A stretch of 47,530 bases of DNA from Caldisericia bacterium (GTDB lineage Bacteria; Caldisericota; Caldisericia; B22-G15): NCBI GenBank assembly GCA_030018355.1, contig JASEFN010000003.1, positions 1 through 47,530 on the forward strand. Direction: 5' to 3'. Position 1 is the stretch's first letter; every line of letters begins with the position of its first letter. Below the pieces are notes generated by a model. The model was given only the letters and a program-made list of their open reading frames with translations, was not told where the DNA came from and ran no database searches. The position numbers and the translations under genes were made by a program. Shown here in pieces: positions 1 to 47,530 of the stretch.

Positions 1-42
1 AGAACTGTTGGAGCAGGTGTTGTTTCAAAACTTATTGAGTAG
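1..42 (+). CDS. tuf: Elongation factor Tu, C-terminal end only (partial)
   Basis: Only the last 13 codons and the stop are inside the window. They read RTVGAGVVSKLIE, which matches the invariant EF-Tu C-terminus. EF-Tu delivers aminoacyl-tRNA to the ribosome. It lies 7 nt upstream of rpsJ, the usual end of the str operon running into the S10 operon. The rest of the gene is outside the window. Confidence 0.9.
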   Translation, partial: RTVGAGVVSKLIE

Positions 43-49
43 GTGAATT

Positions 50-364
50 ATGAGAGAGACAAAAAGTAGAGTAAGAATAAAATTAAAATCTTTTGACTCC
101 AGAGTTTTAGATATTTCTGCTGCTCTAATTGTGAATACACTTAAAAAACTTGGAGTTGAAGTTTCTGGTCCAATACCTCTTCCTTCAGAAAGAACCCTTT
201 ATACATTTTTGAGAGCACCAAACATAGATAAAGATTCAAGAGAACAACTTGAGTTAAGAATACATAAAAGACTTATTGATATTTTAAACCCTACACCAGA
301 GTCAACAAAAGCACTTATGGATCTTGATTTACCAGCAGGAGTTGATATTGAAATTAAGTTATAA
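50..364 (+). CDS. rpsJ: 30S ribosomal protein S10
   Basis: A 104-residue protein of normal S10 length. It carries the family core: an N-terminal [13 protein letters not shown]-type strand and a middle [15 protein letters not shown] segment, followed by a [15 protein letters not shown] helix. S10 sits in the 30S head and is also NusE, the transcription antitermination partner of NusB and NusG. It follows tuf by 7 nt, with a GGTGA ribosome-binding site just before the ATG, and opens the S10 cluster. No separate promoter is visible, so transcription probably enters from the str operon. Confidence 0.97.
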
Positions 365-374
365 GGAGAAAGTT

Positions 375-977
375 ATGAAAGGCATAATTGCTAAAAAAAT
401 TGGAATGACACAAATTTTTGAAGAGAATAGAGTAATTCCAGTTACAATTCTAAAGGCAGGGCCTTGTAAAGTTGTTCAGAAGAAAACCCCTGAAAAAGAC
501 GGATATCTTGCAGTTCAACTTGGATTTGAGCCTGTAAAAGAAAAAAGATTAAACAAACCACTACTTGGACATATGAAAAGGGTAGGAGAATTTTTTAAAT
601 ATTTAAAAGAGATAAGAGATTTTGATAAAGAAGTTGGCGATACTATTGATGTGAATATTTTCAAAAAAGGTGAAAAGGTAAAAGTTACAGGAGTTTCAAA
701 AGGAAAAGGGTTTCAAGGAGTTATGAAGAGATGGGGAATGGGTGGTGGTTTTGATTCTCATGGTTCTACATCTCATAGAAGAATTGGATCAATTGGAAAC
801 AGATTGACACCACAAAGAGTTTTTAAAGGAAAAAGAATGCCTGGTCATATGGGTTTAGACACAGTAACAGTTAGAAATTTAGAAGTTGTTTTTATTGATA
901 CAGACAATAATTTACTTGGGCTTAAGGGTGCTGTACCTGGTCCAAATGGAAGTATTGTTTTGGTGAGAGGTGAATAA
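375..977 (+). CDS. rplC: 50S ribosomal protein L3
   Basis: A 200-residue L3. The start chosen is the ATG at 375, giving [15 protein letters not shown], preceded by AAGGAGAA. An in-frame ATG at 324 lies inside rpsJ and would add a non-conserved 17-residue tail. The family signature around [16 protein letters not shown] and the [14 protein letters not shown] loop are present; this is the extension that reaches the peptidyl-transferase centre. L3 is one of the first proteins bound in 50S assembly. Its stop overlaps the rplD start by one base (TAATG). Confidence 0.97.
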
Positions 978-1600
978 TGAATATACCAGTTTATGATATA
1001 GAAGGTAAAGTTTTGGAAAGTGAAGAGATTCCAGAGGCATTTTCTATACCACCACATTATCACTCTCTATTTTTATCAATAAGATACATTAGAAATGCTT
1101 TAAGAAGAGGAACTGCTTCAACTAAAAAGAGAGGAGAAGTTAGAGGTGGTGGTAGAAAGCCTTGGAGACAAAAAGGTACTGGTAGAGCAAGACAAGGTTC
1201 CATTCGTTCACCATTATGGAAAGGTGGAGGAGTTGTCTTTGGTCCAAAACCAAGAAGTTTTAGAATTGAAATTCCTAAAAAAGTAAAAAGATTAGGTCTT
1301 CTCTCTGCAATCAGTGCAAAACTTAGTGAAAATAAATTTTTTGTTGTTAGTGGAATAAAATTTGAGAAACCAAGCACAAAAGATGCAGTTCAACTTTTAA
1401 ACAAACTCAATCTCATGAGTTCAACACTTTTTGTTTTCTCTGATGAAAATGGAGAGGTTTTGCTTAGTATGAGAAATATTCCTAAAGTTTTGCCAATTCA
1501 TTTTAGATTTTTAAATACATATGATGTTTTGAAACATGAAAATCTTGTATTAACAAAAGAAGCATATGAAAAGGTAAAAGAGGTGTGGGCAAATGTTTGA
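977..1600 (+). CDS. rplD: 50S ribosomal protein L4
   Basis: A 207-residue L4. The conserved internal loop that lines the exit tunnel is clear near residues 50-85 (KKRGEVRGGGRKPWRQKGTG, then RARQGSIRSPLWKGGG). In E. coli L4 also represses its own operon; nothing here shows whether that applies. It starts in the stop codon of rplC and its end overlaps rplW by 8 nt, so the three genes are probably translationally coupled. The N-terminus, before the loop, is more variable than the loop but of normal length. Confidence 0.97.
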   Translation: MNIPVYDIEGKVLESEEIPEAFSIPPHYHSLFLSIRYIRNALRRGTASTKKRGEVRGGGRKPWRQKGTGRARQGSIRSPLWKGGGVVFGPKPRSFRIEIPKKVKRLGLLSAISAKLSENKFFVVSGIKFEKPSTKDAVQLLNKLNLMSSTLFVFSDENGEVLLSMRNIPKVLPIHFRFLNTYDVLKHENLVLTKEAYEKVKEVWANV

Positions 1601-1874
1601 AAGAGTTTTAATAAGACCAGTTATATCTGAAAAAAGTCAAAGACTTATAAATGAAAGAAAATATGTTTTTCTTGTTCATAAAGATGCAAATAAAGAAATG
1701 GTTAAAAAAGCAGTAGAAGAGATGTTTAATGTTAAAGTTGAAGATGTGAATATAGTGAAAAAATATCCAAAGAAGAGAAGAATAAGATACCTTTTCACTA
1801 AAACTCCAGATGGTAAAAAAGCAATAGTAACCTTAAAAGAAGGTTACTCAATTGAATTTTTGAAAGGAGTGTAA
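1593..1874 (+). CDS. rplW: 50S ribosomal protein L23
   Basis: A 93-residue L23 with the typical opening VLIRPVISEKSQRL and the later EEMFNVKVEDVNIV and KKAIVTLKEGYSIEF segments. L23 lies at the tunnel exit and is the docking site for trigger factor and SRP. Its ATG at 1593 lies inside the end of rplD (8-nt overlap), with AAAGAGGTG about 10 nt upstream acting as ribosome-binding site. The ORF ends 3 nt before rplB. Confidence 0.96.
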   Translation: MFERVLIRPVISEKSQRLINERKYVFLVHKDANKEMVKKAVEEMFNVKVEDVNIVKKYPKKRRIRYLFTKTPDGKKAIVTLKEGYSIEFLKGV

Positions 1875-1877
1875 AAA

Positions 1878-2705
1878 ATGGGAATAATAAAAGTTAAACC
1901 AACAAGTCCTGGTAGAAGGAATGCAACTTATTTGGATAATAGTGATATAACAAAAAAAGAACCTGAAAAAAGTTTAACAATAGGTTTAAGAAAAAAAGGC
2001 GGAAGAAACAATCAGGGTAAAATAACAATTAGATTTAGAGGTGGTGGAACCAAAAGGTTATATAGAATTATAGACTTTAAAAGAGATAAAGATGGAATTC
2101 CAGGTAAAGTTACTTCAATTGAATATGATCCAAATAGATCTGCAAGAATTGCATTGATTACATATGCAGATGGTGAAAAAAGATACATTATAGCACCACT
2201 TGGATTAAATGTAGGTGATACAGTTCTTTCAGGAGAAAATGTTCCTCTAAAACCTGGAAACGCAACTTTTTTAAGAAATATACCAGTTGGAACTATTATT
2301 CACAACATTGAACTTATTCCTGGTAAAGGAGCTCAAATTGCTCGTTCTGCTGGGTCATATGCTCAAATTTTATCAAAAGATGAAAAATATGCTCAGGTTA
2401 AACTTCCTTCAGGTGAAATAAGACTTATTAATTTAAATTGTCGTGCAACAATAGGACAAGTCGGAAATGTAGATCATGAAAATGTTCAATTAGGTAAAGC
2501 AGGAAGGTCAAGATACCTTGGAAGAAGACCACATGTTAGAGGTTCAGCAATGAATCCAGTTGACCATCCTCATGGTGGTGGTGAAGGTAAAGCACCAATT
2601 GGACATCCATCTCCACTTTCTCCTTGGGGTAAACCAACTCTTGGAAAGAAGACAAGAAAGATGAAAAAGCCAAGTTCAAAATTTATTGTTAAAAGGAGGA
2701 GGTAG
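1878..2705 (+). CDS. rplB: 50S ribosomal protein L2
   Basis: A 275-residue L2 of normal length, starting [15 protein letters not shown]. The RNA-binding SH3-like core is followed by the C-terminal [20 protein letters not shown] signature, which includes the conserved histidine near the peptidyl-transferase centre. L2 is needed for subunit joining and peptide bond formation. The start follows AAAGGAGTGTAAAA, and the gene is separated from rplW and rpsS by only 2-3 nt on each side. Confidence 0.98.
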
Positions 2706-2707
2706 AG

Positions 2708-2980
2708 ATGGCTAGAGAAAAATATGTTGATCCAAAACTTCTTAAAAAGATAAGAGAAATGAATGAAAAAGGTCAAAAAAAGATAATTAAAGTTTGGTGT
2801 AGAGATTCAACTATAACCGAGGAAATGGTTGGACATACAATTGCTGTTCATAATGGAAAGGTTCATATCCCAGTTTATATTACTAAGGCAATGGTTGGTC
2901 ATAAACTTGGTGAGTTTGCATTCACAAGAACTTTCAGAGCACATAATAGACCTACCGAGAGGTCCACTGCATTGAAGTAG
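2708..2980 (+). CDS. rpsS: 30S ribosomal protein S19
   Basis: A 90-residue S19 with the diagnostic blocks [33 protein letters not shown] and [15 protein letters not shown]19 forms a complex with S13 in the 30S head near the A-site finger. The AAAGGAGGAGG ribosome-binding sequence lies inside the last codons of rplB, with the stop-to-start gap only 2 nt. It is part of the uninterrupted S10 cluster. Confidence 0.97.
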
Positions 2981-2991
2981 AGGAGGATAAT

Positions 2992-3333
2992 ATGGAAGTT
3001 AAAGCACAAGCAAGATTCGTTAGAATTTCACCCAAAAAAGCAAGAAAAATTGCTAATATGGTTAGAGGAATGAATGCTAAACTCGCATTAAAATCTTTAA
3101 AATTTGTTCCTAATAGAGCAGCAATTCCTATTGCTAAAACAATTAAATCAGCGATTGCAAATGCTAAGAATAATTATCAAATGGATGAAGAGTCTTTATA
3201 CATTAAAAAAATTTTTGTTGATCAAGGGCCTGTTATGAAAAGAGTTCTTCCCAGAGCAATGGGAAGAGCAGATATAATTAGAAGACCACTATCTCATATA
3301 ACTGTGTATGTTGAGGAGAAAAAGGAGGAGTAA
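2992..3333 (+). CDS. rplV: 50S ribosomal protein L22
   Basis: A 113-residue L22. The opening ARFVRISPKKARKIANMVRG and the C-terminal beta-hairpin segment PRAMGRADIIRRPLSHITVYV are typical; the hairpin lines the exit tunnel and is where macrolide-resistance changes map in other bacteria. A strong GAGGAGGAT site precedes the ATG. The last base of its stop codon is the first base of the rpsC start (TAATG), which suggests coupling. Confidence 0.97.
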   Translation: MEVKAQARFVRISPKKARKIANMVRGMNAKLALKSLKFVPNRAAIPIAKTIKSAIANAKNNYQMDEESLYIKKIFVDQGPVMKRVLPRAMGRADIIRRPLSHITVYVEEKKEE

Positions 3334-3995
3334 TGGGACAAAAGTGTAATCCTTTAGGTTTTAGATTAGGTATAACAAAAGAGTGGAAGGCTTTCTGGTT
3401 TGCTCCAAAAAAAGATATTCCTAAGATTCTTCTCGAAGACCTAATGATTAGAAACAAAATTGATGAACTTGGAAGAGATGTTGCTGTATCTTCAACTGAA
3501 ATTTATAGAAAAGGAGAGCAAGTTAGAGTTTTAATTTTCAGTGCACGACCAGGAGTTCTAATTGGTAAGGGTGGAGCAAACATAGAAAAGTTGAGAAATG
3601 AAATTCAAGAGATAATTGGTAATAAGAAACTTGATATAAAAGTTGTTGAAATCAAAAAACCAGAACTTTCAGCAAAACTTCAAGCGGAATTTATTGCAGA
3701 TAGAATCGAAAAAAGAGCATCTTATAAAAGAGCAATGAAACAGACAATTGCAAGAGCAATGAAAGCAGGAGCAAAAGGAATAAAGGTTCAATGTTCTGGA
3801 AGATTAGAGGGAGCAGAAATTGCAAGAACTGAATGGTTTAAAGAAGGAAGAGTTCCTCTTCAAACTTTAACAGCAGATATAGATTACGCTTATGTGCCTG
3901 CTGTTACAAAATTTGGAGTTATTGGAGTTAGAGTTTGGATTTATAGAGGAGATATTCCAGTTAGAAGATTCAATAGAGAACAATTGGAGGTGTAA
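3333..3995 (+). CDS. rpsC: 30S ribosomal protein S3
   Basis: A 220-residue S3. It opens [23 protein letters not shown], has the KH-domain motif [14 protein letters not shown] near residue 75, and the C-terminal [12 protein letters not shown] block. S3 helps form the mRNA entry tunnel and its helicase activity, with S4 and S5. It starts in the rplV stop codon and ends one base before the rplP start. Confidence 0.97.
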
Positions 3996-3996
3996 T

Positions 3997-4407
3997 ATGT
4001 TGATGCCCGAAAGAGTTAAATGGAGAAAACAACATAGAATAAGGGCTAAAGGAATAGCCACAAGAGGAAATAAACTTGCTTTTGGTGATATAGGACTTAA
4101 AGCACTTGAACCAGGTTGGATAACAGCAAGACAAATTGAAGCAGCAAGATTGCCATTAACACAAGTTGCTCATAAATCAGGAAAAATGTGGATAAGAATT
4201 TTTCCTGATAGACCTGTTACAAAAAAACCAGCAGAAACAAGAATGGGTGGTGGAAAAGGAGATCCAGAATATTGGGTAGCAGTTGTTAAACCAGGAAGAA
4301 TTCTTTTTGAACTTGAAGGTGTTCCTGAAAAGGATGCAATTAGAGCACTTGAACTTGCTCAAGATAAATTACCAATTAAAACAAAAATAGTAAAAAGAGA
4401 GGGATAA
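3997..4407 (+). CDS. rplP: 50S ribosomal protein L16
   Basis: A 136-residue L16. The start is placed at the ATG at 3997 ([14 protein letters not shown]), after GGAGGTGTAAT. The frame stays open upstream into rpsC, but that part has no L16 similarity. The blocks [21 protein letters not shown] and [17 protein letters not shown] are diagnostic. L16 organises the A-site side of the peptidyl-transferase centre. It is followed by rpmC after 2 nt. Confidence 0.97.
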
Positions 4408-4409
4408 AG

Positions 4410-4604
4410 ATGAAGGCAAAAGAATTGAGAGAGTTAACTGTTGATGAATTAAAAAGAAAACTTGAAGATTTGAGAAGAGAACTTTTCAATCTTAGATTTC
4501 AACAAATTACACATCAACTTAAAAATCCTGTAAGAATTAGATTTGTAAGAAAAGATATTGCAAGAATATTAACTATATTAAAAGAGAAGGAGAAGACACA
4601 ATGA
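4410..4604 (+). CDS. rpmC: 50S ribosomal protein L29
   Basis: A 64-residue L29, a two-helix coiled protein. Family motifs are [21 protein letters not shown] at the start, then LFNLRFQQ, and [14 protein letters not shown] near the end. It lies beside L23 at the tunnel exit. The ATG at 4410 follows GAGGGATAAAG. It overlaps rpsQ by 4 nt (ATGA). Confidence 0.95.
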
Positions 4605-4876
4605 AAAAAAGTTTAATTGGAGTTGTATCTTCAAATAAAATGCAGAAAACAGTTGTTGTGAAAGTTGAAAGAATGATTGAACATCCAAGATATAAAAAAA
4701 TAATAAAAAGATTCTCAAAATTTTATGCTCATACAGAAATTCCATTAAACATAGGAGATATAGTTGAAATTGAGGAAACAAGACCGCTCTCCAAATTAAA
4801 AAGATGGAGAGTTAGAAGAGTTGTTAAAAGAGTTGAAGAAGAGATTATGGAGGTTAATGATGATCAGGCCATATAG
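4601..4876 (+). CDS. rpsQ: 30S ribosomal protein S17
   Basis: A 91-residue S17 with the OB-fold blocks [20 protein letters not shown], then [19 protein letters not shown], and [16 protein letters not shown]17 is a primary 16S rRNA binding protein in the 30S body. It starts in an ATGA overlap with rpmC, and its tail overlaps the start of rplN by 17 nt. The C-terminal extension after the conserved RRVV block is acidic and short. Confidence 0.96.
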
Positions 4877-5228
4877 TAGATTAAAAGTTGCAGATAATAC
4901 TGGAGCTAAAGAGGTTTTATGTATAAGAGTTTTAGGTAGTTCGAATAAAAAATATGGAAGAGTTGGTGATGTAATTGTTTTTACTGTAAAAGACGCTATT
5001 CCGAAAAGTCCGATTCCTAAAGGTGCTGTTGGTAAAGGTGTGATTGTTAGAACAAGAAATAAAATAAGAAGACCTGATGGATCATACCTTAGATTTGATG
5101 ACAATGCAGTTGTAATTATAGATGATGAAGGAAATCCAAAAGGTACAAGAATATTTGGTCCTGTTTGTAGAGAATTAAGAGAAAAAGGTTATTTAAAAAT
5201 TATTTCACTTGCAGCAGAGGTGGTATAA
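4860..5228 (+). CDS. rplN: 50S ribosomal protein L14
   Basis: A 122-residue L14. The start chosen is the ATG at 4860 ([19 protein letters not shown]), which gives the usual length and sits 6-7 nt after GGAGG at 4849-4853. The adjacent ATG at 4857 would add one methionine. Longer in-frame starts lie within rpsQ and lack similarity. Conserved blocks include [14 protein letters not shown] and [21 protein letters not shown]14 contacts L19 and 16S rRNA at an intersubunit bridge. It overlaps rpsQ by 17 nt. Confidence 0.96.
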
Positions 5229-5229
5229 G

Positions 5230-5553
5230 ATGAAGTTGAGAATTAAAAAGGGCGACACTGTTAAGGTAATTTCTGGAAAAGATAAAGGAAAAATTGGAAA
5301 AGTTCTTAAAGTTTTACCCAAAGAAAAAAAAGTAATAGTTGAAGGTGTAAATATTATAAAAAAATATTTTAGACCGACACAGGAGAATCCAGAAGGTGGA
5401 AAAAAAGAAGTTGAGGCACCAATTTATTATTGGAAAGTTCAACTCATTTGCTCTCATTGTAAAAATCCAACCAGAATCGGCATGCTTTTTTTAGAAAGTG
5501 GAGAAAAAGTCAGAGTTTGCAAAAAATGTGGTGAAATAATTGATAAAGTATAA
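5230..5553 (+). CDS. rplX: 50S ribosomal protein L24, zinc-ribbon form
   Basis: A 107-residue L24 starting at the ATG at 5230 after GAGGTGGTATAAG. The N-terminal KOW domain is clear ([19 protein letters not shown]). The C-terminal part has C74-x2-C77 and C97-x2-C100 (ICSHC and VCKKCG), a probable zinc ribbon in place of the non-cysteine tail seen in Bacillus or E. coli L24. L24 starts 50S assembly. It follows rplN by 1 nt. Confidence 0.95.
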
Positions 5554-5564
5554 CAGGAGGAGAA

Positions 5565-6116
5565 ATGGGATATCTAAAGGCTAAGTGGATGGAGATTGCT
5601 CCAAAATTAATGGAAAGATTTAATTATAAAAATATAATGGAAGTTCCAAAGATTGTTAAAATTGTAGTGAATAGAGGAATTGGAGATGCAACTCAAGATC
5701 CAAAGGCAGTTGAAAAAACTGAAGAAGAGTTTAAATTGATAACTGGTCAAAAACCAATTTTTATTAAGGCTAAAAAATCTATCGCTTCTTTTAAAGTTAG
5801 AAAAGGAATGATAATTGGAGCGAAAGTTACTCTTAGAGGAAAAAGAATGGAAGAATTTTTTGAAAAACTTATTAATGTAGCACTACCAAGAATTAGAGAC
5901 TTTAAAGGTCTGTCAAGAAAAAGTTTCGATGGTAGAGGAAATTACACATTTGGAGTTGAGGAGCAACTTATATTTCCAGAAATTGATTATGATAAAGTAG
6001 ATAAAATTAGAGGTTTTGATATTACAATTGTTACAACTGCAGAAACTGATGAAGAGGCAGAAGCATTACTTGAATTGTTAGGATTTCCATTTGAAAGAAA
6101 GAAAAAGGAGGCATAA
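5565..6116 (+). CDS. rplE: 50S ribosomal protein L5
   Basis: A 183-residue L5 with typical blocks: [20 protein letters not shown] near residue 23, then [18 protein letters not shown], and [22 protein letters not shown]5 binds 5S rRNA with L18 and contacts S13 across the subunit interface. It has an AGGAGGAGAA ribosome-binding site, and its stop is directly followed by the rpsN start. Confidence 0.97.
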
Positions 6117-6302
6117 ATGGCAAGGAAAGCAATGATAGAAAAAGCAAAAAAAGAGCCCAAATATAAAACAAGAAAAGTTAACAGATGTAAAATATGTGGA
6201 AGAGCAAGAGCAGTATATAATGATTTTGGGCTCTGCAGAATGTGTATTAGAAAATATTTTCACTCGGGTTATATACCTGGTATGAAGAAAGCGAGTTGGT
6301 AG
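6117..6302 (+). CDS. rpsN: 30S ribosomal protein S14, zinc-binding short form
   Basis: A 61-residue S14 of the short C+ type (S14Z). It has C24-x2-C27 and C40-x2-C43 (CKICG and CRMC), which bind one zinc ion in this family, and ends [13 protein letters not shown] as usual. S14 is a late 30S head protein. It begins directly after the rplE stop with AAGGAGGC overlapping the end of rplE. Confidence 0.97.
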
Positions 6303-6309
6303 GAGGTGA
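6301..6309 (+). promoter_or_regulatory. Near-perfect Shine-Dalgarno deciding a TTG start for rpsH
   Basis: AGGAGGTGA at 6301-6309 is complementary to the 3' end of bacterial 16S rRNA over its whole length. It sits at a normal distance from the TTG at 6315. A GTG inside it (6306) opens the same frame but would put the start codon within the Shine-Dalgarno itself. The site overlaps the stop codon of rpsN. Confidence 0.8.
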
Positions 6310-6314
6310 TACAC

Positions 6315-6710
6315 TTGTTAACAGATCCAATTGCTGATTTGATTACAAGAATTAGAAATGCAAATATGGTTTATAAAGAAGAAATAGATGTTCCTTATTC
6401 AAATATGAAAAGAGCAATTGTTCAAATTCTTAAAGAAGAAGGTTACATTAAAGATTTTGAGATTATAGATAAAGATAACAAAAAAACAATAAAAATATAT
6501 ATGAAGTATGGCAGAAATAAAGAGAGGGCTATTTTAGGCATAGAAAGAGTTTCAAAACCAGGTAGAAGAGTTTATGTTGGAAAAGATGAGATTCCTAAAG
6601 TTCTTAATGGAATAGGTATGGCGATTCTCTCAACTTCTAAAGGAATAGTTACTGACAGAGAAGCAAAAAAATTAGGAGAAGGTGGAGAAGTTCTTCTTCT
6701 CATTTGGTAA
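6315..6710 (+). CDS. rpsH: 30S ribosomal protein S8, TTG start
   Basis: A 131-residue S8. The start is placed at the TTG at 6315, giving [15 protein letters not shown], the canonical S8 opening; this also fits the family length of about 131. Other blocks are [20 protein letters not shown] and [15 protein letters not shown], with the C-terminal [19 protein letters not shown] signature. S8 binds helix 21 of 16S rRNA and, in E. coli, represses the spc operon. The rare start codon is offset by an exceptionally strong ribosome-binding site. Confidence 0.95.
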
Positions 6711-6721
6711 GGAGGTATAAA

Positions 6722-7267
6722 ATGTCAAAAATTGGAAAAAAACCAATTCCGATACCCAAAGATGTTATTGTTGAAATAAAAGATAGAGAAATTTATGTTA
6801 AAGGAAAAAAAGGTGAACTTTCAAGAAAAATTCCTGATGTATTAAATGTTAAGATAGTTGATAATTCAATTGTAGTAGAAAGAAAAAATGATTTAAAAGA
6901 AACAAAAGCATTGCACGGAACTTATAGAGCATTAATTAATAATATGATTATCGGAGTAACAGAAGGATTTCAAAAAGCCCTTATCCTTCAGGGTGTAGGT
7001 TATAAAGCCCAACTTCAAGGTAAAAAACTCATTATTAATTTAGGTTATACGCATCCAATAGAAATGGAGCCACCGCCAGGGATAGAATTTAGTGTTGAAA
7101 AAGATATTAAAATTTATGTAAGAGGTTTTGATAAAGAACTTGTTGGTCAAGTTGCAGCAAACATAAGAAAACTTAGAGATCCAGATCCATATAAAGGAAA
7201 GGGTGTAAGATATGAAGATGAAATTATTAGAAAGAAAGCAGGAAAAGCACTTAGTAAAGGTGCATAA
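6722..7267 (+). CDS. rplF: 50S ribosomal protein L6
   Basis: A 181-residue L6 with the start at the ATG at 6722 (MSKIGKKPIPIP), after AAGGAGGTATAAA. A TTG upstream in frame lies over the rpsH stop and is not needed. The two repeated RNA-binding subdomains are visible, with LILQGVGYKAQLQGK in the second. The signature GFDKELVGQVAANIRKLR and the downstream PDPYKGKGVRY block are conserved. L6 lies at the base of the L7/L12 stalk. Confidence 0.97.
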   Translation: MSKIGKKPIPIPKDVIVEIKDREIYVKGKKGELSRKIPDVLNVKIVDNSIVVERKNDLKETKALHGTYRALINNMIIGVTEGFQKALILQGVGYKAQLQGKKLIINLGYTHPIEMEPPPGIEFSVEKDIKIYVRGFDKELVGQVAANIRKLRDPDPYKGKGVRYEDEIIRKKAGKALSKGA

Positions 7268-7282
7268 TAACGGAGGTTACTT

Positions 7283-7651
7283 ATGATTAAAATTCAATCT
7301 CGTAATGAAAGAAGAAAAATCAGACACATAAGAATAAGAAAGAAAATAAGAGGAACTCCAGATAGACCAAGAGTTTCTTTTTATAGAAGTTTAAAACACA
7401 TTTATCTTCAAGCAATAGATGATACTAAAGGCCATACACTTCTTGCGTTATCAACTCTTTCAAAAGAAATAAGAGATGAAATTAAAGGAAAAACAAAAAA
7501 AGAAATTCATGCACTTCTTGGTAAAAAATTTGGTGAAAAACTTCTTGAAAAAGGAATAAAAAAGATTGTATTTGATAGAGGCGGATTTAAATATCACGGG
7601 AATCTAAAAATTCTCTGTGATGAAATGAGAAATGTTGGTATTGAATTTTAG
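7283..7651 (+). CDS. rplR: 50S ribosomal protein L18
   Basis: A 122-residue L18 with RIRKKIRGTPDRPRVSFYRS, HIYLQAIDD, GKKFGEKLLEKGIKKIVFDR and the C-terminal YHGNLKILCDEMRNVGIEF. It binds 5S rRNA in the central protuberance with L5. A GGAGG site precedes the ATG by a normal distance, and the spacing from rplF is 15 nt, among the larger gaps in the cluster. Confidence 0.97.
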   Translation: MIKIQSRNERRKIRHIRIRKKIRGTPDRPRVSFYRSLKHIYLQAIDDTKGHTLLALSTLSKEIRDEIKGKTKKEIHALLGKKFGEKLLEKGIKKIVFDRGGFKYHGNLKILCDEMRNVGIEF

Positions 7652-7660
7652 GAGGAAGAT

Positions 7661-8167
7661 ATGATAGACCATGAAGAACTTGAAGTAACTTCATATGAGG
7701 AACAATTAATACAAGTAAGAAGAGTTGCAAAAGTAACAAAAGGTGGTAAAAGATTAAAATTTAGAGCACTTGTTGTTGTTGGTGATGGAAGTGGTAAAGT
7801 TGGTGTTGGTCTTGGTAAAGCAAGTGAAGTTCCAGATGCAATAAGAAAAGCAGTTAATAGGGCAAAAAAAGATTCAATTGAAATTCCACTTAAAGGCACC
7901 ACAATCCCTCATGAAGTTTGGGGAAAATGGGGAGCAGCAAAAGTATTTTTAAAACCAGCAGTTCCGGGTACTGGAATAATAGCAGGTGGACCAGTAAGAG
8001 CAATTCTTCAGAAAGCAGGAGTTAAAGATGTTCTTTCTAAATCATTTGGATCAAATAACCAAGTAAATGTGGCTTTTGCAACTATTGAAGCGTTAAAAAG
8101 TTTAATAACTTATAAAGAAAAAATGGAAATTCTTGGCAAGAAGAGACCTAAGGAGGAGAAAGAATGA
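7661..8167 (+). CDS. rpsE: 30S ribosomal protein S5
   Basis: A 168-residue S5. The double-stranded-RNA-binding-like N-domain is present with [20 protein letters not shown] and [19 protein letters not shown]. The C-terminal domain has [32 protein letters not shown] and related blocks. S5 acts with S4 in decoding fidelity. In most bacteria rpmD (L30) would follow; here the end of rpsE directly overlaps rplO by 4 nt. Confidence 0.97.
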
Positions 8168-8622
8168 TAAAACTTTCTAATCTTAAGAATCCATTTCCCC
8201 ATAAAAAAAAGTTTATAGTGGGAAGAGGTCCAGGATCTGGTGCTGGTAAAAATTGTGGATACGGAAACAAAGGTCAAAAATCAAGAAGTGGGAGAGGAAA
8301 AGAAGTATGGTTTGAAGGTGGTCAAACTCCAATATACAAAAGATTACCTCAACTTAGAGGAATTAAAAATAAATCCCTTAAAAATCTTAAAGAAATTGCA
8401 TCTTTAAATATAAAAGATATTGTTGATCATTTTAAAGAAGGAGATACTGTAAACTTACAAACATTGAAAGAAAAGGGTTTAATTGAAAAAAGAATTAAAT
8501 ATCTAAAAATTCTTGGAGAAGGTGAAATCTCTTTTCCGCTCAATTTTGAGGCTCACTCTTTTAGTAAAACTGCAAAAGAGAAAATTGAGAAGGCTCAAGG
8601 AAAGTGCATTCTGTTGAGGTGA
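8164..8622 (+). CDS. rplO: 50S ribosomal protein L15
   Basis: A 152-residue L15. The glycine-rich N-terminal extension ([20 protein letters not shown], then [21 protein letters not shown]) is typical and threads into 23S rRNA. The C-terminal domain is recognisable by length and the [19 protein letters not shown] block. The ATG at 8164 overlaps the rpsE stop by 4 nt (ATGA) with AGGAGG upstream, so there is no room for rpmD. Confidence 0.96.
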
Positions 8623-8626
8623 GAAG

Positions 8627-9898
8627 ATGTGGAGTCTTTTGAAAAATGCGCTTAGAATAAAAGAATTAAGAGGAAGAATAATTTTTACACTTTTTATGTT
8701 TGCTCTTTTTAGATTAGGAACCTTTATTCCTGTTCCAGGAGTAAATAGAGATCTCTTGAAAGATGCTGTAACCCAAGGTGGGCTTTTGAGTTTGATTGAT
8801 ATTTTTGCTGGTGGAGGACTTTCAAACTTTTCAATTTTTGCACTTGGTGTTTTTCCTTATATTAACGCATCAATTATTATGCAACTTTTAGGTGCTATTT
8901 TCCCCAAACTTGAAGAACTAATGAGAGAAGGCGGTGAAGAAGGAAGAAGAAAAATTGCAATGTGGACAAAGTACCTCACATTTTTCCTTGCTTTAATTGA
9001 GGCTGGTGCTCTTTTAATTACTTTTTCAAACCAAGGTTTTGTTACTGCAAAAGGACTTCTCTCTCAATTTACGATAATTTTAACTTTAGTTGCAGGAACT
9101 TATGTGCTTTTCTGGATGGGAGAAACGATAACAGAAAAGGGAATTGGAAATGGAGTTTCGCTTATAATTTTTGCTGGAGTTATTAGTAGAATTCCCGTAG
9201 GAGTTGGTGAAATTGTCAGATTATATGGAAAAACAGGTGGTATAACTCTTCCTCAAATTATCTTTACTATTTTAGGATTTCTTGCTATTCTTCTTGGGAT
9301 TTTATATCTTTATCAATCTGAAAGAAGAGTACCGGTTCAATATGCTAAAAGAATAGTTGGAAGGAGAATGTATGGTGGTCAATCAACATATATTCCTTTA
9401 AGGTTAATTCAGGCAGGAATACTACCAATTATTTTTGCTTCAGCATTTTTAACTTTTCCAGCAACAATTGGTCAATTTTTCCCTGGTACATGGATTGATG
9501 CTATAGGTAAAGCATTAACTAAATCAAATTCATTTTGGTATAATTTATTTTTCTTCTTATTTGTTGTATTCTTCACTTATTTCTATACTGAAATTTCATT
9601 TAATCCAAATGAACTATCTGAAAATCTTAAAAAATGGGGAGGATTTATTCCAGGAGTAAGACCAGGAGAAGCAACAACACAATACATAGCAAGAATTATT
9701 AATAGAGTTACATTTCCATCTGCTTTAATTCTTGGTTTAATTGCAATTGTTCCTAACTTTTTCTTTGGCGCAACTCAGATTAGAGCATTTTATTTTGGTG
9801 GTACATCAATTCTAATTATAATTGGTGTTGCACTTGAAACAATTCAACAAATTGATGCCTATGTTAAAATGCGTCATTACGAGGGTCTTTTGAAGTGA
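8627..9898 (+). CDS. secY: Preprotein translocase subunit SecY
   Basis: A 423-residue integral membrane protein with ten hydrophobic segments, the channel of the Sec translocon. Conserved features include RIIFTLFMFALFRLGTFIPV (first segment), the plug region with GGLSNFSIFALGVFPYINAS, the cytoplasmic loop SERRVPVQYAKR, and the C-terminal loop FIPGVRPGEATTQYI. Placement after rplO and before adk matches the spc operon of Firmicutes. It follows rplO by 4 nt and its stop overlaps adk (TGATG). Confidence 0.98.
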   Translation: MWSLLKNALRIKELRGRIIFTLFMFALFRLGTFIPVPGVNRDLLKDAVTQGGLLSLIDIFAGGGLSNFSIFALGVFPYINASIIMQLLGAIFPKLEELMREGGEEGRRKIAMWTKYLTFFLALIEAGALLITFSNQGFVTAKGLLSQFTIILTLVAGTYVLFWMGETITEKGIGNGVSLIIFAGVISRIPVGVGEIVRLYGKTGGITLPQIIFTILGFLAILLGILYLYQSERRVPVQYAKRIVGRRMYGGQSTYIPLRLIQAGILPIIFASAFLTFPATIGQFFPGTWIDAIGKALTKSNSFWYNLFFFLFVVFFTYFYTEISFNPNELSENLKKWGGFIPGVRPGEATTQYIARIINRVTFPSALILGLIAIVPNFFFGATQIRAFYFGGTSILIIIGVALETIQQIDAYVKMRHYEGLLK

Positions 9899-10557
9899 TG
9901 ATAATTATACTTCTTGGAAATGTTGGTGTAGGAAAAGGAACGCAAGGAAAACTCATTATGAAAAAATACAATATTCCATATTTCGCAACTGGTGATATCT
10001 TTAGAGAAAATATTGAAAAGAGTACTCCTTTAGGAGTTAAAGTGAAAGAGATAGTTAGACAAGGAAAACTTGTAAGTGATGAACTTGTAAATGAGATAGT
10101 TTTTGATAAAATAAATAATTTGGAAAATTTTATACTTGATGGATATCCAAGAACTTTAAATCAGGCTTTGGCCTTTGAAAATTTTTTAAAAGAGAAAAAC
10201 AAAGAAGTTAATATTGTTCTTTATATTGATGTTCCAGAGGAGATAATTATTAAAAGGTTATCTGGTAGAAGAATATGTCCTAAATGTGGTAGGATTTACA
10301 ATATCTACTTAGACAAACCAAAAAAAGATGAAATATGTGATTTTGATGGAGAAAAACTTGTGACTCGAGAAGATGATAAAGTTGATGTTATTCAAAAAAG
10401 AATTGATGAATTTAAACAAAAAACTTATCCTTTAGTTGAATTCTATGAAAAAAGGATGAAACTTTGCAGAATTAATGGAAATAGAGAAGTTAACGAAGTT
10501 TTTAATGATATTTCAAAGATTATAGATGATTATATTGAAAAGCAAAAGAGAAATTGA
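9898..10557 (+). CDS. adk: Adenylate kinase, zinc-binding long form
   Basis: A 219-residue adenylate kinase (ATP + AMP to 2 ADP). The P-loop at residues 7-14 reads GNVGVGKG rather than the common GPPGAGKG. The AMP site YFATGDIFR and the LDGYPRT motif are present. The LID domain has C127-x2-C130-x16-C147-x2-D150, the Cys3-Asp zinc pattern known from Bacillus. The ATG at 9898 is chosen; a GTG one codon earlier would give the same protein plus one residue. It overlaps map by 32 nt. Confidence 0.96.
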   Translation: MIIILLGNVGVGKGTQGKLIMKKYNIPYFATGDIFRENIEKSTPLGVKVKEIVRQGKLVSDELVNEIVFDKINNLENFILDGYPRTLNQALAFENFLKEKNKEVNIVLYIDVPEEIIIKRLSGRRICPKCGRIYNIYLDKPKKDEICDFDGEKLVTREDDKVDVIQKRIDEFKQKTYPLVEFYEKRMKLCRINGNREVNEVFNDISKIIDDYIEKQKRN

Positions 10558-11287
10558 AATTATGAGAGAGGCAGGAATTATTTTGTATGAGATAATGGAT
10601 CAACTAAAAGATATGGTTAAAGAAGGAGTTTCTGCTTTTGAACTTGATAAGTTTGCTGAAGAGAGAATTGTTTCTTATGGTGCAGTTCCTGCTTTTAAAG
10701 GATATAGAGGTTATCCATATTCAATATGTATCTCTATTAATGAAGAGGTAATTCATGGATTTCCGCTTAAAGAAAAAGTTTTTAAAAATGGAGATCTTGT
10801 ATCTTTAGATTTAGGATTAATGTATAAAGGATATTACTCTGATATGGCTTATACTGTTCCAGTTGGTGAAATTGATGAAGATAAAAAGAAATTAATTGAG
10901 TTTGGTGAAAGAGTCATGTATAAAGCAATTTCTATTGCACAGATAGGGAATAGAATTGGAGATATATCTAATACAATTGAACTTAATTCGAAAAGTTTTG
11001 GTTATTCAGTTGTAAAAGAATTTATTGGCCATGGAATAGGAAGAAAATTACATGAAGAACCAGAGGTACCAAACTTTGGAGAGAAAAACAGTGGTCCATA
11101 TATAAAAGAAGGTATGACTTTTGCTATTGAACCTATGATATGTATGGGAAGTGGAGAAGTTTATGTAGATAAAGATGGTTGGACTGTTAAAACAAAAGAT
11201 GGTAAACCTGCTGTTCACTTTGAACATACAATTGCTATTACAAAGAGTGGTCCAATAATTTTAACTTCACCTGAGGAGATAAGATGA
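10526..11287 (+). CDS. map: Type I methionine aminopeptidase
   Basis: A 253-residue MetAP that removes the initiator methionine from new proteins. Metal ligands are visible: D95 and D106 (SLDLGLMYKGYYSDMAYT), H169 (GHGIG), E202 (FAIEPM) and E233 (HFEHTI). No insert domain or N-terminal zinc finger is present, so it is the short type I form. The start at 10526 gives MIILKSKREIEIMREAG, the usual family opening, although it overlaps the end of adk by 32 nt. The order adk-map-infA-rpmJ matches Bacilli. Confidence 0.96.
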   Translation: MIILKSKREIEIMREAGIILYEIMDQLKDMVKEGVSAFELDKFAEERIVSYGAVPAFKGYRGYPYSICISINEEVIHGFPLKEKVFKNGDLVSLDLGLMYKGYYSDMAYTVPVGEIDEDKKKLIEFGERVMYKAISIAQIGNRIGDISNTIELNSKSFGYSVVKEFIGHGIGRKLHEEPEVPNFGEKNSGPYIKEGMTFAIEPMICMGSGEVYVDKDGWTVKTKDGKPAVHFEHTIAITKSGPIILTSPEEIR

Positions 11288-11502
11288 AAGACAAAGAGTA
11301 TATTGAAGTTGAAGGAGTTGTAGTAGAAGCACTTCCTGATATGCACTTTAAAGTTAAATTACCAAATGGAAAAATTATAAAAGCATTTGTAAGTGGGAAA
11401 ATGAGATTAAATTCTATTCGAGTTCTTCCTGGGGACAAGGTTAGGATTCAGATTTCAAAATATGACCCAACCCAGGGAAGAATAGTATATAGAATTTCTT
11501 AA
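11284..11502 (+). CDS. infA: Translation initiation factor IF-1
   Basis: A 72-residue OB-fold protein of standard IF-1 length. It carries [59 protein letters not shown] and ends YRIS. IF-1 occupies the ribosomal A site during initiation. The ATG overlaps the map stop by 4 nt (ATGA), after GAGGAGATAAG. Confidence 0.97.
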
Positions 11503-11513
11503 AGGAGGAAATA

Positions 11514-11627
11514 ATGAAAGTTAGATCATCTGTTAAGAGAATTTGTCCTAAGTGTAAAGTTATAAAAAGAAAGGGAAGAGTTATGATTATTTGCTCTAAC
11601 CCTAAACATAAACAAAAACAAGGTTAA
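11514..11627 (+). CDS. rpmJ: 50S ribosomal protein L36, zinc-binding form
   Basis: A 37-codon gene read directly from the sequence. The product begins [20 protein letters not shown] and ends NPKHKQKQG. Zinc ligands are C11, C14, C27 and H32 (C-x2-C-x12-C-x4-H), the C+ form. It has an AAAGGAGGAA ribosome-binding site and lies between infA and rpsM, its standard place. Confidence 0.97.
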
Positions 11628-11637
11628 GGAGGTAAAA

Positions 11638-12000
11638 GTGGCAAGAGTTGTTGGAGTTGATTTGCCTAAAAACAAAAGAATAGATATTGCATTAACTTAT
11701 ATTTATGGAATTGGTTTATCAAGAGCAAAAGAAATAATTAAAAATTTAAACATTGATCCTAATAAAAAAGTTAAAGATCTTACTCCAGAAGAGATAAATA
11801 ATTTAAACGATTATATTCCAAAACACTATAAAGTTGAAGGTGATTTAAGAAAAGAGATTGCTTCAAATATTAAAAGATTAATTGACATAAACTGTTACAG
11901 AGGATATAGACATAAAAGAGGACTTCCTGTTAGAGGTCAAAGGACAAGAACAAATGCAAGAACAAGAAAAGGTCCAAGAAAAACTGTTGGTAGTAAATAA
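11638..12000 (+). CDS. rpsM: 30S ribosomal protein S13, GTG start
   Basis: A 120-residue S13 starting with GTG at 11638 ([20 protein letters not shown]), 5 nt after AAGGAGGT. Helix-two-turns-helix motif [13 protein letters not shown] and the C-terminal rRNA/tRNA-contacting tail [20 protein letters not shown] are clear. It contacts S19 and P-site tRNA and begins the alpha-operon part of the cluster. Confidence 0.97.
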
Positions 12001-12013
12001 AGGAGGATAAAGG

Positions 12014-12388
12014 ATGGCTAAGACAAAGAAAAAAAGAAGAGTAGATGAAAATGTGAATGTGTATATAAATTCAACATTTAACAACACAATTGTTACAGTT
12101 ACTGATAAAGATGGTAATGTAATTACTTGGGGATCTGCAGGAACCAGTGGTTTTAAAGGAACCAAAAAAGGAACTCCATTTGCTGCTCAAGTTGCTGCAG
12201 AAAATGTTGCAAAAAAAGTTAGTATGCTTGGTGCAAAATATGCTGATGTTTTTGTTAAAGGTCCTGGCCCTGGAAGAGAAACTGCAGTAAGAGCACTTCA
12301 AACAGGAGGTCTTATTGTTAAATCCATTAAAGACATTACACCAATTCCACATAATGGTTGTAGACCACCAAAAAGAAGGAGAGTATAA
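12014..12388 (+). CDS. rpsK: 30S ribosomal protein S11
   Basis: A 124-residue S11 with [56 protein letters not shown] and the C-terminal [18 protein letters not shown]. It lies on the 30S platform near the mRNA exit. The AAAGGAGGATAAAGG leader gives a strong ribosome-binding site. The gap to rpsM is 13 nt. Confidence 0.98.
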
Positions 12389-12402
12389 GGAGGTATTAAG
12401 AT

Positions 12403-13029
12403 ATGGCTAAGATAACTAAACCAAAATGTAGAATATGTAGAAGATTAGGAGTTAAACTTTTTCTAAAAGGTGAAAGATGTTATTCAAGAAAGTGTGCACT
12501 TGAGAGAAAATTTTCACCTCCTGGTGTTCAAGGAATGAGAAGAAAAGCAAAACCATCAGACTATGCAATTCACCTTTGGGAAAAACAGAAATTAAGAAAA
12601 ATTTATGGAGTTATGGAAAGACAATTTAAACTTTACTTTGAAAGAGCAAATGCACAAAGAAAAATTCCAACTGGTGAGAAACTTCTTGAACTCCTTGAGA
12701 GAAGATTAGACAATGTTATCTTTAGAGGAGGTCTTGCAATTTCAAGATCCTCTGCAAGACAACTTGTAAATCACGGTCATGTAAAAGTAAATGGAAAAAC
12801 AGTAAATATACCTTCATATGAAGTAAAACCAGGAGACATAATTGAATTAAAGCCAAAAGCAAGAAATATTCCTCAAGTTATTCAAGCAATTGAGACAAGA
12901 TCATTTGTTCCTTCATGGCTTTCTACAGATTTTGATAATTTAAAAATCACTGTAAACTCAATCCCAACAAGAGATCAAATAGATACTCCAATCAAAGAGG
13001 AACTTGTTGTTGAGTTCTATTCTAAATAG
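12403..13029 (+). CDS. rpsD: 30S ribosomal protein S4, zinc-binding form
   Basis: A 208-residue S4. The N-terminus has C9-x2-C12-x13-C26-x4-C31, the C+ zinc form. The S4 RNA-binding domain follows (LERRLDNVIFRGGLAISRSS, then ARQLVNHGHVKVNGK). S4 initiates 30S assembly and, with S5, affects decoding accuracy. A GGAGGTATTAAG site precedes the ATG. Next to rpoA, as in most bacteria. Confidence 0.97.
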   Translation: MAKITKPKCRICRRLGVKLFLKGERCYSRKCALERKFSPPGVQGMRRKAKPSDYAIHLWEKQKLRKIYGVMERQFKLYFERANAQRKIPTGEKLLELLERRLDNVIFRGGLAISRSSARQLVNHGHVKVNGKTVNIPSYEVKPGDIIELKPKARNIPQVIQAIETRSFVPSWLSTDFDNLKITVNSIPTRDQIDTPIKEELVVEFYSK

Positions 13030-13037
13030 GAGTTAAT

Positions 13038-14165
13038 ATGGAATATTTAGCAGGCAAACCTAAAATTAAAATTTTAGAAGATAATAATAATTATTTAAAA
13101 GTAGTAATTGATCCACTTTATAGAGGTTATGGAATCACAATTGGAAATGCTTTAAGAAGAGTTCTCCTTTCATCTATTACAGGATATGGAGTATATGCAA
13201 TTGAAATTAAAGGAATAACTCATGAATTTACAACTATTCCATATGTATATGAAGATGTTCCTCAAATAATTTATAATATTAAACAACTTGTTTTAAAAGG
13301 AAATCTTGAAAGAGACAAACTTCACCTTCATGTTAAAGGAGAAAAAGAAGTAAAAGCAAAAGATATTGATCCAAATCCAAACATAGAAATTGTAAATCCT
13401 GATTTACACCTTTTTACTATAACTGATAAAAAGGGTGAAGTTGAGATGCTTCTTTATGTTAAAAGAGGTTTTGGATATCTACTTGATTCAGAAAATAAAG
13501 AGCCAGGATTTCCAATTGATACAATTTTTATTGATACAAATTTCTCTCCAGTAAAAAAAGTAAATTTTGAAGTTTCTTCTTCAGATGTCGCTCCCTTCCC
13601 AAAGAGAGAAAAATTAACTCTTGAAATTTGGACAAATGGAGCATTAACTCCAAGAGAATCAGTAAAGGAAGCAATAAATATTCTTAATTACTATATGGGA
13701 ATTCTTTCAGAACTTAAAGTTGAAGAGGAGAAAAAAGAGATTAGTGTTGAGTTATTGCCTTTATCAACAAAAGTAAAGAAAGTTTTAATAAGTGAAGGTA
13801 TTGAAACTTTATCACAACTTAAAAAAGAGTTTCTATCTGGTGGTCTTAAAGATTTGAAAGGTATTGGTGAAAAATATCTTTCTGAAATTGAAGATGTTTT
13901 AAAAAATTATAGTGAGGAAGCAGAAGAAGAAAGTATTTTAAATAGATCTATTGAAGAAGTTGCAACTGAACTTTCTATTTCTATGGATGATTTAAATGTT
14001 TTAAAACTTGGAGGAGTGAAAACCTTAAAAGATTTAATTAAACTTTCTCATGATGATCTTTTATCTGAAAAATTCAATTTATCTTCAAAAGTTGTAAAAA
14101 AGATTGAAAATAGATTAAAAAAATGGAATTTATCTTTAAGAAAGGAGATAAGCGATGAGGCATAA
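13038..14165 (+). CDS. rpoA: RNA polymerase alpha subunit with two C-terminal domains
   Basis: A 375-residue alpha subunit, about 45-60 longer than usual. The N-terminal assembly domain (1 to about 228) is canonical: GYGITIGNALRRVLLSSITG, NGALTPRESVKEA. Instead of one C-terminal domain there are two alpha-CTD-like helix-hairpin-helix units. Unit one (about 239-289) has K245 at the E. coli R265 position and keeps G277, K279 and E283 (equivalents of G296, K298, E302). Unit two (about 311-367) aligns over 22 residues to the R265 region and ends in the typical WNLSL, but has D317 for R265, while N320 matches N268. An acidic linker (292-299) lies between them. It overlaps rplQ by 11 nt. Confidence 0.96.
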   Translation: MEYLAGKPKIKILEDNNNYLKVVIDPLYRGYGITIGNALRRVLLSSITGYGVYAIEIKGITHEFTTIPYVYEDVPQIIYNIKQLVLKGNLERDKLHLHVKGEKEVKAKDIDPNPNIEIVNPDLHLFTITDKKGEVEMLLYVKRGFGYLLDSENKEPGFPIDTIFIDTNFSPVKKVNFEVSSSDVAPFPKREKLTLEIWTNGALTPRESVKEAINILNYYMGILSELKVEEEKKEISVELLPLSTKVKKVLISEGIETLSQLKKEFLSGGLKDLKGIGEKYLSEIEDVLKNYSEEAEEESILNRSIEEVATELSISMDDLNVLKLGGVKTLKDLIKLSHDDLLSEKFNLSSKVVKKIENRLKKWNLSLRKEISDEA

Positions 14166-14508
14166 AGTTGGTTATAGAAAGTTGAATAGATATCCATCTC
14201 ATAGAAAAATGATGTTGAGAAATTTAGTTACCTCTCTTATTTTAAAGGAAAAAATTATAACCACAGAAGCAAGAGCAAAAGAAGCAAGAAAAATTGCAGA
14301 TAAAATTATAAATCTTGCTAAAAAAGATACACTTCATGCAAAAAGACAAATTTATTCGATTCTACTTTCAAAAGAGGCAGGTAAACATTTAGAAGAGATA
14401 AAAGATAAATTTGAAGGAAGAGATGGTGGTTATACAAGAATTGTACCCTTAGGAGAAAGGAGAGGAGACGGAGCTAAATTAGTAGTACTTGAACTTGTTA
14501 AAGAGTGA
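14155..14508 (+). CDS. rplQ: 50S ribosomal protein L17
   Basis: A 117-residue L17 with RHKVGYRKLNRYPSHRKMML, NLVTSLILKEKIITTEARAK, EARKIADKIINLAKK and a C-terminal GGYTRIVPLGERRGDGA block. It lies near the tunnel exit. The ATG lies inside the rpoA end, with AAAGGAGATAAGCG as ribosome-binding site, and its stop overlaps the GTG of ecfA1 by 4 nt. Confidence 0.97.
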   Translation: MRHKVGYRKLNRYPSHRKMMLRNLVTSLILKEKIITTEARAKEARKIADKIINLAKKDTLHAKRQIYSILLSKEAGKHLEEIKDKFEGRDGGYTRIVPLGERRGDGAKLVVLELVKE

Positions 14509-15335
14509 TTGAACTTAAAAATATTTACTTCTCTTATTTTGTTCCTGAGAAGGTTGATGTTTTAAAAAACATCAACTTAAAAATTAATAAAGGTGAATTT
14601 ATATCAATAATCGGAAAGAATGGTTCTGGTAAATCTACCCTTGGTAGAATTATTTCTTTTTTATTAGAACCAACTCAGGGTGAAATTTTATTTGATGGAA
14701 AAAAGGTTAAAAGTGAAATTGATTATCTTGAAATAAGAAAAAAGATTGGAATGGTTTTTCAAAATCCTGATAATCAAATTGTATCTCAAATTGTTGAGGA
14801 AGATGTTGCTTTTGGATTAGAGAATTTAAACTATGATGAGGAAACTATAAAAAAGAAGGTTGAGGAGGTTTTACTTGAAGTTGACCTTCTTGAAGAAAGA
14901 AGGTTTCCTCCTCACTTTCTTTCTGGAGGGCAAAGACAAAAACTCGCAATTGCTGGAATACTTGTAATGGAACCAGAATATATTGTTTTAGATGAACCAA
15001 CTTCTTTGCTTGATCCAAAAGGAAGGGGGGATGTTATCAAATTAATAACAAGATTAAATAAAAAGGGGATAACCATAATTCTAATAACTCATAGAATGGA
15101 AGAAGCGATGCTGGGTGATAAAGTTTATGTTTTAAATGATGGTGAAATTGTTATGTCAGGAGAACCAGAATATGTTTTTACAAAAGTTGAATTTTTAAGA
15201 AATATTGGTCTTTCTGTTCCACCGTTAACATATCTTTCTTATTTATTGAAAAATGAAGGAATGCCAATTGAGGTTAAGTTATGGAATATAAAGGAGTTGA
15301 AGGAAGAACTCCTGCAATTGAAATTAAGAATTTAA
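14505..15335 (+). CDS. ecfA1: ECF transporter ATPase EcfA1
   Basis: A 276-residue ABC ATPase. Walker A GKNGSGKS (37-44), Q-loop VFQNPDNQ, signature LSGGQ (139-143) and Walker B YIVLDEP (159-165) are all intact. It begins IELKNIYFSY at a GTG overlapping the rplQ stop (GTGA). With EcfA2 and EcfT it forms the energy-coupling module that powers uptake of vitamins or metals through separate substrate-binding S proteins. The location after rplQ is the conserved Firmicutes position of a group II (shared) ECF module. No S gene is in the window. Confidence 0.93.
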   Translation: MIELKNIYFSYFVPEKVDVLKNINLKINKGEFISIIGKNGSGKSTLGRIISFLLEPTQGEILFDGKKVKSEIDYLEIRKKIGMVFQNPDNQIVSQIVEEDVAFGLENLNYDEETIKKKVEEVLLEVDLLEERRFPPHFLSGGQRQKLAIAGILVMEPEYIVLDEPTSLLDPKGRGDVIKLITRLNKKGITIILITHRMEEAMLGDKVYVLNDGEIVMSGEPEYVFTKVEFLRNIGLSVPPLTYLSYLLKNEGMPIEVKLWNIKELKEELLQLKLRI

Positions 15336-16159
15336 CATACACATATTCAAAAGGTCTTCCTTATGAAAAAGAAGCAATAAGAGATATTAATATGATAGTT
15401 TATGAAGGAGAAGCAATTGGAATTTTAGGCCATACAGGAAGTGGAAAATCAACATTAATTCAACATCTTAATGGTATACTTCTTCCACAACAAGGAGAAG
15501 TTAAAATTTTCGGGGAAACTATTAAAAATGATAAAAAATTTTTAAAAAATTTAAGAAGAATTGTTGGAATAGTTTTTCAATTTCCAGAAGATGAACTTTT
15601 TGCTGAAACAGTTTATGAAGATATTGCTTTTGGACCTAAAAATCTAGGTTTAAATGATGATGAAATAAGAATAAGAGTTTTAAATTCAATTAAAGAGGTT
15701 GGGCTAGATGAGAGTTATCTTGAGAGGTCTCCATTTTCATTATCCGGTGGTGAAAAAAGAAGAGTTGCAATTGCTTGTATTTTATCAATGGAGCCAAAAA
15801 TACTTGTTTTAGATGAACCAACATCGGGTTTAGATCCAATAGGAAGAGAAGATATTATTTCTTTAATTAAAAAACTAAAAGATGAAAGAAAAGTTACAAT
15901 AATTATGATTTCTCATTCAATGGAAGATATTGTTCAATTTATTGATAGGGTTTACATATTAAATAATGGAAGAGTTGTTTTAGAAGGCAAAACAGATGAA
16001 GTTTTTAAAAATAAAGAATTATTAGAAAATTATGATCTCTCTGTACCAGAATTGTTTCAATTGGGAGAAGAGTTAAAAAAAGAGGGTTTTATTATTAACT
16101 CATCTTTTAAAGATTTTGAAATTGCAAAAAAAGAAATATTAAGGAACTTTTATGATTAG
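15281..16159 (+). CDS. ecfA2: ECF transporter ATPase EcfA2
   Basis: A 292-residue partner ATPase. It has Walker A GHTGSGKS (50-57), Q-loop VFQFPEDELF, signature LSGGE (154-158) and Walker B ILVLDEP (174-180). The ATG at 15281 is the only reasonable start before the family core (IEIKNLTYTY) and creates an unusually long 55-nt overlap with ecfA1. The residues between ATG and the core (2-12) are not obviously conserved. It forms a heterodimer with EcfA1. It overlaps ecfT by 8 nt. Confidence 0.93.
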   Translation: MEYKGVEGRTPAIEIKNLTYTYSKGLPYEKEAIRDINMIVYEGEAIGILGHTGSGKSTLIQHLNGILLPQQGEVKIFGETIKNDKKFLKNLRRIVGIVFQFPEDELFAETVYEDIAFGPKNLGLNDDEIRIRVLNSIKEVGLDESYLERSPFSLSGGEKRRVAIACILSMEPKILVLDEPTSGLDPIGREDIISLIKKLKDERKVTIIMISHSMEDIVQFIDRVYILNNGRVVLEGKTDEVFKNKELLENYDLSVPELFQLGEELKKEGFIINSSFKDFEIAKKEILRNFYD

Positions 16160-16949
16160 TAAAGATTCAATCGTAATTGGACAATATTATCCAGGTTTTG
16201 GCTTTTTATACACAATTGATCCAAGAGCAAAGATTATTTCTTTTCTTTTCCTCATGATTATGATATTTGTTTACAAAACTATAACTTCATTCATTCCAAT
16301 TTTTATTTTAATAATGTCCTTTTTTATATTATCAAGAATTCCACTAAAACATGTTTTAAAGGGTTTAAAACCAATTTTTATTCTTCTTATTATAACTATT
16401 TTCTTCCACTTTTTCTTTACACCTGGAAAATCTCTTCTTAATTTGTTTTTTTTGAAATTGACTTATGAAGGTTTAACAAGGGGAATATTTATTGGAACAA
16501 GACTTATCCTTTTAATTTTTATTTCATCAATTTTAACTTTTACCACATCTCCTCTTGAATTAACAAGAGGATTAGAATTTTTAACACTTCCATTAAACAA
16601 AATTGGTTTTCCCTCATCTGAAATCATTATGATGATAACAATTGCTTTACGTTTTATCCCAGTTCTTGTAGAAGAAGCAGATAGAATTATTGTTGCTCAA
16701 ATAAGTAGAGGTGCAAATTTATATGAAGGAAATATTATTAAAAGGTCAAAAAATTTAATTCCAATACTTATTCCACTTTTCATCTCTGCTTTTAGAAGAG
16801 CAGAAGATCTTGCAATTGCAATGGAGGTTAGATGTTTTCAACCAGGAAAGAAAAGAACATACATGAGACGTCTTATCTGGCATAAAAGTGATACAATTTT
16901 TCTTATATTAATTCTTTTTCTTGGAGTTTTATCTTATTTCATAAAATGA
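16152..16949 (+). CDS. ecfT: ECF transporter transmembrane subunit EcfT
   Basis: A 265-residue membrane protein with about five to six hydrophobic segments, opening IGQYYPGFGFLYTIDPRAKI, typical of EcfT (CbiQ family). The two coupling-helix motifs that dock on the ATPases are at 185-187 (SRG in AQISRGANLYEG) and 226-228 (VRC in AMEVRCFQPGKKRT). The second has the central arginine but not the textbook Ala-Arg-Gly. It overlaps ecfA2 by 8 nt and truA by 4 nt. Confidence 0.92.
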   Translation: MISKDSIVIGQYYPGFGFLYTIDPRAKIISFLFLMIMIFVYKTITSFIPIFILIMSFFILSRIPLKHVLKGLKPIFILLIITIFFHFFFTPGKSLLNLFFLKLTYEGLTRGIFIGTRLILLIFISSILTFTTSPLELTRGLEFLTLPLNKIGFPSSEIIMMITIALRFIPVLVEEADRIIVAQISRGANLYEGNIIKRSKNLIPILIPLFISAFRRAEDLAIAMEVRCFQPGKKRTYMRRLIWHKSDTIFLILILFLGVLSYFIK

Positions 16950-17692
16950 TAAAAAATATAAAACTAACTTTAATGTATGATGGAACAAATTTTTTTGGTA
17001 CTCAAAAAAATGAAAATTTTAGAACAGTTGAAGGAGTTCTTGAAAACTGTTTATCAAAAATTTTAAAAATTAATGAAATAAAAATAACTTTTGCCAGTAG
17101 AACAGATAGAGGAGTTCATGCCATTGGTCAAGTTGCAAACTTTTTAGTTGAGACAAATATTCCAGGTGATAGATTTAAAAATATTTTAAATGATAAATTG
17201 CCTCAAGATTTAAGAGTTAAAGAATCAATTGAAGTAGAAAACACTTTCTCTTCAAGGTTTGATTCTAAAGGTAAAATTTATCTTTTTTTTATTAATAATT
17301 CAAAAGATACTCCTCATCCTATAATTGATAGATATTCTTTGTGGTTTCCTTATGAAATTAATATCGAAAGAATTAAAAAAAATTTAAAAATTTTTGAGGG
17401 TATAAAGGACTTTTCAAGTTTTACAACTGAAGAAGAGAGAAAGGAAGAGTCAACAATAAAAGAAATATATGAAACAAATTTAATAAAAAAGGGAAATTTT
17501 ATTATTTTATATTTTTTTGGAAAATCTTTCTTAAGGCATCAAATAAGAAGAATGGTTGGGGCTCTTCTTGAAATTGAAAGAAGAAATTTAAAAAGTGATA
17601 TTTTGTTAGAAGCTTTAAATTCAAAAAAACATTACCTTGGAGAAAAAAAAGTTTCATCAAGAGGCCTTTTTTTATTTAAGGTTCTTTATTAA
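16946..17692 (+). CDS. truA: tRNA pseudouridine(38-40) synthase TruA
   Basis: A 248-residue TruA, which makes pseudouridine at positions 38-40 of the tRNA anticodon stem. It opens KLTLMYDGTNFFGTQ and has the catalytic motif SRTDRGVHA with D54. The C-terminal GKSFLRHQIRRMVGALLEI is the other family block. It is the last gene of the long + strand run. rplM and rpsI, which follow truA in Bacillus, are absent; a minus-strand gene converges and overlaps its last 17 nt. Confidence 0.95.
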   Translation: MIKNIKLTLMYDGTNFFGTQKNENFRTVEGVLENCLSKILKINEIKITFASRTDRGVHAIGQVANFLVETNIPGDRFKNILNDKLPQDLRVKESIEVENTFSSRFDSKGKIYLFFINNSKDTPHPIIDRYSLWFPYEINIERIKKNLKIFEGIKDFSSFTTEEERKEESTIKEIYETNLIKKGNFIILYFFGKSFLRHQIRRMVGALLEIERRNLKSDILLEALNSKKHYLGEKKVSSRGLFLFKVLY

Positions 17693-18386
17693 TCCCTTTT
17701 GCAAATTTTATAACTTTTTTTGCAAGACAAAGAGTTGAATCGATAATTGGAACTTTAATCTCTATGTATGGAAATAATAGTGGAATTTCAGTACAACCTG
17801 CAATAATAACTTGAGATCCACTATTTATATATTCTTCAACTATTTTATTGAAAAGATCTATATTTTCTTTTATTTTTCCCCCTTTTATTGAATAAATTAT
17901 TTTCATTACATCATTAATTAAATCTTTTCTTATAATAATATTTAAACCCTCCTTTTTGATGGGTGTTTCATATACTTTTCCAATTATTGTTCCCTCAGTA
18001 GCGATAAGTCCAACATTTTTAATATTCTTATAATTTTCTTTAATCTCTTCGATGACAGAGTCGACTATACTTAAAAATGGTACTTTTATCTCTTTTTTTA
18101 TTTCATTCACAAAATAGTGAGCAGTATTACATGGCATACATATTGCTGAAACTCCTAACATTTCAAGATTTTTAGCAGATTTTAATATATATGGAAGTGG
18201 ATTTTCTCCTTTGCCAAGTAAATACATAGTTCTATCAGGGATTTGAGGATAATTATCTATTATTAAATGAATATGATCTTGATCCTTTTCTGCCTTTGTA
18301 TTTTTTAAAATTTTATAAAAAAGGTCCAGAGTTGCCTCTGGACCCATTCCACCTATTACACCAATTATTCTTTCGCCTATTTCCAT
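17676..18386 (-). CDS. Aspartate/glutamate racemase family protein
   Basis: A 236-residue member of the cofactor-independent Asp/Glu racemase family (RacD-type). It opens [20 protein letters not shown], and the two catalytic cysteine motifs are present: MPCNTAH with C86 and AGCTEIPLL with C198. It probably interconverts L- and D-aspartate (or glutamate), though family members differ in substrate. Its ATG overlaps the end of the acidic amino acid symporter by 10 nt, so the two form an operon. The 3' end overlaps convergent truA by 17 nt, so no independent terminator fits between them. Confidence 0.9.
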
Positions 18387-19654
18387 TTTGATAAATCAAG
18401 TTCTTTTTCAGTTTTTGCAACTATTGCTGTTCCAACCATATCTCCTGTTACATTAAGACATGTTCTTCCCATATCTAAAATAGCATCAATTCCAAGAATC
18501 ATTGCATATGCTGCTGCAACTGCTGTTCCTGCTTCTACTTTAAACCCAACTGAATTTAATACCATAAGCAACATAATTGCACCTGCACCTGGGACGCCTG
18601 CTGTTCCAATTGAGGCAAGTGTTGCAGTTAAAACTACTATCATCTGTTGAGAAAAAGTTAAGTGTGCTCCAACTGCAAATGCAACAAAAAGAGTACAGAC
18701 TCCTTGATATAAACATGTACCATCCATGTTAATTGTTGCACCAAGTGGAAGAGTGAAAGAGTAAATAGATTTAGGAACACCTAAATTTTCATCTGTGTTT
18801 TTCATTGTAATTGGAAGAGTTGCACTTGAACTTCTTGTAACAAAAGCAGTTAGCATTGCTTCTTTTGCACCTTTTAAGAATTTATAGAAAGACAAACCAA
18901 ATAAAGATAGAGCACCACCATAAACTAAAAAGAGATGTACTGCAAGACCAATATAAACTGTTAAAGTAACCATTCCAAGAGGACCAAATGCTTTTGCTCC
19001 TTGTTTTCCAAAAACAACAGCAATTAATGCAAAAACACCAATTGGTGCGTATTGAAGAACTCCGCCAACAATTTTATACATTATCTCTGCTGCAGCATCA
19101 GAAAACTTATAAACAAGATTTGCGCCTTCTCTTAACCTTTCATCAGGACTTTCTCTTAGAATTGATATTGCAATTCCAAATATTAATGCAAAAAAGATAA
19201 TTGGTAAAACATCACCTTTTGCAAGAGATTCAACAGGGTTTGTTGGTATTATATTTAGAAGTGTTTGGACTACTGAAGGAGCAGTTAATTCTTTACCAGG
19301 TGCTTCTCCTGGTAGAGTTAACCCAACCCCAGGTTTCAGGAGATTTGCAAAGATTAATCCTATTATAACTGCTAATACTGTAGTTATGAGATAATAAACA
19401 ATTATTTTTACACCAACTCTACCAAGTTTTGATGGTGCTATACTTGCAGCACCTGTTATAAGGGAGAAGAAGATAACTGGCACAACTATCATTTTCAATA
19501 ATCTAATCAATAAATCACCTAATGGTTGAACAACTTCAATTTTAGGACCAACAATTAAACCCACAATAATACCAATTACTAACCCAATTAGAATTCTCAG
19601 GAGTAGGTTTGGTTTAAAATACCAATCAAGAATTCCTACTCTCTTTTTTTCCAT
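18377..19654 (-). CDS. Acidic amino acid:cation symporter (DAACS family)
   Basis: A 425-residue transporter of the GltP/GltPh type. Hairpin 1 has TRSSSATLP (273-281). The substrate and Na+ site NMDGT is at 309-313, and hairpin 2 is near [11 protein letters not shown]. Helix 8 contains [12 protein letters not shown] with D394, R397, T398 and N401. In GltPh the arginine at this same position binds the substrate side-chain carboxylate, so aspartate or glutamate is the likely substrate. [10 protein letters not shown] differs from the usual NMDGTALY by a cysteine. It has an AAGGAGGT ribosome-binding site and a sigma-70-like promoter upstream. Confidence 0.93.
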
Positions 19655-19705
19655 TATTAAAATCTACCTCCTTTTGTTTTAATTTTTAAATAATTTACCA
19701 ATTTT

Positions 19706-19734
19706 ATTATAAATTACAATAATTAAAAGCACAA
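19706..19734 (-). promoter_or_regulatory. Promoter of the symporter-racemase operon
   Basis: On the minus strand TTGTGC (19734-19729) is followed after exactly 17 nt by TATAAT (19711-19706), a sigma-70-type arrangement. The predicted transcription start is about 45 nt before the symporter ATG, leaving room for its AAGGAGGT site. It is back to back with the ferritin-like gene promoter. Confidence 0.65.
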
Positions 19735-19761
19735 GGTTATAAATTTTGTTATTTCAATTTA

Positions 19762-19770
19762 TGTTATAAT
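19762..19770 (+). promoter_or_regulatory. Extended -10 promoter of the ferritin-like gene
   Basis: TGTTATAAT at 19762-19770 is a perfect extended -10 (TGn plus TATAAT). No good -35 hexamer lies 16-18 nt upstream, as is common for extended -10 promoters. The predicted start near 19777 leaves a short leader with AAGGAGG before the ATG at 19801. Confidence 0.6.
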
Positions 19771-19800
19771 CTAAATAACAAAATTTAAGGAGGTTTTATT

Positions 19801-20268
19801 ATGATCAAAGTTTTAGGAGAAGAAGTTCTTAGAAAGGCTATACAGGGAGAATTACAAGCATCAAAATTTTATTCTGATGTTTCAAAGTTAATTGTTAATA
19901 AAAAGTCAAAAACCTTAATGGAATCACTATCAAATGAAGAGGCAAGGCATAAGTCAATTCTTGAGAAGAGATATAAAGAACTTTATAATAAAGATTTTGA
20001 AGAGATTCCTGGGTTTGTTTTTGATCCAAATTTAAAATTAGAAAAGTTTGGTTTAAATTCAAAGAGCAATGCAATAGAAATTTTAAGTGCAGCAATAGAA
20101 GCAGAAAATAATGCTATAAAATTTTATTTTGAACTTCTTCAAGCGGTTGAATCGAATGAAGATAAAGATTTACTTCATTCATTAATTGAATTTGAAAATT
20201 CACATAAACAAAAGTTGCAAAATGAATACAATGACATAAATAGAGAGTTTATTTGGAATATTCCTTAA
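19801..20268 (+). CDS. Ferritin-like (rubrerythrin-type) diiron protein
   Basis: A 155-residue, all-helical protein with two similar halves. Each has a helix with E-x6-Y (E17/Y24 and E102/Y109) followed by a helix with E-x2-H (E47/H50 and E132/H135). This is the four-helix diiron pattern of rubrerythrin-like proteins. It lacks the C-terminal rubredoxin domain (no CxxC). A role in peroxide or oxygen defence or iron handling is plausible from the fold, but the substrate is not shown. It has its own promoter and a strong AAGGAGG site, and it lies 4 nt before an ABC exporter ATPase. Confidence 0.82.
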   Translation: MIKVLGEEVLRKAIQGELQASKFYSDVSKLIVNKKSKTLMESLSNEEARHKSILEKRYKELYNKDFEEIPGFVFDPNLKLEKFGLNSKSNAIEILSAAIEAENNAIKFYFELLQAVESNEDKDLLHSLIEFENSHKQKLQNEYNDINREFIWNIP

Positions 20269-20272
20269 AGCC

Positions 20273-20995
20273 ATGAGTGTTGTAAGTGTAAAAAATTTAA
20301 CCAAATTTTATGGAGATCTTAAAGCAGTTGATAATATCTCTTTCGAGATTGAAGAAGGAGAAATTTTTGGCTTAATTGGACCAAATGGTGCTGGAAAAAC
20401 AACAACTTTAAGAATAATAGCAACAATACTATCTCCAACTGAAGGAGAAATTAAGGTATTTGGGTATGATCTTAAAACTCAATCTGATAAAATAAGAGAA
20501 ATAATTAGTTATCTTCCAGAAGAAGCAGGTGCCTATAAATCTCTCTCAGGTTTAGATTATCTTGATTTTATGGCATCTCTTTATGCAAAAGATTCAAATA
20601 CCAAAGAAAAATATATAAAAAATGCAATAGAAATTGCAAGTCTTGGTGATAGAATAAAGGATAAAATCGGAAGTTATAGTAAGGGAATGGTTAGAAAACT
20701 TCTTCTTGCACGAAGTTTAATGCATTATCCAAAACTTGCAATTCTTGATGAACCAACTTCAGGTCTTGATGTAATAAATTCAATTGAAATAAGAAAAATT
20801 ATAAAAGAGTTTACAAGAAATGGTACAACAGTTCTTCTTTCATCTCATAATATGCTTGAAGTTGAGTTTCTTTCAGATAGGATTGCTTTAATTGATAAAG
20901 GAAGAATTTTAATTCAAGGAAAACCAGATGAATTAAAAAAGGAATTTAATGCAAGAAATATTGAAGAAGTTTTTATGGAGGTAGTGAATAGATGA
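20273..20995 (+). CDS. ABC exporter ATPase, NatA-like
   Basis: A 240-residue ABC ATPase of the ABC-2 exporter type. Walker A GPNGAGKT (36-43), signature YSKGM (135-139, in place of LSGGQ) and Walker B LAILDEPTSGLD are intact. The C-terminal end EEVFMEVV is typical of NatA/CcmA-like subunits. It follows the ferritin-like gene by 4 nt and overlaps the permease by 4 nt (ATGA). Substrate unknown; Na+ or a drug or lipid export role is possible by family only. Confidence 0.9.
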   Translation: MSVVSVKNLTKFYGDLKAVDNISFEIEEGEIFGLIGPNGAGKTTTLRIIATILSPTEGEIKVFGYDLKTQSDKIREIISYLPEEAGAYKSLSGLDYLDFMASLYAKDSNTKEKYIKNAIEIASLGDRIKDKIGSYSKGMVRKLLLARSLMHYPKLAILDEPTSGLDVINSIEIRKIIKEFTRNGTTVLLSSHNMLEVEFLSDRIALIDKGRILIQGKPDELKKEFNARNIEEVFMEVVNR

Positions 20996-22284
20996 AAAAG
21001 TTTTTGGTTTTATTTAAAAAAGAGATCAAAAGTTTAATCACACTACAACTCATAATACCTTTAGTTATTATGGTAGTTTTGTTTTCAATAATTGGTAATA
21101 TTGTTGGTAAAGAGACAAAAAAAGCAACTGAACCTAAAGAAGTTGCAATTTTAGATTATGATGATACATTCTTATCAAAAGAGATTATAAATATATTATC
21201 AAACAGTAATTTTAAAGTAAAATTACTTGAGAAATCACTTTCAAAGGAAGACGCTAAAGAATTAATTAAAAAGGAAAGAATTCAAACCTTAATAGTAATA
21301 CCATTTGGATTTCAAGACAATATCTCAAGATATATACCAACAGAAATTGAAACCTATAGTATATTAACAGGACTCTCCTTTGTAAATATAATGCATTCAG
21401 TCTCAACAAACGCTATTTTAAATAGTATAAATGAGTCAATTTCAGATAGATATATATCAGAGCGCTTTTTTGGAATGAATCCACAATCTATTAAAAGACC
21501 AGTAAATGTAAAAAGTTTTGTAATTGTTAAAGATAAAATTTCAGAAACAACCATTGAAACAATAGCAAATGCAATTACATCACAAAGCGCTTTTATTCCA
21601 ATCATTTTAATGATTGTTATTATTTTTTCCTCTCAAATGATTGCTTCCTCAATTGCACAAGAAAAAGAAAATAAAACCCTTGAAACGCTTTTAACTATAC
21701 CAATAAATAGAACCTCAATAATTTTTGCAAAAATGTTAAGTTCTGGTGTTATTGCTTTGATTATGTCAGCTATTTATATAATTGGAATGAGAAGCTACCT
21801 TACTGGGATAACAGGGTCAAGATTTTTTACAAGTTCAACACAAGATATTTCAAAGATTTTAAGTGATCTTGGATTAACATTTAATACAACTACATATATA
21901 GTTTTGGGAATTTCTCTATTTTTTGGTATTCTTTGTGCACTTTCACTTGCAACTATTCTCGCAGTTTATGCAGATAGTGTTCAAAGCGCACAAACCCTTT
22001 TAACTCCACTTATGGTTATGGTTTTAATTCCTTATTTTCTTTCTCTATTTATGGATTTAAATTCCTTACCATTTATTTTTAAAATAATTATTTTCCTTAT
22101 TCCTTTTTCACATCCATTTATGGCTAATACATACCTTTCATTAGGTAATTATCTAATTCCAATATTAGGAATTTTTTATGAAATTCTTTTCTTTCTAATT
22201 TGTCTTTATATCGCAACAAAAATATTTTCTTCCGATAAAATAATAACCACAAAACTTAAAATAACAAAAAGAATATCTTTTTAA
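20992..22284 (+). CDS. ABC-2 type exporter permease, NatB-like
   Basis: A 430-residue membrane protein. One N-terminal hydrophobic segment (about 16-36) is followed by a soluble external region of about 160 residues and then five to six membrane segments from about residue 198. The coupling motif AQEKENKTLETLLTIPINRT near residue 220 is characteristic of ABC-2 permeases of the NatB type. It pairs with the upstream ATPase. The C-terminus ends in a short basic cytoplasmic tail. Confidence 0.88.
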   Translation: MKKFLVLFKKEIKSLITLQLIIPLVIMVVLFSIIGNIVGKETKKATEPKEVAILDYDDTFLSKEIINILSNSNFKVKLLEKSLSKEDAKELIKKERIQTLIVIPFGFQDNISRYIPTEIETYSILTGLSFVNIMHSVSTNAILNSINESISDRYISERFFGMNPQSIKRPVNVKSFVIVKDKISETTIETIANAITSQSAFIPIILMIVIIFSSQMIASSIAQEKENKTLETLLTIPINRTSIIFAKMLSSGVIALIMSAIYIIGMRSYLTGITGSRFFTSSTQDISKILSDLGLTFNTTTYIVLGISLFFGILCALSLATILAVYADSVQSAQTLLTPLMVMVLIPYFLSLFMDLNSLPFIFKIIIFLIPFSHPFMANTYLSLGNYLIPILGIFYEILFFLICLYIATKIFSSDKIITTKLKITKRISF

Positions 22285-22290
22285 ATAACC

Positions 22291-22299
22291 TGTTAAAAT
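22291..22299 (+). promoter_or_regulatory. Extended -10 promoter, probably leaderless start of cvpA-like gene
   Basis: TGTTAAAAT at 22291-22299 is an extended -10 with 5 of 6 matches to TATAAT. It ends only 6 nt before the ATG at 22306, so transcription would start at or next to the start codon. No Shine-Dalgarno is present and no clear -35 is seen. It lies in the 21-nt gap after the ABC permease gene. Confidence 0.45.
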
Positions 22300-22305
22300 T
22301 AAATT

Positions 22306-23034
22306 ATGAATATAGTTGATGGGGTTATTATTTTGATACTCATTTATTCATGTTATGCAGGATATAAAAAGGGGATTTTTAAAATTTTAATTTCCATATT
22401 GGGTTTTTTTCTTAGTATTTATCTTGCCTATAAATTTTCTCCAAACTTTGCATTGTTTCTTGAAGAAAGATTTGGTTTAATAACAAATATTAAAAATTAC
22501 ATTTCACCATATATAAATTTGCCCCCAGAAACAAAAATATTATCAAACACCTCTTCTAATCTTTTCCTTTTTGTTGATTCACTTAAATTGCCAAAATTTT
22601 TGAAATCTTCATTCATAGAAAATATAAATTTACTTGTAAATTTTGAAAATTTAAACACTGTTTTTGATTCATATTTATATTTGTTATCACTGGTAATAGC
22701 AGAAGTTATATCTTTTATAATTTTATTTCTGATATTTATAATAACTTTCTCAATTTTAAGAGGAATATTTTCTTCAATAATTCATAAAATCCCAATCATT
22801 GGAACAATTGATCGTCTTTTTGGTCTAATATTTAACATGATACTATATTTTTCTATAATTATTTTGATTGTTTTTGTATATTCAAATTTACTTTTAAAGA
22901 TTATAAAACCCGACTCAATAATTGTAAAAACTTTTGAATCTTCTTTTTTTGTTAAGTTTATTGAAAACAATATGATTTTCTTCAAATCAATACTTAATAC
23001 TCTAATTTTAAAAATTATGGAGGTATTGAGTTGA
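22306..23034 (+). CDS. CvpA-like membrane protein
   Basis: A 242-residue protein with four to five hydrophobic helices. The N-terminal block IVDGVIILILIYSCYAGYKK plus the following GIFKILISILGFFLSIYLAYKF matches the CvpA family opening. In other bacteria CvpA is an inner-membrane protein linked to colicin V secretion and envelope stress; its molecular role is not settled. No Shine-Dalgarno precedes the ATG. It overlaps the spoIID-like gene by 4 nt, suggesting a shared envelope role. Confidence 0.75.
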   Translation: MNIVDGVIILILIYSCYAGYKKGIFKILISILGFFLSIYLAYKFSPNFALFLEERFGLITNIKNYISPYINLPPETKILSNTSSNLFLFVDSLKLPKFLKSSFIENINLLVNFENLNTVFDSYLYLLSLVIAEVISFIILFLIFIITFSILRGIFSSIIHKIPIIGTIDRLFGLIFNMILYFSIIILIVFVYSNLLLKIIKPDSIIVKTFESSFFVKFIENNMIFFKSILNTLILKIMEVLS

Positions 23035-24530
23035 AGAAAATTTTAATTTTTACTCTTCTTATTATTTTTTTAAATATAAATAGTGGTTATTCATTGAATA
23101 TCGATGTACGAGTTTTATTATTTAAAAATCCTCTCTATTTAGAATTTGGTGATGATTTGAATTTAAAATTAGATAATGTAGAAGTTTTTAAAGCGAATAA
23201 AATATATTATTATGAAAAAAATTTAAATTCTTTAAGAATAAGAGTAGGAATTTTTTTATCAATTCAAGATGCATTAAAATATTTTGATTTTTTAAAAGAC
23301 AAAATTCAAACAAAAGATTTTTATATATATTTTGAAAATGGAAAATACAATTTAGATATTGGAGATTTTAAATCAAATGAAGAAAGAGAGACATTTAAAT
23401 TATTAAATAAACTCTATCTTGTTTTTATGGAAAATATTGATATATCTGGTTATTTCATTTTTGTAGGTACTGAAAGAATCAAAATTCAATTTAATAAAAG
23501 TGATTTAAATGGAATAATTTTTGAAATTTATCCAAATAGTGGTTTTGTAAAAGTTAACTCAAGAAGATATAGAGGATATATATATTTATATGTTACTCTA
23601 TCAACATCATATATTATTAATAAATTAAACATAGAAGATTATCTTAAAGGAGTAATACCATCTGAAATGCCATCAAGTTTTAACATTGAAGCCTTGAAAT
23701 CTCAGGCTGTTGCAGCAAGAACATATGCACTATCAAAAATTAGAGAAAAAAACATATATGATGTAACTGCAACTCCTAATTCTCAAGCATATCTTGGATT
23801 AGATAAAGAAACAGAAAAGACAAATCTTGCTGTTGAATTAACAAAAGATGAAGTTATAACTTATGATGGAAAAGTAATTGAAGCGGTTTATCATTCAACT
23901 TCTGGAGGATATACTGAAAACAATGAGAATGTTTGGTTTTCAGTACCATATCCATATTTAAGGGGAGTTGAGAGTCCTTATGAAGATAAATCACCACATT
24001 ATAATTGGACTCAAACATTTACAAATTATAGAATACAAATTTTATTTAAAAAATATTTTAAAGAAAAAAATATAGATGATATTGGAGAAATTTTAGGCTT
24101 TGAAGTTTTAAGAAGAGGAGTTTCTCCAAGAGTTGTTGAGATAAAAGTAATTGGAATGTATGATGAAATAATTCTTACAGGGCCAGAATTTCAGTCAATT
24201 TTAGGGCTAAAAAGCACATGGTTTGATTTTGAATTTAAAGTTTATAGATTTAATCATTTATATTCAATTGTAAATATGGTTGATAAAATCCCATTTTTTA
24301 AAAGCAGTTTTAATGACTTGATAAAAAAATTTGAGGATTATGAATATGATATAAAATATATAAGAAGAAGGTGGGAGATAGTTGTTTTTAAAGGGAAAGG
24401 ATGGGGTCATGGGGTTGGAATGAGTCAATGGGGTGCTCAAGGTTTTGCTGAAAATGGAATGAATTATATAGATATTTTAAAACACTACTATACAGGGGTA
24501 AATGTAGTAAAATTAGAGAGTGGAAATTGA
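23031..24530 (+). CDS. SpoIID/LytB-domain secreted protein
   Basis: A 499-residue protein with TTG start after ATGGAGGTATTGAG. An N-terminal signal sequence (1 to about 22, MKKILIFTLLIIFLNI) suggests export. Residues about 68-130 contain two weakly SPOR-like segments (RVGIFLSIQDAL and LDIGDFKSNEER). The SpoIID domain spans about 150-499: YLKGVIPSEMPSSFNIEALK with E220, SQAVAARTYAL, and the C-terminal GKGWGHGVGMSQWGAQGFA. In sporulating bacteria SpoIID is a lytic transglycosylase acting on stem-peptide-free glycan; LytB/SpoIID proteins also occur in non-sporulators as wall-remodelling factors. No other sporulation gene is present here. Confidence 0.88.
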   Translation: MKKILIFTLLIIFLNINSGYSLNIDVRVLLFKNPLYLEFGDDLNLKLDNVEVFKANKIYYYEKNLNSLRIRVGIFLSIQDALKYFDFLKDKIQTKDFYIYFENGKYNLDIGDFKSNEERETFKLLNKLYLVFMENIDISGYFIFVGTERIKIQFNKSDLNGIIFEIYPNSGFVKVNSRRYRGYIYLYVTLSTSYIINKLNIEDYLKGVIPSEMPSSFNIEALKSQAVAARTYALSKIREKNIYDVTATPNSQAYLGLDKETEKTNLAVELTKDEVITYDGKVIEAVYHSTSGGYTENNENVWFSVPYPYLRGVESPYEDKSPHYNWTQTFTNYRIQILFKKYFKEKNIDDIGEILGFEVLRRGVSPRVVEIKVIGMYDEIILTGPEFQSILGLKSTWFDFEFKVYRFNHLYSIVNMVDKIPFFKSSFNDLIKKFEDYEYDIKYIRRRWEIVVFKGKGWGHGVGMSQWGAQGFAENGMNYIDILKHYYTGVNVVKLESGN

Positions 24531-25533
24531 CATTTTTGATTACTACCTACCAAAAGAACTTATTGCTCAAGAACCACTTAAAGAAAGAGATAAGGCTAGA
24601 TTACTTGTTTTATATAAAGATAGTGGAAAAATAGAGCACAAGTTTTTTTATGAACTTCCCTACTTTTTAGAAGAAGGAGATCTTCTTGTTTTAAATAATA
24701 CAAAGGTAATAAAAGCAAAACTTATATTAACTCTTGATACAGGGGGTAAGTTAGAGGCACTTTTGATTAGAGGTAATAAAAATTTAATTGAAATTAAAGC
24801 AAAAAAAGCAAAAAAATTAAAAGAAGGCAGAGAAATATATTTTAAAGATGGAACAAAGGGAGTTGTTAAAAAGGTTTTAGATGAGGGAAAAAGATTAATT
24901 GAGATAAAAGATGTAGAAAATTACATTGATTTTATCGATAAGGTTGGTGATGTTCCACTTCCTCCATATATAAAAAACAAAAATATTAATGAAGATGATT
25001 ATCAAACAATTTTTGGAGAATATTTAGGTTCTATTGCAGCACCAACAGCTGGTTTACATTTTACAGAAAATTTAATAAATAAATTAAAAGAAAAAGGAGT
25101 AAAGATTGAGTATGTAACTCTACATGTAAGTACTCCTACTTTTGAGCCAATTAAAGAGAAAAGTTTAGATAAAGTTAAACTTGGAGAGGAGTGGATAGAA
25201 GTAAATGAGAAAGTTTTAAATGAAATAAAGAGTACAAAATTAAATAAAAAAAGAATTATTGCTGTAGGAACAACAGTTGTAAGAACTCTTGAAACAGTTG
25301 CAAGAATTGAGGGCATTAAAGAGTATAAAGGAACAACAGATCTATTTATAAAACCTCCATTTGAATTTAAATTTGTTGATGCACTAATTACAAATTTCCA
25401 TTTACCTAAAACCACTCTTCTTGTTTTAGTCTGTGCATTTGGAGGAATTGAAAATGTTTTAAATGCATATAAAGTTGCAATAAATGAAAGATATAGGTTT
25501 TACTCTTTTGGAGATGCTATGTTAATTATTTAA
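24520..25533 (+). CDS. queA: S-adenosylmethionine:tRNA ribosyltransferase-isomerase
   Basis: A 337-residue QueA, which transfers and isomerises the ribosyl group of S-adenosylmethionine onto preQ1 in tRNA to make epoxyqueuosine. Family blocks: FDYYLPKELIAQEPLKERDK, ARLLVL, DLLVLNNTKVI, IAAPTAGLHFTENL, GTTVVRTLE and ALITNFHLPKTTLL. It starts at a GTG inside the preceding gene (11-nt overlap). The usual neighbour tgt is absent, so the rest of the queuosine pathway is elsewhere. A -10-like box follows directly after its stop. Confidence 0.95.
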   Translation: MEIDIFDYYLPKELIAQEPLKERDKARLLVLYKDSGKIEHKFFYELPYFLEEGDLLVLNNTKVIKAKLILTLDTGGKLEALLIRGNKNLIEIKAKKAKKLKEGREIYFKDGTKGVVKKVLDEGKRLIEIKDVENYIDFIDKVGDVPLPPYIKNKNINEDDYQTIFGEYLGSIAAPTAGLHFTENLINKLKEKGVKIEYVTLHVSTPTFEPIKEKSLDKVKLGEEWIEVNEKVLNEIKSTKLNKKRIIAVGTTVVRTLETVARIEGIKEYKGTTDLFIKPPFEFKFVDALITNFHLPKTTLLVLVCAFGGIENVLNAYKVAINERYRFYSFGDAMLII

Positions 25534-25541
25534 TTTTATTG

Positions 25542-25547
25542 TATAAT
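25542..25547 (+). promoter_or_regulatory. Possible -10 box before the aminotransferase
   Basis: TATAAT at 25542-25547, 8 nt after the queA stop. No convincing -35 is seen at 16-18 nt. The gap to the ATG (25583) is 35 nt and holds an AAGGAGGAAT ribosome-binding site. This is the best candidate for the start of the aminotransferase-to-udp transcription unit. Confidence 0.4.
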
Positions 25548-25582
25548 TTTTTTGAATATAAACAAAAATAAGGAGGAATAAG

Positions 25583-26749
25583 ATGATAAGATTTGCAGAA
25601 AGAACTCAAACAATGGGAACAGAAGGTGCTTTTGAAGTTCTTGCCAGAGCGAAAGAATTAGAAAAAATGGGAAAAGAAGTTTTTCATTTTGAAATTGGTG
25701 AACCAGATTTTGATACTCCAGAAAATATTAAAAAGGCTGCCTTTGATGCTTTAAATAAAGGATTTACACATTACACCCCTGCATTTGGAATTTATGAAGT
25801 TAGAGAAGCAATTGCAAGATATATTTCAAAAACAAGAGGATATGAAGTTAAACCTGAAAATGTAATTGTAACTGCTGGTGCAAAACCCGCAATTGTCTAT
25901 GCTGTTCTTTCTCTTGTTGAAAAAGGAGAAGAGGTTATTTACCCTGATCCAGGATATCCAATTTATAACTCTGCAGTTAAAATTGCTGAAGCAAAGGGAG
26001 TACCATTGCCTCTTTTAGAAGATAAAGATTTTAGATTTGATTTATACGATCTTGAAAAAAGAGTTACTAATAAAACAAGAATGATAATTTTAAACTCTCC
26101 ACATAACCCAACTGGTGGAATTTTAACTCTTGATGATTTTTATGGAATAAGAGACATTATTGGAAATAAAGATATTTTTATTTTAGCAGATGAAATTTAT
26201 TCAAGAATTGTATATGATGGTGAGTTTGTTTCAATAACAAAAATAAAGGAGTTAAGGGATAGAGTTATTTTAATAGATGGATTTTCAAAAACATATGCAA
26301 TGACTGGTTGGAGACTCGGTTATGCAGTTGCTGATCCAGAGATTATAAAGATGATTGCAAAATTTGTAATAAATAATTACTCTTGTCCTACAGCATTTGT
26401 TCAAATTGCTGGCATTGAAGCACTTGAAGGAGATCAAAGTGCAGTAGATTATATGGTAAAAGAGTTTAAAGAGAGAAGAGATCTTATTGTTGAGGGTTTA
26501 AATAGTATAAAAGGAGTAAAATGTCTTCTTCCAAAGGGAGCATTTTATGTTTTTCCAAATGTAAAAAGTTTTGGAAAGAGTTCAAAAGAGATTCAGAGTT
26601 ATTTGCTTAATGAATATGGTATAGCATCTCTTCCTGGAACAAGTTTTGGAGAATATGGAGAAGGATATCTTAGATTTTCATATGCAGCAAGTAAAGAAAG
26701 TATTAAAAAAGCATTGGTTGTTCTAAAGGAGGCATTTAAAAGACTATAA
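25583..26749 (+). CDS. Class I/II pyridoxal-phosphate aminotransferase
   Basis: A 388-residue aminotransferase of the aspartate-aminotransferase fold. Motifs: EIGEPDFDTP near residue 37, YPDPGYPIY, NSPHNPTGG (171-179), ADEIYSRIVY, the PLP-binding lysine K236 in DGFSKTYAMTGWRLGY, and the substrate-carboxylate arginine region YLRFSYAAS. It matches the I-gamma type group that includes broad aspartate and aromatic aminotransferases. The amino donor cannot be told from sequence. It is the first gene of a tight run, and its stop overlaps the next start by one base. Confidence 0.92.
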   Translation: MIRFAERTQTMGTEGAFEVLARAKELEKMGKEVFHFEIGEPDFDTPENIKKAAFDALNKGFTHYTPAFGIYEVREAIARYISKTRGYEVKPENVIVTAGAKPAIVYAVLSLVEKGEEVIYPDPGYPIYNSAVKIAEAKGVPLPLLEDKDFRFDLYDLEKRVTNKTRMIILNSPHNPTGGILTLDDFYGIRDIIGNKDIFILADEIYSRIVYDGEFVSITKIKELRDRVILIDGFSKTYAMTGWRLGYAVADPEIIKMIAKFVINNYSCPTAFVQIAGIEALEGDQSAVDYMVKEFKERRDLIVEGLNSIKGVKCLLPKGAFYVFPNVKSFGKSSKEIQSYLLNEYGIASLPGTSFGEYGEGYLRFSYAASKESIKKALVVLKEAFKRL

Positions 26750-27603
26750 TGGATTATTTTAGTTTTCTTTTATGGTTATTTATTTTTATTTCGCTATTTT
26801 ATCCTGTATTTCAAAGGAGACAAATTGAACTTCAAAGGTTAAGAGTTATTGCATCACTTCAAAAGAAAAGAGGATCAAGAGTAATTACTTTAATTCATAG
26901 AGAAGAATCGATTTCATTTTTTGGGATTCCGTTTAGAAAAATGATTGATATTGAAGATTCTGAGCAAATTTTAAGAGCAATAAGAGAGACACCCGATGAT
27001 ATGCCAATTGATCTTATTCTTCATACACCAGGTGGTCTTGTTCTTGCTGCAGAACAAATCGCAAGGGCATTAATTAGAAGAAAAGGTAAGGTTACAGTTT
27101 TTATTCCTCATTATGCAATGTCGGGTGGCACATTAATTGCACTTGCAGCAGATGAGATTGTAATGGATAAAAATGCTGTTCTTGGGCCAATTGATCCTCA
27201 GATTGGTGGTTATCCTGCAATTTCAATTTTAAAGGCTGTTGAAAAGAAAAATATAAATGAACTTGATGACCAAACTTTAATACTTGCAGATATAGCAGAG
27301 AAGGCAATGAATCAAGTTTATGAACTTGCTGTAGAAATTTTGAGTGATAAAGAAGGGTCTCTTTCAAAAGAGCAGATCGAATTTATTGCAAAAGAGTTAT
27401 CATCTGGAAAATGGACTCATGACTATCCTTTAACATGTGAAAGGGTTAAAAAACTCGGTCTTCCAGTTTCATTCAATATGCCAGAAGATGTATATTTGCT
27501 TATGAGTTTATACCCTCAAGCAGGAGTTGGAAGACCATCTGTTCAATATTTACCAATGCCTGTTCAACCTCCATCCCATAAAAAAACAACACAAAATGAA
27601 TGA
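26749..27603 (+). CDS. Membrane-anchored ClpP-fold serine protease (SDH/Sah family)
   Basis: A 284-residue protein with one N-terminal membrane helix (about 3-20) followed by a ClpP/SppA-like domain. It has the glycine turn LILHTPGG (89-96), the nucleophile motif HYAMSGGTLIALAADEI with S125, and the GPIDPQIGG block (147-154). This is the serine dehydrogenase proteinase family (PF01972), frequent in archaea and thermophilic bacteria. The C-terminus is proline- and glutamine-rich. It probably cleaves membrane proteins or peptides, but the substrate is unknown. It overlaps the MoxR gene by 8 nt (ATGAATGA). Confidence 0.85.
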   Translation: MDYFSFLLWLFIFISLFYPVFQRRQIELQRLRVIASLQKKRGSRVITLIHREESISFFGIPFRKMIDIEDSEQILRAIRETPDDMPIDLILHTPGGLVLAAEQIARALIRRKGKVTVFIPHYAMSGGTLIALAADEIVMDKNAVLGPIDPQIGGYPAISILKAVEKKNINELDDQTLILADIAEKAMNQVYELAVEILSDKEGSLSKEQIEFIAKELSSGKWTHDYPLTCERVKKLGLPVSFNMPEDVYLLMSLYPQAGVGRPSVQYLPMPVQPPSHKKTTQNE

Positions 27604-28525
27604 TAAAATCAATCTTCTAATTAAAAATATTTCAAAAGTAATTGTTGGAAAAGATGAAGCAATAAAAAAAGCAATAATAACTTTAATTTCAGGTGGGCAC
27701 CTCCTTATTGAAGATGTACCTGGAGTTGGAAAAACAATGCTTGCAAAGTCTATTGCAAAAAGTATTAATTTAGATTTTAAAAGAATTCAATTTACACCAG
27801 ATTTACTTCCTTCAGATATAATTGGTATTACAGTTTATAATGAAAAAACAAAAGAGTTTGAATTTAAAAAGGGCCCTATATTTTCAAATATAATTCTCGC
27901 AGATGAAATAAATAGAAGCACACCAAAAACTCAATCTGCTCTTCTTGAAGCAATGGAAGAGAGACAAGTTACTGTTGATGGCATTACATATCCTTTAAAT
28001 GAACCATTTTTTGTTATTGCGACAGAAAATCCTATAGAATATGAGGGAACATTTCCTCTTCCAGAAGCACAACTTGATAGATTTTTTATGAAAATTGAAA
28101 TTGGTTATCCAAATAAAGAAGACGAAATTTTGCTTTTAAGTAGAGTTCAATTAAAACATCCTATTGAAGATTTAGAGGAAGTTATAAAAAAAGAAGAGAT
28201 TGTGGAGATTCAAAAGGAAGTAAAGAAAGTTTATATTGATGAATCTTTAAAAGAATACATTGTTAATCTTGGAAAAGAGTTAAGAGAAGACGATGATATT
28301 TATTTAGGTCCTTCTCCAAGAAGTTTAATTATTTTAATGAGAGTATCACAAGGAAAAGCCTATATTGAGGGAAGAGATTTTGTTGTACCAGATGATATAA
28401 AATCTCTATTTGAATCTGTTATGTCTCATAGAATAATTTTAAAGCCAGAATCAAAACTTAAAGGAATAACTGAAAAAGAGGTTATTGAAAGAGCAATTCA
28501 AAGGGTAGAAGTTCCAATTGTTTAA
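27596..28525 (+). CDS. MoxR-family AAA+ ATPase
   Basis: A 309-residue AAA+ ATPase. The start is the ATG at 27596 (MNDKINLLIKNISKVIVGKD); the frame is open further upstream but that sequence belongs to the protease gene. Walker A is at 41-47 (VPGVGKT), Walker B LADEINR at 101-107, sensor region VIATENPIEYEGTFPLPEAQ and arginine-finger motif LDRF at 160-163. MoxR proteins act as chaperones that insert cofactors or assemble complexes, usually with adjacent DUF58 and VWA proteins. Here DUF58 follows with an 8-nt overlap. Confidence 0.93.
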   Translation: MNDKINLLIKNISKVIVGKDEAIKKAIITLISGGHLLIEDVPGVGKTMLAKSIAKSINLDFKRIQFTPDLLPSDIIGITVYNEKTKEFEFKKGPIFSNIILADEINRSTPKTQSALLEAMEERQVTVDGITYPLNEPFFVIATENPIEYEGTFPLPEAQLDRFFMKIEIGYPNKEDEILLLSRVQLKHPIEDLEEVIKKEEIVEIQKEVKKVYIDESLKEYIVNLGKELREDDDIYLGPSPRSLIILMRVSQGKAYIEGRDFVVPDDIKSLFESVMSHRIILKPESKLKGITEKEVIERAIQRVEVPIV

Positions 28526-29744
28526 AAAATTTAAAAAAGAGATAACTTTTCTTATTATTTTAATTATTGGAATTTTATTAAATTCTAAATTTCTTATTTC
28601 AATTTCAATATTTTTCATCCTCTATATCTTATTTTTTAAAAAATTTTTAAAAAGAGAATTAAAAAAATTTAGTTATTCAATTAAAATAAAGCCAAGTTTT
28701 ATTCTTGAAGGAGAAACTTTTGAAATATCTTACTATTTAAAATTTTTTAAAACAAATTTAATAAATTTTGAGTTAATTCCTTCACTTCCAACCTATTTTA
28801 TTCCAATTGAAAGTAAAAATTTATTTTTGGAACTTCCTCAAGAAAAGGAAATAGTTCATAATTTTAAAGTAAGAGCAAAAAGAAGAGGAAAATTTTTTCT
28901 TGGGAGTTTTAAAGTAAGAGTTTATGATGTTTTAGGATTAGTAAATATTGAAGAGTTTTTTGATGAGAAGATAGAAATTATTGTTTATCCTAAAATGATC
29001 GAAATAAAAAAATCTATTGTTAAAACAAGAGAGCCCTCTTTTGGCATTAAAGTCAAAGAAAGGATATTTGAGGATTTTACATCAATTCAAGGACATAGAA
29101 AATATACCGGAAATGAAGAACTTAAAAAAATAAATTGGAAACTTTCTGCTCATAAGGGAGAGATTTTAGTTAAAGAATTTCCCTCAACTGCAGTAACTTC
29201 AATAACACTCCTCTTAGATCCTTTTGCCTCAAAAAATCAAAGGAATCAAGAGATTTATGAAGAACATTTAACGACTGTTTCTTCTTCTTTTGTCTATTTT
29301 TTTGAAAGATCAAAATTTTATTATGGTTTATGGATACCATATCAATTGAGAATTGAAGAAAAAAATGGTAAAGATCACCTTATGAAGATTCTTTCTATAA
29401 TTTCAGACTTAAAAAATAAAATTGAATTTGATTTTTCCTACTTTTTAATTGAAAATTCACAAAAAATAAGAGAGTTAAGAAATGTTTTACTTATAAAAAG
29501 AACAATAAATACAATAGAACTTTACAATTTAATAAAAACAAAAAGTGCATTTTCAACCTTTACAATATTTTTGCTCCCAGATTTTGGTTTCTTATATCCA
29601 TGGGAAAAGCCTCATCCATATATTCTTCAAGAAAGTGAAGAAATTGAAAATATAAGAAAAATTAAAGACTCTTTAAAGAGATATGGAATAAATATTATAA
29701 TTATAAGAGGAAATGAAAGCATCAAAGATCTTGTTTTTATATAA
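28518..29744 (+). CDS. DUF58 membrane protein
   Basis: A 408-residue protein starting with TTG at 28518. Two N-terminal hydrophobic segments (about 9-40) are followed by a beta-rich region with VRAKRRGKFFLGSFKVRVYD and then the DUF58 core HRKYTGNEELKKINWKLSAH, with VKEFPSTAVTSITLLLDPFA. The LLLD segment is a degenerate VWA-like strand. DUF58 proteins are constant partners of MoxR ATPases, of unknown biochemistry. It overlaps the next gene by 32 nt. Confidence 0.85.
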   Translation: MFKKFKKEITFLIILIIGILLNSKFLISISIFFILYILFFKKFLKRELKKFSYSIKIKPSFILEGETFEISYYLKFFKTNLINFELIPSLPTYFIPIESKNLFLELPQEKEIVHNFKVRAKRRGKFFLGSFKVRVYDVLGLVNIEEFFDEKIEIIVYPKMIEIKKSIVKTREPSFGIKVKERIFEDFTSIQGHRKYTGNEELKKINWKLSAHKGEILVKEFPSTAVTSITLLLDPFASKNQRNQEIYEEHLTTVSSSFVYFFERSKFYYGLWIPYQLRIEEKNGKDHLMKILSIISDLKNKIEFDFSYFLIENSQKIRELRNVLLIKRTINTIELYNLIKTKSAFSTFTIFLLPDFGFLYPWEKPHPYILQESEEIENIRKIKDSLKRYGINIIIIRGNESIKDLVFI

Positions 29745-31227
29745 TTTAACTCTTTCTCTAAATTGGTTTTTAATAAATTTTTTGCTATTAAATATTCTTT
29801 TTAAGAATATTTTTATATCTATTTTAATTCCCCTTTCTCTTTTCTTGTTTATTTTTAACTATAAAAACAAAAATATTGAAACAATTTTAAAAAGTTTAAT
29901 TGCCCTCTTCTCTATAACATTTATCTCTTTAACATATATTCCAATTAGTTTTTCAATTTTTTTAAAAATTCTTTTATTTTCTTTTATTTTTATTTTTTCT
30001 TTAATAATTTTAAAAACTGAAATTTCAAATACCACTTCAATTATTTTAATTGCTACTCTTCTAATTTTTTATGAAAAATATATAGGCAATAATCTTTTAA
30101 TTTATATTCTTTCATTTCTTTTTATAATTCAATCAATTTTTTTAAAATTTCTTAAAAACAAATTTTTTTATTTCTGGGAAAATAATTTCAAATTAAATAT
30201 TTCTCGTAATAAAAGAGTTTTTATAAATTTGATCTTAATCTTTCTAATTTCTACAATTTTAATCTCCTCTATTTCTTTAATAAATGCATCAATCTTAAGT
30301 AAATTAACTTTGCCAAGTGAACTATTTATAACCCAGAATAAAAATCAAACAAAAGAAGAAAATTTTAAAACAAATGATAATAAAATAACAATTTTCACAA
30401 AAAAATATGTTTTTAAAATCAGCAATTTTTCACTTAAATTCTTTAACTTTATCTTTAATTCATTTTATCTAATTATCTTTGTTGGTTTTTTCATAGTTTT
30501 AATATTACTTGGAATAAGATTTTTTAATCTCATAAAAGCAGTTTATGGAAGTAAAAAGTCTCTAAAATTTTTAATTTTATCCTTTTTCATATCAATATTA
30601 ATGATTCTTTCAATATATTTTTTATATAAGCCTTTTGAAATTTTAATTAAAACAATTGCAAAAAACTCTAAAATCCAAAATATCTCATTTCCTCTTTTTG
30701 AAATTGTTCAAAAAATAAGAAATTTTTTTACTTCAGATTCAAATATTGCCCAGAAAATTTTACCAATATCAATTGATGTTGGTTTAATTGTAGTAGTTTT
30801 ATTTTTTATTATTCTATCAACAATTTTTTTGTATTTTTTAATTTTTTATCTATATAAATCTTCTTTTAATGAGAGAAAGTTAGAATTGAGTAAAATAATG
30901 TCAGAATTTAATTTAGAGAAAGAGGATAAATTTGAAATAACTGGATCACCAAGAGAGAAAATAATAAAACTATATAATATTTTGATTAAAAAACTATCTC
31001 TAATTTTATTAAAACTTGATTATGAAACCCCAAATGAGTATAGAGTCAAATTTAAAAAAGAGAAACCAGAACTTTCAAATGAATTTGATTTAATAACAGA
31101 TAATTTTATTATTTCTAAATATTCAAATTATAATATAAGTGAAGATTTATTTTATAAAACATTTTTAGCATTTAAAAATTTATCAAATAAGATATTTAAG
31201 GAGGTGTACTTTGGAAGAGAGATTTAA
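29713..31227 (+). CDS. Multi-pass membrane protein with DUF4129-like C-terminus
   Basis: A 504-residue, strongly hydrophobic protein with about nine to ten predicted membrane helices. The C-terminal soluble stretch (about 400-504) resembles the DUF4129 domain that ends MoxR/DUF58-linked transglutaminase proteins: a helix SPREKIIKLYNILIKKL followed by YETPNEYRVKF. The transglutaminase core usual in this third gene is absent; the protein has no cysteine at all, so no Cys-His-Asp triad is possible. The first part is AT-rich and low in complexity. I do not recognise a specific function. It overlaps udp by 17 nt. Confidence 0.7.
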   Translation: MKASKILFLYNLTLSLNWFLINFLLLNILFKNIFISILIPLSLFLFIFNYKNKNIETILKSLIALFSITFISLTYIPISFSIFLKILLFSFIFIFSLIILKTEISNTTSIILIATLLIFYEKYIGNNLLIYILSFLFIIQSIFLKFLKNKFFYFWENNFKLNISRNKRVFINLILIFLISTILISSISLINASILSKLTLPSELFITQNKNQTKEENFKTNDNKITIFTKKYVFKISNFSLKFFNFIFNSFYLIIFVGFFIVLILLGIRFFNLIKAVYGSKKSLKFLILSFFISILMILSIYFLYKPFEILIKTIAKNSKIQNISFPLFEIVQKIRNFFTSDSNIAQKILPISIDVGLIVVVLFFIILSTIFLYFLIFYLYKSSFNERKLELSKIMSEFNLEKEDKFEITGSPREKIIKLYNILIKKLSLILLKLDYETPNEYRVKFKKEKPELSNEFDLITDNFIISKYSNYNISEDLFYKTFLAFKNLSNKIFKEVYFGREI

Positions 31228-32044
31228 AAGCGCAGATAGACCTGAAACAATTGAGGGAAAACAGTATCATATTGATTTAAAGAGAGGAGATTTATCAAGA
31301 TATGTTTTAACTCCAGGTGATCCAGGAAGAGTTGATAGAATTTTAAAAACTTGGGATGAGGGAGAAATTAAGGCATTCCATAGAGAATATAAATCTGCAA
31401 CAGGAAAATATAAGGGAGTAATGATTTCCGCTCTTTCAACTGGAATTGGAGGTCCATCTCTTGCAATTGCGATTGAAGAGGCTGCACGTATTGGCTGTGA
31501 TACATTTATAAGAGTTGGAACAACGGGTGCAATTCAAGAAGGAATAAATTTAGGAGATTTAATTATAATAAATGGTGCAGTAAGATTAGAGGGCACAAGT
31601 CATCAATATGTAAGAGGTGAATTTCCAGCAATTTCTTCAATTGAGGTTACTCTTGCATTGATTGAAGCAGCAGAAAGGTTAAATTTTAAATATCATATTG
31701 GTATTGCAGCATCTACTGATTCATTTTATGCAGGACAAGGAAGGCCCGGATTTAATGATTATCTTCCGTCTTTTGCAAAAGAAATTTTTAATGATATGAG
31801 AATTGCAAATGTTACTAACTTTGAAATGGAGACCTCTACTTTATTTGTTTTATCATCTATATATAAATTAAGAGCAGGATCTGTTTGTGTTGTTATTGCA
31901 AATAGAGTAACAAATGAATTTCAATATGTTGGAGAAGAAAGAGCAATTCTTGTTGCAAATGAAGCAGTTAAAATTTTAAGTGAATGGGATGATATAAAAG
32001 AGAAAAAAGGCAAAAAATTTTTCTTCCCAAGTTTATTAAAATAA
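31211..32044 (+). CDS. udp: Uridine phosphorylase-type nucleoside phosphorylase
   Basis: A 277-residue NP-I family phosphorylase. It opens IDLKRGDLSRYVLTPGDPGR with the phosphate-binding GDPGR at 36-40, then FIRVGTTGAIQEGI with R101/T104, and the ribose site NFEMETSTLFVLSS with E205 and E207. This pattern fits uridine phosphorylase (uridine + Pi to uracil + ribose-1-phosphate) better than purine enzymes. It uses a TTG start after AAGGAGGTGTACT. It ends the + strand run and meets the PAP2 gene convergently after 32 nt. Confidence 0.9.
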   Translation: MEERFKSADRPETIEGKQYHIDLKRGDLSRYVLTPGDPGRVDRILKTWDEGEIKAFHREYKSATGKYKGVMISALSTGIGGPSLAIAIEEAARIGCDTFIRVGTTGAIQEGINLGDLIIINGAVRLEGTSHQYVRGEFPAISSIEVTLALIEAAERLNFKYHIGIAASTDSFYAGQGRPGFNDYLPSFAKEIFNDMRIANVTNFEMETSTLFVLSSIYKLRAGSVCVVIANRVTNEFQYVGEERAILVANEAVKILSEWDDIKEKKGKKFFFPSLLK

Positions 32045-32076
32045 TTTTTACATAAGATAAATTATCGCTTTAAAGT

Positions 32077-32901
32077 TTAAATTTTTATTTTCTGGAATAG
32101 ATATTTTGATAAAAATGAGACCCATAAACCTAAAATGAGGTAAATAACTCCTTTTAACATATCAAAGATATAAAAAGAGAAAAAAATTAATAATAAAAGA
32201 ACTACTAAACCAATTAATTCTCTTAAAATTATATTTTTTATAGTCAAATTTCTTGTGTCTTTCTCTTTTAAAATTAATGTTCCTAAAAGTAAACCTGAAA
32301 AAGAAGAGAGAAGAATGGAATTTTTTTTCATAAAAAATGAAATGATAAAAATTAAAATTGGTATTAAAGAATTAAATCTAAATTTATAAAATTTATCAAT
32401 TAAAATATCCATATAATTAAAAATAAAATTTATTATAAAAAAACCTATAATTAACCCACCTATAACATCAATAAAAAAGTGAAGTGAGAGATAAAGTCTC
32501 GAAATTGAAATGAGTGAAACAATTAAGATTGAAAAAATGAAAAAAGATTTTTTCTTAAAAATTTTTGTTAATGAAAACCAAAAAACAAAGGAATTTTGAG
32601 CGTGTCCACTTGGAAATCCAAATTTCTCTTCTCCTATTGATGTTGTATGTATTGGATGAAAAAAATCTTCTTGGGGTCTTGGAAGTTTAAAAATATTTTT
32701 AATCAATGTATTAAAAGAAAAGGATATAAAAAGAAGAAATACTATTTTTAAAGAGGTTTTGTTATTAAAAATGAAAAAGAGGAATGATATTGCTAAAATA
32801 TAAAATTCAAAACTTCCAAGATCTGTTATAAATATAAAAAATTTATTTAAAAGAGGAGTTCTTATCTCTTCAAAAAACTTTAAAATAACAATACTCAACA
32901 T
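32077..32901 (-). CDS. PAP2-family membrane phosphatase
   Basis: A 274-residue membrane protein with seven or eight hydrophobic segments. The three phosphatase motifs are present: K-x6-RP (KNIFKLPRP), PSGHAQ and SRLYLSLHFFIDVIGG. The family acts on lipid phosphates such as undecaprenyl diphosphate or phosphatidate; the substrate is open. The start is placed at the ATG at 32901. A TTG at 32937 is in frame but forms the -35 of the predicted promoter. No Shine-Dalgarno is seen; the -10 ends 7 nt before the ATG, so the mRNA is probably leaderless. Confidence 0.85.
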   Translation of the reverse strand: MLSIVILKFFEEIRTPLLNKFFIFITDLGSFEFYILAISFLFFIFNNKTSLKIVFLLFISFSFNTLIKNIFKLPRPQEDFFHPIHTTSIGEEKFGFPSGHAQNSFVFWFSLTKIFKKKSFFIFSILIVSLISISRLYLSLHFFIDVIGGLIIGFFIINFIFNYMDILIDKFYKFRFNSLIPILIFIISFFMKKNSILLSSFSGLLLGTLILKEKDTRNLTIKNIILRELIGLVVLLLLIFFSFYIFDMLKGVIYLILGLWVSFLSKYLFQKIKI

Positions 32902-32908
32902 ATATTTT

Positions 32909-32937
32909 AGAATACAATTTTTGTTATAATAATTCAA
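32909..32937 (-). promoter_or_regulatory. Promoter of the PAP2 gene (leaderless)
   Basis: On the minus strand TTGAAT (32937-32932) is followed after 17 nt by TATTCT (32914-32909). Seven bases then separate the -10 from the ATG at 32901, which puts the predicted transcript start at the start codon. The box overlaps the opposite promoter of the EamA gene, so the two genes may compete for polymerase. Confidence 0.5.
32922..32930 (+). promoter_or_regulatory. Extended -10 promoter of the EamA gene (leaderless)
   Basis: TGTTATAAT at 32922-32930 is a perfect extended -10, identical to the one before the ferritin-like gene. It ends 8 nt before the ATG at 32939, and the short gap (AATTCAAT) has no Shine-Dalgarno. 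It overlaps the PAP2 promoter on the other strand. Confidence 0.55.
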
Positions 32938-32938
32938 T

Positions 32939-33775
32939 ATGAAAAAAGAAGATTTAATTTTGTTTTTGCCGCCTTTTTTATGGGGATGGACTTTTGTTAT
33001 TGTTAAAAATGGAGTTATAAATTATGATCCATTCTCATTTGTATTTATGAGATTTACATTCACTTTAATTTTAATGATTATTTTAATATATTTATTTAAG
33101 GTTAAAATAAATCGTGATATTTTTATAAAAGGAGTAATTGTTGGATCATTTCTTTTTTCAGCGTATCTATTTCAAACAATTGGACTTAAATACACTTCTC
33201 CAACAAACAGTGCTTTTATTACTTCAATTTCAATTCCTATAACCCCTTTCTTTAATTTTCTTTTAACAAAAAGAAAATTAATTTTAAGAACATATATTGC
33301 AGTTATAACTGTTTTAATAGGTCTTTATCTCCTCTTTGGAGCAGAGTTTAGTTCAATAAATATTGGTGATTTCTTAACTTTAATTTGTGCAATTTTTTGG
33401 GCATTACACATTTCAACAATAGGTTACTTTTCACTTAATGATGAGAGTTTGTCATTTCTTTTTTCTCAAATTTGGACTGTTTTTATTTTATCATCAATCT
33501 CAATTTTAATTACAAAAAGAAGTATTTTACCAATTCCATATAACTCCCTTTTTGGCGCAATTGTTACTTCAATTTTTGCAACACTTATCCCATTTTATAT
33601 ACAAATAAGATATCAAAATAATAAAAATACAATAAAAACAGCATTTATTTTTGCAACAGAACCAATATTTGCAAATATATTAGAATTTCTTTTAATTGGC
33701 ACAGTGTACTCATTAATAAATTATATAGGGATGTTTTTTATATTTTTATCCTCATTTATAGCCCAAAGAGATTAA
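32939..33775 (+). CDS. EamA/DMT-family permease
   Basis: A 278-residue protein with ten hydrophobic helices in two similar halves, the drug/metabolite transporter layout. N-terminal FLPPFLWGWTFVIVKNGV and the GLKYTSPTNSAFITSISIPI segment match the family. In the second half TAFIFATEPIFANILEFLLI is the equivalent block. Probably exports a small metabolite or amino acid; the substrate cannot be inferred. It stands alone with a promoter at its start codon and ends 1 nt before the stop of the convergent polX gene. Confidence 0.85.
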   Translation: MKKEDLILFLPPFLWGWTFVIVKNGVINYDPFSFVFMRFTFTLILMIILIYLFKVKINRDIFIKGVIVGSFLFSAYLFQTIGLKYTSPTNSAFITSISIPITPFFNFLLTKRKLILRTYIAVITVLIGLYLLFGAEFSSINIGDFLTLICAIFWALHISTIGYFSLNDESLSFLFSQIWTVFILSSISILITKRSILPIPYNSLFGAIVTSIFATLIPFYIQIRYQNNKNTIKTAFIFATEPIFANILEFLLIGTVYSLINYIGMFFIFLSSFIAQRD

Positions 33776-33776
33776 A

Positions 33777-35501
33777 TTAATCTTTAATAAACTTTTCAAA
33801 CTCATTTAAAGGTAAAGTATTAATAATGTCTTCTTTTGTAAGCCAACCTCTTCTTGCAACTCCAACTCCAAATTTCATATCATTTAATCCATATAAAGAG
33901 TGAGCATCGGTTCCAATTGCAAATTTAAGACCATAAACTTCTTTTCCATGCATAACATTTATGTCATTTAAATCTAATCTCTCAGGAGTTGCATTTATTT
34001 CTAAAATTTTTCCACTATTTTTTGCCTCTTTGAATATTTCATCAAGATCAACTTCATATTCATCTCTTGAGAGAAGTAATCTACCTGTTGGATGGGTAAT
34101 TATTTTTATTTTTTTGATTCTCATTGCTTTTATTATTCTCTCAGTTATTTTCTTTTTACCCTGATTAAAGCCTGTGTGGATTCCAGCGAGGCATATATCA
34201 AAAATCTCAAGGTCTTTTTCATCAAAATCAACTGAGCCATCAGACAAAATATTCAATTCACAACCAAAAAATACTCTAAATTTCCCTGCAAATTTATTAT
34301 TTATTTCATCAATTTCTCTTTTCTCTTTTTTGTAATCTTCAAGAGACATCCCACCTGCTACTCCAAGTGATTGAGCATGATCTGCAATAATAACATATTC
34401 ATAACCAAGTTCCATGCATTTATTTACTATTTCAAGAATAGAATTTTCTCCATCAGAATATTTTGTATGTACATGTGTATCTCCTTTTATATCTTTATAT
34501 TCAATAAGATTTGGAAGTTTTCCATCAAGAGCAAGTTCAATTTCCCCTCTATCTTCTCTCATTTCAGGAGGAATATACGGAAGATCAAGTATGTTATAAA
34601 CTTCTTCTTCTAATTCTCCACAAATTCTTTTATCAGTTTTAGCATCAAATACACCATACTCATTAACCTTAAGACCCTTTTTAATTGCAAGTTCTCTTAT
34701 TTTTACATTATGTTGTTTAGAGCCAGTAAAATATTGAACTGCAGCACCGAATGATATTGGTTCAACAACTCTTACATCAATCTGTATATCTTCATTAGTC
34801 AAAATTGTTGATTTAGTATCACCCCTTGCAACAACTTCTTTTACAATATCCATACTTGTGAATGTATCCATTACTTTTTCTGGATCTTTACTTGTTACAA
34901 GAATATCTATATCTCCAATTGTCTCTTTCATTCTTCTTATACTTCCACAAACCTCTATCTTATCAATTGGCGCTTTATTTTTTAGAACTTCAACCACATA
35001 TTGAGAGAGTGGATATGCAATACCAAGTAAAATTCTTTTTGTTTCTTTCTTTTTTCTGTCAATGAGAGCCTTCATAATATTTTCTTCTTTTTTAGGTCCA
35101 AAACCTTCAACTTCTCTTATTTTTTTCTCTTCAACTGCTTTTTTAAGATCTTCAATTGATTTTATTCCAAGTTTTGTATAAAGAGTATATGCTCCTCTTG
35201 GCCCAATCCCAGGAATTTCAAGAAGTTCAAGTAGTGTTGGTGGGATTTTCTTTTTTGCTTCCTCTAGTTTATCTATTTTACCAGTTTCAAGATACTGAAC
35301 TATCTTCTTTGCAATTCCCTCTCCTATGCCCTTAATTTCAGTAAGTCTACCCTCTTTAGCTAAATCTTCAATTGGAAGTGGAAGATTTTCAATTTTTCTT
35401 GCTGCTTCAATATAAGCATTTATTTTAAATTTCATTTCACCCAAAATTTCAAGATATTCTGCAAGTTCATATAATTTTTGAGCAACTTCTTTGTTTCTCA
35501 T
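33777..35501 (-). CDS. polX: Family X DNA polymerase with PHP domain
   Basis: A 574-residue PolX, close to the 570 of Bacillus. Helix-hairpin-helix repeats occur near residues 52-65 and 94-106. The polymerase palm has CGSIRR (185-190) and catalytic D197, D199 (GDIDILV) and D242 (IDVRVV). The PHP domain from about 339 has GDTHVHTKYSDG (H343, H345), IADHAQ, THPTGR and GTDAH, all metal ligands intact, consistent with 3'-5' exonuclease and AP-endonuclease activities known for such enzymes. It acts in base-excision repair. The start matches the family opening; no Shine-Dalgarno precedes it. Confidence 0.94.
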   Translation of the reverse strand: MRNKEVAQKLYELAEYLEILGEMKFKINAYIEAARKIENLPLPIEDLAKEGRLTEIKGIGEGIAKKIVQYLETGKIDKLEEAKKKIPPTLLELLEIPGIGPRGAYTLYTKLGIKSIEDLKKAVEEKKIREVEGFGPKKEENIMKALIDRKKKETKRILLGIAYPLSQYVVEVLKNKAPIDKIEVCGSIRRMKETIGDIDILVTSKDPEKVMDTFTSMDIVKEVVARGDTKSTILTNEDIQIDVRVVEPISFGAAVQYFTGSKQHNVKIRELAIKKGLKVNEYGVFDAKTDKRICGELEEEVYNILDLPYIPPEMREDRGEIELALDGKLPNLIEYKDIKGDTHVHTKYSDGENSILEIVNKCMELGYEYVIIADHAQSLGVAGGMSLEDYKKEKREIDEINNKFAGKFRVFFGCELNILSDGSVDFDEKDLEIFDICLAGIHTGFNQGKKKITERIIKAMRIKKIKIITHPTGRLLLSRDEYEVDLDEIFKEAKNSGKILEINATPERLDLNDINVMHGKEVYGLKFAIGTDAHSLYGLNDMKFGVGVARRGWLTKEDIINTLPLNEFEKFIKD

Positions 35502-35507
35502 AATTAA

Positions 35508-35513
35508 ATTATA
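35508..35513 (-). promoter_or_regulatory. -10 box of polX (leaderless)
   Basis: A perfect TATAAT on the minus strand (35513-35508) ends 6 nt before the polX ATG (35501). The gap TTAATT has no Shine-Dalgarno, so the transcript probably starts at the start codon. No clear -35 is found at 16-18 nt. Confidence 0.5.
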
Positions 35514-35530
35514 ACTCTTATGTTTATAAC

Positions 35531-35559
35531 TTGATTTTGCTTTTTTTTAAAGATAAAAT
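35531..35559 (+). promoter_or_regulatory. Promoter of the eight-gene sugar operon
   Basis: TTGATT (35531-35536), 17-nt T-rich spacer, TAAAAT (35554-35559): a good sigma-70-type promoter. The predicted start near 35566 gives a leader of about 44 nt with GAGGTGA before the ATG at 35610. No operator palindrome is evident, and no regulator gene lies nearby. Confidence 0.6.
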
Positions 35560-35609
35560 TTTTTTAAATGAAAAAGATAATTTAAAAAATTAAAAAGAGG
35601 TGAATTGAT

Positions 35610-36350
35610 ATGAAAGTGAGTGATTTATTTCCAATTCCAGATTTTTTTGAATTTAATAACTTCTTGGTTTTTGAGCCACATCCAGATGATGCAGATATTT
35701 TTATGGGAGGAGTTATTAAAAAATTGACCCAGATGAATAAAAATTTAATCTTAATAACAGTTACAAATGGTGATAAAGGTACTTATGATCCATCTTTAAG
35801 CGAGATTGAGTTAAAAGCAATAAGAAAAGAAGAGAGGTTAAGAGCAAATGAAATTCTCGGAATTAAAAATTTAATTTTCCTTGATTATTCAGATTATGAT
35901 CTTCCAGAAAAAAAGATTCTTGTAAAAGAGTTTTTAAAAATTATAAGAGAATTAAAACCAGAAGTTGTTTTTACTCCTGATCCAAATCTTCCATATGAGG
36001 TTCATCCTGATCATAAACTTGTTGGTGAAGCAGTTAGTGAAGCATTTTTCTTTTCTTCATTACCACTTGTCATGAGTGAAAAAGATCCACATTATGTAAA
36101 TTTAATATCCTATTACATAACTCCATATCCAAATAAATTTATTGATATAACAGATACCTTTGAAACTAAACTTAAAAGTATAAGAGAACATAAGAGTCAA
36201 TTTAATGATGAAAATTTTAAAAAGATGGAGATTTATTTAAGGTTAAAAAATGGTGAATATGGAGAAAAAATTGGTGTATCCTTTGCTGAAGCATTTAAGG
36301 TTTTTACACCTTTACATTTACATACAAATGTTGATTCAATAAATCTTTGA
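35610..36350 (+). CDS. PIG-L (LmbE)-family deacetylase
   Basis: A 246-residue zinc-dependent deacetylase of the LmbE/PIG-L family. The metal and catalytic motif PHPDDAD is near residue 28, and the second motif, VHPDHKLVGEAV, near residue 131 supplies the third ligand. The family removes acetyl groups from N-acetylglucosamine units, as in MshB, BshB and archaeal diacetylchitobiose deacetylase. No signal peptide is seen, so it acts in the cytoplasm. As first gene of a sugar operon it may deacetylate an imported N-acetyl sugar. It overlaps the next frame's upstream TTG, but the next ATG begins 8 nt after its stop. Confidence 0.85.
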   Translation: MKVSDLFPIPDFFEFNNFLVFEPHPDDADIFMGGVIKKLTQMNKNLILITVTNGDKGTYDPSLSEIELKAIRKEERLRANEILGIKNLIFLDYSDYDLPEKKILVKEFLKIIRELKPEVVFTPDPNLPYEVHPDHKLVGEAVSEAFFFSSLPLVMSEKDPHYVNLISYYITPYPNKFIDITDTFETKLKSIREHKSQFNDENFKKMEIYLRLKNGEYGEKIGVSFAEAFKVFTPLHLHTNVDSINL

Positions 36351-36358
36351 GGAATTTT

Positions 36359-37360
36359 ATGTCAAATTATGAATACATTCTTGAAGAAATAAAAAGAGTT
36401 CCAGAGGATATCGAAGAAATACTTATTTCATTTAAAGATTATGATTTTAAAGAAATTATGTTTAATAATATTCTTTTCCTTGGTACAGGGGGTGGATCAA
36501 GAGCATCATTTGATGTTCTTTTAACATATCTTTTTGATAAATCACCATATCCAATTTTTATACATCAAGGATATGAAATCCCAAGTTTTGTAAATGAAAA
36601 AACTCTTGTTTTTTCTGTTTCATATTCAGGTGAAACTGAGGAAACAATTTCATCAACTCTTGAAGCATTAAAAAAGACAAAAAACATTTTTATTTTAACT
36701 AAAGGAGGCTTTTTAGAAAAACTTGCAAAAGAAAAGAGACTCTTTTTTATAAAGTTAAAGGATGGATATGAGGCAAGACATGCTTTGCATTTAATATTTT
36801 TCTCAATTTTAAAAATTCTCTCTCACTACCTTCATTTAAATTTAGATGATGAAATTATTGATACTATAAGAACTTTAAAGGAGATAAAAAAGAAATCTCA
36901 TGAAGATATTAGAAAAATAGTTGATGAGATTAAAGGAAAAATTCCATTTATATATGGAAGTTATCTTTTCTCAGATTCTCTTTCAGAAAGATTAAGGAGG
37001 CAATTAAATGAAAATGGAAAAACTCTTTCTCATTCAAATATTGTTCCATCGCTTCATCATGATGAGATTGTTGGATTTATGGATAACTCCTTGTCTCAAA
37101 AAGTTTTTGTTATTTTAATAAGAGATTTATATGAAGATGAGAAAATAAATAAAAGATTTGAAATAACAAAAAAGGTCCTTGAAAGTTATGGATTTAAATA
37201 TTATGAAATTTATCCTGAAAATAGCCTTTATAAACTTTCGAGAATGTTTTCAATTATATATAAAATAGATTTAATATCATTAGAATTTGCTAAAATAAGA
37301 GATTTTGATCCAAAAGATGTAAAAATAATTGAATATCTAAAGGAGTTAATGAAAAAATGA
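36359..37360 (+). CDS. SIS-domain sugar isomerase, PGI/PMI-like
   Basis: A 333-residue double-SIS protein. The start is the ATG at 36359, 5 nt after GAGGA. The first SIS domain has LGTGGGSRASFDVLL and VSYSGETEETISSTLEAL. The second carries LNENGKTLSHSNIVPSLHHD with EIVGF, closely resembling the Asn-Glu-Asn and His active-site block of bifunctional phosphoglucose/phosphomannose isomerases of archaea and thermophiles. An alternative is an SIS-type glucosamine-6-phosphate deaminase, given the deacetylase before it and kinase after it. Overlaps the kinase gene by 4 nt. Confidence 0.75.
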   Translation: MSNYEYILEEIKRVPEDIEEILISFKDYDFKEIMFNNILFLGTGGGSRASFDVLLTYLFDKSPYPIFIHQGYEIPSFVNEKTLVFSVSYSGETEETISSTLEALKKTKNIFILTKGGFLEKLAKEKRLFFIKLKDGYEARHALHLIFFSILKILSHYLHLNLDDEIIDTIRTLKEIKKKSHEDIRKIVDEIKGKIPFIYGSYLFSDSLSERLRRQLNENGKTLSHSNIVPSLHHDEIVGFMDNSLSQKVFVILIRDLYEDEKINKRFEITKKVLESYGFKYYEIYPENSLYKLSRMFSIIYKIDLISLEFAKIRDFDPKDVKIIEYLKELMKK

Positions 37361-38319
37361 GAGAGTATTCTGTGGGAATTGATATAGGTGGAACAAAAAT
37401 TTTAATGGTTTTAATTGATGAAGACGGGAAAATTTATAAAAAAGGTTTTCTAAAAATTGGAAACACAGATGAGGGTGACAGAATTTTAAATGATATAAAA
37501 AAAGTTTTCCTTTCTTTAATTGAAGGTTTTGAAATTAAATCAATTGGTGTAGGTTGTGCTGGATTTATAGATTATAAAAGTGGATTTGTTAAAAAATCAC
37601 CAAATATAAACTTTTTAGTCGATTATCCACTTAAAGAAGTTCTTGAAAGGACTCTTAATTATCCAGTTTTCATAGATAATGACGTTAAAATGGGTGCTAT
37701 TGGAGAAATGTTTTTTGGTGAAGGTAAAGATAGTGAATTTTTTATTTTTATTACTTTGGGCACTGGAATTGGTGGAGCATTAGTTTATAAAAATAAAATC
37801 TTAAGAGGTATGAATAATCTTGCAGGAGAAATAGGTCATATTACTCTTGATAAAGAAGGTGTACTTTGTGGCTGTGGAAAAAAGGGTTGTTTTGAAAAAT
37901 TATCTTCTGGCGGTGCAATAAGAGATTATGTTATTTATGGTTTAAAAATGGGTAGAGAATCAAAAATTTTAGAGAGAGTTAATTTTAATATTGAAAAAAT
38001 TGATACACCATTAATTATGGATCTTGCATTTGAAGGAGATTCTCTATGTGTAGAGGCAGTAAAAAATGCCACCTTTTATATAGGGTTAGTTACTTCATAT
38101 TTAATAAATATTTTAAATCCAGAAAAAATAATTTTTGGTGGAGGGCTAACTTATGGATTAGGATTTTTCTTTGATGATATAATAAAAATTTCTCAACTTT
38201 ATTCTTTAAAACTCCCTTTTGAGAATACCAAAATTTTAAAATCAAAACTTAAAGAAGATGCGATCTCCATTGGTGCAGCAATTTATAGTTTAAAAAAATT
38301 AAGAGGTGAAGAGATATGA
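37357..38319 (+). CDS. ROK-family sugar kinase (glucokinase-like)
   Basis: A 320-residue ROK kinase. It has the phosphate loop GIDIGGTKI (7-15), the catalytic aspartate D109 in FIDNDVKMGAIGE, TLGTGIGGALV, the GEIGH motif with H161, and the ROK zinc cysteines C171, C173 and C178 (CGCGKKGCFE). No DNA-binding domain precedes it, so it is an enzyme and not a repressor. Likely substrates are glucose, mannose or an amino sugar. It overlaps both neighbours by 4 nt. Confidence 0.9.
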   Translation: MREYSVGIDIGGTKILMVLIDEDGKIYKKGFLKIGNTDEGDRILNDIKKVFLSLIEGFEIKSIGVGCAGFIDYKSGFVKKSPNINFLVDYPLKEVLERTLNYPVFIDNDVKMGAIGEMFFGEGKDSEFFIFITLGTGIGGALVYKNKILRGMNNLAGEIGHITLDKEGVLCGCGKKGCFEKLSSGGAIRDYVIYGLKMGRESKILERVNFNIEKIDTPLIMDLAFEGDSLCVEAVKNATFYIGLVTSYLINILNPEKIIFGGGLTYGLGFFFDDIIKISQLYSLKLPFENTKILKSKLKEDAISIGAAIYSLKKLRGEEI

Positions 38320-40577
38320 ATATTTTTTTAAAGAAAATTTTAAAAATTTTAAAATTAAAAAATTTAGAACCCTATCTTGAATCACTTTTATCAATGGGAA
38401 GAAAAAGTGAAGTTACATTTCCAAATGAACTTGTTCCATTAAATTTAGAAATTCTTTTAAAAGGACTTTTGACAAGTAGAGTGTTTGAGATAAATTCAAA
38501 TTGGATTTATCCATATTGGATTGAAGAACAATTAAACCCAAAAAGCAATTCTTTTGTTGCAAGAGGAGCAAATATTTTTGCAATAAATATAACTCATAGA
38601 AATTGGACAATTCTTGGATTTCCAGAAGGAAATGAAAAAGGGGTTATTGATGAAAAAGGGTTAATTTCACCAAGACAAAATTTTCCTTCACTTGATATTT
38701 TTATTAAAAAGGATGAAAATCTTTTCTTTCCATCAAGAGAAAAGATTAAACAAAAATTTGATACAGAAACTTCATTAATCACCACTTCTTATAAAAGTGA
38801 AGATTTTGAATACAATTTAAAATCTTTTTCAAGTGTGAGAGATTTTGGAATATATTTAAATTTTTATATAAAAACAAAGGTAAAAGGAAAATATAAAATT
38901 TATTTTCTCGTGAGACCATTTAATCCTGAATCATTTGTTCCAATTTTTTCACTTGAATTTAAAAATGAGAAACTATATGTTAATAATAGAATATTTTCAA
39001 TTCCTATAACAGAGGGTTTTAATAAAATAATCTTTAAAGAAGAGAAGGATATCATTGATCATGAAATATTAAATGAAGATAAAGCAAAATCAAAGTATGG
39101 TATGTTAACAGGTGGATACTATTATGAATTAAATTTAAATGAAAATGATGAAAAAGAGATTGAACTTTTTTTGCCTCAAGAGGATTATTATAAAGTAAAT
39201 AATTTTTATGAATCACTAAACTTCAATAAAAGATTTTATGAGAAAGAAAAAGAAGACGAATTAAAAATTTTTTTACCAGATAAAAAAATAAATGAGATAT
39301 TCAATTCAAATAAAATTTACCTTAAATCTTTAATCTCAAATAATTTAATAACACCAGGGCCACTTACTTATAAAAGATTTTGGTTTAGAGACAGTGCTTA
39401 TATGATTTCTGCACTCTCAAAAATTGGAGATTTTTCTAGAAGTAAAAATTTGCTCAAAGAATTTCCTAAAAAGCAAAAGAAAAATGGATACTTTATTTCA
39501 CAAAATGGTGAATGGGATTCTAATGGAGAAGCAATTTTTGCAATTGTTGAATATTATAGATTCTCAAAAGATAAAGATTTTTTAAATGATATATATAATT
39601 CTATATACAAAGGCGCTCTTTGGATTGAAAAGAAAAGAAAAAAATTTAAAGAGTCAAAAGGCCTTCTTCCACCTGGTTTTTCTGCAGAACACTTTGGTCC
39701 AAATGATCTTTATTATTATGATGACTATTTTGGATTAAGAGGTCTCCTTGATGCATCTTTTACATCTAAAGAGTTGGGTTTAAAAGAGAACGAAAAAAAA
39801 TTTTACTATTTTTATGAAGATTTTAAAAAAAGCATAAGAGAGGCAATTGAAGATGATCAAAAAAGATTAAATAAAAAAGTTGTTTTAGGTGCTTATGGTA
39901 GGGGTATTGATGCTTCTATGATAGCAACATTTACATCTATCTTTCCATTAAGATTAGATCTTTTAACAAAAGAGGAGATTTTAAATACGTATTATGTTTT
40001 AAAAGAAAAATTTTTTGAAAAAGGTTGTTTTTATCAAAATATAACACACTCAGGAATCAACCTGTATCTTACTCTTGAGATTGCAAATTCTCTTTTGTAT
40101 CTTGAAGAGTGTGATGAAGCAAAAAAACTTTTTAAAAATGTAATAAGTCTTTTAAAGCCAACTTATACAGGACCTGAAGGAATTAATCCTAAAACACTTG
40201 GTGGATGTGAAGGAGATGGACATCATGGATGGCTTGTTGCAGAAATTTTGCATTTTATAAGAAATTCAATTGTTTTTGAAAAAGAAAAAGATATTTATCT
40301 TTTTTCAGGTGCATTTCCAGATTGGTTTGAAAATGGAAATGAAATTTCCTTTTTAGATGGACCAACCTATTTTGGAAAATTATCATTTAATATGAAAGTA
40401 AATGGTAATTTAATCGAAATTAACTTTTTATCAGACTTCGACAAAGAATTAGAAAATATTGTGTTATTTTTCCCAATTGATATTGAGAGGATCATTGAGG
40501 GAGATTTCAAAAAAAGAGAGAAAAATAAATTTATTTTTAGTAAAAAAAATAAAAAAATAGTTATTGAAAGGAGGTAA
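38316..40577 (+). CDS. Six-hairpin glycosidase-like protein
   Basis: A 753-residue protein without a signal peptide. Residues about 30-310 look like a beta-rich domain. From about 325 to 660 an (alpha/alpha)6 domain is suggested by KRFWFRDSAYMISAL (354-367), EWDSNGEAIFAIVEYYR (399-415), GFSAEHFGPNDLYYYDDYF (454-472), YGRGIDASMIATF and GCEGDGHHGWLVAEIL. These resemble glucoamylase/trehalase-clan enzymes, with several acidic candidates for catalysis (E399, D401, E458, D469/D470). A short beta domain ends it. I cannot assign a CAZy family. Its place in the operon supports cytoplasmic oligosaccharide cleavage. Confidence 0.65.
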   Translation: MNIFLKKILKILKLKNLEPYLESLLSMGRKSEVTFPNELVPLNLEILLKGLLTSRVFEINSNWIYPYWIEEQLNPKSNSFVARGANIFAINITHRNWTILGFPEGNEKGVIDEKGLISPRQNFPSLDIFIKKDENLFFPSREKIKQKFDTETSLITTSYKSEDFEYNLKSFSSVRDFGIYLNFYIKTKVKGKYKIYFLVRPFNPESFVPIFSLEFKNEKLYVNNRIFSIPITEGFNKIIFKEEKDIIDHEILNEDKAKSKYGMLTGGYYYELNLNENDEKEIELFLPQEDYYKVNNFYESLNFNKRFYEKEKEDELKIFLPDKKINEIFNSNKIYLKSLISNNLITPGPLTYKRFWFRDSAYMISALSKIGDFSRSKNLLKEFPKKQKKNGYFISQNGEWDSNGEAIFAIVEYYRFSKDKDFLNDIYNSIYKGALWIEKKRKKFKESKGLLPPGFSAEHFGPNDLYYYDDYFGLRGLLDASFTSKELGLKENEKKFYYFYEDFKKSIREAIEDDQKRLNKKVVLGAYGRGIDASMIATFTSIFPLRLDLLTKEEILNTYYVLKEKFFEKGCFYQNITHSGINLYLTLEIANSLLYLEECDEAKKLFKNVISLLKPTYTGPEGINPKTLGGCEGDGHHGWLVAEILHFIRNSIVFEKEKDIYLFSGAFPDWFENGNEISFLDGPTYFGKLSFNMKVNGNLIEINFLSDFDKELENIVLFFPIDIERIIEGDFKKREKNKFIFSKKNKKIVIERR

Positions 40578-40583
40578 GAGAGG

Positions 40584-41933
40584 GTGAGGTTTTTTGAAAG
40601 AATTGGTCTTGATGAAGTCTATTCATTTAAAAAGGGAGTTCTCGCTCTTTTTGTGCTTCTTCTTTTGACAGGAATTATTCTTTATGCAGATCAAAATGTA
40701 ATGTCTCCAAGTATTGAATTTATTGAGAAAGAATTTAGAATAGGAGATAAAGAGATAGGAATTGTTGGTTCTGCTTTTACTCTTGTTGCTGCAGTTGTAA
40801 CTTTGCTTTGGGGTTATTTAACTGACAAATTTTCAAGAAAAACACTTCTTGTTATTGCGATTCTTTTAGGTGAAATACCATGTTTTCTTACTGCATTTGC
40901 AAGAGGTTATAAAGAACTTCTAATTTTAAGAGTTTTAACTGGAATAGGAATTGGAGGCACTGTTCCTATAGCATTTTCTCTTGTCGGAGATCTTTTTACT
41001 GAAAAACAGAGACCTCGTGCACAAGCATGGTATGATGCTATTACAGCAATAGGAATAATTATTGGAATGGTTGTCGCAGGCTTCCTTGCCCCAGTTTATG
41101 GTTGGAGGATACCTTTTATTGTTGTATCTTTTCCTAATTTCTTTTTTGCTTTAGGAATGATTATTTTTGGAAGAGAACCTGAAAGAGGCGCTGGAGAACA
41201 AGAGATAAAAGATCTTGTACTGGGTGGTAAAAAATATAAGGGAACACTTACTTTAAAAGACTATATTAGTTTAGTTAAAATACCAACAAATGTATGGTTA
41301 TTCATTCAAGGAATACCTGGTACTGTGGCTTGGGGGATAATTCCATTTTATTTGATAACCTTTTACTTTAGACACAAACACTACCCAATTCAACTTGGAA
41401 CAATTCTTTTGATTATTTTAGGTCTTGGAACAATTGCTGGAAAATTTGTGGGTGGATATATTGGAAATAGGTTGTATTTGAAGAAAAGAGCATACCTTCC
41501 AATTTTATGTGGTTTATCACAATTAATTGGTGTTATTCCTGTTCTTATAACTCTATTTTGGCCTGGAAAAGTAAATCCATCATTTTTAGATATACTTCCT
41601 CCGAGTTTATTTGGATTTATTGGAGCATTTTTTATCTCTTTTGCAGGTCCAAATGTAAAAGCAATGCTTATGAATGTTAATGTTCCAGAACATCGGGGAG
41701 CGATATCCTCAATTTTTAATTTAACAGATTCAATTGGAGCGGGATTTGGTCCTTTTGTTGGTGGTTTAATCTCTTCAATTTCTTCATTAGATACCGCTAT
41801 GAAAGTTTCTGCCCTTTTCTGGATTCCTTGTGGAATTCTTTTCTTTGTTGTTGCGTTATTTATTCATAATGATGTTGAAAAAGTAAGAAAGAAAATGGAA
41901 TCTATAAGAGATGAAATGATGAAAAATGAATGA
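40584..41933 (+). CDS. MFS transporter, Spinster-like
   Basis: A 449-residue major facilitator with twelve hydrophobic helices. Typical motifs are the loop 2-3 segment GYLTDKFSRKTLL and LRVLTGIGIGGTVPIAFSLV in helix 4-5. It begins at a GTG after AAAGGAGGTAAGAGAG. The adjacent GH36, GH1 and kinase genes make a sugar or glycoside the likely substrate, by context only. No ABC or PTS component lies in the operon. It overlaps the GH36 gene by 8 nt. Confidence 0.85.
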   Translation: MRFFERIGLDEVYSFKKGVLALFVLLLLTGIILYADQNVMSPSIEFIEKEFRIGDKEIGIVGSAFTLVAAVVTLLWGYLTDKFSRKTLLVIAILLGEIPCFLTAFARGYKELLILRVLTGIGIGGTVPIAFSLVGDLFTEKQRPRAQAWYDAITAIGIIIGMVVAGFLAPVYGWRIPFIVVSFPNFFFALGMIIFGREPERGAGEQEIKDLVLGGKKYKGTLTLKDYISLVKIPTNVWLFIQGIPGTVAWGIIPFYLITFYFRHKHYPIQLGTILLIILGLGTIAGKFVGGYIGNRLYLKKRAYLPILCGLSQLIGVIPVLITLFWPGKVNPSFLDILPPSLFGFIGAFFISFAGPNVKAMLMNVNVPEHRGAISSIFNLTDSIGAGFGPFVGGLISSISSLDTAMKVSALFWIPCGILFFVVALFIHNDVEKVRKKMESIRDEMMKNE

Positions 41934-43563
41934 ATTTGATATCTCTTTTGAAAAAATTGAAATAGAATCAGAAGAAAAACATATTTTCTTTGAAAAAGAG
42001 AAAGAATTTTCACTCTTTGACTACAAATTGAGTTCTTTTTTGGATCTCTATTTTAAGCCAAAAAAGAAAATTTTTATTAAAAAGATATCTATAACTTATA
42101 AAGTTAACAAACCTGAATCTTATTTTGTTTTTAGAAATGGTTTTCAATCTTGGTCACCTTCTCACTTTTTTAAAAATGAAATAAAAGAGAGGTCACCCCT
42201 TTTCAAAATTTTAAAATATCACTATCTTGATCCAGAAAATTTATTTCCAACTATAAGTTATATTTTTACAATTTTAAAAGGAAACTTCACTTATCTTATT
42301 TTTAAATGTGAAGATCCAAATTTTTATGTCTATTTTGTTATAAATAAAAGAAAAATAGATATTGTATTCGAAATTGATAAATTTTTGTCTGAACCTCTTT
42401 TACTCAGAATTAAAATTGAGGAGACAAATAGTATATCTTTTGATCAAAATTTTAATAAAAAAATTTATGGGTGGACATCTTGGTATTACTATTATAGAAA
42501 TATAAATAAAGAGGAAATTTTTAAAAATATAGATGCAATAGAAAACATTCCGTTTAAACTTAACTATTTTCAAATTGATGATGGATGGCAAAAAAGTATT
42601 GGTGATTGGGAAGAGAATGAAAAATTTAAAGGTTCGCTTAAAGAAATATGTGACAAATTAAATAATAAAAATATTTCACCTGGTATATGGCTTGCTCCTT
42701 TTATAGTTGAGAAAAATTCATCCATATTTAAAAGGAGAAAAGACCTTCTTTTAAAAGACAAATCTGGAAAAATTTTTCCATGTGGTTTTAATCCGTTATG
42801 GAGTGGGTATTTTTATCCTCTTGATATTGAAAAGGAAGAAGTTTATGAAAGAATTTTAAACATTTTAAAAAATTTAAAAGAAATTGGTTTTAAACTTTTT
42901 AAACTTGATTTTCTTTATGGAGGATTTATAAAAGGAGAACATGAAAATTCAAGATATGAAAGATTCATTAATTTTATAAATGAAATTAGAAAGGAACTAA
43001 AAGAATCAATAATACTTGCATGTGGTGCACCATATATTTTAAAAGAGAATCTTTATGATATTTTAAGAGTTGGTCCAGATACTATGGATGGATGGAAAAA
43101 TATCTTTTTAAGATTTATTGGATTTGAGGGTAGAGTTGAAGGATATAACTCTTTGAGAAACACAATTCAAAGGAATATTTTTTCTCCTCAAAAATTTCTT
43201 TTTGATCCTGATGTGATATTTTTAAAACCAAAAAAACTTAACTTATTCGAAAAAGAAACAATAATTATAGTAAATTACCTTCTTTCAAACATAATTTTCT
43301 TTTCTGATCCAATTTATAATTTAAAAAGAGACGATTTTAATTTACTTAAGATATTAAATGAAATAGGAAACTATTATTTAACTGATTTTGATTTTCAAGA
43401 TGATCTTTATAAATTTGTTTTTTATGGGGAGAAACTTAAATTCTCTCTTTTTGTAAATCTCTCTAACAAATTAAAGAAAATTGAAAATTATAAAGAGGAG
43501 TTTATTAAAAAAAGAGATGATAACTTAATTTACCCTCATGAGTCAAGGATTTTTTTAATATGA
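41926..43563 (+). CDS. Alpha-galactosidase, GH36 family
   Basis: A 545-residue enzyme of the compact GH36 type, near the 552 residues of the Thermotoga maritima enzyme. An N-terminal beta domain (1 to about 175) precedes the TIM barrel. Motifs: WTSWYYYYRNI (183-193), FQIDDGWQ (215-222), GIWLAPF, the nucleophile D328 in FKLDFLYGG, and the acid/base D385 in RVGPDTMDGW. It cleaves terminal alpha-1,6-galactose from melibiose, raffinose or galactomannan fragments. No signal peptide, so it is cytoplasmic. It overlaps the PfkB gene by 4 nt. Confidence 0.9.
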   Translation: MNEFDISFEKIEIESEEKHIFFEKEKEFSLFDYKLSSFLDLYFKPKKKIFIKKISITYKVNKPESYFVFRNGFQSWSPSHFFKNEIKERSPLFKILKYHYLDPENLFPTISYIFTILKGNFTYLIFKCEDPNFYVYFVINKRKIDIVFEIDKFLSEPLLLRIKIEETNSISFDQNFNKKIYGWTSWYYYYRNINKEEIFKNIDAIENIPFKLNYFQIDDGWQKSIGDWEENEKFKGSLKEICDKLNNKNISPGIWLAPFIVEKNSSIFKRRKDLLLKDKSGKIFPCGFNPLWSGYFYPLDIEKEEVYERILNILKNLKEIGFKLFKLDFLYGGFIKGEHENSRYERFINFINEIRKELKESIILACGAPYILKENLYDILRVGPDTMDGWKNIFLRFIGFEGRVEGYNSLRNTIQRNIFSPQKFLFDPDVIFLKPKKLNLFEKETIIIVNYLLSNIIFFSDPIYNLKRDDFNLLKILNEIGNYYLTDFDFQDDLYKFVFYGEKLKFSLFVNLSNKLKKIENYKEEFIKKRDDNLIYPHESRIFLI

Positions 43564-44483
43564 TACTAATAATTACATTTAATCTTGCAATTGATAAAGT
43601 TTTATTTGTCGATGAATTTAAACCTTTTAGTGAAAATAGAGTTAAGGTTTTATCCTCACTTCCAGGAGGGAAAGGGGTTAATGTTGCAAGATGTTTAAGA
43701 TCTCTCTATAAAACCTCCACTATTGCAGGTTTTATTGGAGGATATAATGGCGGTTTTATTAAAGAAGGTTTGAAAAAAGAAAAAATAGGGAGTATTCTTG
43801 TTGAAATTGAGAATGAAAATCGAATTTGCAATATTTTACTTGATAGTAGTGGTAAAATTACTGAAATATATGAAGTGGGGCCAGAAATAAAAGAAGAAAA
43901 AGTTCAAGAGTTAATTAATGAGATTAAAAAAAGAGAGGAGAGTTTTCAGTATATTGTTATTTCAGGAAGTATTCCTAAAGGGATAAATGAAAATCATATT
44001 TTTGAAATTCTTGAAATTTTTAAAGATAGAAAAATCTTTCTTGATATACATGGAGAAATTTTAATCAAAATTCTTGAAAAATTTGAAATATTTTTCTTGA
44101 AAATAAATGAAAATGAATTTAAAAAAACTTTTAATGCTTCTTTATTAAGTAAAAATTTATTGATTAATATTTTTAAAAATTATAAAATTTGTCTTCCAGT
44201 AATAACTCTTGGTGAAAAGGGAGCAATATTTTTATATAAAGAAAATTTATATAAAATAACTACAGATTATAAAGTTAAAATTGTTAATCCAGTTGGAGCG
44301 GGTGATTCTTTTATGGGTGGTTTTGTTTATGGAATAGATGAAGGAATGAATATTTTTGATGCTTTAAAATATGGAACATCAGCATCAATAAGTAATCTTT
44401 CTTTTTTTGAAGGAGGAAAAGTTAATAAAGAAGATATTGAAAATATTTTTAATAAGATAAATATATTATTAATGGAGGAGTAA
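43560..44483 (+). CDS. PfkB-family sugar-phosphate kinase (1-phosphofructokinase/LacC-like)
   Basis: A 307-residue kinase with LPGGKGVNVARCL (36-44 core) and the C-terminal PfkB signature NPVGAGDSFMGGF with catalytic D249. The opening ITFNLAIDKVLFVDEF is typical of the 1-phosphofructokinase and tagatose-6-phosphate kinase branch. Beside an alpha-galactosidase, a LacC-like role in galactose use is possible, but no lacAB or lacD gene is present. It follows GH36 with a 4-nt overlap and precedes GH1 by 3 nt. Confidence 0.85.
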   Translation: MILIITFNLAIDKVLFVDEFKPFSENRVKVLSSLPGGKGVNVARCLRSLYKTSTIAGFIGGYNGGFIKEGLKKEKIGSILVEIENENRICNILLDSSGKITEIYEVGPEIKEEKVQELINEIKKREESFQYIVISGSIPKGINENHIFEILEIFKDRKIFLDIHGEILIKILEKFEIFFLKINENEFKKTFNASLLSKNLLINIFKNYKICLPVITLGEKGAIFLYKENLYKITTDYKVKIVNPVGAGDSFMGGFVYGIDEGMNIFDALKYGTSASISNLSFFEGGKVNKEDIENIFNKINILLMEE

Positions 44484-44486
44484 GTT

Positions 44487-45710
44487 ATGAAGAATTTTTT
44501 ATGGGGTACTGCTACTTCAAGTCATCAGGTTGAGGGTGGAAATTTTAATAATGATTGGTGGTTATGGGAAAAATTGGGAAAAATCAAAACAAATGATTCC
44601 TCTCATCCATCATGTGATCATTACCATCTTTATAAAGATGATTTTAAATTAATTAAATTTTTAAATAACAATGCTTATAGGTTTTCAATTGAATGGTCAA
44701 GAATAGAACCAGAAGAAGGAAAATTTGATGAAAAAGAAATAGAACACTATATTGATATGCTTGAAGAATTAAGAAAATTAAATATAGAACCCATTTTAAC
44801 TCTTCATCACTTTACAATACCAATTTGGTTTTACAACAAAGGAAGTTTTTTAAATGAAGAATCACCAAAAATTTTCTCAAGATTTGTTAAAAAAGTTATA
44901 CCTTATTTTAAAAATTATGTAAGATATTGGATAACAATAAATGAACCACTTGTGCTCGCTGTTTTAGGATATATTTTTGGTTGGTGGCCACCTGGAATGA
45001 AAAGTTTCAAATTGGGTTTAAAGGTTGCAAGAAACTTAATTCTTTCACATATGGAAGCGTATAAGATAATTAAAGAGGAAGACGAAAGTTCTATGGTTTC
45101 AATTGCTCATAATATGGAGCTTTTTTATCCGGCTTCTAACTTCTTTTTAGATAAAATTGTCGCAAATTACATAAGCGATCTTTATAATTACAAAATTTTA
45201 GATTCTCTAATTGAGGGAGTCATTAAAAAACCATTTGGAAAAGATGAGGTGATTTCTGATTTAAAAAATTCTCTTGATTTTATTGGAGTAAATTATTATA
45301 CAAGAGCATTTGTCAAATATCACCCATTTAAAATTTTTGCAGAGAAAAAAAGAAAAAATGCGATTTTAACAGATTTTGGTTATGAATATTATCCAGAGGG
45401 GATTTATGAAATACTGATGAATTTGAAAAAATATAATAAAAAAATATTAATAACTGAACATGGAATTGCAGATAGAGAGGATAAATTGAGAAAGGATTTT
45501 CTTATAAAAGCAATTGATTCTGTTAAAAAGGCAAAGAATGAGGGAGTTCAAGTTTTTGGCTATATGTACTGGTCTTTAATGGACAATTTTGAGTGGATTG
45601 AAGGATATTCAATGAAATTTGGTCTTTTTGAAGTTGATTTTAAAACACTTGAAAGAAAACCAAGAGAAAGTGCTTATCTTTACAGAGATCTATGCTCTAA
45701 AGAAATTTAA
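44487..45710 (+). CDS. Beta-glycosidase, GH1 family
   Basis: A 407-residue GH1 enzyme, slightly short for the family. It opens FLWGTATSSHQVEG, has HHFTIP, the acid/base E153 in TINEPL and the nucleophile E324 in ITEHG (histidine in place of the usual asparagine). The aglycone region SLMDNFEWIEGYSMKFGLFE lacks the phosphate-binding Ser-Lys-Tyr pattern of 6-phospho-beta-glycosidases, so plain beta-glucosides or galactosides are expected. No signal peptide. It is the last gene of the operon and is followed directly by a terminator. Confidence 0.92.
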   Translation: MKNFLWGTATSSHQVEGGNFNNDWWLWEKLGKIKTNDSSHPSCDHYHLYKDDFKLIKFLNNNAYRFSIEWSRIEPEEGKFDEKEIEHYIDMLEELRKLNIEPILTLHHFTIPIWFYNKGSFLNEESPKIFSRFVKKVIPYFKNYVRYWITINEPLVLAVLGYIFGWWPPGMKSFKLGLKVARNLILSHMEAYKIIKEEDESSMVSIAHNMELFYPASNFFLDKIVANYISDLYNYKILDSLIEGVIKKPFGKDEVISDLKNSLDFIGVNYYTRAFVKYHPFKIFAEKKRKNAILTDFGYEYYPEGIYEILMNLKKYNKKILITEHGIADREDKLRKDFLIKAIDSVKKAKNEGVQVFGYMYWSLMDNFEWIEGYSMKFGLFEVDFKTLERKPRESAYLYRDLCSKEI

Positions 45711-45734
45711 AAGGGAGGAAAGTATCCTCCCTTT
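45710..45734. terminator. Bidirectional intrinsic terminator
   Basis: AAAGGGAGGA (45710-45719), a 5-nt loop AAGTA, and TCCTCCCTTT (45725-45734) form a perfect 10-bp stem. T-rich tracts follow on both strands. It starts at the last base of the GH1 stop codon and lies 8 nt before the stop of the convergent minus-strand gene, so it can serve both. Confidence 0.85.
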
Positions 45735-45742
45735 AATAAATT

Positions 45743-47530
45743 TTATTCCCCAGGATAAGTAATCTTTACTACTTTAAGATTTGGATCCCAATCAACTTTA
45801 CACCCAAGATTTTCTGCAATGAATCTAACAGGAAGCATTGTCCTTCCAGAGATAATCATTGGTACTACCTTTGGATTACCTGGATCTATTTGTTTATCAA
45901 CTCCATTCACTCTTGCAATATTTTTCCCTATCCAGAGTTCAATTACAATACCTTTTAGACTAACAGTTACCTTTTTTTCTACTCCATCCCAACCAACAGT
46001 TGCACCTAATGGTTCTGCAATCCATCTTATTGGTAAAAGAGTTCTTCCTTCAACTATTAAAGGTGGTACATCTATCTCTTTTGGTTCACCGTTAATGTAC
46101 ATAATTTTGTTTCCTATTTGAAGTTTTAAAATAATCTTTTCTATTTCAATATATTTATATAAATAACCATAAAATGAACCAGCGTATATATTTTTTGAAT
46201 TATTAATATCAATGGCTAATCTTCTTATATTTAAATCAACTAAGCCTTCATTGATCGAATTCCATGAATTTCCACTATCAGTAGATTTAAAAATACCACT
46301 ATATGAACAAGCATAAATTATATTTGTATTTTGTTGATCAATTTCAATAGATAAAAAATAATTATTTTTCATTAAACCATTACCAACTTCAATCCAATTT
46401 TCTCCTCCATCAATTGATTTGAATACAGTAGTAGAGCCAGCATATAAAATATTATTATTTTTAGGATCTATTTTTATTACATAAAAATTTAAATTTGTTA
46501 ATCCATTATTTTTAGAGATCCAATTTTCACCGCCATCAATAGATTTGAAAATTCCATTTTTTGTTGCAACATATATGATATTGCTATTATTATAATCAAT
46601 TGCAATATTATAAATATATTTATCACTTAAACCATTTGTTATATCAATCCATGTGTTGCAACCATCTGTTGATTTGTATATTTTAAAAGGATTTATTGCA
46701 TATATAGTATTGCTATTTTTAGGATCGTATATTAACATGGTTATATAATTACTTAATTTTTTACTATCAACTTTAATCCAAGTTTCTCCTCCATCAATAG
46801 ATTTATGAATATAATTCCATGTTCCAACCAACAGAGTGTTATTGACAGGATCAACAGCAATTGTTTGAATTTGTTCATTATTTAAACCTTCTCTTTTTTC
46901 AAACCAATTTCTTCCTCCATCATATGATTTATAGAAACCGCTTTCTGTGCCTAAATATATAATATTGCTATCTTTTGGGTCAACTTTTATAGAATTGATT
47001 GTAGGTCCAAATATTCCTTTATTAATTTTTAACCAATTTAAACCATAATCAATTGATTTATAAACGCCACACCCTGTTGCAGCATAAATTATATTATTAT
47101 TTTCCTTATTGATACTAATTTTAAAAATATTAAAACATGATAATCCATTGATAATCTTTTTCCAATTTTCTCCACTGTCATTACTTTTATAATAACCACC
47201 ATTTGTTGCAAGGTATATAAGATTTGTATCCTTTTCATCAATAGAAATACAATTTATTTTATAACCCATTAAACCAATTGACTTATTTTCCCATTTTTCT
47301 CCTTCATCTACTGACTTATAAACATGTAAATTTGTACCGATGTAAATAATTTTCGTGTTCTTTGGATCAATTGCAATAGTATTAATTATCAGATCTGTAA
47401 GACCAGAATTTTTTTCTTGCCAACTTTCTCCTCCATCAATAGACTTAAAAATTCCATTATCAGTTGCAACATAGATTAAATTACTATTTGTGGGGCTAAT
47501 TTTAATATCATTTATATTTAAATTAGTCAA
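45743..47530 (-). CDS. Beta-propeller repeat protein with two stalk domains (5' end outside window)
   Basis: The last 595 residues of a gene whose start lies beyond the window. Residues 1 to about 467 are eleven repeats of about 43 residues with the pattern I-x-I-D-P-x-N-x-N-x-I-Y followed by G-x-[FY]-K-S-x-D-G-G-x-x-W (BNR/sortilin-like beta-propeller blades). Residues about 468-595 are two copper-amine-oxidase N-terminal-like stalk domains, each with V-x-G-R-T-x-L-P-[IV]-R-[FW]-I-A-E. Such proteins are usually exported and bind surfaces or glycans. The leading TTG at the window edge lies mid-repeat and is not the true start. Function unknown. Confidence 0.8.
   Translation of the reverse strand: MTNLNINDIKISPTNSNLIYVATDNGIFKSIDGGESWQEKNSGLTDLIINTIAIDPKNTKIIYIGTNLHVYKSVDEGEKWENKSIGLMGYKINCISIDEKDTNLIYLATNGGYYKSNDSGENWKKIINGLSCFNIFKISINKENNNIIYAATGCGVYKSIDYGLNWLKINKGIFGPTINSIKVDPKDSNIIYLGTESGFYKSYDGGRNWFEKREGLNNEQIQTIAVDPVNNTLLVGTWNYIHKSIDGGETWIKVDSKKLSNYITMLIYDPKNSNTIYAINPFKIYKSTDGCNTWIDITNGLSDKYIYNIAIDYNNSNIIYVATKNGIFKSIDGGENWISKNNGLTNLNFYVIKIDPKNNNILYAGSTTVFKSIDGGENWIEVGNGLMKNNYFLSIEIDQQNTNIIYACSYSGIFKSTDSGNSWNSINEGLVDLNIRRLAIDINNSKNIYAGSFYGYLYKYIEIEKIILKLQIGNKIMYINGEPKEIDVPPLIVEGRTLLPIRWIAEPLGATVGWDGVEKKVTVSLKGIVIELWIGKNIARVNGVDKQIDPGNPKVVPMIISGRTMLPVRFIAENLGCKVDWDPNLKVVKITYPGE
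45817..46143 (-). repeat. Two tandem stalk (Cu-amine-oxidase N-like) domain repeats
   Basis: Two copies of the segment ending GRTLLPIRWIAEPLG and GRTMLPVRFIAENLG, about 70 residues apart, at the C-terminus of the propeller protein. Each is followed by a V-x-W-D strand (VGWD, VDWD). They are protein-level repeats; the DNA copies have diverged. Confidence 0.7.
46144..47530 (-). repeat. Eleven propeller-blade repeats of about 129 bp
   Basis: Repeats coding for about 43 residues each, with most copies keeping KS-x-DGG-x-x-W. Some are atypical: copy 4 has DYG, copy 7 has DGC and copy 11 ends in a different strand. They are not identical in DNA, so they are not recent duplications. The series continues past the window end. 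Confidence 0.75.

Follow-up and report, generated by a model that had tools for sequence, protein, structure and literature searches.

The window, a stretch of 47,530 nucleotides from a Caldisericia bacterium (phylum Caldisericota), carries an rpoA gene in the operon order S13-S11-S4-rpoA-L17 as read from the list of open reading frames (Table 1). Its product is a housekeeping alpha subunit of RNA polymerase bearing tandem C-terminal domains (alpha-CTDs). Bacterial RNA polymerase senses upstream signals in large part through the alpha-CTD, of which the textbook layout has one per alpha. The identity of the protein was established with TIGR02027 (257.9 bits against a cut-off of 227.8) and NF003519 (292.9 bits, above cut-off). 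By both models, and by PF01000 and PF01193, which score above their cut-offs and cover the Rpb3/Rpb11-like dimerisation and insert domains of the alpha N-terminal domain (NTD), the N-terminal part is ordinary. Gene order and copy number agree with this assignment, as both TIGR02027 matches of the window genome fall in one frame, making it the sole RpoA. With two alphas per enzyme and two CTDs on each, four CTDs on flexible tethers are expected per polymerase.

Elsewhere in the window, a large frame on the reverse strand (45743-47530, -) consists of beta-propeller-like 'KSxDGGxxW' repeats and runs to the window end, and sequence inspection found apparent copper-amine-oxidase-N-like repeats at its C-terminus.

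Table 1. Features of the rpoA region, in window coordinates
Feature	Position	Strand	Basis
rpoA, RNA polymerase alpha, 375 aa, two C-terminal domains	13038..14165	+	TIGR02027, NF003519, ORF list
alpha NTD (assembly/dimerisation), residues ~9-222	13062..13703	+	PF01000 residues 55-170, PF01193 residues 26-217, PDB alpha chains
CTD1, inner alpha-CTD, residues ~236-290	13743..13907	+	PF03118, hhalign, AF2 helices, residue table
Acidic linker CTD1-CTD2, short, residues ~290-303	13905..13946	+	sequence; low pLDDT in model
CTD2, outer divergent alpha-CTD, residues ~303-370	13944..14147	+	PF03118, hhalign, AF2, Foldseek
rplQ (L17)	14155..14508	+	start overlaps rpoA end by 11 bases

Two separate alpha-CTDs in the window RpoA

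PF03118 (RNA_pol_A_CTD) matches the window RpoA twice: residues 228-289 score 27.3 bits and residues 293-361 score 24.3 bits, against a curated cut-off of 23.8 bits. In a phmmer search against the PDB, the alignment to Thermus RpoA runs through the inner copy, CTD1 (query 12-289), and residues 292-368 align separately with the lone CTD of 8i23 (i-E 1.3e-4). Both copies from the family of the window genome, f1, were aligned by hhalign with canonical CTDs, at P=95.6 and E=1.3e-8 for CTD1 and at P=93 and E=3e-7 for the outer copy, CTD2. AlphaFold2 (AF2) modelled residues 223-375 as two helical domains with a low-confidence stretch between them; on an alignment of 11 sequences the pLDDT was only ~75 for CTD1, whose helix order is that of an alpha-CTD, and ~90 for CTD2. 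The top PDB matches of the modelled tail in Foldseek were RpoA/alpha-CTD chains, with a TM score (target) of at most 0.83, a value given for the tail without specifying whether CTD1 or CTD2 was aligned. By profile and by fold, the inner and the outer copy are each an alpha-CTD.

The sequence-only reading, which had recognised two helix-hairpin-helix (HhH) units in the 375-residue protein, is therefore borne out by Pfam, the PDB alignments, hhalign and AF2 alike. The acidic linker that it placed between the units is present, but short (NYSEEAEEESILNR). That the second unit is some other HhH domain, or that the pair makes up one larger domain, is scarcely credible: the Pfam scores are barely above the cut-off and weak SAM/HhH matches also occur, but all the methods above point to the alpha-CTD, and in families f5 and f6 the two copies lie far apart on a long linker. 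The structure prediction proposed as a check yielded two domains joined by a low-confidence linker, which ruled out a single larger HhH domain. An assembly or frame artefact was also considered and ruled out by the five genomes sharing the layout and by their low dN/dS.

Canonical RpoA of E. coli, B. subtilis and Thermus is the product of the orthologous gene and agrees with the window protein in NTD, operon context and alpha-CTD fold. It differs in having one CTD, whereas the window RpoA has two, the outer of which lacks R265, G296 and S299 and bears small insertions. Diversified alphas within one enzyme are also represented by the alpha 1 + alpha 2 pair (PDB 6wmp), in which two genes take the place of two CTDs per chain.

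DNA-contact residues and selection on the two copies

DNA binding by E. coli alpha depends critically on R265 and N268 (PMC11434276), and a review lists R265, N294 and K298 as DNA contacts of the alpha-CTD (PMC5101437). The contact set was scored here at the E. coli positions R265, N268, G296, K298 and S299, which in the window correspond to K245, K248, G277, K279 and Y280 of CTD1 and to D317, N320, S349, K351 and V352 of CTD2, the outer copy lacking the full five-residue set. The residues named from the sequence alone (K245, G277, K279, E283, D317, S349 and V352) are all correctly numbered. The alignment of CTD2 with the R265 region, described as free of gaps, is so at R265 itself, but helix 1 is immediately preceded by an insertion of 2-3 residues and the hairpin by one of a single residue. 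Similarly, CTD2 is divergent at D317, S349 and V352 as claimed, but it is not bare of contacts, with K351 at the K298 position and N320 at that of N268.

Among the relatives, the inner copies of f5, f6 and the sister genus G004 carry the complete R, N, G, K, S set, and the inner copy of G001 reads R, K, G, K, Y. All tabulated single CTDs (E. coli, f2, f3, f7 and outgroups) have R265 and G296. In the outer copies, R265, G296 and S299 are absent from all ten sampled across four families, and K298 is present in all ten, so the loss of the R265 determinant from the second CTD holds well beyond the window genome. Position 265 of the outer copies is occupied by D or E in f1 (three copies tabulated), by S, K, P or G in f5 and f6 and by A or T in f4; position 296 is S, T or P, and position 299 is N, V, T or R. 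In f4, which has three CTDs, none of them carries the full set. As for charge, CTD1 of the window has a net charge of -2 (pI 5.1) and CTD2 one of +3 (pI 9.3); CTD2 is at +3/+4 in the window genus, and the outer copies of f5 range from -5 to +2.

The double-CTD RpoA occurs in all five genomes of f1 (G000-G004, G000 being the window genome), and the full double-CTD protein is also present in the nearest named records, a Caldisericota MAG at 74% identity and an unclassified bacterial MAG at 73%. In two species pairs, dN/dS was 0.045 and 0.034 for CTD1, 0.08 and 0.17 for CTD2, and 0.055 and 0.09 for the alpha NTD; judged by these ratios, purifying selection acts on both CTDs. A degenerating, functionless spare copy is accordingly a very improbable description of CTD2, even if CTD2 has diverged further than single CTDs have and the single-CTD families manage without an outer copy, because its ratios are low in both pairs and the outer copy has been retained across four families with conserved positions in common.

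Distribution and history of the copies

The number of CTDs varies within the class, with one in f2 and f3, two in f1, f5 and f6, and three in f4; f7, from the other class of the phylum sampled, has one. A long linker joins the two CTDs of f5 and f6, and in f4 a long acidic linker follows the first CTD, the second and third being adjacent. AF2 of one f4 tail returned three helical regions and a disordered linker, for which Foldseek again found alpha-CTDs. In addition to the three-CTD RpoA, f4 genomes encode a separate fusion (L083, L084 and L085 in G011, G015 and G007), frames of 277-301 residues in which an alpha-CTD is followed by a sigma region 4-like HTH (LQEIADxMxLTRERVRQLQ). Most f2 CTDs have diverged beyond the reach of Pfam but match a CTD profile built in this analysis, the seed of which includes three f2 copies. 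The single alpha-CTD of f2 (L071-L075, L078-L082, L097-L101) is a few residues shorter and mostly below Pfam detection; the tabulated copies are acidic, yet R265 and G296 are present.

In total, 389 genomes were surveyed with PF03118, ~360 of them outside the phylum, and RpoA frame lengths were examined for ~340. Frame length was used as the screen because Pfam misses divergent second CTDs, PF03118 having missed the f5 outer copies, and the long RpoA frames that were retrieved were read individually. Outside the phylum, one genome with a tandem-CTD RpoA was found among the ~340, namely G337, with 511 residues and three CTDs. A second three-CTD genome, G419, belongs to the same genus (RpoA of 510-511 aa; L087/L125, L167), and two other families of this neighbouring phylum have one CTD. 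The remaining long frames were discarded as multi-CTD cases after reading showed upstream read-through or low-complexity tails. The rarity of the layout is a sample estimate, from a count that omits ~15 genomes and a handful of frames 376-386 residues long. The two comparisons recommended by the sequence-only reading gave these outcomes: among the ~340 genomes of other phyla the tandem layout is rare, with the three-CTD RpoA of a neighbouring phylum as the one further case, and the duplication is common to four families of the class. A literature search, mostly of open papers, for tandem or duplicated alpha-CTDs in RpoA and for Caldisericota RNA polymerase found no description, and the layout may be listed somewhere. 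The case is that of a familiar subunit in which a familiar domain occurs in unusual number, one copy having diverged consistently.

The RpoA of G337 and G419 likewise has several CTDs, which resemble CTD1 of f1 (hhalign P=98, E=1.4e-13), but unlike those of the window they are three mutually alike copies without the outer-copy insertions. In the tree of ribosomal proteins G337 is placed beside the class (96/97), and its three-CTD RpoA, shared with G419, is probably an independent expansion. Two alpha-CTDs in a row, as in the window RpoA, are also found in TPR-like proteins of G300, G176 and G411 (L088, L089, L090), which differ in lacking the RpoA NTD and are distinct from the RpoA of those genomes; their alpha-CTDs carry 'LSVRSRxC'-type (R265-like) motifs.

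CTD1 and CTD2 of f1 match each other poorly in hhalign (P 18-38), whereas CTD2 aligns with the outer CTDs of f5/f6 at P=98.1 and E=9e-14 and that of f4 at P=95.8 and E=8e-9, on which ground the duplication is considered old. A 2-3-residue insertion before helix 1 is common to the outer copies of f1, f4, f5 and f6, and those of f1, f5 and f6 have one more residue before the hairpin, where the aligner places the gaps of f4 differently. The outer copies form one clade in the CTD domain tree (62 columns), weakly (54/75), so the case for their orthology is built on the insertions and hhalign. From these, the outermost copy is apparently orthologous across the four multi-CTD families.

A tree of the RpoA N-domain alone left the order of the families unresolved, and 27 ribosomal-operon proteins (4160 columns, mixture model) were used instead. 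This tree placed f1 outside (f2,f3)+(f4,(f5,f6)) with 98/96 support, and grouping the four multi-CTD families as a clade was rejected (p-AU 0.007). Together with a single origin of the outer copy, this rejection implies a loss in f2+f3. The tandem pair was thus probably present in the class ancestor, one copy being lost in the f2+f3 ancestor and a third gained in f4; two gains, or a transfer, in place of an ancestral pair and a loss would be a less simple course.

A proposed division of labour between the copies

A split in which the inner copy serves DNA and the outer copy protein, as suggested at first from the window alone, fits the conservation pattern and is partly supported by it. The inner CTD would retain the classical job, a weak minor-groove contact upstream of -35, and in the window this contact may be relaxed via R265K/N268K/S299Y. 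The outer CTD, presumably freed from DNA binding with selection still acting, may serve as a tethered module on which an activator, sigma region 4 or some other factor docks. This role is likened to that of the Thermus thermophilus alpha-CTD, which in TAP-RNA polymerase tethers the activator TAP without touching DNA (PMC5101437) and so provides a precedent for an alpha-CTD without DNA contact. Thermus thermophilus has a single CTD, whereas here an extra copy would play this part, beside an inner CTD that retains DNA-contact residues in relatives.

For the reading as a whole, a tandem-CTD alpha with the inner CTD contacting DNA, the outer docking protein and the pair ancestral to the class, the chances are evenly balanced. 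Several results weigh against it. No binding partner for the outer CTD came to light; a search for CRP/FNR-type HTH proteins in the window genome, G003 and G004 detected none, so an obvious class-I activator partner is lacking, and its results showed no evident relation to the number of CTDs. In the window it is CTD2 that is basic and CTD1 that is acidic, and CTD2 keeps the K298 and N268 equivalents. The incomplete contact sets of all f4 CTDs and the weak outer clade in the domain tree count on the same side.

The basic charge of CTD2 in the window genus and the two retained contacts would equally suit an enzyme in which both CTDs bind DNA, giving a multivalent grip on a longer upstream region through altered CTD2 contacts, and in G003 an A-tract precedes the -35 element of the 16S promoter (80% A+T against a 76% A+T background). 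Binding of DNA by both copies is nevertheless improbable, as the three tabulated f1 outer copies all carry D or E at position 265 and none of the ten sampled has R there, the G296 position is S, T or P, and the basic charge is not conserved in f5. The 16S promoters were compared in one genome per family: that of G003 (L158) is a perfect TTGACA-16-TATAAT, and that of an f3 relative (L156) is also perfect, with an upstream stretch that is not AT-rich. Alternatively, CTD2 might be in constitutive contact with sigma region 4 or a NusA-like factor, and so belong to the structural machinery of initiation or elongation instead of being an activator target. The 258-261 region, the sigma contact in E. 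coli, is remodelled, with P at E261 in CTD1 and an insertion in CTD2, and the lack of a detected CRP/FNR-type activator agrees with such a role; no sequence feature singles out sigma or NusA, however, and this alternative is doubtful.

Returning to the divided roles of inner and outer copies, a broader proposal can be advanced tentatively: in one class, the number of CTDs ranges from one to three per alpha, which makes four or six for each polymerase of several families, the outermost copy would be a conserved protein-contact module without DNA contact, and f4 may have dropped the contact between alpha-CTD and DNA in all three copies. If true, this would be a core enzyme with divided labour among its CTDs. 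The class offers a natural set of one-, two- and three-CTD enzymes, in which one copy retains the contacts and another has lost them, so that the two known functions of the domain, minor-groove binding and activator docking, may be separable experimentally.

Follow-up and report, generated by a model that had tools for sequence, protein, structure and literature searches.

How might a bacterium that appears equipped to import and cleave galactosides use the galactose released, when a search of its genome for the galactokinase GalK (PF10509) gives no match? The question is raised by eight genes of a heat-loving member of the Caldisericota, which lie at 35610–45710 in a window of 47,530 nt (the whole stretch of DNA that was analyzed), all on the + strand, densely packed and with a terminator at the 3′ end (Table 1).

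Organization of the Operon

The eight-gene operon proposed in a preliminary description of this DNA is confirmed. Two further genomes of the genus (G003 and G001) carry all eight genes in this order, and in a third (G002) seven genes follow in order until the contig ends, so the arrangement is not a matter of chance. The genes had been described as mostly overlapping by 4–12 nt. As called, five of the seven junctions are overlaps (4, 4, 4, 8, and 4 nt, that of 8 nt being MFS/GH36) and two are gaps, of 6 nt between the six-hairpin and MFS genes and of 3 nt between the PfkB and GH1 genes. The Dac/SIS junction is probably a short gap too, because the SIS gene is called from a TTG and its relatives start at an ATG 12 nt downstream. 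A terminator was expected at the end of the operon and was found there; terminator-like sites number 8, against 3.6 ± 2.2 in shuffled sequences. For the single promoter, a candidate matching at 9 of 12 positions lies inside the divergent PolX–Dac gap, but the scan gave 55 such sites against 71.8 in shuffles, that is, fewer than chance. An Rfam search gave no match anywhere in the window.

Table 1. Features of the operon and its borders.
Feature	Position	Strand	Evidence or remark
AT-rich divergent intergenic region, PolX (−) to operon	35502–35609	.	Possible promoter 35531–35559 on +; scan no better than chance
Dac, PIG-L deacetylase, diacetylchitobiose-deacetylase-like	35610–36350	+	PF02585 1.4e-31
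SIS-fold phosphosugar isomerase, diverged PGI/PMI paralog, proposed galactose-6-P isomerase	36347–37360	+	PF10432 2.5e-36
ROK sugar kinase	37357–38319	+	PF00480 7.4e-61
Probable six-hairpin glycosidase or phosphorylase	38316–40577	+	Weak profile/Foldseek matches
MFS carrier, proposed galactoside importer, GTG start	40584–41933	+	PF07690 2.2e-54, gene context
GH36 α-galactosidase, compact Thermotoga/Thermus type	41926–43563	+	Melibiase family; PDB 6lcj 7.3e-45, 1zy9 1.4e-44
PfkB-family kinase, hexose-phosphate (FruK/LacC) group, proposed tagatose-6-P kinase	43560–44483	+	TIGR03168
GH1 β-glycosidase, non-phospho type by motif	44487–45710	+	PF00232 7.6e-87
Intrinsic terminator-like hairpin	45710–45734	+	Found on both strands

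Carrier Context and Hydrolases

The genes for MFS, GH36, and GH1 occur together in 11 genomes, this one and 10 others, and such co-occurrence in relatives had been set beforehand as a test of the reading. In G063 and G022, genes for GalT and GalK adjoin the three and the clusters have no ROK or PfkB gene, while in G064 GalT and GalK stand on either side of the MFS gene; the cargo of these clusters therefore probably yields galactose. The Leloir genes beside the carrier support galactoside uptake as its likely role, and the preliminary proposal that an α-galactosyl/β-linked sugar is imported and cleaved inside the cell by one module has gained from this comparison. In G064, the gene of 505 aa that lies between those for GalT and MFS was considered as a GH36 and ruled out, being a PLP-dependent decarboxylase. 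No MFS relative was found in the viral contigs searched.

In the GH36 protein, two Asp positions, which we take to be the catalytic residues, align with those of 1zy9/5m0x. They belong to K-x-D-[FY] and R-[IV]-G-x-D motifs, which all 11 GH36 proteins of the clusters retain, and by these motifs the protein is assigned as an α-galactosidase. The NEP, TE[HNS]G, and NFEW motifs, presumably marking the acid/base Glu, the nucleophile Glu, and the non-phospho loop, are all present in all 11 operon-type GH1 proteins, which by motif would be β-glycosidases of the non-phospho type. Two distant GH1 proteins adjoining MFS in G066 and G067 both have NEP; one has SENG and the other is cut at the contig end. 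A crude hydropathy scan of the hydrolases showed no hydrophobic N-terminal segment resembling a signal, which agrees with their earlier description as lacking signal peptides.

The six-hairpin protein has no Pfam match at 1e-3 and a TIGR01577 match at 1.7e-7, and some of its homologs have weak GH95/GH78/GH15 matches. Modeling with four homologs gave a pLDDT of 51, and the Foldseek matches of the model, to GH94/GH95/GH116, are weak but concordant with the Pfam matches; on this weak evidence the six-hairpin label is probable. One intact heterogeneous glycan, as first envisaged, is not called for, since small galactosides and glucosides could be separate substrates of these hydrolases. Taken as a whole, the interpretation given in the preliminary description is partly supported.

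The SIS Isomerase

The operonic SIS belongs to the bact-PGI_C family and scores below all three NCBIfam PGI/PMI equivalog cut-offs (243.7, 227.7, and 208.7 bits against 471, 254, and 213.9), as does the cluster SIS of G051; the housekeeping SIS copy passes two of them (280.6 against 254 and 270.6 against 213.9). The operonic SIS proteins form one clade (support 100/100) apart from the housekeeping PGI/PMI, and a recent origin by duplication is rejected (p-AU 7e-9). By sequence and phylogeny, the operonic SIS and the housekeeping enzyme are paralogs that diverged long ago. Eight residues are common to all six operonic SIS proteins and absent from nine housekeeping or outside PGI/PMIs, and six of the eight lie next to the GGS loop, to Arg144, which is conserved, and to His238. 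The bifunctional PGI/PMI has the same fold and shares its Ser, Arg, Glu, and His positions with the operonic SIS, whereas the latter has, at the GGS loop, a Gly insertion and a new Arg, and further Ala in place of Pro beside Arg144, and His and Asp flanking His238. A phmmer search against the PDB gave no match at 1e-3. This second, diverged PGI-type isomerase of the operon had been missed in the preliminary description.

Of the nine genomes whose clusters contain ROK and PfkB, three (G049, G061, and G062) have no PF10432 isomerase anywhere in the genome. LacAB was considered as the missing isomerase and rejected as a general answer; there are two PF02502 proteins in G061 (one on a small contig with no sugar genes in view), three, partial or full, in G049, and one in G062. 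The genome studied here has a single PF02502 protein, which does not make up the heteromeric galactose-6-P isomerase LacAB.

The ROK and PfkB Kinases

Neither this genome nor G001–G003 has a clear ROK kinase match besides the operonic one. The operonic ROK groups among the ordinary ROK kinases of the phylum with no specificity signature, in a tree that excludes locus L116 (no blastp match), and it looks like an ordinary glucokinase.

The PfkB protein reaches 220.7 bits with TIGR03168 (cut-off 216.4), and its PDB matches to FruK/LacC stand far above those to Pfk-2. With the LacC models, the scores of 137.2 and 145.6 are far under the cut-off; the former compares with 409.55 for TIGR01231, a model with which annotated LacC proteins reach 464.4 and 613. 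In a tree built from annotated coordinates, which excludes L094, a ribokinase-like kinase adjoining a ROK gene, the operonic PfkBs group (support 90/89) with LacC and with a kinase encoded in a galactitol/tagatose-bisphosphate operon, but the test does not reject their placement with Gram-positive FruK (p-AU 0.113) and the lean to LacC is non-significant. The counts of shared columns are even (6 common with LacC, 6 with FruK) and give no specificity signal; two motif resemblances to LacC seen by eye were dropped after this count. The cluster contains no gene of a fructose PTS, and the FruK reading is nonetheless compatible with the phylogeny. A housekeeping PFK (PF00365) is present in 9 of 9 genomes searched, and because this enzyme and a second PGI/PMI-type SIS exist elsewhere, those of the operon, SIS and PfkB, appear to be additional copies.

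Galactokinase Distribution and the Fate of Galactose

GalK occurs in none of the nine genomes whose clusters contain ROK and PfkB, and it is present in all six other genomes with an MFS relative (G022 and G063–G067), a contrast set chosen by MFS matches. A second GalT is found in exactly these six. GalK is also absent from all eight other genomes examined, those without MFS-GH36-GH1, so its absence is the background state in the phylum, and the independent contrasts amount to about three lineages against three. The lack of a recognizable galactokinase had gone unremarked in the preliminary description.

A galactoside operon with a PTS-free ROK–SIS–PfkB galactose route is the best explanation, and we give it close to an even chance. 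We infer the transport cargo, the enzyme specificities, and the flux as follows. Small α-galactosyl/β-glycosyl sugars would be imported by the MFS carrier and cleaved inside the cell by GH36 and GH1, and the genus-specific deacetylase and six-hairpin enzyme may broaden the substrate range. The ROK kinase would phosphorylate glucose and, most likely, also galactose at C6. The resulting galactose-6-P would be converted by the diverged SIS isomerase to tagatose-6-P, and this by PfkB to tagatose-1,6-bisphosphate, to be cleaved by an aldolase whose gene would lie outside the operon. In G000–G004 (G000 being the present genome), a search for class II aldolases (PF01116) gave no match.

The strongest competitor, which we consider unlikely but still of some weight, is that a ROK glucokinase, together with an additional PGI/PMI and an additional phosphofructokinase, feeds only glucose (or mannose) to glycolysis, with galactose excreted or taken by an unrecognized kinase or an oxidative route. 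It fits well with a sole ROK that groups with ordinary ones, with an SIS that retains Glu222, His238, and Arg144, and with the general absence of GalK from the phylum. However, SIS and PfkB would then duplicate housekeeping enzymes, the SIS lacks the equivalog signature and has gained conserved active-site changes, and the genomes with GalK/GalT are exactly those whose clusters lack the extra genes.

Alternative Cargoes

The solved relatives of the carrier point elsewhere than its neighbors. Its nearest solved full-length relatives are the spinster (SPNS1/2) lipid carriers, so that galactosides, which the gene context suggests, can only be a proposed cargo. Grouping with lipid carriers had been named beforehand as evidence against sugar import, and it is seen in part, at 20–22% identity. 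In a structure comparison with the carrier model (pLDDT 87), the Z scores of G6PT (43.0), SotB (41.8), and Spns2 (41.0) are all within 2 units and do not discriminate; no LacY-type carrier appears in the 50 structural matches listed, which carries no weight. An MFS carrier had also been thought unusual for oligosaccharides, but such carriers for di- and oligosaccharides are not rare (LacY, RafB, CscB).

The headgroup of digalactosyl lipids has an α and a β linkage, and a glycolipid headgroup or lyso-glycolipid, e.g., α-Gal-β-Gal-glycerol, could be brought in by the spinster-like carrier and cleaved by GH36 and then GH1. The nearest solved structure to GH1 is 1vff (5e-99, 335.5 bits; the next scores 311.7), an enzyme that presumably prefers alkyl glycosides. 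We consider this cargo improbable: the spinster identity is low, the clusters showed neither a lipase nor a glycerol gene, and some clusters have GH13 or free-galactose genes instead. It would be compatible with either fate of galactose.

The best PDB matches of the first gene product are 3wl4 (8.3e-54) and 8bgn (1.2e-53), Dac proteins are its closest relatives among solved PIG-L proteins, and it carries PHPDD and HPDH motifs (PHSDD in place of PHPDD in the G001 relative), by which it is assigned as a putative diacetylchitobiose deacetylase. Like the six-hairpin gene, Dac was seen only within the genus. An N-acetylated cargo, mentioned earlier as a possibility, is therefore the weaker part of the reading, this genus-specific Dac being the one gene that suggests it. 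An archaeal Dac–GlmD chitin route exists, and the thermococcal one likewise has a Dac-type deacetylase, an SIS protein, and a kinase; here, however, Dac is a genus-level addition and the SIS is PGI/PMI-like. An amino-sugar operon on that model, with Dac deacetylating GlcNAc/GalNAc, ROK phosphorylating the amine, and SIS as deaminase/isomerase, is very unlikely despite the Dac relatives and a weak GlmD match of SIS, since this match (25.3 bits) is far under the cut-off of 580 and the SIS paralog also occurs in the Dac-less clusters of G051 and G053.

Comparison With Known Systems

The galactoside route proposed here would share galactose-6-P, tagatose-6-P, and tagatose-1,6-bisphosphate with the LacABCD tagatose-6-phosphate pathway of Gram-positive bacteria, and its PfkB kinase is near LacC. 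It would differ in the entry by MFS and not by PTS, in an ATP-dependent ROK acting on free galactose, and in an SIS/PGI-type isomerase instead of LacAB; no LacD, which is of class I, was identified, the aldolase search having covered class II. The Leloir clusters of G063 and G022 have a homologous carrier and hydrolases in one cluster, with GalK and GalT where the present operon has ROK–SIS–PfkB and no PF10509 match. The Escherichia coli yih cassette (hydrolase, isomerase, kinase, and transporter) is also proposed for lactose, with galactose passing through a PTS-free tagatose-like route; its enzymes come from different families and include an aldolase, and its main role is in sulphoquinovose metabolism (PMC5816610). 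Our literature search found no ROK–SIS–PfkB galactose route, and it covered few subscription papers, so prior publication is possible.

Galactoside-cleaving genomes without a galactokinase represent a gap in pathway reconstruction. In seven Firmicutes genomes, a missing galactose kinase is given as an open problem in one report (PMC5583593). The ROK–SIS–PfkB set, with its defined isomerase paralog, is a directly testable candidate for this gap. That several deep thermophile lineages have, in place of the Leloir pathway, a PTS-free tagatose-6-phosphate pathway of a ROK C6-kinase, a PGI/PMI-derived SIS, and PfkB is a more tentative proposal, which we hold somewhat more doubtful than probable. 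LacAB has the RpiB fold (PMC3755991); if the proposal is true, galactose-6-phosphate isomerization would gain a new fold family in the SIS paralog, which would also provide a heat-stable enzyme for tagatose production.

Organization and Conservation of the Operon

Gene calling placed all eight genes on one strand at the positions of the preliminary description, in the order PIG-L deacetylase (Dac), PGI/PMI-type isomerase (SIS), ROK kinase, six-hairpin protein, MFS carrier, GH36, PfkB kinase and GH1, and the domain search returned the described families for seven of the eight; the six-hairpin label found weak support (predicted model, pLDDT 51). The tight packing described earlier applies to five of seven junctions, which overlap by 4–8 nt as called, the other two being gaps of 6 and 3 nt. 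The terminator was found again, the single promoter is plausible with a scan total under the shuffled expectation, and the hydropathy scan showed no signal-like segment in any of the hydrolases, which had been described as lacking signal peptides. The operon and most of its earlier interpretation hold.

Coordinates of the operon, its flanking elements and the compared loci
Feature	Sequence	Positions	Strand	Remark
Operon	window	35610-45710	+	
Candidate promoter	window	35531-35559		9/12 match
Terminator hairpin	window	45710-45734	both	
F510_1955 glycosylhydrolase-type repeat protein	window	45743-47530	-	NCBIfam, 196.5 bits
MFS locus, Coprothermobacteraceae genome	L032	10001-14244		
MFS, Caldiserica MAG	L024	9589-10887		~41% identity
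MFS, Caldiserica MAG	L025	8696-9994		~41% identity
MFS, Caldiserica MAG	L040	2777-4075		~41% identity
Apparent glycogen cluster, window's genome	L165	558-13312		read by eye

Two members of the same genus (G001, G003) carry all eight genes in the same order, and a third (G002) carries seven before its contig ends; in the sister genus (G004), neither MFS nor the six-hairpin protein found a match. At the place of the F510_1955 gene, G001–G003 have partly similar proteins (partial alignment, 34–66%). The named relatives in the MFS search are Caldisericota, from membership in which we infer that the organism is a thermophile. MFS, GH36 and GH1 occur together in 11 genomes: the window's (G000), the three further genus members and seven outside the genus (G022, G049, G051, G053, G061, G062, G063). 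PfkB and ROK are also clustered in five of these seven, with SIS in two of the five (G051, G053), and GalT/GalK accompany the trio in two (G063, G022). In G064, GalT and GalK stand on either side of MFS, with a PLP-dependent decarboxylase gene between GalT and MFS. Dac and the six-hairpin gene were found in none of the clusters outside the genus, and the six-hairpin protein in 4/61 genomes, all of the window's genus.

Hydrolases and Carrier

GH36 aligned to the alpha-galactosidases of Thermus and Thermotoga across both catalytic aspartates, which are conserved in 11/11 cluster members; GH1 retains its glutamates. The best full-length solved relatives of MFS are spinster lipid carriers (20–22% identity) and the nearest solved structure to GH1 is 1vff, because of which a glycolipid headgroup, which may be the cargo, is still a candidate. 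Since Leloir genes adjoin the cluster in other genomes, galactose is a likely product, and MFS is therefore most likely a galactoside importer despite its spinster resemblance.

The Coprothermobacteraceae MFS is 69% identical to that of the window, slightly closer than those of other families in the window's own phylum (62–68%), which suggests that the cluster may have been transferred laterally. In Caldiserica MAGs, the ~41% identical MFS stands alone: its neighbour is a conserved gene of 344 aa and no glycosidases were seen around it, so the family probably carries other cargos as well.

A Candidate Galactose Route

In the preferred model, galactosides would be imported by MFS and cleaved by GH36/GH1, and ROK, SIS and PfkB would convert galactose to tagatose-1,6-bisphosphate; the plainer rival is that these three enzymes handle glucose only. 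GalK (PF10509) had no match in the window's genome (estimated completeness 100%) or in any of the nine genomes whose cluster includes ROK and PfkB (G000–G003, G049, G051, G053, G061, G062) and was found in all six other traced genomes with an MFS relative (G022, G063–G067), close to MFS in three, with few lineages behind these counts. Among 23 genomes, GalT has two copies in exactly the six GalK genomes, one in 15 and none in 2; the single GalT of G000 lies in an apparent glycogen cluster (families read by eye). GalK was also absent from all eight further genomes searched, including G014 (lone MFS, 63% identity), G029 and G035 (both MFS ~41%).

The operonic PfkB would be dispensable for F6P, because PFK (PF00365) occurs in 9/9 genomes searched. 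It belongs to the FruK/LacC group, and nine operonic copies group with LacC and a galactitol-operon kinase (support 90/89) that adjoins galactitol-1-P dehydrogenase and tagatose-bisphosphate aldolase genes; grouping with FruK instead was not rejected (p 0.113), and columns shared with LacC versus FruK are even (6:6). In G000–G003, G051, G053, G061 and G062, no protein besides the operonic ROK clearly matched the ROK kinases, so this enzyme would need to take glucose and galactose alike; a tree with ROK kinases revealed no special signature.

Two SIS PGI/PMI proteins, one operonic and one elsewhere, occur in G000–G003, G051 and G053 (G002 has a third, partial match); G004 has the non-operonic kind only, and PF00342 PGI is absent from G000–G004. 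The housekeeping SIS of G000 scores above two PGI/PMI cut-offs, and the operonic SIS of G000 and G051, the two scanned, falls under every one. That housekeeping gene lies in the L165 cluster beside GalT-like, glycogen-synthase-like and phosphoglucomutase-like genes. The operonic copies form a single clade (100/100), and recent duplication within the family was rejected (p-AU 7e-9, long branches flagged). Eight residues (Thr47, inserted Gly48, Arg52, Ala143, His237, Asp239, Pro290, Phe320) are common to 6/6 operonic SIS and unseen in nine other PGI/PMIs, six of them flanking the GGS loop, Arg144 and His238; Ser51, Arg144, Glu222 and His238 are retained. In the PGI/PMI site, a histidine opens the ring and three serines hold the phosphate, according to PMC3755991. 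At the level of sequence, the operonic SIS shows itself as a specialised enzyme, of which the residue pattern does not tell the substrate, since conserved columns tend toward active sites in any case.

Class II aldolase (PF01116) is absent from G000–G004, which leaves the route without a class II candidate for its aldolase step; glycolysis in these genomes must use an aldolase type other than class II fructose-bisphosphate aldolase. PF10432 isomerase is absent from G049, G061 and G062, leaving the route without an isomerase of this family there. We propose tentatively, at somewhat below an even chance, the new point of this analysis, that ROK, SIS and PfkB would bypass the Leloir pathway; in the window's genus, Dac may bring N-acetylhexosamines into the range.
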